NCBI GenBank assembly: GCA_948469885.1
Contig: CAOKMT010000021.1
Location: 1-33,020, forward strand
Reading direction: 5' to 3'
Source: an uncultured Sporosarcina sp.
GTDB lineage: Bacteria > Bacillota > Bacilli > Bacillales_A > Planococcaceae
Length of the DNA stretch: 33,020 nt
Shown one piece after another: positions 1 to 33,020 of this stretch. The notes under the pieces are model-generated. The model was given only the letters and a program-made list of their open reading frames with translations, was not told where the DNA came from and searched no databases. The position numbers and the translations under genes were made by a program. Within the stretch, counting starts at the first letter, position 1; every line of letters begins with the position of its first letter.

Positions 1-211
1 GGTCTGTCGGAGGGTTAACCGTCCGCCGTGCGTGTTTTGCTACATGTGGGAGGAATTCATCGGTGCCATGCGCCGATAAGCGATCGGCGAAATGTCTTCC
101 GAGTTGCTGGAATTTCGGTTGAACGTTTGTTTGAAGTGCGTGCATTCGATTTTCAAGTCCTTCTATGGTAAAAAGGTCGAAATCTTTCATTTGCCAAAAA
201 TATTTACTCAT
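1..211 (-). CDS. yktB: YktB, DUF1054 (UPF0637) family, 5' part
   Basis: Partial gene running off the left edge: about 70 N-terminal codons are visible, so the C-terminal two thirds is missing. The peptide begins MSKYFWQMKDFDLFTIEGLE and includes HVAKHARRTVNPP, the conserved block of the YktB/DUF1054 family as I remember it. The start is an ATG with the Shine-Dalgarno AAGGGAGGA a few bases upstream. Molecular function in this family is not established. Its position next to a small ORF and yktC matches B. subtilis. Family assignment is from recognition of the N-terminus only. Confidence 0.85.
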   Translation of the reverse strand, partial: MSKYFWQMKDFDLFTIEGLENRMHALQTNVQPKFQQLGRHFADRLSAHGTDEFLPHVAKHARRTVNPPTD

Positions 212-365
212 GTTTTTTCCTCCCTTTTAAGATGTACGTTTATCGTAACAAAAGTTTGGGAATAATAAGTACAACAAGGCTTCGGACTAGAATAAATTAC
301 TGGAGCCGCATATTATAATGGTAATTAGCGCAATAATCAAATTATTCACATGAAAAGGGGTGGCT

Positions 366-566
366 ATGATGAAACAAGTTGTGCATGTTATTCGCAAAGC
401 GGATGTTGAAAAGGAATATGTAAAAGTCCTTCACCTTGAACTTGATTATGAACTTGCGACTTTATTCGAGGCGGTCCAGCAAGATGACACGAAACAAATT
501 ATGAAAAGTAAAAAGCGGCTACAAGAAATTCATCGTGAGCTGGAAACTTTAGATGGTTTCGCTTAA
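366..566 (+). CDS. Small conserved protein between yktB and yktC (YkzI-like)
   Basis: A 66-residue, highly charged and predicted mainly helical protein (MKQVVHVIRKADVEKEY...). There is no membrane segment or cysteine motif. An AAAAGGGG Shine-Dalgarno at 353-360 favours ATG 366 or ATG 369 over the in-frame GTG at 360, which overlaps that site. It lies in the place that B. subtilis ykzI occupies between yktB and yktC, so it may be the equivalent; that is positional inference. It is monocistronic, followed immediately by a strong intrinsic terminator. Function unknown. Confidence 0.75.
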   Translation: MMKQVVHVIRKADVEKEYVKVLHLELDYELATLFEAVQQDDTKQIMKSKKRLQEIHRELETLDGFA

Positions 567-584
567 TCACGAAATTGGGCTCAA

Positions 585-639
585 AAGGCGTCCGAATACA
601 CCGTTCCTAAACGGGAATCGTGTATTCGGGCGCCTTTTT
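585..639 (+). terminator. Intrinsic terminator after the small ORF
   Basis: A 15-bp stem (GGCGTCCGAATACAC paired with GTGTATTCGGGCGCC, one G-T pair) with a loop of about 25 bases, followed by five T residues. Confidence 0.9.
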
Positions 640-685
640 CGTTATACTGGAAGAAAAGGTCATTCAGACGAAAGGTTGATTGCGT

Positions 686-1489
686 ATGAATTGGGGAGTT
701 ATTGATCGGTATGCGAAATCGTTAATTAAAGAGGCGGGACATAAAATACGGATGTCTTTTTTCAATCCGATACATATCGATTCGAAAGCGAATGCCAATG
801 ATCTTGTGACGAACATCGATCGTGAAATTGAACGTTTTTTTATCGGGCGAATAAAAAAAGATTTCCCAGACCATAAAATCATTGGGGAAGAAGGCTTCGG
901 GGATCGTGTTGAAACACTGGAAGGTGTCACATGGATTTTAGACCCGATTGATGGAACGATGAATTTTGTTCATCAAAAACGTAACTTTGCGATTTCCTTA
1001 GGGATTTATGTAGATGGAGTCGGCATGCTCGGTTATATCTATGATGTCATCCATGATGATTTATATCATGCGAAAAAAGATGAAGGCGCATATTTTAACG
1101 ATGAGCGCTTGCCTAAATTGGAGAAGACATTATTAAGCGATGCAGTGATCGGTATCAATGCAAGTTGGGTCGCTCCAAATCGCCATGTCGATCATGAGAA
1201 AGTCGTAGAGCTTATTCGAGAATGTAGGGGAACCCGTTCTTATGGGTCGGCAGCGATGGAACTGGCCTACGTTTCGACAGGAAGACTGGATGCGTATATA
1301 TCGATGCGATTATCGCCATGGGATATTGCAGGTGGGGCTGTGATTGCCAGTGAAGTCGGTGCGATTTCTACAAATTTGAAAGGGGAACGACTTCGTTTCT
1401 TGGAACAAGATACGTTTATCGTCGCACGTCCGGGATTGCATGACCATATTTTATCCAACTACATCCGGTTGAAAGAGCGGGATGTGTAA
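686..1489 (+). CDS. yktC: Inositol monophosphatase family protein (YktC/SuhB-like)
   Basis: A 267-residue member of the Mg2+-dependent inositol monophosphatase/FIG superfamily, the usual length. Motifs appear in order: the metal-binding IIGEEGFGD near residue 70, WILDPIDGTMNFVH near residue 90 (motif A, with Asp-Pro-Ile-Asp-Gly-Thr), and SPWDIAGGAVIASEVG near residue 210 (motif B). It probably hydrolyses inositol-1-phosphate or related sugar phosphates in the cytoplasm; the physiological substrate cannot be told from sequence. AAAGG at 671-675 is 10 bases from ATG 686 and only 4 from the alternative TTG at 680, so ATG is preferred. The stop codon lies inside a 23-bp tandem duplication. Confidence 0.93.
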   Translation: MNWGVIDRYAKSLIKEAGHKIRMSFFNPIHIDSKANANDLVTNIDREIERFFIGRIKKDFPDHKIIGEEGFGDRVETLEGVTWILDPIDGTMNFVHQKRNFAISLGIYVDGVGMLGYIYDVIHDDLYHAKKDEGAYFNDERLPKLEKTLLSDAVIGINASWVAPNRHVDHEKVVELIRECRGTRSYGSAAMELAYVSTGRLDAYISMRLSPWDIAGGAVIASEVGAISTNLKGERLRFLEQDTFIVARPGLHDHILSNYIRLKERDV

Positions 1490-1523
1490 GGATGAAAGCG
1501 CGGGATGTGTAAGGATGAAAGCG
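1471..1523 (+). repeat. 23-bp tandem duplication spanning the yktC stop
   Basis: Two copies of a 23-base unit (1471-1493 and 1494-1516) differ at one base. A third partial copy covers the first 7 bases (1517-1523). The unit contains the end of yktC, so the last codons and the stop codon are present twice; only the first stop is used. Confidence 0.9.
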
Positions 1524-1569
1524 TCATAGGTGAGGGAATGGGACAATGGAAATATGTGTTTACTCAGCG

Positions 1570-1606
1570 GACAAAAAAAGAACCTGTCTTTTTCGACAGA
1601 TTCTTT
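1570..1606 (-). terminator. Intrinsic terminator of ylaF
   Basis: Stem AAAGAA-C-CTGTC / GACAG-A-TTCTTT with one internal mismatch. Read on the minus strand it is followed by a run of seven T, and it lies just after the ylaF stop at 1612. On the plus strand there is no T run, so it serves mainly the minus strand. Confidence 0.85.
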
Positions 1607-1611
1607 ATCCG

Positions 1612-1800
1612 TTAAAGGGCACCTTGCTCCCGCATTTTCTTTTTCGTTTTGAAGCCAAAACCCATGATAAGTGTCAACGCAATGATGGCGGCAACAGCGC
1701 CAAGGATACTTCGGTGTGCGATCGAGACGCCGATCGCGCACATCGATAAGACGGCGGCAATCGAATAAAGGACGAAGATCCATTTAATATCTTTCAACAA
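1612..1800 (-). CDS. ylaF: YlaF family small membrane protein (DUF5325)
   Basis: A 62-residue protein with two predicted transmembrane helices (about residues 7-27 and 31-50) and a basic cytoplasmic tail (KTKKKMREQ). Length and layout match B. subtilis YlaF, which also sits beside typA. Two adjacent TTG codons (1800 and 1797) can start translation. The GGAGG Shine-Dalgarno is 4 bases from the first and 7 from the second, so the second may be used, giving 61 residues. It is divergent from typA. Function unknown. Confidence 0.85.
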   Translation of the reverse strand: MLKDIKWIFVLYSIAAVLSMCAIGVSIAHRSILGAVAAIIALTLIMGFGFKTKKKMREQGAL

Positions 1801-1825
1801 AATCCCTCCATCAGTTCGGAAAAAA

Positions 1826-1854
1826 TATCATATTGTTCTCTCTTATGCTATAAT
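1826..1854 (+). promoter_or_regulatory. Extended -10 promoter for typA
   Basis: TGCTATAAT at 1846-1854 is a consensus extended -10 (TG-n-TATAAT), 43 bases upstream of the typA ATG. The -35 region is poor, as is common with extended -10 promoters. Confidence 0.65.
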
Positions 1855-1896
1855 AACACAGTTACTCATACGAAAAAAGACCAATGGAGTGAAATC

Positions 1897-3741
1897 ATGA
1901 CTAAAGAACGCAATGATTTAAGAAATATTGCAATTATCGCCCACGTCGATCACGGAAAAACGACGCTTGTCGACCAACTACTGAAGCAATCGGGAATCTT
2001 CAGGGACAATGAGCAAGTGGACGACCGTGCCATGGATTCAGATGATATAGAGCGCGAGCGGGGCATTACCATTCTTGCGAAAAATACAGCGATTGAATAC
2101 AAAGATACAAAAATAAATATTTTAGATACACCTGGACACGCGGATTTCGGTGGAGAAGTCGAGCGGATTTTAAAAATGGTGGACGGCGTTCTTCTTGTCG
2201 TCGACTCGTTTGAAGGTTGTATGCCGCAAACTCGATTCGTTTTGAAAAAAGCGCTTGAAGAAAATTTGAAACCGATTGTCGTCGTCAATAAAATTGACCG
2301 TGAATTTGCGCGTCCTGATGAAGTTGTCGATGAAGTACTTGAATTGTTTATTGAACTGGATGCGAACGATGAACAACTTGAATTCCCAGTTGTCTATGCT
2401 TCCGGTTTTAATGGAACTGCAAGTCTTTCTTCAGACCCGGCAGAGCAGGAAGATACGCTGCGCGTTTTATACGATTCGATCATTGAGCACATTCCGGCAC
2501 CTGTTGATAACCGGGAAGAGCCATTGCAATTCCAAGTGTCCTTACTCGATTACAGCGATTATTTAGGTCGGATTGGAATTGGTAGAATCTTCCGGGGGAC
2601 GATGAAAATCGGCGATCAAGTTTCCGTTTTAAAGCGTGACGGTAGCGTGAAAAATTATCGCGTGACAAAAATGTCCGGATTCCTAGGGCTGAACCGAATT
2701 AATATCGAAGAAGCGCACGCGGGCGATCTCGTCGCTGTATCTGGGATGGAAGACATTGATGTTGGGGAGACGGTTTGCCCGGTCGATTACCAAGAAGCAT
2801 TGCCGATGTTGCATGTAGATGAACCGACATTACAGATGACTTTTCTTGTCAACAATAGCCCATTCGCTGGAAAAGAAGGGAAATGGGTGACGGCAAGGAA
2901 AATCGAAGAGCGACTTGAACAACAATTGCAGACAGATGTTTCGCTTCGGGTCGAGCCGACAGATTCACCAGATGAGTGGATTGTGTCAGGACGTGGAGAG
3001 CTTCATTTATCCATTCTCATTGAAAATATGAGACGGGAAGGGTTCGAACTGCAAGTGTCCAAGCCCGAAGTGATTGTACGAGATATCGATGGCGTCCGAT
3101 CAGAACCGGTCGAGCGTGTTCAAATTGATGTGCCAGAAGCCTATACAGGCGCAGTCATTGAATCGATCGGTGAAAGAAAAGGCGAAATGTTGGATATGAT
3201 TAATAACGGAAACGGCCAAGTTCGACTCGTCTTTTTAGTGCCGGCCCGTGGATTGATCGGTTATTCGACCGAGTTCCTAACGTTAACAAGAGGGTACGGT
3301 ATCATTAACCATACATTCGATTCTTACAAGCCGAAAGCATCTGGTAAAGTGGGCGGTCGAAGAAACGGCGTGCTCGTTTCAATGGAAAACGGAACTGTGA
3401 CTCCGTATAGTATTATGCAGTTAGAGGATCGTGGAACGATGTTCGTAGAAGCGGGAACGGATATTTACGCCGGGATGATTGTCGGGGAAAATACACGTGA
3501 AAATGATTTGAATATCAATTTAACAAAAGCGAAGCAGGCGACAAACGTCCGTTCAGCGACAAAAGATCAAACAGTTACGACAAAAAAACCACGAATCATG
3601 TCGCTTGAAGAAGCGCTACAATACTTGGATGATGATGAGTATTGTGAAGTGACACCATCTTCTATTCGACTTCGCAAAAAGATTCTTAACAAAACGGAAC
3701 GCGAAAGACTTCAAAGAAAGAAAAAGTTCGCAGACGATTAA
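1897..3741 (+). CDS. typA: Translational GTPase BipA/TypA
   Basis: A 614-residue ribosome-binding GTPase of the EF-G-like family (YlaG in B. subtilis), full length. The G domain is N-terminal: P-loop AHVDHGKTT near residue 15, switch II DTPGHAD near residue 75, NKID near residue 130. EF-Tu-like domain 2, the domain III/V modules (SGRGELHLSILIENMRREG) and the BipA-specific C-terminal domain with GGRRNGVLVSMENG follow. BipA acts in 50S assembly and in translation under stress and cold. It is probably co-transcribed with ylaH, 15-25 bases downstream. Confidence 0.97.
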   Translation: MTKERNDLRNIAIIAHVDHGKTTLVDQLLKQSGIFRDNEQVDDRAMDSDDIERERGITILAKNTAIEYKDTKINILDTPGHADFGGEVERILKMVDGVLLVVDSFEGCMPQTRFVLKKALEENLKPIVVVNKIDREFARPDEVVDEVLELFIELDANDEQLEFPVVYASGFNGTASLSSDPAEQEDTLRVLYDSIIEHIPAPVDNREEPLQFQVSLLDYSDYLGRIGIGRIFRGTMKIGDQVSVLKRDGSVKNYRVTKMSGFLGLNRINIEEAHAGDLVAVSGMEDIDVGETVCPVDYQEALPMLHVDEPTLQMTFLVNNSPFAGKEGKWVTARKIEERLEQQLQTDVSLRVEPTDSPDEWIVSGRGELHLSILIENMRREGFELQVSKPEVIVRDIDGVRSEPVERVQIDVPEAYTGAVIESIGERKGEMLDMINNGNGQVRLVFLVPARGLIGYSTEFLTLTRGYGIINHTFDSYKPKASGKVGGRRNGVLVSMENGTVTPYSIMQLEDRGTMFVEAGTDIYAGMIVGENTRENDLNINLTKAKQATNVRSATKDQTVTTKKPRIMSLEEALQYLDDDEYCEVTPSSIRLRKKILNKTERERLQRKKKFADD

Positions 3742-3765
3742 TCGTCTATAAAGGAGATGTTATCT

Positions 3766-4137
3766 GTGGATAAAAGTGCAGAGGAGTCACAATTCGTCTT
3801 TGACAGGATGTCTGGGATTTCTCGCTTTATTTATGAGATGCTTGGCACGACAACGAGTGGCGGTGAGATGGACTACACAGTTGCTGGCTACGTCCTGTTC
3901 GCCGTTGTATTCATCATGTCGGCCATTGTTTATAAATTAGGTTTTGCGAAAAAGTTAAAGCCGTTACAAAGCTTGATTATTTACATCTTTTTATTTCTCG
4001 GTTGTCTCGTGCTAACATTTCTTGCGTTTTTCCTGCCGATTGTCGAAGGACTTATCGTGGCAGCGCTTATTTTAATTATATATCGCGTCCGTAGGATGAA
4101 TGAATATAAGGGTGAAGAAAAAGACTCCATCGCTTAA
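3766..4137 (+). CDS. ylaH: YlaH-like membrane protein
   Basis: A 123-residue protein with three predicted transmembrane helices near residues 38-58, 67-88 and 92-110, and a charged C-terminus. Its place directly after typA and its length match YlaH. An ATG at 3757 abuts the AAGGAG Shine-Dalgarno (3751-3756) with no spacing, so the GTG at 3766, 9 bases away, is the likelier start. The stop codon lies inside the loop of the downstream terminator. Function unknown. Confidence 0.85.
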   Translation: MDKSAEESQFVFDRMSGISRFIYEMLGTTTSGGEMDYTVAGYVLFAVVFIMSAIVYKLGFAKKLKPLQSLIIYIFLFLGCLVLTFLAFFLPIVEGLIVAALILIIYRVRRMNEYKGEEKDSIA

Positions 4138-4157
4138 CCGCGAAGGAGTCTTTTTTT
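4119..4157. terminator. Bidirectional terminator between ylaH and ylaI
   Basis: AAAAAGACTCC pairs with GGAGTCTTTTTTT around a 15-base loop that contains the ylaH stop. T-rich tracts exist on both strands and the flanking genes converge, so it probably serves both. Confidence 0.85.
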
Positions 4158-4169
4158 AATGTTTATGGA

Positions 4170-4373
4170 TCAAAAACTATCCTCGATCGAATGTGAGCTA
4201 CGGCGGAAAATGAAGTCCCCGGTCGCTACACGCGCAATGGTCTTTTGGGTGATGCGCTCTTCACAATTTACACACATGTACGTATGGATCGGTCTGTTTC
4301 TTAGTTTTTTTGCAAGTGGTGCTTCATCGGGGAGCCGTCCGATTTCGTCACATAAAACACATTTGACACGCAT
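4170..4373 (-). CDS. ylaI: YlaI family zinc-ribbon-like protein (DUF2197)
   Basis: A 67-residue protein with two CxxC pairs (CVLCDE near residue 5 and CVNCEE near residue 34), which are expected to bind one zinc ion. The rest is basic. This matches YlaI. The ATG has a strong Shine-Dalgarno (AGGAGGTG), and that site overlaps the stop codon of the upstream YlaL-like gene. The two are therefore an operon and probably translationally linked. Molecular role unknown. Confidence 0.85.
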   Translation of the reverse strand: MRVKCVLCDEIGRLPDEAPLAKKLRNRPIHTYMCVNCEERITQKTIARVATGDFIFRRSSHSIEDSF

Positions 4374-4383
4374 AAGGCACCTC

Positions 4384-4884
4384 CTAATCGATGTTCACTG
4401 CGATAACGTTACGGATAGGATTTTCGATGTTGGATCCATCTTTGAAGAGAATGTGAACCGGACCATCTTCAATAATTGGTTTACCGTCAACGCTATATTT
4501 CAAGATGAAATCATCCAGTTTTGTCAGCGGAAATGCATGGTTGTCTCCATCGGTTGTTTCAAACGAAATTGTTTTGGCATCTTCATTGGGTGTTGCATTT
4601 TTCAAGAAATGATTCAAATACATTCCGTAAGTGCCGGTTAAGTCTCTCGTTTTTTCAAAGTCTTTTTCTGTCTCCAAAGTCGGCGGAAAAGTGGCCCCTT
4701 CCATAATTTCGCGTGACCAATGCTTGCCCATCGCTTTTTTATACTCTTCCAGCTCGTCCTTTTCGACGTGATCATCTGTGAAATACGTATCCAAGTCAAT
4801 TTTTCGGTCATCAAAGATCCAAACGCTCGGATCTAATGTAATCGAATGACGTACGTTGCCTTTAATTTGAACAATTGCTTTCAA
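4384..4884 (-). CDS. Conserved YlaL-like protein (sometimes labelled PPIase)
   Basis: A 166-residue soluble acidic protein beginning MKAIVQIKGNVRHSITLDPS and containing VWIFDDRKIDLDTYF. I recognise it as a conserved Bacillales family that databases sometimes label peptidyl-prolyl isomerase. I see no FKBP, cyclophilin or parvulin signature, so that label is doubtful. It sits where B. subtilis has ylaL. The start is a TTG with GGGGG 9 bases upstream; there is no nearby in-frame ATG. It is co-transcribed with ylaI. The ylaJ, ylaK and ylaM genes found nearby in B. subtilis are absent here. Confidence 0.75.
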   Translation of the reverse strand: MKAIVQIKGNVRHSITLDPSVWIFDDRKIDLDTYFTDDHVEKDELEEYKKAMGKHWSREIMEGATFPPTLETEKDFEKTRDLTGTYGMYLNHFLKNATPNEDAKTISFETTDGDNHAFPLTKLDDFILKYSVDGKPIIEDGPVHILFKDGSNIENPIRNVIAVNID

Positions 4885-4997
4885 TTTTTATGTCCCCCTA
4901 CTGAATTAGGTAAAATCATCAACTGGTTCTAGTATACAGCTTTCACGGCAAGGGGAAAAGTTTTCGCGTTCTTTATTTTGGATGAAAGAGGAATTGC

Positions 4998-5026
4998 TTG
5001 CTTTTTTCGCGTTCAAAAGATACAAT
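4998..5026 (+). promoter_or_regulatory. SigA-type promoter for ylaN
   Basis: TTGCTT (4998-5003), 17-base spacer, TACAAT (5021-5026), 48 bases before the ylaN ATG. Confidence 0.6.
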
Positions 5027-5074
5027 TTATTCATAATCGACGAGAAGAAATAATAGCTTGATGGGGGCGTCCTC

Positions 5075-5356
5075 ATGGATATAGAATTGCAAGAAACATA
5101 TCAGGAAAAGGCAATGAAACAGCTTCAAGCTGATGCGGATAAGATTGCACAGCTGATCAAAGTACAAATGGATCATTTGACGATGCCTCAGTGCCCATTA
5201 TATGAAGAAGTGTTGGACACGCAAATGTTTGGGCTGGCCCGTGAAATTGATTTTGCGGTGAAACTCGGACTTATTGAACGTGCCAAAGGGAATGAAATTC
5301 TCAATTCTCTTGAGAAGGAAATGACCGTCTTGCACGATTTATATACGAGAGAATAA
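5075..5356 (+). CDS. ylaN: YlaN, iron-homeostasis protein (UPF0358)
   Basis: A 93-residue, all-helical acidic protein that aligns over its full length with YlaN as I know it ([32 protein letters not shown] core). In B. subtilis and S. aureus, YlaN binds Fe(II) and the Fur repressor and relieves Fur repression; it becomes essential when iron is scarce. The start is an ATG preceded by ATGGGGGCG, an atypical but G-rich Shine-Dalgarno. It is monocistronic, with its own promoter and terminator. Confidence 0.95.
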
Positions 5357-5361
5357 GCAGA

Positions 5362-5396
5362 AGACTCAAACTCTACTACATGGTTTGAGTTTTTTG
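5362..5396 (+). terminator. Intrinsic terminator of ylaN
   Basis: ACTCAAAC and GTTTGAGT form the stem, followed by six T. The T tract runs directly into the end of the repeat element at 5396. Confidence 0.9.
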
Positions 5397-5806
5397 TTTA
5401 ACTTGCTTCAGCAATGCTTGTTGCGATGATGGTGTAGCGACTGGAGCAGAAGGCCACCATTTGGCGGGATGAAGCTAAATCCAATTCAAATGGAAGGCGT
5501 ATAGTCTCTGGGTACAGCCGCTTGTGACACTGCTGAGCAAGCCACCTGCGCTTTTCATGAGTTCAAACCTACTGCTTGGTTGGCAGAAGTCGGGCTTAAG
5601 GTCGTCGCGATTAGGAAGTCAGTCTAAACACGCGTCGATAAGTAGCAGGCATCCTAGGATCGCCGTGTCCTGCGGCAATGGATGCATGATCGGCTTTCCT
5701 GCCGACCCTCGCTACGATCGCATGGCTAGCTTCCAACTAGTCCCGGCAACGGTTGCATACCCGTATCTCGGGGGTATAGACGCAATTACACCGAGGCGTA
5801 ATTGAT
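5396..5806 (-). repeat. Structured intergenic repeat element, copy 1 (long)
   Basis: This is the whole gene-free gap between ylaN and ftsW. I define the left end (LE) as the terminus with a short palindrome and the right end (RE) as the terminus ending CAAGTTAAAC. With LE at 5806 and RE at 5396, this copy reads on the minus strand. LE contains GCCGAGGCGTAATTGAT-like sequence (plus strand). RE contains TTTAACTTGCTTCAGCA (plus strand). Internal blocks are shared with copy 2 (TAAGGTCG-CGCG near 5600; the CCACCA...GGCGGGATG stem near 5456-5480) and copy 3 (GGCAACGGTTGCAT near 5745). No coding potential resembles the neighbours. It may be a tnpB-less IS200/IS605 derivative; that is inference. Confidence 0.65.
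5753..5780 (+). promoter_or_regulatory. Possible SigA promoter for ftsW inside repeat copy 1
   Basis: TTGCAT (5753-5758), 16-base spacer, TATAGA (5775-5780). It points out of the element towards ftsW, whose ATG is 45 bases beyond. It would be the only nearby promoter candidate for ftsW. Confidence 0.45.
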
Positions 5807-5824
5807 GAAAAAGAGGTCTTGGCA

Positions 5825-6991
5825 ATGCATACTTATTCAAAACGATTTTTACGCAATTTTGATTTTCCACTTTTTTTCGCTTTTTTATTGCTCAGTTTGT
5901 TCGGACTCGTCATGATTTACAGTTCGAGCATGTTATGGGCGGTGCATCGTTATGATTATGCACCAAATTACTTTTTCCGCAAACAGATTTTTAACTTGGC
6001 GCTTGCCTATCCTGCTTTTTTTCTAGCTGCCTTTTTCCCTTATAAAAATTATAAGAGAAAAAAGTTTATGATATTCTCTGTCGCGATTATGTTCATATTA
6101 CTCTTTCTTGTTCATCTGATCGGTTGGGGAGAGCATGTCGGAGCGAGAAGTTGGATCAACTTCGGTTTTGGTAACCTTCAACCTTCAGAAGTAGCGAAGC
6201 TTGTCATTGTGATCTACTTTTCTAGTGTTTTTGCCAAAAAGTATGAGGCAGGTACAATCGATAACTTGAACCAGTCCATTGCACCACCGATTGGTGTCCT
6301 TGTCCTAGCTGTCGGGTCGGTCATGATGGAAACCGATATCGGGACGTCGCTTATTATCATTATGACGGCATTATCTGTGATGGCCGCCAGTGGTATTAAA
6401 ATGAAAACTTTTGTGAAGATGAGCGGGCTCATCGGAGGTTGTCTGTTATTAGCGGCGCCATTTCTTTATTTTAACTGGGATACGATTATGACGTCGAGTA
6501 GAAAAGGCCGATTTTTAGCTTATCTTAACCCTTTCGACTATCTTCAAGGATCAGGTTACCAAATTGCCAATGGCTACATCGCGATCGGTTCCGGCGGTGT
6601 ACACGGTAATGGATTAGGAAATTCAATCCAGAAAATGGGGTATTTGCCTGAACCGCACACGGATGTTATTATGGCGATTATATCGGAGGAATTGGGCATA
6701 CTCGGAGCGATCATTGTCATTGGGGGGTTAGGATTTATCGTCTTGCGTGCATTGTCCATAGCGTTGCGAACAAAAGATCCACAGGCACGTATGCTTGCCG
6801 CGGGGATCGGAAGTATGATTGGAGTGCAAACTTTCGTGAACTTAGGTGGATTGACAGGACTCATCCCGCTGACCGGTGTCACATTGCCGTTCATTAGTTA
6901 CGGGGGGACGTCTATCATACTGTTGTCCATCGGAGTGGGGATTTTAATGAACGTTTCCATGTTTACTAAATATGAAAAGTCCAAAAAATAG
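5825..6991 (+). CDS. ftsW: Cell-division SEDS glycosyltransferase FtsW
   Basis: A 388-residue polytopic SEDS protein with about ten transmembrane helices (YlaO/FtsW position before pycA). Recognisable motifs are HVGARSWINFGFGNLQPSE after the second or third helix, the large-loop PEPHTDVIMAIISEELG, and PFISYGGTS near the C-terminus. SEDS proteins polymerise lipid II glycan strands; FtsW works with a class B PBP at the septum. AGAGG at 5812-5816 is 8 bases from ATG 5825, whereas the in-frame TTG at 5819 is too close, so ATG is chosen. The ribosome binding site begins within 6 bases of the end of repeat copy 1. A second SEDS paralogue (RodA) could not be excluded by motif alone; synteny supports FtsW. 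Confidence 0.93.
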   Translation: MHTYSKRFLRNFDFPLFFAFLLLSLFGLVMIYSSSMLWAVHRYDYAPNYFFRKQIFNLALAYPAFFLAAFFPYKNYKRKKFMIFSVAIMFILLFLVHLIGWGEHVGARSWINFGFGNLQPSEVAKLVIVIYFSSVFAKKYEAGTIDNLNQSIAPPIGVLVLAVGSVMMETDIGTSLIIIMTALSVMAASGIKMKTFVKMSGLIGGCLLLAAPFLYFNWDTIMTSSRKGRFLAYLNPFDYLQGSGYQIANGYIAIGSGGVHGNGLGNSIQKMGYLPEPHTDVIMAIISEELGILGAIIVIGGLGFIVLRALSIALRTKDPQARMLAAGIGSMIGVQTFVNLGGLTGLIPLTGVTLPFISYGGTSIILLSIGVGILMNVSMFTKYEKSKK

Positions 6992-7005
6992 GGGAGTGTT
7001 GGGGA

Positions 7006-10000
7006 ATGGAGAAAATCAATAAAATCCTTGTTGCAAATCGTGGGGAAATTGCAATAAGGATATTTCGTGCTTGTACAGAATTGGAAATCGCGACAGTCGG
7101 TATTTATTCAACAGAAGATAGTGGGTCATTCCATCGTTATAAAGCGGATGAATCGTACCTTGTGGGGGCGGGGAAAAATCCGATTGATGCTTATTTGGAC
7201 ATTGAAGGCATTATCTCTATTGCAAAAGATAGCGGGGCGGATGCCGTCCATCCGGGGTACGGTTTCTTGGCGGAAAACGCACAGTTTGCAAGACGCCTTG
7301 AAGAGGAAGGAATTATTTTCATAGGGCCGACATCTGCACATCTTGATATGTTTGGCGATAAAGTAAAAGCGCGAGAACAGGCAGTTGCAGCTGGTTTGCC
7401 AGTCATTCCAGGAAGCGATGGTCCTGTTTCTTCGGCCAAAGAAGTCGCAACATTCGGTAATTTGAATGGTTATCCAATCATGATTAAAGCTTCACTCGGC
7501 GGCGGTGGACGTGGGATGCGGATCGTGCATTCCGAAGAAGAAGTTTTTCAAGCGTTTGAACGCGCACAATCGGAAGCGAAAGCTGCTTTCGGATCGGATG
7601 AAATGTACGTTGAGAAATTCATCGATAAGCCGAAGCATATTGAAGTTCAAATACTTGGAGATTCGCACGGGAATGTCGTTCATCTTTACGAGCGGGATTG
7701 TTCAATCCAACGGCGTCATCAAAAAGTGGTGGAAATTGCTCCGTCCATTTCTTTAGATGATCAATTGCGCGAAGAGATTTGCAATGCAGCCGTAAAGTTG
7801 ATGGAAAATATTGACTACATCAATGCGGGCACTGTTGAATTTCTCGTAGCTGATGGGGCATTTTATTTTATCGAAGTGAACCCTCGGATCCAGGTGGAAC
7901 ATACGATTACGGAAATGGTGACAGGAATTGATATTGTGCACTCACAAATACATATTGCGGATGGGAAAAGTATGCATAGTGAACAAGCACAAATACCGTT
8001 ACAAAACGATATTCCATTGTTCGGATTTGCCATCCAATCTCGGGTGACGACAGAAGATCCGTTGAATGATTTCATGCCGGATACTGGGAAGCTTGCGGTG
8101 TATCGGTCAGGCGGTGGTTTCGGTGTACGGCTGGATGCCGGAAATGGTTTCCAAGGTGCAGTCATTACACCGCATTATGATTCATTGCTCGTCAAAGTAT
8201 CGACATGGGGTATGACGTTCAAGGAAGCTGCGGCTAAAATGGACAGAAACTTACAAGAATTCAGGATACGCGGTATTAAAACGAATATTCCTTTTCTCGC
8301 CAATGTCGTCAAACATAAGAATTTTCTCGTAGGCGACTACGATACGGGTTTCATCGACTCGACACCTGAGTTATTTTTGTTTCCGACTCGTCTTGATCGG
8401 GGAACAAAAATATTGAACTACATTGGTAATGTCACGATTAACGGGTTTCCTGGAATCGAAAAACAGTCAAAACCTGTATTCCATCCGGTGCGGAAGCCGT
8501 CTGTCGATTTAACGAAACAACCGATTCCAGGGACGAAACAAATTCTTGACGAAAGCGGTCCAGAAGGGCTCGTAAAATGGATCCAAAAACAAGATGATGT
8601 GCTACTGACAGATACGACTTTTCGAGATGCCCATCAATCACTTCTTGCTACAAGGGTTCGTACAGCGGATATGACGGCAATCGCGTCTGAATCGGCAAGG
8701 CTTATGCCAGATCTGTTTTCCTATGAAATGTGGGGAGGCGCAACTTTCGATGTGTCATACAGATTTTTGAAAGAAAGCCCTTGGGACAGGCTCATTAAAC
8801 TACGCGAGCAAATTCCGAATGTACTATTCCAAATGCTTTTCCGTGGCGCGAATGCGGTAGGTTATACAAACTACCCTGATAATGTCATCCGGGAATTTGT
8901 GAAAAAGTCTTCAGAAGCCGGCGTCGATGTATTCCGGATCTTTGATAGCTTGAACTGGATTAAAGGAATGGAAGTCGCAATTGATGCAACGCGTGAAGTG
9001 GGTAAGGTTGCGGAAGCGTCCATTTGTTATGCTGGTGATATTCTTGACGATTCGCGTGATAAATATACGATTGGTTATTACAAAGAAATGGCGAAAGAGT
9101 TGGAAGCGGCAGGGGCTCACATACTTTGTATTAAAGATATGGCGGGCTTGTTGAAACCGGAAGCGGCATATAGGCTTATTTCTGAACTGAAAGACACAGT
9201 GGAGTTACCGATCCACCTTCATACCCATGATACGAGTGGCAACGGAATTTATACGTATGCACGCGCGATCGAAGCGGGTGTGGATATCGTCGATACAGCG
9301 CTTGGTTCGATGGCCGGACTGACGTCCCAGCCATCCGCAAGCTCTTTATACTATGCGATGAAGGGCAATGAGCGCAACGTTCGTGCAGATGTTCAAGCAT
9401 TGGAGGATTTATCGTATTATTGGGAAGATGTCCGCGGTTACTATCAGCATTTTGAAAGCGGTATGAAGAGTCCCCATACGGAAATCTATGTCCATGAAAT
9501 GCCGGGGGGCCAATATTCGAACTTGCAGCAGCAGGCAAGAGCTGTCGGTCTTGGTGGGCGATGGGAAGAAGTTAAAGCGATGTATTCCCGTGTGAACTTG
9601 TTGTTCGGGGACGTTGTGAAAGTGACACCTTCTTCGAAAATCGTAGGCGATATGGCACTTTTCATGGTTCAAAATGATCTTGATGAAAAAACGGTATTAA
9701 CGCGAGGCCAATCGATCGATTTTCCCGATTCGGTTATTGAATACTTCGCAGGATACATCGGGCAACCGTACGGTGGTTTCCCCGAAGAGCTTCAGCAAGT
9801 GGTGTTGAAAGACCGCGAAGCAATTACCGTTCGCCCAGGTGAACTGATGGAAGAAGTGGATTTTGAAGCGGTGCGAAACCAATTGAATGAAGAGTTGGGG
9901 CGCCCGGTTACGAGTCACGAAGTGCTGTCACACGCACTTTACCCTCAAGTGTTCAAGGAGTACTCAACGACGTACAAAGAGTTCGGTGATGTGTCAGTCA

Positions 10001-10443
10001 TCGAGACGCCGGAGTTCCTTTATGGAATGCGCCTTGGGGAAGAGATAGAGGTGGAAATTGAAAAAGGGAAGACCCTCATTGTAAAACTTGTTTCCATCGG
10101 CGAGCCTCAATCGGATGCAACACGTGTCATTTACTTTGAATTGAATGGGCAACCGCGTGAAATCATTATTGAAGACGTCAATGCAGAATCGGTTGTCGTT
10201 CGAAAAGTGAAGGCGGACCCTTCGAAAGAAACGCATATCGCAGCGACAATGCCGGGAACGGTATTGAAAGTAGCAGTTGCAGAAGGAGCAAAAGTGAAAA
10301 GAGGCGAGCATCTTCTGATCACGGAAGCTATGAAAATGGAGACGACAATCCAAGCACCATTCGATGGAGTAGTGAAACAGATTTATGTATCAGCAGGGGA
10401 ATCGATTGCAACAGGGGATCTCCTGATCGAATTGAAAGAATAA
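7006..10443 (+). CDS. pycA: Pyruvate carboxylase
   Basis: An 1145-residue biotin enzyme making oxaloacetate from pyruvate, bicarbonate and ATP (anaplerosis), the standard length for the single-chain alpha4 type. The biotin carboxylase domain covers about residues 1-455, with the glycine-rich ATP loop GGGGRGMR at 165 and FIEVNPRIQVEHT near 290. The carboxyltransferase domain starts near residue 535 (DTTFRDAHQSLLATRVRT; metal-binding HLHTHDT near 745). The C-terminal carrier domain has EAMKMET with biotinyl Lys at 1110, 36 residues from the end. ATG start with AGGGGAG upstream; 14 bases after ftsW, so co-transcription is likely. Confidence 0.98.
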   Translation: MEKINKILVANRGEIAIRIFRACTELEIATVGIYSTEDSGSFHRYKADESYLVGAGKNPIDAYLDIEGIISIAKDSGADAVHPGYGFLAENAQFARRLEEEGIIFIGPTSAHLDMFGDKVKAREQAVAAGLPVIPGSDGPVSSAKEVATFGNLNGYPIMIKASLGGGGRGMRIVHSEEEVFQAFERAQSEAKAAFGSDEMYVEKFIDKPKHIEVQILGDSHGNVVHLYERDCSIQRRHQKVVEIAPSISLDDQLREEICNAAVKLMENIDYINAGTVEFLVADGAFYFIEVNPRIQVEHTITEMVTGIDIVHSQIHIADGKSMHSEQAQIPLQNDIPLFGFAIQSRVTTEDPLNDFMPDTGKLAVYRSGGGFGVRLDAGNGFQGAVITPHYDSLLVKVSTWGMTFKEAAAKMDRNLQEFRIRGIKTNIPFLANVVKHKNFLVGDYDTGFIDSTPELFLFPTRLDRGTKILNYIGNVTINGFPGIEKQSKPVFHPVRKPSVDLTKQPIPGTKQILDESGPEGLVKWIQKQDDVLLTDTTFRDAHQSLLATRVRTADMTAIASESARLMPDLFSYEMWGGATFDVSYRFLKESPWDRLIKLREQIPNVLFQMLFRGANAVGYTNYPDNVIREFVKKSSEAGVDVFRIFDSLNWIKGMEVAIDATREVGKVAEASICYAGDILDDSRDKYTIGYYKEMAKELEAAGAHILCIKDMAGLLKPEAAYRLISELKDTVELPIHLHTHDTSGNGIYTYARAIEAGVDIVDTALGSMAGLTSQPSASSLYYAMKGNERNVRADVQALEDLSYYWEDVRGYYQHFESGMKSPHTEIYVHEMPGGQYSNLQQQARAVGLGGRWEEVKAMYSRVNLLFGDVVKVTPSSKIVGDMALFMVQNDLDEKTVLTRGQSIDFPDSVIEYFAGYIGQPYGGFPEELQQVVLKDREAITVRPGELMEEVDFEAVRNQLNEELGRPVTSHEVLSHALYPQVFKEYSTTYKEFGDVSVIETPEFLYGMRLGEEIEVEIEKGKTLIVKLVSIGEPQSDATRVIYFELNGQPREIIIEDVNAESVVVRKVKADPSKETHIAATMPGTVLKVAVAEGAKVKRGEHLLITEAMKMETTIQAPFDGVVKQIYVSAGESIATGDLLIELKE

Positions 10444-10455
10444 AATCCAAATAGA

Positions 10456-10498
10456 AAACACCCGGAAAGCGAAGTTATTTCGATTTCTGGGTGTTTTT
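10456..10498 (+). terminator. Intrinsic terminator of pycA
   Basis: AACACCC-GGAAA...TTTC-GGGTGTT stem with a small internal CG/CG extension, then five T. Confidence 0.88.
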
Positions 10499-10534
10499 AT
10501 GATTCAGAAGTAGAAAATAGGGAAAGTATAGAAG

Positions 10535-10566
10535 AAAAAGGCCACTCGGAAATGAGAGGCCTTCCC
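10535..10566 (-). terminator. Intrinsic terminator of ctaA
   Basis: On the minus strand, AAGGCC and GGCCTT flank an imperfect inner stem and are followed by TTTTTCTTC, 7-38 bases after the ctaA stop. Confidence 0.8.
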
Positions 10567-10572
10567 TTTCTT

Positions 10573-11484
10573 TTATCCTTTGCGGTTTCGGGAAACGAGT
10601 AACACGAAATATGTCAGAAGACCGAACAACAAAGTGATAAATAATGAATGAAGCAATGAAACGTACAAATTCAATCTTGTCAAGACGACTAGCATCCCGG
10701 AAATGACTTGAAGTGTAACAAGGATAAAGGCGGTGATCCAGCCCCAATAAAACACGCGTTGTTTCTTGTAACGTCGAATGGCATAGATCATAATGTAACC
10801 GATCCAAAGGAAAATGAGTGCCGCTGCCGTGCGATGTCCCATTTGTACCCACTCGTAAAGGTTTGTCGGAAGGGTGAAAATCTCATCGTTTCGACAGAAA
10901 GGCCAGTCGCGGCAAATCAGACCCGAATCGGTATGTCGGACGAGTGCGCCAGAATAGACAACCACATAAGAATAAATGGAGACGCCGATCGTGTGCCATG
11001 TCAGTCGCTTGTCAATTTGTACACGTTCTGCATCAAATTTCTGATCGACTTCAAAGATGAGTAATGTCAAAAGGAAAACAGATGCAAAAGAGATGAGTGA
11101 CATACCGAAATGGAGTGCTAAGATGAAATCGCCTTGCCCCCATAGAACTTGGGCCGCTCCAATTAAAGCTTGTAATACTAGGAAAAAGACAGCCATCACT
11201 GACAAAAACTTAGTTTCTCGGATATGTCCAAGTGCTTTCCACGACCAAACGGCCAAAACGACGATAAAGATGCCGACTGCACCAGTTACAAGGCGGTGGG
11301 AAAACTCGATGAGCACTTCGGTCGTAATTTCATCTGGAATCAGTTGCCCATTACAGCCAGGCCAGTGCCGACCGCAACCCATTCCACTATCCGTTTTCGT
11401 CACGAGGGCACCACCGAGCAGGATAAGTAGCATCCCGATTGTCGAAGCGACGGCGAACCACTTTAAATATTTGTTATATCGCAA
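10573..11484 (-). CDS. ctaA: Heme A synthase CtaA
   Basis: A 303-residue membrane protein with eight predicted helices that converts heme O to heme A for cytochrome oxidase. The extracytoplasmic Cys pair of the type found in B. subtilis is present (CGRHWPGC), as is a second pair (CRDWPFC). Candidate heme-ligand histidines lie in EFSHR, ALHFG, MGHRTA and LLHSLF. A GTG at 11493 overlaps the only Shine-Dalgarno-like sequence (GTAGGTG), so the TTG at 11484, 6-7 bases downstream, is a better start and matches the N-terminus of known CtaA. It is divergent from ctaB, as in B. subtilis. Confidence 0.95.
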   Translation of the reverse strand: MRYNKYLKWFAVASTIGMLLILLGGALVTKTDSGMGCGRHWPGCNGQLIPDEITTEVLIEFSHRLVTGAVGIFIVVLAVWSWKALGHIRETKFLSVMAVFFLVLQALIGAAQVLWGQGDFILALHFGMSLISFASVFLLTLLIFEVDQKFDAERVQIDKRLTWHTIGVSIYSYVVVYSGALVRHTDSGLICRDWPFCRNDEIFTLPTNLYEWVQMGHRTAAALIFLWIGYIMIYAIRRYKKQRVFYWGWITAFILVTLQVISGMLVVLTRLNLYVSLLHSLFITLLFGLLTYFVLLVSRNRKG

Positions 11485-11582
11485 AAATGTCACCTACTTC
11501 ATTAAATGTTGACCAATCAACAAGGTCCCCGCTTTTTTGACTATAACGAATCACTCAAAAAAAAACAATGACTAGCAATTTG

Positions 11583-11607
11583 AAAAGCCATGAACAAAAG
11601 GCTTTTT
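11583..11607. other. Hairpin in the ctaA-ctaB intergenic region
   Basis: AAAAGCC and GGCTTTT flank a 10-base loop and are followed by further T on both strands. It could be a weak terminator or attenuator in either leader. It overlaps the first ResD-like box. Confidence 0.5.
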
Positions 11608-11666
11608 CACAAATTGTTCATAAAAAAGACCTTTTAACTTCACAAATGATTTACACAAATGATTTA
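11606..11666. promoter_or_regulatory. Cluster of ResD-box-like sites upstream of ctaB/ctaA
   Basis: TTCACAAAT occurs at 11606-11614 and 11639-11647, and TACACAAAT at 11652-11660. The reverse complement, (A)TTTGTGAA, resembles the B. subtilis ResD consensus TTTGTGAAT; the third copy has one mismatch. The last two boxes lie in a perfect 13-base tandem repeat (11641-11653, 11654-11666). ResD activates ctaA and ctaB in B. subtilis, so the context fits; binding is inferred. The rest of the 11485-11806 gap shows no other clear signal. Confidence 0.5.
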
Positions 11667-11806
11667 CTATAGGGAGTGATGTGGGCTAGCTATGTCGAAT
11701 CTTCGTGCCAGGTGAAGAGAATTTTGTATAAGTATAGAAATACCTCGCGAATTTCGATATAGTGAAGTATAGGAATGTCATTTATTACTTTGAGGGGAGG
11801 GATAAC

Positions 11807-12724
11807 ATGTCAAACGGTCGTGCAATATCGACGTCTGTTGAATCGGGCTCCGTTACAACATCTGCATACAAAGATTTCTTGGCGCTCATAAAAATTGGTA
11901 TCGTCAATTCCAATTTGATTACGGTGTTCACCGGTTTGTTCTTAGCTATGCAGTTAAGCGGTATGAACTTTCTACATAATCTCGATATACTCTTTTTCAC
12001 ATTAGGAGGATCAGCACTTATTCTTGCAGGTGCCGCGGCGCTTAACAATTTGATTGACCGCGATATTGATCCGATTATGTCGAGAACAAAGTCAAGACCG
12101 ACTGTGACGGGTCGATTTAAAGCACCGCCTGTATTGGCACTTGCGCTCACTTTCATCGTAATAGGTGAAGTATTATTGTTTTCCGCATCGAGCACAGCAG
12201 GTCTATGGGGACTTGCAGGAGTCTTCAGCTATGTAGTACTCTATTCAATGTGGTCGAAGCGCAAGCACGTGAGTAATACGGTCGTCGGGAGTATCTCGGG
12301 TGCGATTCCGCCTTTAATCGGATGGGCGGCAGTAGAGCCGGCACTTGGAGCAGGCGCGTGGGCGCTGTTTCTCATTATGTTCGTTTGGCAACCACCGCAT
12401 TTTTATGCGCTTGCCATGCGTCGTACGGAAGAATACCGAGCTGCAAACATTCCGATGTTGCCAGTCGTGAAAGGTTTCGAAAGAACAAAGAAGTCGATGT
12501 TAGGTTGGGTTCTTGTGCTTTTTCCGTTACCGTTTCTATTGATGGAACTTGGCAATGGTTTTCTTTTATTGGCCACCGTGCTGAATATCGGTTGGCTATA
12601 CTTAGCACTTAGAGGGTTTAGAGCGAAAGATGACTTGAAATGGGCAACAGGCATGTTTGTCTATTCATTGAACTACATGACCATTTTATTTGTTTCCATG
12701 ATTATCTTCTCGTTATTTGTTTAA
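11807..12724 (+). CDS. ctaB: Protoheme IX farnesyltransferase CtaB
   Basis: A 305-residue UbiA-superfamily enzyme that farnesylates heme B to heme O, the step before CtaA. The first Asp-rich motif is NNLIDRDIDPIMSRTKSRP near residue 80. The second conserved region, with RRTEEYRAANIPMLPVV, is near residue 205. About eight to nine transmembrane helices are predicted. ATG 11807 has a strong GGGGAGGG Shine-Dalgarno 6-8 bases upstream, so the upstream in-frame GTG at 11762 is not used. It is first in the ctaBCDEF group, although hairpins after its stop may attenuate read-through into ctaC. Confidence 0.96.
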   Translation: MSNGRAISTSVESGSVTTSAYKDFLALIKIGIVNSNLITVFTGLFLAMQLSGMNFLHNLDILFFTLGGSALILAGAAALNNLIDRDIDPIMSRTKSRPTVTGRFKAPPVLALALTFIVIGEVLLFSASSTAGLWGLAGVFSYVVLYSMWSKRKHVSNTVVGSISGAIPPLIGWAAVEPALGAGAWALFLIMFVWQPPHFYALAMRRTEEYRAANIPMLPVVKGFERTKKSMLGWVLVLFPLPFLLMELGNGFLLLATVLNIGWLYLALRGFRAKDDLKWATGMFVYSLNYMTILFVSMIIFSLFV

Positions 12725-12762
12725 CCGGATTTGAAATCCGGTATAATGACGCCGCAGCGTCA
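12724..12762 (+). other. Two consecutive hairpins after ctaB
   Basis: ACCGGATTT-G-AAATCCGGT is a perfect 9-bp inverted repeat (12724-12742) starting in the ctaB stop codon. It is followed by TGACGC-CGCA-GCGTCA (12747-12762). Neither has a T tract, so these are more likely mRNA processing or stability elements than terminators. The second resembles the LE palindrome of the repeat family. Confidence 0.6.
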
Positions 12763-12866
12763 TCAATCAATCGGAATTCTTTCTTTTGACAGGAATTCAT
12801 ATAGAGGGACGGGCAGTTCCCAATGACTTAGAAATTAATTTTCAGAAAGAGAGGTATGATTAGGCG

Positions 12867-13955
12867 ATGATGAAAGGACTAAAGAAGTGGCACTTCTTTT
12901 CTCTGCTAGCAGCTCTGACCGTGTTCCTTTCAGGATGCGGCCAAAAGGAGCTATCCACGCTTCTTCCAGCAGGTGAAGTTGCTCGAGACCAATTCAATTT
13001 GCTGCTGCTATCTTCGGGAATCATGTTATTCGTAATCCTAGTAGTTGTGATCATCTACGTAATTGCTCTCGCTCGTTTCAGACGATCGAAATTAGGTGAG
13101 GATTATATGCCTAAACAAGTAGAAGGTAGTCACACACTTGAGCTTGTTTGGACGGTCATCCCGATTCTACTCGTACTGTTACTTGCTGTTCCGACAGTTT
13201 ACTACACGTATAAACTAGGTAACGTGTCGGCGATGGGCGCGGTGGACGATGATGGAAATGCTGAAAACCTTGTCGTTGATGTAACGGCAAAACTGTACTG
13301 GTGGGAGTTTGAATACCCAGACTTAGGCATCGTAACAGCGCAAGAGCTTGTTGTTCCGATGGATGAGAAAGTATACTTCAACTTGGCTGCTGCTGACGTG
13401 AAGCACTCATTCTGGATCCCGGCAGTCGGCGGTAAGCTAGATAATAACGTTGAAAACGTGAACAAGTTTTACTTGATCTTTGAAGAGGACTCCAAAGATC
13501 TCAAAGACGGTGTGTTCTACGGAAAATGTGCGGAGCTTTGCGGACCGTCACACGCACTTATGGATTTCAAAGTAAAAACAATGCCACGTGCAGAGTTTGA
13601 CAACTGGGTTGCAGCAATGCAAGCGACTGAAGGCAACACAGCGGATCCTGCATCTGCAGACCAAGGTGAAGTGTTGTTTGAGCAAAGCTGTATCGGATGT
13701 CACGCAGTAAGCGGTGTCGGCCAAGGTCCTATGGGTGTCAATGAAGCTGGGGCAATGGGTCCTAACTTGACAGCTTTCGGTGACCGTAACCGAGTAGCAG
13801 GATTTATGGATCACACGGAAGAATCTATAAAAGAGTGGATTGTAGACACGCAAAAACATAAGCCGGGTAACTTGATGCCTTCGTTCGATCATTATACTGA
13901 TGATGAACTCGACGCGATTGCAACTTATCTGATGGGCTTAACTGTTGAAAAGTAA
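12867..13955 (+). CDS. ctaC: Cytochrome c oxidase subunit II with fused cytochrome c (caa3)
   Basis: A 362-residue lipoprotein precursor. The signal peptide ends in a lipobox (FLSGC, Cys near residue 27). Two transmembrane hairpin helices follow (about 45-70 and 90-110). The CuA cupredoxin domain has a His in DVKHSFW and CAELCGPSHALM (Cys, Glu, Cys, His, Met ligands). The C-terminal cytochrome c domain has CIGCH near residue 276 and the likely axial Met in NLMPSF. The fused c domain makes this a caa3-type oxidase that takes electrons from cytochrome c. Adjacent ATGs at 12867 and 12870 can both start; the Shine-Dalgarno is AGAGAGG. Confidence 0.97.
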   Translation: MMKGLKKWHFFSLLAALTVFLSGCGQKELSTLLPAGEVARDQFNLLLLSSGIMLFVILVVVIIYVIALARFRRSKLGEDYMPKQVEGSHTLELVWTVIPILLVLLLAVPTVYYTYKLGNVSAMGAVDDDGNAENLVVDVTAKLYWWEFEYPDLGIVTAQELVVPMDEKVYFNLAAADVKHSFWIPAVGGKLDNNVENVNKFYLIFEEDSKDLKDGVFYGKCAELCGPSHALMDFKVKTMPRAEFDNWVAAMQATEGNTADPASADQGEVLFEQSCIGCHAVSGVGQGPMGVNEAGAMGPNLTAFGDRNRVAGFMDHTEESIKEWIVDTQKHKPGNLMPSFDHYTDDELDAIATYLMGLTVEK

Positions 13956-13992
13956 AGTTTTGTAACTTGAATTTGCAGAGGAGGTAAAAACT

Positions 13993-15867
13993 TTGAGTAC
14001 AGCTGCTCAAAAGAAAGGATTTGGCGCCACGTTATGGGAATGGTTGACAACAGTTGACCATAAGAAGCTCGGAATTCTTTATTTCCTAGGTGGAGGATTC
14101 TTCTTCGTCCTTGGTGGTATAGAAGCATTATTAATTCGTATCCAGCTTCTTGTCCCAAATAACGATTTCGTTAGTGCGGGTCTGTTTAACCAACTGATCA
14201 CGATGCACGGGACGACGATGATATTCTTGGCTGCCATGCCTATATTATTCGGATTTATGAACGTGATTATGCCACTACAAATTGGTGCGCGTGACTTGGC
14301 GTTCCCATTCCTTAACTCATTGGGTTTTTGGATGTTCATGCTTGGAGGAATTTTCTTAAATATTTCTTGGTTCACGGGGCAAGTACCTGACGCAGGATGG
14401 ACGTCATATACTTCCCTCGCGATTACTTCCGAAGGTCACGGAATGGATTACTATGCAATCGGATTACAGATTGCAGGTGGTGGTACGCTTATGACGGGGA
14501 TTAACTTCCTTGTTACAATTATTAATATGCGTGCACCAGGTCTTACTTACATGCGGATGCCTTTATTCACGTGGACTACACTCATTGCTTCGGCAATGAT
14601 TTTGTTCGCATTCCCTCCATTGACAGTCGGTCTTTTCTTCTTGACATTTGACCGGTTGTTTGGCGGAAACTTCTTTGATCATGAGATGGGTGGAAATACG
14701 ATTATTTGGGAGCATATTTTCTGGATTTTCGGTCACCCTGAAGTTTACATCCTGATTTTGCCGGCATTCGGTATTTTCTCAGAGATCTTCCCGGTGTTCG
14801 CCCGTAAGCGTCTATTCGGTTATACATCTATGGTATTCGCTACGGTATTGATCGGGTTCCTTGGGTTCATGGTTTGGGCTCACCATATGTTTACGGTAGG
14901 TCTTGGACCAACAGCGAACGCAATTTTCGCGGTAGCGACGATGGCAATTGCTGTACCAACAGGGGTTAAGATTTTCAACTGGCTTCTCACGATGTGGGGA
15001 GGAAGTATTAAAATTACAACACCGATGCTTTACGCAATTGGGTTTATCCCTTCATTCGTTATGGGTGGAGTAACAGGAATCATGCAAGGGGCAGCGCCAC
15101 TTGACTATCAATTGCACGATTCATACTTTATCGTTGCTCACTTCCACTACGTAATTGTTGGGGGAGTTGTGCTGGCAGTTTTGGCGGCGACGCACTATTG
15201 GTGGCCGAAAATGTTCGGTACAATGTTACATGAAGGTCTTGGAAAAGTAACGTTTTGGTTTTTCTTCATCGGATTCCATATGACGTTCCTTATCCAGCAC
15301 TGGCTAGGCTTCTGGGGCATGCCGCGTCGAGTATTCACATACATGGACGGGCAAGGCTGGAATACGGCAAACGCAATTAGTACAGCTGGAGCGGCGTTGA
15401 TGGGAATTGGGGTAATCGTCCTCGTGATTAATGCCATCATGACTACTGTTAAAAACGAACGCGTTGGAAATGACCCTTGGGGTGACGGACGTACGCTTGA
15501 GTGGGCGATTCAATCACCTCCACTTTTCTATAACTTCCCACAGACACCGCTTGTCCGCGGACTTGATACTGTGTGGATTGAAAAACAGGAAGGGAATGAA
15601 TCAGGCATTACACCGGCTGTTCCTTTGCAGGACATTCACATGCCGAACGGTTCAATCATTCCACTTCTAATGTCACTCGGTCTGTTCATTGCAGGTTTCG
15701 GTGCTATGTACCGGCTTGAAGCAAGCTGGGGATTACCTGTTCTTGTAGGTGGATTGGCGTTCACGTTCCTAACAATGTCTATACGTTCAATTAAAGACGA
15801 TTTAGGATACTACGTGACAAAAGAAGAAATTATGAATGATTTAAAACGTGAAGGGGGCCGAAAGTAA
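13993..15867 (+). CDS. ctaD: Cytochrome c oxidase subunit I
   Basis: A 624-residue heme-copper oxidase core subunit with 12-14 transmembrane helices. It carries the low-spin heme a, heme a3 and CuB centre. Visible motifs are the early heme His in ITMHGTTMIF, GHPEVYILILPAFG (CuB His and cross-linked Tyr), WAHHMFTVG, and HDSYFIVAHFHYV (a3 and a ligands). The start is TTG 13993 behind a strong AGAGGAGGT. It lies 37 bases after ctaC and overlaps ctaE by one base. Confidence 0.98.
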   Translation: MSTAAQKKGFGATLWEWLTTVDHKKLGILYFLGGGFFFVLGGIEALLIRIQLLVPNNDFVSAGLFNQLITMHGTTMIFLAAMPILFGFMNVIMPLQIGARDLAFPFLNSLGFWMFMLGGIFLNISWFTGQVPDAGWTSYTSLAITSEGHGMDYYAIGLQIAGGGTLMTGINFLVTIINMRAPGLTYMRMPLFTWTTLIASAMILFAFPPLTVGLFFLTFDRLFGGNFFDHEMGGNTIIWEHIFWIFGHPEVYILILPAFGIFSEIFPVFARKRLFGYTSMVFATVLIGFLGFMVWAHHMFTVGLGPTANAIFAVATMAIAVPTGVKIFNWLLTMWGGSIKITTPMLYAIGFIPSFVMGGVTGIMQGAAPLDYQLHDSYFIVAHFHYVIVGGVVLAVLAATHYWWPKMFGTMLHEGLGKVTFWFFFIGFHMTFLIQHWLGFWGMPRRVFTYMDGQGWNTANAISTAGAALMGIGVIVLVINAIMTTVKNERVGNDPWGDGRTLEWAIQSPPLFYNFPQTPLVRGLDTVWIEKQEGNESGITPAVPLQDIHMPNGSIIPLLMSLGLFIAGFGAMYRLEASWGLPVLVGGLAFTFLTMSIRSIKDDLGYYVTKEEIMNDLKREGGRK

Positions 15868-16493
15868 TGGATTTAAATAGGAAATTTACCCCTGAGACGT
15901 GGCCGGAGCATCCGGAAACGGCAACTTTAGAAGCGAAAAATAAGTTTGTTGGTTTCTGGCTTTTCCTTGGCGGAGAAGTTGTGTTATTCGCAACATTATT
16001 TGCGACTTACTTAGCATTGAAAAACAAAGGACCTTCGGGTATGGAGTTTTCAACGCAAGGTCTATATGAATTGCCACTTGTCTTCATCATGACGATGTTG
16101 CTACTTACATCATCATTGACGAGTGTATATGCGATGTACCATTTGAAGAATTACGATTTCAAGAAAATGCAGTTATGGCTTGGTATTACAGCATTTCTAG
16201 GTCTTGGATTTTTAATGCTTGAAGTATACGAGTTCGTACATTATGCACAAGAAGGCTTTACGTTCAATAACAGTGCGTTCAGTTCTGCATTTTACACGCT
16301 CGTTGGGACACACGGATTCCACGTAGCGATCGGGCTTGTTTGGATTACGCTACTTATCTTCCGTAATTCAAAGCGTGGGTTGAACTTGTATAATGCGACA
16401 AAATATTATACATTTTCGTTGTACTGGCACTTCATTGACGTTATCTGGGTATTCATCTTCTCAGTAGTCTACTTGATGGGAGTGGTAGGTTAA
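15867..16493 (+). CDS. ctaE: Cytochrome c oxidase subunit III
   Basis: A 208-residue, five-helix heme-copper oxidase subunit III of the short bacterial type. Typical features are FWLFLGGEVVLFATLFATYL in helix 1, THGFHVAIGLVWI (conserved His-Gly-Phe-His) and YYTFSLYWHFIDVIWVFIF. Its ATG shares one base with the ctaD stop (TAATG), giving translational coupling; GAAGGGGG precedes it. Confidence 0.97.
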   Translation: MDLNRKFTPETWPEHPETATLEAKNKFVGFWLFLGGEVVLFATLFATYLALKNKGPSGMEFSTQGLYELPLVFIMTMLLLTSSLTSVYAMYHLKNYDFKKMQLWLGITAFLGLGFLMLEVYEFVHYAQEGFTFNNSAFSSAFYTLVGTHGFHVAIGLVWITLLIFRNSKRGLNLYNATKYYTFSLYWHFIDVIWVFIFSVVYLMGVVG

Positions 16494-16494
16494 T

Positions 16495-16857
16495 ATGGCG
16501 GAATTTGAAATTTACGAAAAATCACCTGCTGAGTATAATCTCATACAGAGGCGTGCGAAAAGAGGTATGCGCAGTCAAGTAATCATGTTTTCCTTGATGA
16601 TCTTCTTGACGCTCATTTCCTTCACGATGGTGACAGCGTTTCAAGCAGACGTAATGGGATTCTCTAAATACTTGGTGATTCCAGTCTTGCTGTTGTTTGC
16701 AGGAATTCAAGTTGCTTTGCAACTGTATTATTTCATGCATATGAAAGAAAAAGAGCATGGCTTTGCGGCGATGTTCATATATGTCGGTGCCTTGATTGCA
16801 TTCTTGACGGTTCTTACTTTCTTGACAATCGTCTGGTGGTACCCGATTTACGTATAA
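16495..16857 (+). CDS. ctaF: Cytochrome c oxidase subunit IVB
   Basis: A 120-residue protein with three transmembrane helices. The motif QLYYFMHMKEKEHG near residue 83 is the conserved loop of bacterial subunit IV (caa3_CtaF family). It is one base after the ctaE stop, so tightly coupled, and last before a strong terminator. Confidence 0.95.
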   Translation: MAEFEIYEKSPAEYNLIQRRAKRGMRSQVIMFSLMIFLTLISFTMVTAFQADVMGFSKYLVIPVLLLFAGIQVALQLYYFMHMKEKEHGFAAMFIYVGALIAFLTVLTFLTIVWWYPIYV

Positions 16858-16899
16858 AAAATGGCCTGTGGAAGCACTTTCTTCCACAGGCTATTTTTA
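16857..16899 (+). terminator. Intrinsic terminator of the ctaBCDEF group
   Basis: GCCTGTGGAA and TTCCACAGGC form a perfect 10-bp stem with an 8-base loop, an A-rich upstream flank and a downstream TATTTTT. Confidence 0.92.
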
Positions 16900-16999
16900 T
16901 GGTTCTATAATATGTATGGGGGTATTACGAAAATTGTGAAGAGAGTTCTTTACTTCTTGAACTTTCTATTGTTTTCTTGAGATTGTCATACTTCGTCCA

Positions 17000-17028
17000 T
17001 TGAGTTATGAATAACTTCCTTTTATAAT
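17000..17028 (+). promoter_or_regulatory. SigA-type promoter for ctaG
   Basis: TTGAGT (17000-17005), 17-base spacer, TATAAT (17023-17028), 32 bases before the ctaG ATG. CtaG therefore appears to be separately transcribed. Confidence 0.7.
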
Positions 17029-17060
17029 GGGAATAGATTGAATTGGAGGAGTGACGGCTT

Positions 17061-17984
17061 ATGCCATTAAGTATATTCGGATTTCAAGCATTATGGAGTC
17101 CTTGGTTTTTCCTTACGATAGTCCTCGTGGTTTTGTTATATTTTCTTATTACATTTAAATGGCGACACCGTTTTGAAAATTCCGAGCCTGTGACGAAGAA
17201 ACAAATCGCTTATTTTTTACTTAGCATGTTGTTTCTCTACATCTTAAAAGGCTCACCTGTCGATCTATTAGGTCATATCTTGTTCTCTGTCCATATGGTA
17301 CAAATGGCGTTTCTTCTGTTGCTTGTTGCGCCGTTTCTCATTTTAGGTGTTCCGAATTGGATATGGGCGACGGTCTTTAAAGTTAAAATCATTGATAAAG
17401 TCTTCCGTTTGTTCACAAAACCGGTAATCAGCTTGCTGGTATTCAGCATGATGTTTTCAATTTACCATTACCCAATGGTACTTGATAATATAAAAATGAG
17501 TTTAGTACTTCATGCGTTATTTACAGTAACGATTTTTATGTCTGCTATATTCCTTTGGTGGCCAATTCTCAATACATTGGAAGGACATCCTAGAATCCAC
17601 GGTTTGAAGAAAATCGGTTACGTCGTTCTGAGCGCTATTTTGATCACACCAGCTTGTTCGTTAATCATTTTTGTTGACGTTCCGGTATATGAAACATACG
17701 TAAGCGGTGAAGCTTGGTTGAAAGCGATGGAACTTTGTGTTCCAGCTGGGACACTAGCTGGCTTAGCAGGCCTCGGTGTTTCAGGCCCTGAACTGTTTAC
17801 GGATATGCCTACTATACAAGATCAGCAACTAGGTGGTATCTTAATGAAAATCGCGCAGGAGGCAGTCTATGTTATTGTCATCGGTAGGATTTTCTTTTCA
17901 TGGGCTAGAGAAGAGCGAGAAAACGCAGATGAAATTACGCGGCAGGATTTACTGGAACACCAGAAAATGACGACGCATGGCTAA
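17061..17984 (+). CDS. ctaG: caa3 oxidase assembly factor CtaG
   Basis: A 307-residue polytopic membrane protein (about seven helices) of the CtaG_Cox/YtkA-neighbour family needed for CuB-containing caa3 assembly in B. subtilis. Family features include HILFSVHMVQMAFLLLLVAP near residue 75 and MFSIYHYPMVLDN near 140; these histidines may handle copper. The ATG has GGAGGAG 8 bases upstream. It has its own promoter and terminator rather than reading through from ctaF. Confidence 0.93.
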   Translation: MPLSIFGFQALWSPWFFLTIVLVVLLYFLITFKWRHRFENSEPVTKKQIAYFLLSMLFLYILKGSPVDLLGHILFSVHMVQMAFLLLLVAPFLILGVPNWIWATVFKVKIIDKVFRLFTKPVISLLVFSMMFSIYHYPMVLDNIKMSLVLHALFTVTIFMSAIFLWWPILNTLEGHPRIHGLKKIGYVVLSAILITPACSLIIFVDVPVYETYVSGEAWLKAMELCVPAGTLAGLAGLGVSGPELFTDMPTIQDQQLGGILMKIAQEAVYVIVIGRIFFSWAREERENADEITRQDLLEHQKMTTHG

Positions 17985-18035
17985 TAGTTGGCGTGATCTA
18001 GGACAGGAGAGTTGCTTGTCCATTGGGTCCAAAAT

Positions 18036-18074
18036 AAAAGTGGAGGGCGGATTATTTACCGCTCTCCACTTTTT
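18036..18074. terminator. Terminator between ctaG and the AI-2E gene
   Basis: AAAAGTGGAG-GG-CGG and CCG-CT-CTCCACTTTT with an 8-base loop. T runs exist on both strands and the flanking genes converge. Confidence 0.88.
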
Positions 18075-18184
18075 AGTTATTTGAAAATCTTACAGAAGAG
18101 TTAAAGCTAGAAAGTGGGATCCGCACATCGCACAGCCGACTCTGATTCCCCATAACCAAGAGAACCAGTTTCAACAGGTCATCT

Positions 18185-19243
18185 TCATATTTTGAAGTTG
18201 ACGCGGATAATACCTGCTTCGCGTGCCGTCGTAAAGAGGATGACGACGAGCGGACCGATGAAAAAGCCGAGGAACCCGATGAGCTTAAGTCCGATAAACA
18301 TTGCGATTAAGGTTGGCAAAGGATTCAGCCCGATTTGTGAGCCCATTACTTTCGGTTCAACAGTCCGGCGAATAACGAGCAAGATGGCAGCGAGAATAGC
18401 TAGTTTCGTACCAGTCGCGATATCACCGCTTACGAGTAGGTAAAGCGACCATGGACCCAAAATGATAATAGATCCTAAAATCGGGATGACATCGATAATC
18501 CAGATGATTAGGGACATGACGAGTGCATGTTTAGGGGTGATAAATAAAAGTCCGACGAATGCGACAGCAAAAATGATGAGGCTGACAAGAAGTTGAGCTT
18601 TAAAGAAGCCCAGCAGGATCGCATTCAACTTGGAGACCATGAAACGTACCTTTTCAGCAGTCGATTCTGTCAAATACTCGAAGACCGCATTTTTTAATTT
18701 TGGCAGTTCAAGCATAAAAAGAAACAAGGCAATCATATAGACAATTAAACTAACAAGGAAGTTTGGAACATCTGTGACAAGGGACATGATCTTCTCGTAG
18801 CTGACAAGATCTAAAATTGCGATTCGGATGGAATCGAAGACCGCTTTAAATTCGGTTTGAATCGCTTTAACGACGTCAGATGGCATGCCATCCGTATATT
18901 GAAACAACTTGTTTTGCATATCAATCCAAATTCCGGATAATGTATTGAAATAGCCAGGCGCTGCATTGGCGAAATCAATGATTTTCCCAATCAGCCTCGT
19001 CACTGTATAATAAAGGAGAAAAGAGAGAATGGCCAATATGAAAATGTAGACAGAGATGACGGCTAGCTTGCGGTTCCAACTAAATTTCTTTTCTGCCAAT
19101 CTAACAAGAGGATCAATGAGTAACGCTGTCAGCAATGCCAAAATGATCGGTATCGAGACAGGAAGAATATAAATGCAAATTAGAATGATGAATAGGATAC
19201 TTAGTGCTATGAAAAAATTTCGTTTCGTAAACCATTTTGCCAC
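18185..19243 (-). CDS. AI-2E family transporter (UPF0118)
   Basis: A 352-residue integral membrane protein with eight predicted helices: two near the N-terminus, then a soluble loop (about residues 75-150), then clustered helices. The C-terminal signature PKVMGSQIGLNPLPTLIAMFIGLK and the GFFIGPLVVIL tail are typical of the AI-2E/YtvI/YueF exporter family. Members include signal exporters, Na+/H+ antiporters and sporulation proteins, so substrate is not assignable. The start is a GTG with GGAGGA 7-8 bases upstream. It is not in the B. subtilis cta-ylb order, so it is a lineage-specific insertion between ctaG and ylbA. Confidence 0.85.
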   Translation of the reverse strand: MAKWFTKRNFFIALSILFIILICIYILPVSIPIILALLTALLIDPLVRLAEKKFSWNRKLAVISVYIFILAILSFLLYYTVTRLIGKIIDFANAAPGYFNTLSGIWIDMQNKLFQYTDGMPSDVVKAIQTEFKAVFDSIRIAILDLVSYEKIMSLVTDVPNFLVSLIVYMIALFLFMLELPKLKNAVFEYLTESTAEKVRFMVSKLNAILLGFFKAQLLVSLIIFAVAFVGLLFITPKHALVMSLIIWIIDVIPILGSIIILGPWSLYLLVSGDIATGTKLAILAAILLVIRRTVEPKVMGSQIGLNPLPTLIAMFIGLKLIGFLGFFIGPLVVILFTTAREAGIIRVNFKI

Positions 19244-19305
19244 CGATCATTCCTCCAAAAAATAGTATGTATCACAAGTATAACCAAAAAATTTGTTTTG
19301 AATAG

Positions 19306-19335
19306 ATAAAAACCGAAGAACCTAATGTTCTTCGG
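19306..19335 (-). terminator. Intrinsic terminator of ylbA
   Basis: On the minus strand, ACCGAAGAAC and GTTCTTCGGT form a perfect 10-bp stem with a 5-base loop, followed by TTTTT. Confidence 0.9.
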
Positions 19336-19346
19336 TAAGATATGCA

Positions 19347-19715
19347 TTATACTTTTTTCATGTTGTATGGTTGCAGTGCTTCGTTCACAGCTTTCAATGT
19401 CGCTTCACAATCTTTCAGTAAGCTTTTCGGAAAATGCTCATCTTCGCCATATTCCACGCCGAAAGGATAGTAGTGTTTTCCGATGACAGGTTTTTTAAGA
19501 TTCATGATAGCATCTCTTCTATCGACGTCACCGTCAGTTGTGTAACCAAAAATCCGCAAATAAAAAGTACCTTCTTTAAGAACATATTTTTTATCATAAG
19601 TTACACGCTCGTAGTCCCATTGCCCTCCACGAATTAGGTCGTGTTCGAGCATAATATCATCGAGTATCATTAAATCAGCAACAATATCTTCGATGCCTGT
19701 ATTTTCAAAATACAT
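19347..19715 (-). CDS. ylbA: YugN-like family protein (YlbA)
   Basis: A 122-residue soluble protein with the family pattern MYFENTGIED near the start, GGQWDYERVTYDKKYV near residue 40 and GKHYYPFGVEYGE near residue 90. YugN and YlbA belong to this Bacillales family; position after ctaG supports ylbA. A Shine-Dalgarno AGGAGG 9 bases upstream fixes the ATG at 19715. Longer in-frame starts up to 19742 read through that site and are not credible. Function unknown. Confidence 0.85.
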   Translation of the reverse strand: MYFENTGIEDIVADLMILDDIMLEHDLIRGGQWDYERVTYDKKYVLKEGTFYLRIFGYTTDGDVDRRDAIMNLKKPVIGKHYYPFGVEYGEDEHFPKSLLKDCEATLKAVNEALQPYNMKKV

Positions 19716-19766
19716 GTTTCGAGTCCTCCTTCTTTGTATCATCCAGTCAATTCACTATACCTATTT

Positions 19767-19795
19767 ATAATAGAACAATTTCACAATAGTTGCAA
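19767..19795 (-). promoter_or_regulatory. SigA-type promoter for ylbA
   Basis: On the minus strand: TTGCAA (19795-19790), 17-base spacer, TATTAT (19772-19767). The rest of the 19716-19971 gap is AT-rich without a clear ylbC promoter. Confidence 0.55.
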
Positions 19796-19971
19796 TGACA
19801 ACATTGTGTCTATAAGATATGAGCATAAATAAATTGTAAATATTGATTGCAAATTTGAAGAAGATGACTTCATGGATTTGTAGTTAGCTAATTATAACTT
19901 CAGCATAGAAAGAAATTTAGGTAAGCGGAATACGAAAATCCAATAAAGCATATTTGAAAGCAGGGAGAATG

Positions 19972-21081
19972 TTGAAAATATTCGTGCGAGTGATGATCTT
20001 GTTTATCCTTGTCCTTTTAGTCTTATATTATACCGATAACCGGGTCAAAGAGAATAAGCCGCTACAATCGCCTGTTAAACAAGGGACGGCGGTTCCAGCA
20101 CCCGACAAAGGAATAGGCGCCGCCATTCCGCAAACATCTCGTCCAGAAAAAGGTTTGTCCACTTTTGTCGGTGAACAATCGACAATCTTGCTTGAAGAAA
20201 TAGGGGAGCCTGATCGTGTGGAACCTTCGGGGTTTGGCTATGATTGGTGGGTCTATTCAAGCGATCGAAATATTATGGTCGGCGTCTCAGAAGACGGTCT
20301 GATCAATCAAATGTTTACCGCCGATCTTGCTTCGGATATTACCCCTTTTAAAATCGGGCAAGCGATTAGTGAGATTTACCGGTTTACGATTGTCGGGTCG
20401 GAAATTGACGTTGTCATAGAAGACAACGTATATACTTTTTCTTTAAATAGTGAAGATTTGCAAACACGACTCCTCATTATTTACCAAGATCTGTATGCGC
20501 AATTGTATATAGACAGTGTGGAAGGAGAGCTTGAAGCTGTTCGTTTCATTGACCCGGAGACACTCGTTCTTCATCAGCCGTATGAGATGGCTTATATGGG
20601 AGAGTTGCTCGTCTCTGCTCCCCGGTCTTCGACATTCCAGCAAGAGGTCGATCGGACCGTAGAACGGCAGATTTTTGAGCTGACGAATATTTATAGGGAA
20701 CGGCGTGGTTTGCCGACTCTTCAAAAAGAAGATTCACTTACTATATTAGCGCGAGAGCATAGCAAGGAAATGGCGCTGGAGAACTACCTTTCAAACGAAT
20801 CACCTGTTTCCGGAAGCTTAGCGGAACGATTAAAAAATGCAATGATTGAGCAGAGGAAGGCCGGGGAAAATATTGCATCCGACTATGTGGATGCAATTGA
20901 AGCTGTCCATGGATGGTTGAACTCCTCTGCTCACCGAAACGTATTGCTTGATGCAGACTTTACGCACTTAGGTACAGGTGCATATGGAAATTACTATACA
21001 CAAATTTTAATCCAAAAAGCCGATACGGGGGAAGAAGTTGATCCCTCTACTGAGAAAGACGCCGATTCGGCCGACGAATGA
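19972..21081 (+). CDS. ylbC: Membrane-anchored CAP-domain protein YlbC
   Basis: A 369-residue protein: an N-terminal transmembrane anchor (about residues 5-25), a linker, a CAP-associated domain (about 60-205) and a C-terminal CAP/SCP domain (about 230-355). The CAP domain shows REHSKEMALENYLS, a GENIA motif and WLNSSAHRNVLL, the conserved His and Glu positions of the family. Bacterial CAP proteins are extracytoplasmic; this one is probably tethered outside the membrane. AGGGAG (19962-19967) gives 4 bases to TTG 19972 and 1 base to ATG 19969. A TTG at 19954 has no ribosome site. The start is uncertain by a few codons. Confidence 0.88.
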   Translation: MKIFVRVMILFILVLLVLYYTDNRVKENKPLQSPVKQGTAVPAPDKGIGAAIPQTSRPEKGLSTFVGEQSTILLEEIGEPDRVEPSGFGYDWWVYSSDRNIMVGVSEDGLINQMFTADLASDITPFKIGQAISEIYRFTIVGSEIDVVIEDNVYTFSLNSEDLQTRLLIIYQDLYAQLYIDSVEGELEAVRFIDPETLVLHQPYEMAYMGELLVSAPRSSTFQQEVDRTVERQIFELTNIYRERRGLPTLQKEDSLTILAREHSKEMALENYLSNESPVSGSLAERLKNAMIEQRKAGENIASDYVDAIEAVHGWLNSSAHRNVLLDADFTHLGTGAYGNYYTQILIQKADTGEEVDPSTEKDADSADE

Positions 21082-21096
21082 GGGATGTTGCTCCAT

Positions 21097-21858
21097 TCAT
21101 ATAAGCTTGTTAGACGACGTCCCCGCATCGGGTAAAATCCATGTGCCGCTTTCCTCACCCGCGATACCTCTTACATAAAGAGGGGTCGCGGTTTTTTTTG
21201 CATATAATGCGGCACGCATTTGAATGATCGGTTTTTCACAATTAAGAAAAGGGATGAATTTTTCATAATACAATTCATCCAGTTTGACATAATTAGAAAC
21301 GACTGCGGGATCACCTGACAAGACACCTGGCACGTCTTTGAAAAACTCCGCATGTGTGGCATTCAGTTCAGCAGCTAGGGCAACGGCCGTCAAATCGCTA
21401 CCGCCTCTACCTAAAGTCATAACATTTCCGGATTCATCCATTCCTTGAAATCCAGGGATAATAATACAATCGATTTCTTCAAGACAGTCTAGTATTGTAG
21501 CAGTGTCAATATGGACGATGACTGCATCGCCATAGTCACCGGCGGTTAAAATGCCCGCTTGTGTGCCATGAAGGATTTTGGTCTTCACACCGGCTTCGTT
21601 CAGTTCCGCGGATAGGACAGACGAGGCAATCAGCTCCCCACAAGACGCCACAAGGTCTTTGGCCGCTTCGTCATGGGAAAATGCCTTCGTCAAGTTGAGA
21701 AGGCTGTCCGTAGCATAAGGGTCGCCAAGGCAGCCGATCGCGGAGACGACGACGACAACTTTATCTGACTGTGCGATGCCGTCCCGTATATGCGTAATAC
21801 ATTTCGCTCGCGTTTGTTCATCTTTCATAGCAATTCCACCAAATTTTTGTACGATCAT
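21097..21858 (-). CDS. Aspartokinase-like kinase lacking ACT domains
   Basis: A 253-residue amino-acid-kinase domain closest in my memory to DapG-type aspartokinases (VVVVVSAIGCLGDPYATDSLL, CGELIAS, GRGGSDLTA, DVPGVLSGDPAVV). The catalytic Lys of KFGG and the Asp of GGSD are present. The family KFGGTS is KFGGIA here, so the usual Thr-Ser pair is lost. Aspartokinases are about 400 residues with two C-terminal ACT domains. This one stops right after the kinase core, so classic feedback control by lysine, threonine or DAP would be absent. It is divergent from murE, with 109 bases between them. GGGAG precedes ATG 21858. It could make aspartyl phosphate for DAP or dipicolinate, or phosphorylate another substrate. 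Confidence 0.75.
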   Translation of the reverse strand: MIVQKFGGIAMKDEQTRAKCITHIRDGIAQSDKVVVVVSAIGCLGDPYATDSLLNLTKAFSHDEAAKDLVASCGELIASSVLSAELNEAGVKTKILHGTQAGILTAGDYGDAVIVHIDTATILDCLEEIDCIIIPGFQGMDESGNVMTLGRGGSDLTAVALAAELNATHAEFFKDVPGVLSGDPAVVSNYVKLDELYYEKFIPFLNCEKPIIQMRAALYAKKTATPLYVRGIAGEESGTWILPDAGTSSNKLI

Positions 21859-21878
21859 CAAGCTCCCAACTTTCTTCG

Positions 21879-21907
21879 TGACATTCGTTACACCTTCTTC
21901 ATACGAT
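21879..21907 (+). promoter_or_regulatory. Sigma-E/sigma-K-like promoter for murE
   Basis: TGACATT (21879-21885), 14 bases, CATACGAT (21900-21907). The -10 matches the sigma-E consensus CATACAHT at 7 of 8 positions with exact spacing; the -35 matches KMATATT at 5 of 7. The same site also fits sigma-K (AC, 17 bases, CATA-nnn-TA). Consensus sequences are from established B. subtilis work; use here is inferred. Confidence 0.5.
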
Positions 21908-21934
21908 AAAGTATGTTCGTTATCAATATATTCG
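21908..21934 (-). promoter_or_regulatory. Sigma-E/sigma-K-like -10 for the kinase gene
   Basis: On the minus strand CATACTTTA (start at 21915) fits the sigma-K -10 (CATA-nnn-TA) and 7 of 8 sigma-E positions. An AC dinucleotide lies 18 bases upstream; the sigma-E -35 is poor. It abuts the murE -10, so CATAC...GTATG forms a palindrome at 21900-21915. Confidence 0.4.
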
Positions 21935-21967
21935 TACGCAGTAAAAATGTTCGGGAAGGGGAGTCAT

Positions 21968-23422
21968 GTGCTGCTTCTACCGGAATTATTGAAGGATTGG
22001 CCATGTACGGTCATTGGCGGGAAGTTTAGGGTCGGCATTACGGGAATAACGGAAGATTCGAGGAACGTGCAACCCGGTTATATATTTGTTGCGAGACGGG
22101 GGGCTAAAGAAGATGGGACCTTTTTTATAGAAGAAGCAATTCAGCGAGGAGCGGCAGCAATTGTTGTCGATAGAACTGAAATAGGCGATTTATCGAAAGA
22201 TGTGCCGCTCATCACTGTGCCCGATTGTAGGCAATTCTTATCTCATGCGAGTGCTACACTTGCGGGAAATCCTTCAGAACAGTTGACGATCATTGCGGTA
22301 ACGGGGACGAATGGTAAGACGACGGTCAGCCATTTTATCGGACAATTATTGAAGAAACTCGGCGTTCGTACAGCAGTCATTGGGACGACAGGGATTTTTA
22401 TCGAAGGACATCGTGTGGATTATGAAGTACCACAAATGACGACTTTACCAGCAGAATATTTTCATCCTTTATTAAAAGATTGTGTAGCGCAAGGTGTCAC
22501 CCATGTCGTGCTTGAGGCTTCTTCACTTGGCTTATCGACCTCTCGACTGGCGCATTGTCAGATCGATGTTGGCATATTGCTGAATATCGGTGAAGATCAT
22601 TATGATGAACATGGCGGTAAACAATTTTATATAGAAGCGAAAAGCAAACTTTTGAAGATGGCGGATAAAGTGATTGTCAATCGGGATGATGCCATTTGTG
22701 TTGACATGGCGACAGCATCTGCACGCTCATGTGTTTTCTTCGGGACACATCATCTATCGGATATTTGTTTGCGGGCGGAAGACGGGCAGGTGGTCATTGC
22801 AACGGAAAAGGAGAATGGTCCGTTGCTGTTATCGACGCTCGGTGATTTCAATTGGGCGAATGCGGCGGCTGCACTCAGTGCATTGCTCGTTCTATCACAT
22901 ACACTGGAGGAACTTTTGCCGCATACGGCTTCTTTGGTGTTACCGGAAGGGAGAATGGAAAGGTTGGAAGAAGAGGGGATAACGGTCGTCATCGACTATG
23001 CCCATACGCCGGATGCACTTGAAGCCGTCCTCTCCTCTCTTTCCAAGACGTGTAGTGGAAAGTTAACGACCGTTTTCGGTTGCGGAGGAGAGCGCGATAA
23101 AGGGAAGCGGGGAGAGATGGGCGAACTTGCAGTGCGCTATTCTACCAATGTCCTTGTAACGTCAGACAATCCGCGAAAAGAAGATCCACTCGCAATTATT
23201 TCCGATATTGTTATCGGATTCGCCGATACGTGTACACCGATTGAAATAGAACCAGACAGAAGTCTTGCAATACGCAAGGCGATCACAGGTGCGTGCGCAG
23301 GCGATGTCGTCTTAATCGCCGGGAAAGGGCATGAAAAAACCCAACATACAGCCAAGGGCGTTTTTCCATTTTCAGATTTGGAAGTAGCGAAGGCAATATT
23401 GAGTGAATTGAATAGGAAATAG
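21968..23422 (+). CDS. murE: UDP-MurNAc-tripeptide synthetase MurE, meso-DAP type
   Basis: A 484-residue Mur ligase, close to the usual 490. The N-terminal UDP-MurNAc-dipeptide domain contains DSRNVQPGYIFVARRG. The ATPase domain has TGTNGKTT at 112-119, and FNWANAAAALSAL precedes the C-terminal domain. DNPR at 400-403 and GKGHE near 455 are the residues that bind meso-diaminopimelate in DAP-type MurE; Lys-type enzymes differ there. The GTG at 21968 follows AAGGGGAG; longer in-frame starts read into the kinase gene. It is not in a dcw cluster (no murF, mraY or ftsL beside it), so it is probably a second murE. It could add DAP for spore cortex. Confidence 0.9.
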   Translation: MLLLPELLKDWPCTVIGGKFRVGITGITEDSRNVQPGYIFVARRGAKEDGTFFIEEAIQRGAAAIVVDRTEIGDLSKDVPLITVPDCRQFLSHASATLAGNPSEQLTIIAVTGTNGKTTVSHFIGQLLKKLGVRTAVIGTTGIFIEGHRVDYEVPQMTTLPAEYFHPLLKDCVAQGVTHVVLEASSLGLSTSRLAHCQIDVGILLNIGEDHYDEHGGKQFYIEAKSKLLKMADKVIVNRDDAICVDMATASARSCVFFGTHHLSDICLRAEDGQVVIATEKENGPLLLSTLGDFNWANAAAALSALLVLSHTLEELLPHTASLVLPEGRMERLEEEGITVVIDYAHTPDALEAVLSSLSKTCSGKLTTVFGCGGERDKGKRGEMGELAVRYSTNVLVTSDNPRKEDPLAIISDIVIGFADTCTPIEIEPDRSLAIRKAITGACAGDVVLIAGKGHEKTQHTAKGVFPFSDLEVAKAILSELNRK

Positions 23423-23505
23423 CAACCGACGAAACGAAAAGCAAATGATGCACGCGGTCCAGAAAATCTGTTATGATGAACAAGAGGAATGGAGGAGATA
23501 TATTT

Positions 23506-23949
23506 ATGATGATGACTGATGAATGGCTCACCATCATCGAACATGCGGAAGAACTGACCGACATTCTGCTCTCTTCAGAAGTGGTAGAAGCGTACAAGAA
23601 AGCCCGCGAAGCTGTCTATTCGGACGAAGTCCTTATAAAGTCTATAAAAGAGTTTACGGATATGAAAGAGCGTTACGAGGAAGTACAACGATTTGGACGC
23701 TATCATCCGGATTATCATATAGTGATGAAAGAAATTCGTTTACAGAAAAGGGCTCTCGATTTGAATGAGCAAGTCGCAGCCCTTCGGCTTGCCGAAAACG
23801 ATGTGCAACAAATGTTCGACGAGGTGAGTTCGATTATCGCCAAATCCGTATCGGAATCCGTGAAAGTTCCGGTCGGCAATGCATTTTTCTCAAATTCTTC
23901 ATGTAGCAGCGGCTGTGGTTCCGGCGGCAGTTGTTCTTGCTCCGCCTAA
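23506..23949 (+). CDS. ricF: RicF (YlbF), Fe-S regulatory complex subunit
   Basis: A 147-residue helical YlbF/YmcA-family protein. The central helical region (EVVEAYKKAREAVYSDEVL ... YEEVQRFGRYHPDYH) is typical. The C-terminal Cys-rich tail (CSSGCGSGGSCSCSA) is characteristic of RicF. In B. subtilis RicF, RicA and RicT form a complex binding [4Fe-4S] clusters and FAD that assists RNase Y in mRNA maturation and affects competence, sporulation and biofilm. GGAGGAG is 8 bases from ATG 23506; an in-frame ATG at 23473 has no ribosome site. Confidence 0.93.
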   Translation: MMMTDEWLTIIEHAEELTDILLSSEVVEAYKKAREAVYSDEVLIKSIKEFTDMKERYEEVQRFGRYHPDYHIVMKEIRLQKRALDLNEQVAALRLAENDVQQMFDEVSSIIAKSVSESVKVPVGNAFFSNSSCSSGCGSGGSCSCSA

Positions 23950-23951
23950 AA

Positions 23952-24262
23952 ATCAATTACGCCTCGGCGTAACTGTGTCCGGATTTTGAACTGTGCATAC
24001 GCAATTCAAAATCTGTGACATCGCTGGAGGCTTAGGTCAACAGGATGTTGGTCACGCAGGCGTTGCCAATCGAACAGCGAAGGGGTCGATTGGCCTTAAT
24101 TTCTGTGCTCTTTGCAGAAATGAAGGCACTTTCCAGAACGCGGCGACCTTAGTCTGAGTTCTTCTAATCAGTAGGGAGTTTAAACTTCCTCTTAATTTAA
24201 GAAGTTTGAGCATCCATCCCGTCACTTATAAAAGTGGTGGACTTCTGCTGAATCAAGTTAAA
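23952..24262 (+). repeat. Structured intergenic repeat element, copy 2
   Basis: This fills most of the 23950-24359 gap. LE is AATCAATTACGCCTCGGCG (perfect 7-bp palindrome arms) and RE ends GAATCAAGTTAAAC. Stems seen: GATTTTGAA/TTCAAAATC (23982-24012), GCCAATCGA/TCGATTGGC (24065-24093), TTTCTG/CAGAAA (24100-24121), CACTT/AAGTG (24222-24236). The block around 24138-24180 (AACGCGGCGACCTTAGTC) is shared with copy 1, and GGATGTTGGTCAC with copy 3. It is inverted relative to copies 1 and 3. Possibly the right-end and omegaRNA-like part of an IS605-type element; no transposase ORF is present. Confidence 0.65.
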
Positions 24263-24307
24263 CGGTCCCATTCATCGGTTTAATGCTGATGAATGGGACC
24301 GTTTTTT
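24261..24307 (+). terminator. Strong intrinsic terminator downstream of copy 2
   Basis: AACGGTCCCATTCATC and GATGAATGGGACCGTT form a perfect 16-bp stem with an 11-base loop, followed by TTTT. It starts at the RE of copy 2, so it is the probable original ricF terminator. It may also slow minus-strand transcription from the gene at 24360. The stretch 24308-24359 shows nothing further. Confidence 0.92.
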
Positions 24308-24359
24308 ACTTGTTCGTTATAAAGAAGTTGACCATTTTGAATAACTCACTGGAAGCTGT

Positions 24360-25271
24360 TCACTGTCCTACGTTTTCTTGAATGACTTCCATTGCGAGTG
24401 TTGGTCGATCTGTGATGAAACCGGCGGCACCAGCATTGATAAGGCTTAGCAATGCATCGCGTTCATTGACGTTTTCGAAGTAGACAGGAACATTCAATTG
24501 TGCCAAAAAGTTAATGAAGCTTTCTGTGCCGAGTGGAAAGACACCCAGTTTTTCAGGAATGCGGAATAAGTCGGTACTCGGGTTATATAAATGACCGAAT
24601 TGGCTTGTGAAGGCGGCGTACGCTTTTTTCACTTCATCTTCCCCTGCTCCGATCGCAATGCGATTTTGGGCATACAAATTAAATCGGTCAGTCTGTTCAT
24701 CATAAGGGCTGGTAATGGCAACACGATCCCAAGCACCAAGTTCTTCAATAAGTTTCCATAGTTTTGAAGGCATTAAACTGCCCTCGTAAGTATGGGGGGA
24801 ATCTATCATATGAATACAAACGAACATATGAGGGAATTTTTCAAGAAGTTCTCGAAGTGATAATAGTTTTTCCCCGTTGGCACGATAAGATTTTTCGCCA
24901 TTTTCGTCTTCGAATTGATAGCCAGCGTCCGCTTCTTTCAGTTCGCTAAGCGTAAAGTCAGCGACGCGTCCTGCAAGATTCGTCGTCTTATCAACATATT
25001 CATCGTGAAAAACGAGAACTTCTTCATCTTTGGTGAGCCGCACGTCGACTGCAAATCCGTGGACACCGAGCGAAGCAGAATGAGTAAATGCGGCAAGCGT
25101 GTTTTCAGGCGCTTCTAAAAGACCTCCCCGGTTTGCTAAAATGATTGGCTTATCGAATGCAAGTGCTTTTTTCGCTTCACGCGGCACCGGTTTGGCGACA
25201 GCTTTTGAAGCGGCCCATGCGGCAATCCCGGCTGCTCCTACTGTAAGCGCTACTGTTGTTTTTCTTCCCAT
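24360..25271 (-). CDS. GDPD-family protein with lost catalytic residues
   Basis: A 303-residue protein with an N-terminal hydrophobic segment (about residues 5-25) and a glycerophosphodiester phosphodiesterase TIM barrel. The fold-level pattern is intact (RGGLLEAPENTLAAF, DVRLTKDEEVLVFHDE, GFITDRPTLAMEVI), but key positions have changed. The His of the HRG motif is Asn47. The metal-binding Glu of E-x-D is Ala74, leaving Asp76. The acidic and Lys residues of the E/D-x-K motif are His154 and Ile156. Only His89-Asp90 remain. The first two differ from the expected codon by one base each. It is probably inactive as a phosphodiesterase. The reading frame is fully open, so it is not an ordinary pseudogene. 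Confidence 0.85.
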   Translation of the reverse strand: MGRKTTVALTVGAAGIAAWAASKAVAKPVPREAKKALAFDKPIILANRGGLLEAPENTLAAFTHSASLGVHGFAVDVRLTKDEEVLVFHDEYVDKTTNLAGRVADFTLSELKEADAGYQFEDENGEKSYRANGEKLLSLRELLEKFPHMFVCIHMIDSPHTYEGSLMPSKLWKLIEELGAWDRVAITSPYDEQTDRFNLYAQNRIAIGAGEDEVKKAYAAFTSQFGHLYNPSTDLFRIPEKLGVFPLGTESFINFLAQLNVPVYFENVNERDALLSLINAGAAGFITDRPTLAMEVIQENVGQ

Positions 25272-25479
25272 TTAAGATCCTCCTCGTCTATATGAGACAC
25301 TGAAAAAATCATCTTATCATGTATAGTTTGTTTACGGTTGATTTCCGGTTCACTCAACGGAGCTGATCCAAAATCGGTTTTCAAACTAAACTAATGTTAG
25401 ATTTTCAGTGCCCTCTTTTAAAAAATATGTGCTTTTTTCATTATAGGGTAAAAAAGTAGTGCTGTCAGCTATGAGACGG

Positions 25480-25509
25480 TTGCAGCCCTTTTCAGTCCTA
25501 TGGTATTGT
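25480..25509 (+). promoter_or_regulatory. SigA-type extended -10 promoter for ylbG
   Basis: TTGCAG (25480-25485), 18-base spacer, TATTGT (25504-25509) preceded by TGG, giving an extended -10, 26 bases before the ylbG ATG. Confidence 0.55.
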
Positions 25510-25535
25510 AGACTGTAGGAAAAGGGGCGAAATTC

Positions 25536-25808
25536 ATGGTTGATCGACAAGGTATCATTATTTATCTTCATCATTTAAGACAAGCCAAGTCATTTCGGAA
25601 ATATGGTCACATTCACTATATATCCAGGAAAATGAAGTATATTGTCCTTTACTGTAATCAAGAAGATGTCCAAGCAGTCATGCGCCGGATTGAGCGGATT
25701 CCATCCGTGAAAAAGGTCGTGCCTTCATACCGGCCGTTTCTCAAGACGGAATATGAAAATGCTAAACCAGACAAAGCAAAAGAGTATGATTACAAGACAG
25801 GGCTTTAA
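25536..25808 (+). CDS. ylbG: YlbG family protein (UPF0298)
   Basis: A 90-residue protein with the family core IYLHHLRQAKSFRKYGHIHYISRKMKYIVLYCNQEDV and a C-terminal KAKEYDYKTGL. It is full length against B. subtilis YlbG and has no known molecular function. The ATG has AAAAGGGG 8 bases upstream. In B. subtilis ylbG directly follows ylbF; here a repeat and a GDPD-like gene separate them. Its TAA stop falls within the conserved TTTAAC terminus of repeat copy 3. Confidence 0.93.
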   Translation: MVDRQGIIIYLHHLRQAKSFRKYGHIHYISRKMKYIVLYCNQEDVQAVMRRIERIPSVKKVVPSYRPFLKTEYENAKPDKAKEYDYKTGL

Positions 25809-26031
25809 CTCGACGCAACAATGTTTGTCGCGAAAGCAGCAAAAGGTAAAATACTTTGCTGAGTGACCAACATCCTGTCGGTCTAAGCCTTCGGCGGATG
25901 ACACAGATTTTTTGAGGCGCTAAGGTGGCGGTCTAAGTTCACGACGTACTATGGTAACGGTTGCATGACCAGCACCGGGCAGGCTTCAGGCTCAAAAAAT
26001 CTAGACGCCATTACGTTGAAGCATAATTGAT
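25804..26031 (-). repeat. Structured intergenic repeat element, copy 3 (short)
   Basis: LE is at 26031 (GAAGCATAATTGAT, a degenerate palindrome) and RE at 25804 (TTTAACTCGACGCAACAA). It shares GTGACCAACATCCTGT (25861-25876) and the CTAAGCCT block with copy 2, and GTAACGGTTGCATGACC with copy 1. The stem AGATTTTTTGAG/CTCAAAAAATCT (12 bp) occupies the position of the different 9-bp stem in copy 2. CATCC...GGATG pairs within the shared block. It lacks the 3' block that copies 1 and 2 share, so it is an internally deleted version. It fills the 25809-26058 gap. Confidence 0.65.
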
Positions 26032-26058
26032 TTTTGCATTTCTTATTGTGAGGTGTAA

Positions 26059-27498
26059 ATGTTGAGATTTATCGTGAGGAGTCTGCTGCTCCTTATACTC
26101 GTCAACGGTTTGTTGCTCTACATGCATTATAATGAGGCGGGCAATGCAACAGTGCCTAGCGAAACGCAATCGACATATGTGCAAGAAATCGAAGTGACCA
26201 ATCGTTCGGACGCTCTATATGTCCAACATCATTTCACCGGTTTGTCTGATGCGAGGCATGAAATCGTTTGGCCTGAAGAGAGTATTGAACGCTCTTGCTA
26301 CATGGAGGATCGCTCGTTATGTTCTCGTTTGAATGAGGAAGCGACTGCATTTGTCGAAGGAGATGCTGGGCGTCAATCGATCATGTACGTTATTCCGAAA
26401 GCCGAACCGATGCACCATGCCGTCTTATTTGAAAATATTTTTGCTACTGTCGACCATTCGTGGGCTAACTCTACGTTGTTCCACATGACAGATGAAATGA
26501 AGCTTGGCGGTTTATGGGTGAATGGTTTAGAATTGATCGGTAATCAAAAGATGGATTTAGTCGATTATTCTCTTTTTCGTGGAAAGGGTGCATTGACGGA
26601 TTTGTATTGGCAGGAAAAAGAACAGCCGCTAGCCTATCAAGGTGAGCGCTTGACAGTGTTCGGTTCAGGTGTGGATGCAACTATACTGAAAGAAGCGGAT
26701 GTTGCATTGGCTAAAGTCGAGCTCCCTTACTCGACGATTGTTTTGACCAGTACTGAATCACCAATTTATTCTAATCGCTTCGCTATATTGCATCCGAAAG
26801 ACTTTGAAAAAGGGGCGGATACCTTTCTTATCAATAGTTTGTCCGACCGATTATTACTTTCGGAAGACAATCCGGTGCTTGCGGAAGTGATCGCTTCGCT
26901 TTTCAGTGAGAAAGCAGTTGGCACAGAAAAATCCCGAAAAATGTATGAAATGCTCAATCAACATTTAAAAGAGAGTGAGCGAAGCGAGCTGATCGAATTA
27001 CTTCATGATTTTGAGGGGAAACAAGTCGACGCAGCAACTTTGGATGGACTACTTAACGAAGTAACCGGCTTTGCAACGTCATTTTTTGAGAAAAATAAGC
27101 AAAGTGCGAAGATCTATCCTTTCTTGCTTGAAGACCCAAGGACAGTATACTTAGAGAGTGAAGAAAATTCCGAAATTGCAGTTATTTTGAAGGATGGTAA
27201 AACGCTTTATCCTATTACGCCGATCATGCGCCAACTCGGTTATGAAATTTCTTCGAATGAACAATCTCTTTATATTGAGAATGAAGCGAGGAAATTCAGA
27301 TTTCCGATGAAAGAACTATTCTACGTATACAATGAGCGAAGATACAATGTGAAATCTATGCCATTTGTTCAAATCGAAGATGAATTTTATTTTGAAGAAG
27401 CTGCACTTATCCGGATTTTCCTCATCAGTATTGAAAAAACGAGCGAACGGATAGATATGTCACCGATCGCGATTTTTGGAAAAGAAGGAGATGCGTAA
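26059..27498 (+). CDS. Unrecognised anchored extracytoplasmic protein
   Basis: A 479-residue protein I do not recognise as a named family. Residues 4-22 form a signal anchor. Residues 25-260 are probably beta-rich. A helical stretch (about 275-340) is followed by a C-terminal region (about 375-465) with the pattern LKDGKTLYPITPIMRQLGYE...SLYIENEARKFRF, like the copper-amine-oxidase N-terminal (stalk) domain common in Firmicute surface proteins. No catalytic motif is visible. ATG 26059 follows GAGGTG. Its stop abuts the rsmD start, so the two are co-transcribed. It is absent from this place in B. subtilis. Confidence 0.8.
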   Translation: MLRFIVRSLLLLILVNGLLLYMHYNEAGNATVPSETQSTYVQEIEVTNRSDALYVQHHFTGLSDARHEIVWPEESIERSCYMEDRSLCSRLNEEATAFVEGDAGRQSIMYVIPKAEPMHHAVLFENIFATVDHSWANSTLFHMTDEMKLGGLWVNGLELIGNQKMDLVDYSLFRGKGALTDLYWQEKEQPLAYQGERLTVFGSGVDATILKEADVALAKVELPYSTIVLTSTESPIYSNRFAILHPKDFEKGADTFLINSLSDRLLLSEDNPVLAEVIASLFSEKAVGTEKSRKMYEMLNQHLKESERSELIELLHDFEGKQVDAATLDGLLNEVTGFATSFFEKNKQSAKIYPFLLEDPRTVYLESEENSEIAVILKDGKTLYPITPIMRQLGYEISSNEQSLYIENEARKFRFPMKELFYVYNERRYNVKSMPFVQIEDEFYFEEAALIRIFLISIEKTSERIDMSPIAIFGKEGDA

Positions 27499-28543
<1,045 letters not shown>

Positions 28544-28562
28544 AACTAGCAATTTGTATTGT

Positions 28563-28640
28563 GATGAAAGCGCAGCGACAATTAATAGGTCACGTCATTA
28601 TTGGATCTACTTCATGACGCTGAAGCGAAATTAAGTATGA
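28563..28640 (+). repeat. Degenerate direct repeat after coaD
   Basis: Two related segments (about 28563-28588 and 28612-28638) share an A-T-G-A...AGCGA-AATTAA pattern with small CGC/GCG palindromes. They resemble the LE of the structured repeat family and could be solo LE remnants. The match is weak. Confidence 0.35.
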
Positions 28641-28643
28641 ATC

Positions 28644-28688
28644 AAAGGCTATCATGGGATATTATCATGATAGCCTTTCTTCTTTTTT
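28644..28688 (+). terminator. Intrinsic terminator of coaD
   Basis: AAAGGCTATCATG and CATGATAGCCTTT form a 13-bp stem, followed by a T-rich tract (TCTTCTTTTTT). Confidence 0.92.
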
Positions 28689-28705
28689 GTTGTTTGGACT
28701 GCATC

Positions 28706-29605
28706 TTATCGAAGGAGAAGAAAGAAAATCGCTGGAACGATGATGATGCTCCATAGCCTTCCCAAAATGTAAGGACGCAAGGAAATATTTGCAGACTTTG
28801 CGATGACGGTTACTTGCATGTGGATACTTAACCCATTTAAAGAGATGATCGCAGCGATGAGAAGTGGAAATATCGACAAGTTGCTGAAGTGTTCTGTCGC
28901 TGATTGTACACCTGTTGTCATCTCGAAAATCGACAAGATGAGGGTTTGCGTGATTCCTGTATCCACAGTAAAAGCCGAGGCGATGACGTTCGTCAATACA
29001 GCGCCGAGCGAAGAAAAGAAAATGACGGTCGTGGCGACGAGTATAATGACATTTGAACTTTCTTTCACGGCTTCCAAAAGCGGCATCCCTTTCGCTTTCT
29101 GAACGGGCGTGTGTAAATTGGTAGGCGAAGGTGCGTTTGTTTTTAAAAAGGCGAGTGTCATGCAAAAGAATAAAATGTTTGCGACATGGATGGCGATGAG
29201 CAACTTCCAGCCAACGCCAATATCACCAAGCAGTTCAGTCCCGATAAACCCGATAATGAACATTGGACCGGGTGCATGACAGGAAGCCAATAACAATCCG
29301 CTCTGTTTCCGTGATAATTCTCCGTTTCTTACCATTTCGGAAACAGTCACTGCACCGACGGGAAAACCTCCAAAAGAACCAAGTACATACGCTTTGAGAA
29401 AGCGTCGCCATGGCGAATTCTTTTTCGAAGAGCCAGGTATTTTTAATAGCCATTGCGTCAAAATGATATAAGGCAGTAAGTAAGGGAGCAGAGCTTTCAC
29501 AAACAGTCGGGCTCCTGTCACGGCTCCGTCATGTGCTACACCGGGCTGGATGATAAAAAGAGCGATAAGCCCCCAAACGATAACGAGGTTGACGATATTA
29601 AACAT
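28706..29605 (-). CDS. ylbJ: YlbJ-like nucleoside-recognition membrane protein
   Basis: A 299-residue membrane protein with about eight helices and Gate (nucleoside recognition) repeats: GSFGGFPVGAVTVSEMVRNGELS with SCHAPGPMFIIGFIG near residues 77-120, and an inverted second half with SIFEMTTGVQSA. B. subtilis YlbJ is a sigma-E-controlled sporulation protein in the same place and orientation, but about 400 residues, so this is a shorter homologue. The ATG at 29605 has no Shine-Dalgarno of its own; it overlaps the stop of a 13-codon ORF that does. Confidence 0.8.
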   Translation of the reverse strand: MFNIVNLVIVWGLIALFIIQPGVAHDGAVTGARLFVKALLPYLLPYIILTQWLLKIPGSSKKNSPWRRFLKAYVLGSFGGFPVGAVTVSEMVRNGELSRKQSGLLLASCHAPGPMFIIGFIGTELLGDIGVGWKLLIAIHVANILFFCMTLAFLKTNAPSPTNLHTPVQKAKGMPLLEAVKESSNVIILVATTVIFFSSLGAVLTNVIASAFTVDTGITQTLILSIFEMTTGVQSATEHFSNLSIFPLLIAAIISLNGLSIHMQVTVIAKSANISLRPYILGRLWSIIIVPAIFFLLLR

Positions 29606-29639
29606 GCAATCGTGCGTATAAAATTATTTTTTCGTACAT
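29598..29639 (-). CDS. Possible 13-residue leader peptide before ylbJ
   Basis: ATG at 29639 has GGAAGGAG 8 bases upstream and opens a 13-codon ORF (MYEKIILYARLHV). Its TAA overlaps the ylbJ start (ATGTTTAA). This layout suits stop-start reinitiation, since ylbJ lacks its own ribosome site. Alternatively the true ylbJ N-terminus lies here and a frameshift separates it. Confidence 0.45.
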   Translation of the reverse strand: MYEKIILYARLHV

Positions 29640-29782
29640 ACACTCTGCTCCTTCCGTCTTTCGAATGGCGATCGATTGTCAAAAAAGTCGGGCGATATGG
29701 AAATCATTGGCTTTTAGATTATCATCACTTTAATATATATGTGAAAAGCGTACATGCTATTAATTAAATGGAGGTGCCCCAA

Positions 29783-30829
29783 TTGAAAATGAAAAGAATT
29801 GGCACAATAGCCATTGTGTTTATCATACTTGCTGCCTTACTTGTGTACCCGTTGGATACATATATCTCTAAGCCGGGCGGCGCTTATGATCTCGCACCTC
29901 TTGTAGAAGTGGTGGGGGGCGATCAGGATGATGCCGGGACATTCAGTTTAATGACCATTTCGTTAGCGAAAGCAACACCGGCATCTTACGTACTTTCTAA
30001 GCTTTCCGACTACCGAAAACTCCTTCCTGCTAAAAATGTCCGACGTTCAGGTGAAAGTGAGAAGGAGTACAATGTGCGTCAAAAAAGATTGATGTCCGAT
30101 TCTCAGGTCAATGCAATTACCGTCGCTTATGAGAAAGCAGGTTATCCTGTCGAGTTTCAGTTTGACGGTGTGTTTGTCATGAATGTGTTGGAGGATGGGG
30201 CGTCAGATGGCATTTTGGAAGCGGGCGATAAAATCGTCGCCGTCGATGGCGTTCCGTTAAAGGAATCGAAACAATTTTTTACGATGATTGAACCGAAAGA
30301 GCTTGGGGATAAAATTGAAATGTCGGTGGAAAGGGATGATAAGTCAGTAGAAGTTGCGGTGACGGTGCAGGAAATTCCAGACGGCGACGGACAGATAGGG
30401 CTTGGTATACGATTTGAAGAAGACTGGGCGTTGAAGATGGAGCCTGAAGTTGTGTTCCATACATCAAATATCGGCGGGCCTTCCGCCGGTCTTATGTTCA
30501 CCCTTGAAATTATGGACCAATTGCTCGATGAAGATTTGACAAAAGGTTACCGAATCGCCGGAACAGGAGAGATGTTGGAAGATGGCACTGTTGGAAGGAT
30601 CGGGGGAGCCGACTTCAAAGTGGTGGCCGCTTCGCGTGCAGGAATTGAAATTTTCTTCGCGCCGGATGACGATTTGCCGGAAGAAGTGAGAGCGAAAAAT
30701 CCGGATGCCCGTACCAACTACGAAGAAGCGATGGAAATGGCAGAAAAAATCGGTACGAAAATGGAAATCGTACCGGTCAAAACAATTGATGATGCATTGG
30801 CGTATTTGAACAAATTGACACCTAAATGA
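29783..30829 (+). CDS. ylbL: PDZ / Lon-like (S16) membrane serine protease YlbL
   Basis: A 348-residue protease: an N-terminal signal anchor (about residues 5-22), a PDZ domain near residues 118-200 (FQFDGVFVMNVLEDGASDGILEAGDKIVAVDG) and a C-terminal Lon-type S16 domain. The catalytic Ser is in IGGPSAGLMF and the conserved Lys in GGADFKVVAA. YlbL-type proteases face the cell exterior. In B. subtilis YlbL (DdcP) degrades the DNA-damage division inhibitor YneA. GGAGGTG (29770-29776) sits inside the longer frame from ATG 29768, so TTG 29783 is the start. Confidence 0.93.
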   Translation: MKMKRIGTIAIVFIILAALLVYPLDTYISKPGGAYDLAPLVEVVGGDQDDAGTFSLMTISLAKATPASYVLSKLSDYRKLLPAKNVRRSGESEKEYNVRQKRLMSDSQVNAITVAYEKAGYPVEFQFDGVFVMNVLEDGASDGILEAGDKIVAVDGVPLKESKQFFTMIEPKELGDKIEMSVERDDKSVEVAVTVQEIPDGDGQIGLGIRFEEDWALKMEPEVVFHTSNIGGPSAGLMFTLEIMDQLLDEDLTKGYRIAGTGEMLEDGTVGRIGGADFKVVAASRAGIEIFFAPDDDLPEEVRAKNPDARTNYEEAMEMAEKIGTKMEIVPVKTIDDALAYLNKLTPK

Positions 30830-32050
30830 TTAAGGAATCATAATGGGTGAGGTTTTATAGTCGGCGCCGAACGGAGAATTGTTTGTCCCGTGTCCGATGC
30901 CGAGTGCATACATGTCCGCCGCGTGGATATCCATTTTTAGAGAATCATTTGAAAAGGCTGCTGCTTTGCTTACAAGAGGAAGTTTCAGCCTTTTTTTATT
31001 TTGATTCAAATATCGTTGGCCTGTATGCGTCATACCGAGAAGGCGTAAATAAGATGGTGCATTCATCACTTGGCGCATATCGTATGTGAATCCGGTAAAA
31101 ATATGGGTGAGCATCCGTTGGAGTCGGGTCCATGTGTATCTTTTAGATTTCACTTCTTCCATGAAAAGATGGAATTGATCTTGATTTGTTGCGGCACGGA
31201 AGAAAAGATTTTCGATTCCTTCGGTTATGTCCGCAATTTCAGCAAGTCGCTCGGGACCTGCTCGAAGGATTGTAAAGCGAAGCAGTGGATAAAAAGCTTG
31301 CCAACTTCCAAATGTCGCATAGTCGGCTTGCCATTTTTGTAAACATGCTTTCGCCGAGGGAGAAACGAATCCATCGACCCTATCCAAATCAAGAGATTCG
31401 AAAAAAGCTTTCCGAATGCCTGTCGCGCTTGCGATCGGGTTTCCTTCCTTGGCGTCATCAAAGTAATTGGCACCGATTCTTGGGATGGTGACCGCTTGCA
31501 TGAGAGACCCAATTTTGCTGACCGCTTGCATGTATTGGAAGCCTAATATGTTGTTTGGTTTTGTCAAATCGACGACGTCTTTTTCCGCACCGGCGGACCG
31601 GACTGCGGTTAGGTAAGCCTCGTTTAAAGCTTTTGGATAACTGACGCCTTCCTTGATGCTTGCTTTTACGGTTTGTTCGTAGGTGACGCCTGCCTGCTCG
31701 ATGAGTTCAACGCTTTTTTCGAATGGCGTAATTTTCCCGCCTTCACTGCCGAAGCAAAAAGAATGGCAATGTACACTGTCCAGTAGTCGGATCGCGCCTT
31801 CTGCAAAGGTCGGGGCATGTGCTGTGGCGAACGCATAGGGAAGTTCAAAAACTAAATCGACGCCTCCTTGCAGCGCCATATGGGTCCGCGTCCATTTATC
31901 GACAAAGGCCGGTTCGCCGCGTTGGAGGAAATTTCCGCTCATGACGGCGATGACGACGTCGGCGTCTGACGCTTTTCGCGCCTCTGTCGCATGATAGAGG
32001 TGCCCGTTATGAAACGGATTGTATTCCACAATAATTCCTGTCGCTTTCAA
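30830..32050 (-). CDS. tmcAL: tRNA(Met) cytidine acetate ligase TmcAL (YlbM)
   Basis: A 406-residue nucleotidyltransferase-like enzyme making N4-acetylcytidine at the wobble position of elongator tRNA(Met), using acetate and ATP. The N-terminal GIIVEYNPFHNGHLYH (HxGH motif) is near residues 5-20 and AVMSGNFLQRGEPAFVDKW near residue 38. These are clear YlbM/DUF795 signatures. AAAGGAG abuts an in-frame GTG at 32059 with no spacing, so TTG 32050, 8 bases on, is the start. Its stop is directly adjacent to the ylbL stop on the other strand, with no terminator between. Confidence 0.94.
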   Translation of the reverse strand: MKATGIIVEYNPFHNGHLYHATEARKASDADVVIAVMSGNFLQRGEPAFVDKWTRTHMALQGGVDLVFELPYAFATAHAPTFAEGAIRLLDSVHCHSFCFGSEGGKITPFEKSVELIEQAGVTYEQTVKASIKEGVSYPKALNEAYLTAVRSAGAEKDVVDLTKPNNILGFQYMQAVSKIGSLMQAVTIPRIGANYFDDAKEGNPIASATGIRKAFFESLDLDRVDGFVSPSAKACLQKWQADYATFGSWQAFYPLLRFTILRAGPERLAEIADITEGIENLFFRAATNQDQFHLFMEEVKSKRYTWTRLQRMLTHIFTGFTYDMRQVMNAPSYLRLLGMTHTGQRYLNQNKKRLKLPLVSKAAAFSNDSLKMDIHAADMYALGIGHGTNNSPFGADYKTSPIMIP

Positions 32051-32081
32051 AGCGTTCACTCCTTTGCTATACTATATATTA

Positions 32082-32111
32082 ATTATACTAATGTGGATGA
32101 TGATGTGACAA
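32082..32111 (-). promoter_or_regulatory. SigA promoter for tmcAL
   Basis: On the minus strand: TTGTCA (32111-32106), 18-base spacer, TATAAT (32087-32082). Confidence 0.75.
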
Positions 32112-32120
32112 GAAAATATC

Positions 32121-32149
32121 TTGACATCCCTTTTCACCCATTATATAAT
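32121..32149 (+). promoter_or_regulatory. Consensus SigA promoter for ylbN-rpmF
   Basis: TTGACA (32121-32126), 17-base spacer, TATAAT (32144-32149): a perfect consensus with ideal spacing, as expected for a strongly expressed ribosomal protein operon. Confidence 0.9.
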
Positions 32150-32176
32150 CAAGAATGTTGTCTTGAGGTGATCGAC

Positions 32177-32710
32177 ATGAAATGGTCAATCAATCAATTG
32201 CAGAGATACAGGCAAGGGGATATGCCACTTGACGAAGTGGTCAACCTTGATTCCGTCAAACGGCGGAACCCGGAAATCCGGGACATCGCGCCTCTCCATG
32301 TAACCGGAAGTTGTACGATCGGCACTAGTGATCTCACTTGTCGACTCCGGCTCGAAGGGACGATGACTTTACCTTGTGCTCGTACATGGGAAGATGTCAT
32401 ATATCCTTTCACGACCGAATCGGTTGAACGATTCAGTTGGGATGAGGAAAAGTTGGCAGCAGACGATGAAATTCATCCAGTTGTGGGTGATTTTGTTGAA
32501 GTCAGCCCCGTGTTAGAGGAGCTCGTCCTCCTTGAAGTGCCGATACAAATCTTTAGTGAAGATGCTAAAAACATGAAAACGGCTGAAGGTCAAGGTTGGT
32601 CATATGTATCTAACGAGGAGTACAATGCTCGGCTCCAAGAAGAGAAATCTAAAGTGGATCCGAGGCTTGCCGGACTGGCAAACTTTTTCGGCAAAAAAGA
32701 AGAATCATGA
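32177..32710 (+). CDS. ylbN: YlbN / YceD family protein (DUF177)
   Basis: A 177-residue acidic protein of the DUF177/YceD family, which nearly always precedes rpmF. The core [20 protein letters not shown] has the two conserved Cys positions (near residues 53 and 64), and [11 protein letters not shown] is the typical C-terminal tail. Its role is not settled; links to ribosome or 23S rRNA biogenesis are proposed for the family. ATG 32177 follows GAGGTGAT. It is 22 bases upstream of rpmF. Confidence 0.93.
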
Positions 32711-32732
32711 TTCGTTTAAGGAGGTGCTCGAG

Positions 32733-32906
32733 ATGGCTGTACCAAAAAGAAGAACGTCTAAAACAGTTACAAAAAAACGCCGTACACACTTCAAATTACA
32801 AGTACCAGGAATGGCTACATGTGATAACTGTGGTGAATTGAAATTGGCTCACCGCATTTGTAAATCATGCGGACACTACAAAGGAAAAGAAATCGTAGGC
32901 GAATAA
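32733..32906 (+). CDS. rpmF: 50S ribosomal protein L32
   Basis: A 57-residue, strongly basic L32 ([21 protein letters not shown]). It retains both cysteine pairs (CDNC and CKSC), making it the zinc-binding (C+) form. AAGGAGGTG is 8 bases from ATG. It is the final gene of the ylbN-rpmF operon. Confidence 0.98.
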
Positions 32907-32922
32907 TCAAGATTTGTCTACC

Positions 32923-32966
32923 AAAAGGCTACCGTGAGACCATGGCTCTCGGTGGCCTTTTTTTAT
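32923..32966 (+). terminator. Intrinsic terminator of rpmF
   Basis: AAGGC-T-ACCG-T-GAG pairs with CTC-T-CGGT-G-GCCTT (two mismatches), then seven T. The remaining bases to 33020 contain nothing I can identify. Confidence 0.88.
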
Positions 32967-33020
32967 TGGGCGGTTTTGTAACTAAAATTTAGGGTTCTAG
33001 CGTGGTAGTTTGCGGATGGG

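Follow-up and report, generated by a model that had tools for sequence, protein, structure and literature searches.

The window (the whole 33,020-nucleotide stretch of DNA that was analysed) carries a murE gene, here called MurE2, divergent from a gene for an aspartokinase-like kinase core, and the two lie between the genes for a YlbC-like CAP-domain protein and YlbF. The features of this locus are as follows.

19954..21081, plus strand: YlbC-like CAP-domain protein (PF14504, PF00188), conserved left flank
21097..21858, minus strand: kinase core resembling an aspartokinase but with no ACT domain (253 aa, ATG at 21858; PF00696), adjoining MurE2
21863..21867, minus strand: ribosome binding site of the kinase core, GGGAG
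21879..21885, plus strand: -35-like TGACATT of MurE2
21900..21908, plus strand: -10-like CATACGATA of MurE2 (CATAnnnTA), 14 nt past the -35
21915-21907, minus strand: alternative -10 of the kinase core, CATACTTTA
21925..21932, minus strand: candidate -10-like AATATATT of the kinase core, 13 nt past the -35; pattern in 37/50 core upstreams
21946..21952, minus strand: candidate -35-like GAACATT of the kinase core
21956..21963, plus strand: ribosome binding site of MurE2, AAGGGGAG
21968..23422, plus strand: MurE2, UDP-MurNAc-tripeptide ligase, probably meso-DAP-adding (484 aa, GTG start; from profiles, motifs, ribosome binding site and relatives)
23473..23949, plus strand: YlbF (PF06133), conserved right flank

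The likely start of MurE2 is the GTG at 21968, preceded by AAGGGGAG, as judged from the ribosome binding site and a comparison with relatives, and this corrects an earlier reading. In the profile search the product scored 438.8 bits against TIGR01085 (cut-off 257.3) and 433.2 bits against NF001126, the 2,6-diaminopimelate ligase model (cut-off 373), and it contains the ATP loop TGTNGKT together with SDNPRKED and GKGHE. These scores and motifs bear out the original prediction of a solitary murE with DNPR and GKGHE, and its position amid the genes for the CAP protein and YlbF agrees with the claim that it lies outside the dcw cluster. The same prediction had taken both motifs as DAP-binding residues; both are present, but GKGHE is not diagnostic, because the second murE product described below (MurE1) has it as well, and the sole motif that tells MurE2 from MurE1 is DN-R versus DDPR.

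MurE2 has the CAP protein on one side and YlbF on the other in all 21 of the loci L040-L060 and in 17/20 MurE2 loci from other genera, the exceptions being two loci of genus g5 with no YlbF match within the stretch and one of g10 with no CAP match. Judged from ORF sizes only, the gene order of window positions 7006-18000 presumably resembles the pycA-cta-ylb region of B. subtilis.

Conserved elements between MurE2 and the kinase core

The 22 intergenic regions compared show strong conservation, and each of the two genes has an element directed towards it, TGACATT-N14-CATACGAT towards MurE2 and GAACATT-N13-AATATATT towards the core. CATAnnnTA, a pattern picked after the alignment was viewed, was counted upstream of MurE2 in 54/60 rows, of MurE1 in 1/50, of the core in 24/50 and of same-genus spoIVA in 16/16 (dinucleotide-shuffle means of 2.9, 2.4, 2.0 and 0.7, respectively); for some rows of g3 the match that was counted is not the aligned element, and only one of the two g11 rows has it. 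A spaced form, TG[ACT]C with CATA 15-18 nt further on, was found in 52/60 MurE2 upstreams and 0/50 MurE1 upstreams, and CATAnnnTA is kept in all 12 MurE2 rows from the six genera that lack the core. The -10 elements of mother-cell type predicted for the shared promoter region are indeed there and are far commoner than in shuffled sequence, the label 'mother-cell-type' referring to the sigma-E/K consensus.

We relied on counts of the -10 pattern because a general promoter score told the sets apart only weakly for sigma E: compared with mononucleotide shuffles (mean/shuffle), the generic sigma-E score was 14.44/13.40 for MurE2, 13.17/12.89 for MurE1, 14.48/13.26 for the core and 14.12/13.41 for spoIVA. 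Separation was clearer with a sigma-K-form score (14.25/12.25 for MurE2, 12.26/12.05 for MurE1) and slight with a sigma-A score (10.90/10.49 for MurE2); a sigma-A-like site overlaps the MurE2 -10 element. As the -10 of the kinase gene, the minus-strand CATACTTTA was considered and dropped in favour of the better-fitting AATATATT/AATACATT/CATACAGT element, for which 13/50 core upstreams, including all those of g5 and g11, gave no match at the spacing tested.

The second murE and the substrate motif

The source genome (88% complete, 225 contigs) holds a further murE, truncated at the end of contig C46, with an aldehyde dehydrogenase gene upstream. In L111 and L121, relatives of this aldehyde dehydrogenase gene are found in the neighbourhood of MurE1, and there prfC (encoding peptide chain release factor 3; match over cut-off) comes after MurE1. 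Two murE places occur in 61/61 same-genus genomes, the source genome included; MurE1 is full-length in 59 of them, and a partial MurE1-like match was obtained in the source genome and in G022. A search of the genome for a second murE, which had been proposed as a check of the original prediction, found one, cut short by the contig end, so that the ligase half of the prediction withstands the refutation that a sole murE copy would have brought. DDPR was read in 30/30 same-genus MurE1 loci (L010-L039); the DDPR place of the source genome itself is unreadable because the contig ends there.

The motif was compared in an alignment of 130 rows, 65 of MurE2 and 65 of the other class. All 65 MurE2 rows have DN-R (60 DNPR, three DNAR, one DNCR and one DNSR) and 64 have GKGHE. 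In the other class, DDPR is present in 50/50 readable prfC-type MurE1 rows, and the rest are the truncated copy of the source genome and 14 other MurE-like types from g2, g4 and g19 (five DDLN, one DDRN, one DKLE and seven KDVV). PDB alignments place DNPR in 1e8c and 2wtz, which are named DAP ligases, and DDPR in 4bub, named an LD-lysine ligase. According to PMC9434261, T. maritima MurE, which has DDPR, accepts DAP in vitro, and in PMC3829189 the S. aureus MurE motif is DNPA and its A409R variant gained no DAP activity. Because of these results the DN-R/DDPR motif supports specificity without proving it; taken by itself the motif is not sufficient.

In the MurE tree, 31 MurE2 rows form one clade (support 97/80), G079 excepted, whose MurE2 lies outside it at the end of a very long branch. 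MurE1 clusters with a MurE of family f9 (L169), whose gene also adjoins prfC, and the dcw-order MurE of other families is closer to MurE1 than to MurE2; dcw order was confirmed at L165 (MraY, SpoVD-type PBP) and judged by eye at the other loci. Further MurE-like types were observed. A separate type in g2 and g4 (L131, L133, L135, L139, L143 and L146) has DDLN (five rows) or DDRN (one row) at the DNPR place and forms its own clade, joined by two more distant rows. Another family (L132, L136, L138, L142, L145, L147 and L148) consists of open frames of 518-543 aa with ITATNGKTS and no DNPR-like motif, and genomes of the families f6, f13, f16 and f30, from other Bacilli at the class level, have two MurE-like genes each. 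Since g4 keeps MurE2 beside the DDLN-type MurE, the vegetative ligase in g2 and g4 seems to have been replaced independently by the DDLN type.

Distribution of MurE2 and SpoIVA in the family

The family was sampled with 151 genomes (nearest named relative Filibacter tadaridae, NCBI family Caryophanaceae), in which the MurE2 search left a score gap, 291 versus 231 bits, that served as the threshold of presence. MurE2 lies above this gap in 113/151 genomes from 12 genera (counted by hand). SpoIVA, used as a stand-in for sporulation ability, was matched in 117/151 genomes (112 over cut-off), and a match was obtained in all 113 MurE2 genomes, 111 over cut-off and two partial (the source genome and G152). 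Among the 38 genomes without MurE2 above the gap, SpoIVA matches are absent too from 34, belonging to six genera; the other four are of one genus, g2, and all have SpoIVA matches. Outside g2, then, MurE2 occurs wherever SpoIVA is matched and is missing wherever it is not. Fisher's test gave 1e-29 over genomes and 2.6e-4 over genera, on samples that are not independent. On the MurE1 tree (29 rows) the distribution of SpoIVA needs five changes, which MurE2 shares by construction of the table because its genus distribution is identical, and the well-supported branches hold only three independent pairs (sign test p 0.25).

Within g2, G079 has an intact SpoIVA (470 bits) with a strongly diverged MurE2, a 439-aa open frame with GKGNE that reaches 273 bits in all, above the TIGR01085 cut-off, and adjoins a 240-aa kinase core. 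In G061, G096 and G111 SpoIVA is broken and MurE2 is reduced to fragments, and fragments of the kinase core are found in G096 and G111. All of these remnants and copies of MurE2 sit in the gap bounded by the CAP gene (ylbC) and ylbF. Some genomes that lack MurE2 hold extra MurE-like genes; G066, for example, has two besides MurE1. With dpaA as a second marker, dpaA-like matches of at least 40 bits were obtained in 16 of the 18 genomes searched and of 20-22 bits in the non-spore genomes G066 and G143, and none of the 18 passes the family cut-off; nothing is therefore concluded on the absence of dapG beside dpaA.

Our data suggest that MurE2 is very probably the sporulation-dedicated UDP-MurNAc-L-Ala-D-Glu:meso-diaminopimelate ligase of the family, serving the spore cortex; this confidence applies to MurE2 and not to the kinase core. 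Weighing against it are the insufficiency of the motif, the five MurE2 rows with DNAR, DNCR or DNSR, the low number of independent tree pairs, the extra MurE-like genes in genomes that lack MurE2, the overlapping sigma-A-like site and the weak separation by the generic sigma-E score. Were MurE2 instead a spare or stationary-phase MurE with no cortex role, its link to sporulation would reflect the shared ancestry of the sporulating lineages, a reading to which the small number of independent tree pairs and the sigma-A-like site overlapping the MurE2 element lend some weight; we consider it improbable, as the five tree changes and g2 go together, the three g2 genomes whose SpoIVA is broken still carry MurE2 fragments in the usual place, and the -10 element is common to MurE2 and spoIVA but not to MurE1. 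A recent arrival of MurE2 as foreign DNA with no tie to sporulation is very improbable. Its identity to MurE1 is about 31%, and in the midpoint-rooted tree it falls outside the other Bacilli MurE, as such an origin might leave it, but synteny contradicts this, as 11 of the 12 MurE2 genera keep both flanks and the remaining one keeps the CAP side, and so does the grouping of the MurE2 rows in one clade.

The kinase core and the proposed division of labour

The original prediction also described a divergent, DapG-like kinase core. The gene is divergent, and among NCBIfam models its product fits best the aspartate kinase NF006068, a model of the DapG type, but because it scores 235 bits against a cut-off of 474 the window kinase amounts to a core rather than a complete aspartokinase. 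It also stays below the cut-off of the aspartokinase model TIGR00657 (168.7 versus 208.7 bits), and its Pfam match is to PF00696 only, with no ACT domain. The core is present in 57 of the 113 MurE2 genomes, from six genera (g1, g3, g4, g5, g11 and g17), and absent from 56; six MurE2 genera lack it. When coordinates were compared one by one, it was divergent from MurE2 at a distance of about 100-200 nt in 57/57 genomes that have it, and its presence among MurE2 genera requires one change on the MurE1 tree (g4 lies outside that tree).

We surveyed residues in 52 distinct non-g2 core rows (237-256 aa, six genera), carrying over the numbering of E. coli AKIII by motif. The positions of Lys8, Ser39, Thr45 and Glu119 are kept in 52/52 rows and those of Arg198, Ser201 and Asp202 in 51/52, one row being masked. 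By sequence, the aspartate-binding residues (Thr45, Glu119, Arg198 and Ser201 of AKIII, with roles as given in PMC3195717 and PMC5481828) are present in the core. The catalytic-site list for AKIII in PMC3195717 includes Thr221, Asp222, Tyr227, Arg232, Lys257 and Val258. On this ATP side, Asp222 is kept in 52/52 rows and Val258 is I, V or L; Thr221 is replaced by K and Tyr227 by M or L in 52/52, the Arg232 position is R in 8/52, and the Lys257 position is P in 45/52, E, T, G or S in seven and never K. Common to 52/52 rows are GG-x-A for GGTS, KDVP for TDVD and the loss of Lys257. An apparent break in the L055 kinase was rejected, the stretch being masked N. Separately, aspartokinase matches to the ACT end of the profile only were observed in short open frames of 164 and 170 aa (G129:C1:3179309-3179776 and G095:C9:148236-148715), as if regulatory ends stood alone in two genera.

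The core might supply aspartyl phosphate to the DAP/dipicolinate branch without feedback through ACT domains, a role we hold possible at most, because six MurE2 genera lack the core and its ATP side is changed. As a feedback-insensitive aspartokinase it would raise the supply of DAP and dipicolinate in the mother cell, and this is a serious candidate that stops short of being probable: the best family models of the core are aspartate kinases, the seven AKIII positions from Lys8 to Asp202 are kept, ACT domains are lacking and the gene adjoins that of the DAP ligase in 57/57 genomes, but the Thr221, Tyr227, Arg232 and Lys257 positions are changed, six MurE2 genera manage without the core, and at least one full-length aspartokinase is already present in each of the 18 genomes searched. 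The combination of a kept aspartate side with identical ATP-side replacements in 52/52 rows of six genera would fit a regulatory protein that binds aspartate, or a kinase that uses a different donor or substrate, in either case acting on the supply of spore-wall precursors; we regard this repurposing as rather unlikely, as a lysine at the Thr221 position could replace Lys257 and a partner or target is yet to be named.

From the gene types, distribution, locus and conserved upstream elements, which are observed directly, we infer the substrates, timing and compartment of MurE2, the preferred reading being a cortex ligase. Growing cells would use MurE1, the DDPR-type enzyme encoded beside prfC, for a lysine-type or other non-DAP wall, and in two genera apparently a different, DDLN-type ligase. 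A promoter of sigma-E/K type would then switch on MurE2 in the mother cell, where its DNPR pocket would take meso-DAP so that the cortex is built from DAP precursors; the divergent core, where present, would most simply feed aspartyl phosphate into the DAP/dipicolinate branch, free of ACT-domain feedback. The original proposal was that the pair supplies both ligase and precursor for a switch from a Lys-type to a DAP-type wall. Its ligase half is supported by the second murE, the tracking of SpoIVA in 151 genomes, the g2 remnants and the promoter elements, whereas its precursor half is uncertain, as the core is tied to MurE2 in 57/57 genomes but six genera do without it and its ATP side is changed. 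We also entertain, as a doubtful extension, that the cortex is DAP-type throughout the family whatever the vegetative ligase (DDPR MurE1 or DDLN), by way of an ancient MurE2 under mother-cell control, and that the core, its nucleotide side rebuilt and its ACT domains absent, was drawn away from ordinary aspartokinase duty to regulate or provide the precursors of the spore wall.

Biochemical work half a century ago already described a switch in wall chemistry as growing cells turn to sporulation. In the literature searched, with most older work outside reach, no paper was found that assigns a gene for a sporulation DAP ligase; in the main text of a sporulation gene survey (PMC3533761), MurE, aspartokinase, dapG and diaminopimel do not occur, and a 1974 title cited in PMC5962572 concerns a meso-DAP peptidoglycan hydrolase that appears when B. 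sphaericus sporulates. With MurE2 the switch gains a gene and a regulatory site as candidates, along with a genetic record that spans the family and includes genomes caught losing spore genes together with the ligase. It becomes directly testable whether the cortex has to be of DAP type, and for what reason, and MurE2 offers a simple genome marker for it.

The closest known system is B. sphaericus, which has lysine in the vegetative wall and makes a DAP-type cortex on sporulation; a DAP-adding enzyme was reportedly found in sporulating Bacillus (Lysinibacillus) sphaericus by Tipper and Linnett in the 1970s, and to our knowledge this activity has no assigned gene. The likeness is that of a DAP ligase appearing with sporulation in a Lys-type organism; the difference is that an activity is known there, whereas MurE2 is a family of genes with a distribution, a locus and a putative promoter. 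MurE2 resembles 1e8c and 2wtz, presumably the housekeeping MurE of E. coli and M. tuberculosis, in belonging to the MurE family and in its DNPR and GKGHE motifs, but unlike them it is a second, spore-linked copy. The counterpart of 4bub (T. maritima), by its DDPR, is MurE1 and not MurE2, and the MurE of S. aureus, whose gene adjoins prfC, is likewise a counterpart of MurE1. The core resembles B. subtilis DapG, an aspartokinase whose gene adjoins those for dipicolinate synthase, in that its best family model is the aspartate kinase NF006068, and it differs from DapG in the lack of ACT domains, in its changed ATP side and in having murE2 as its neighbour.
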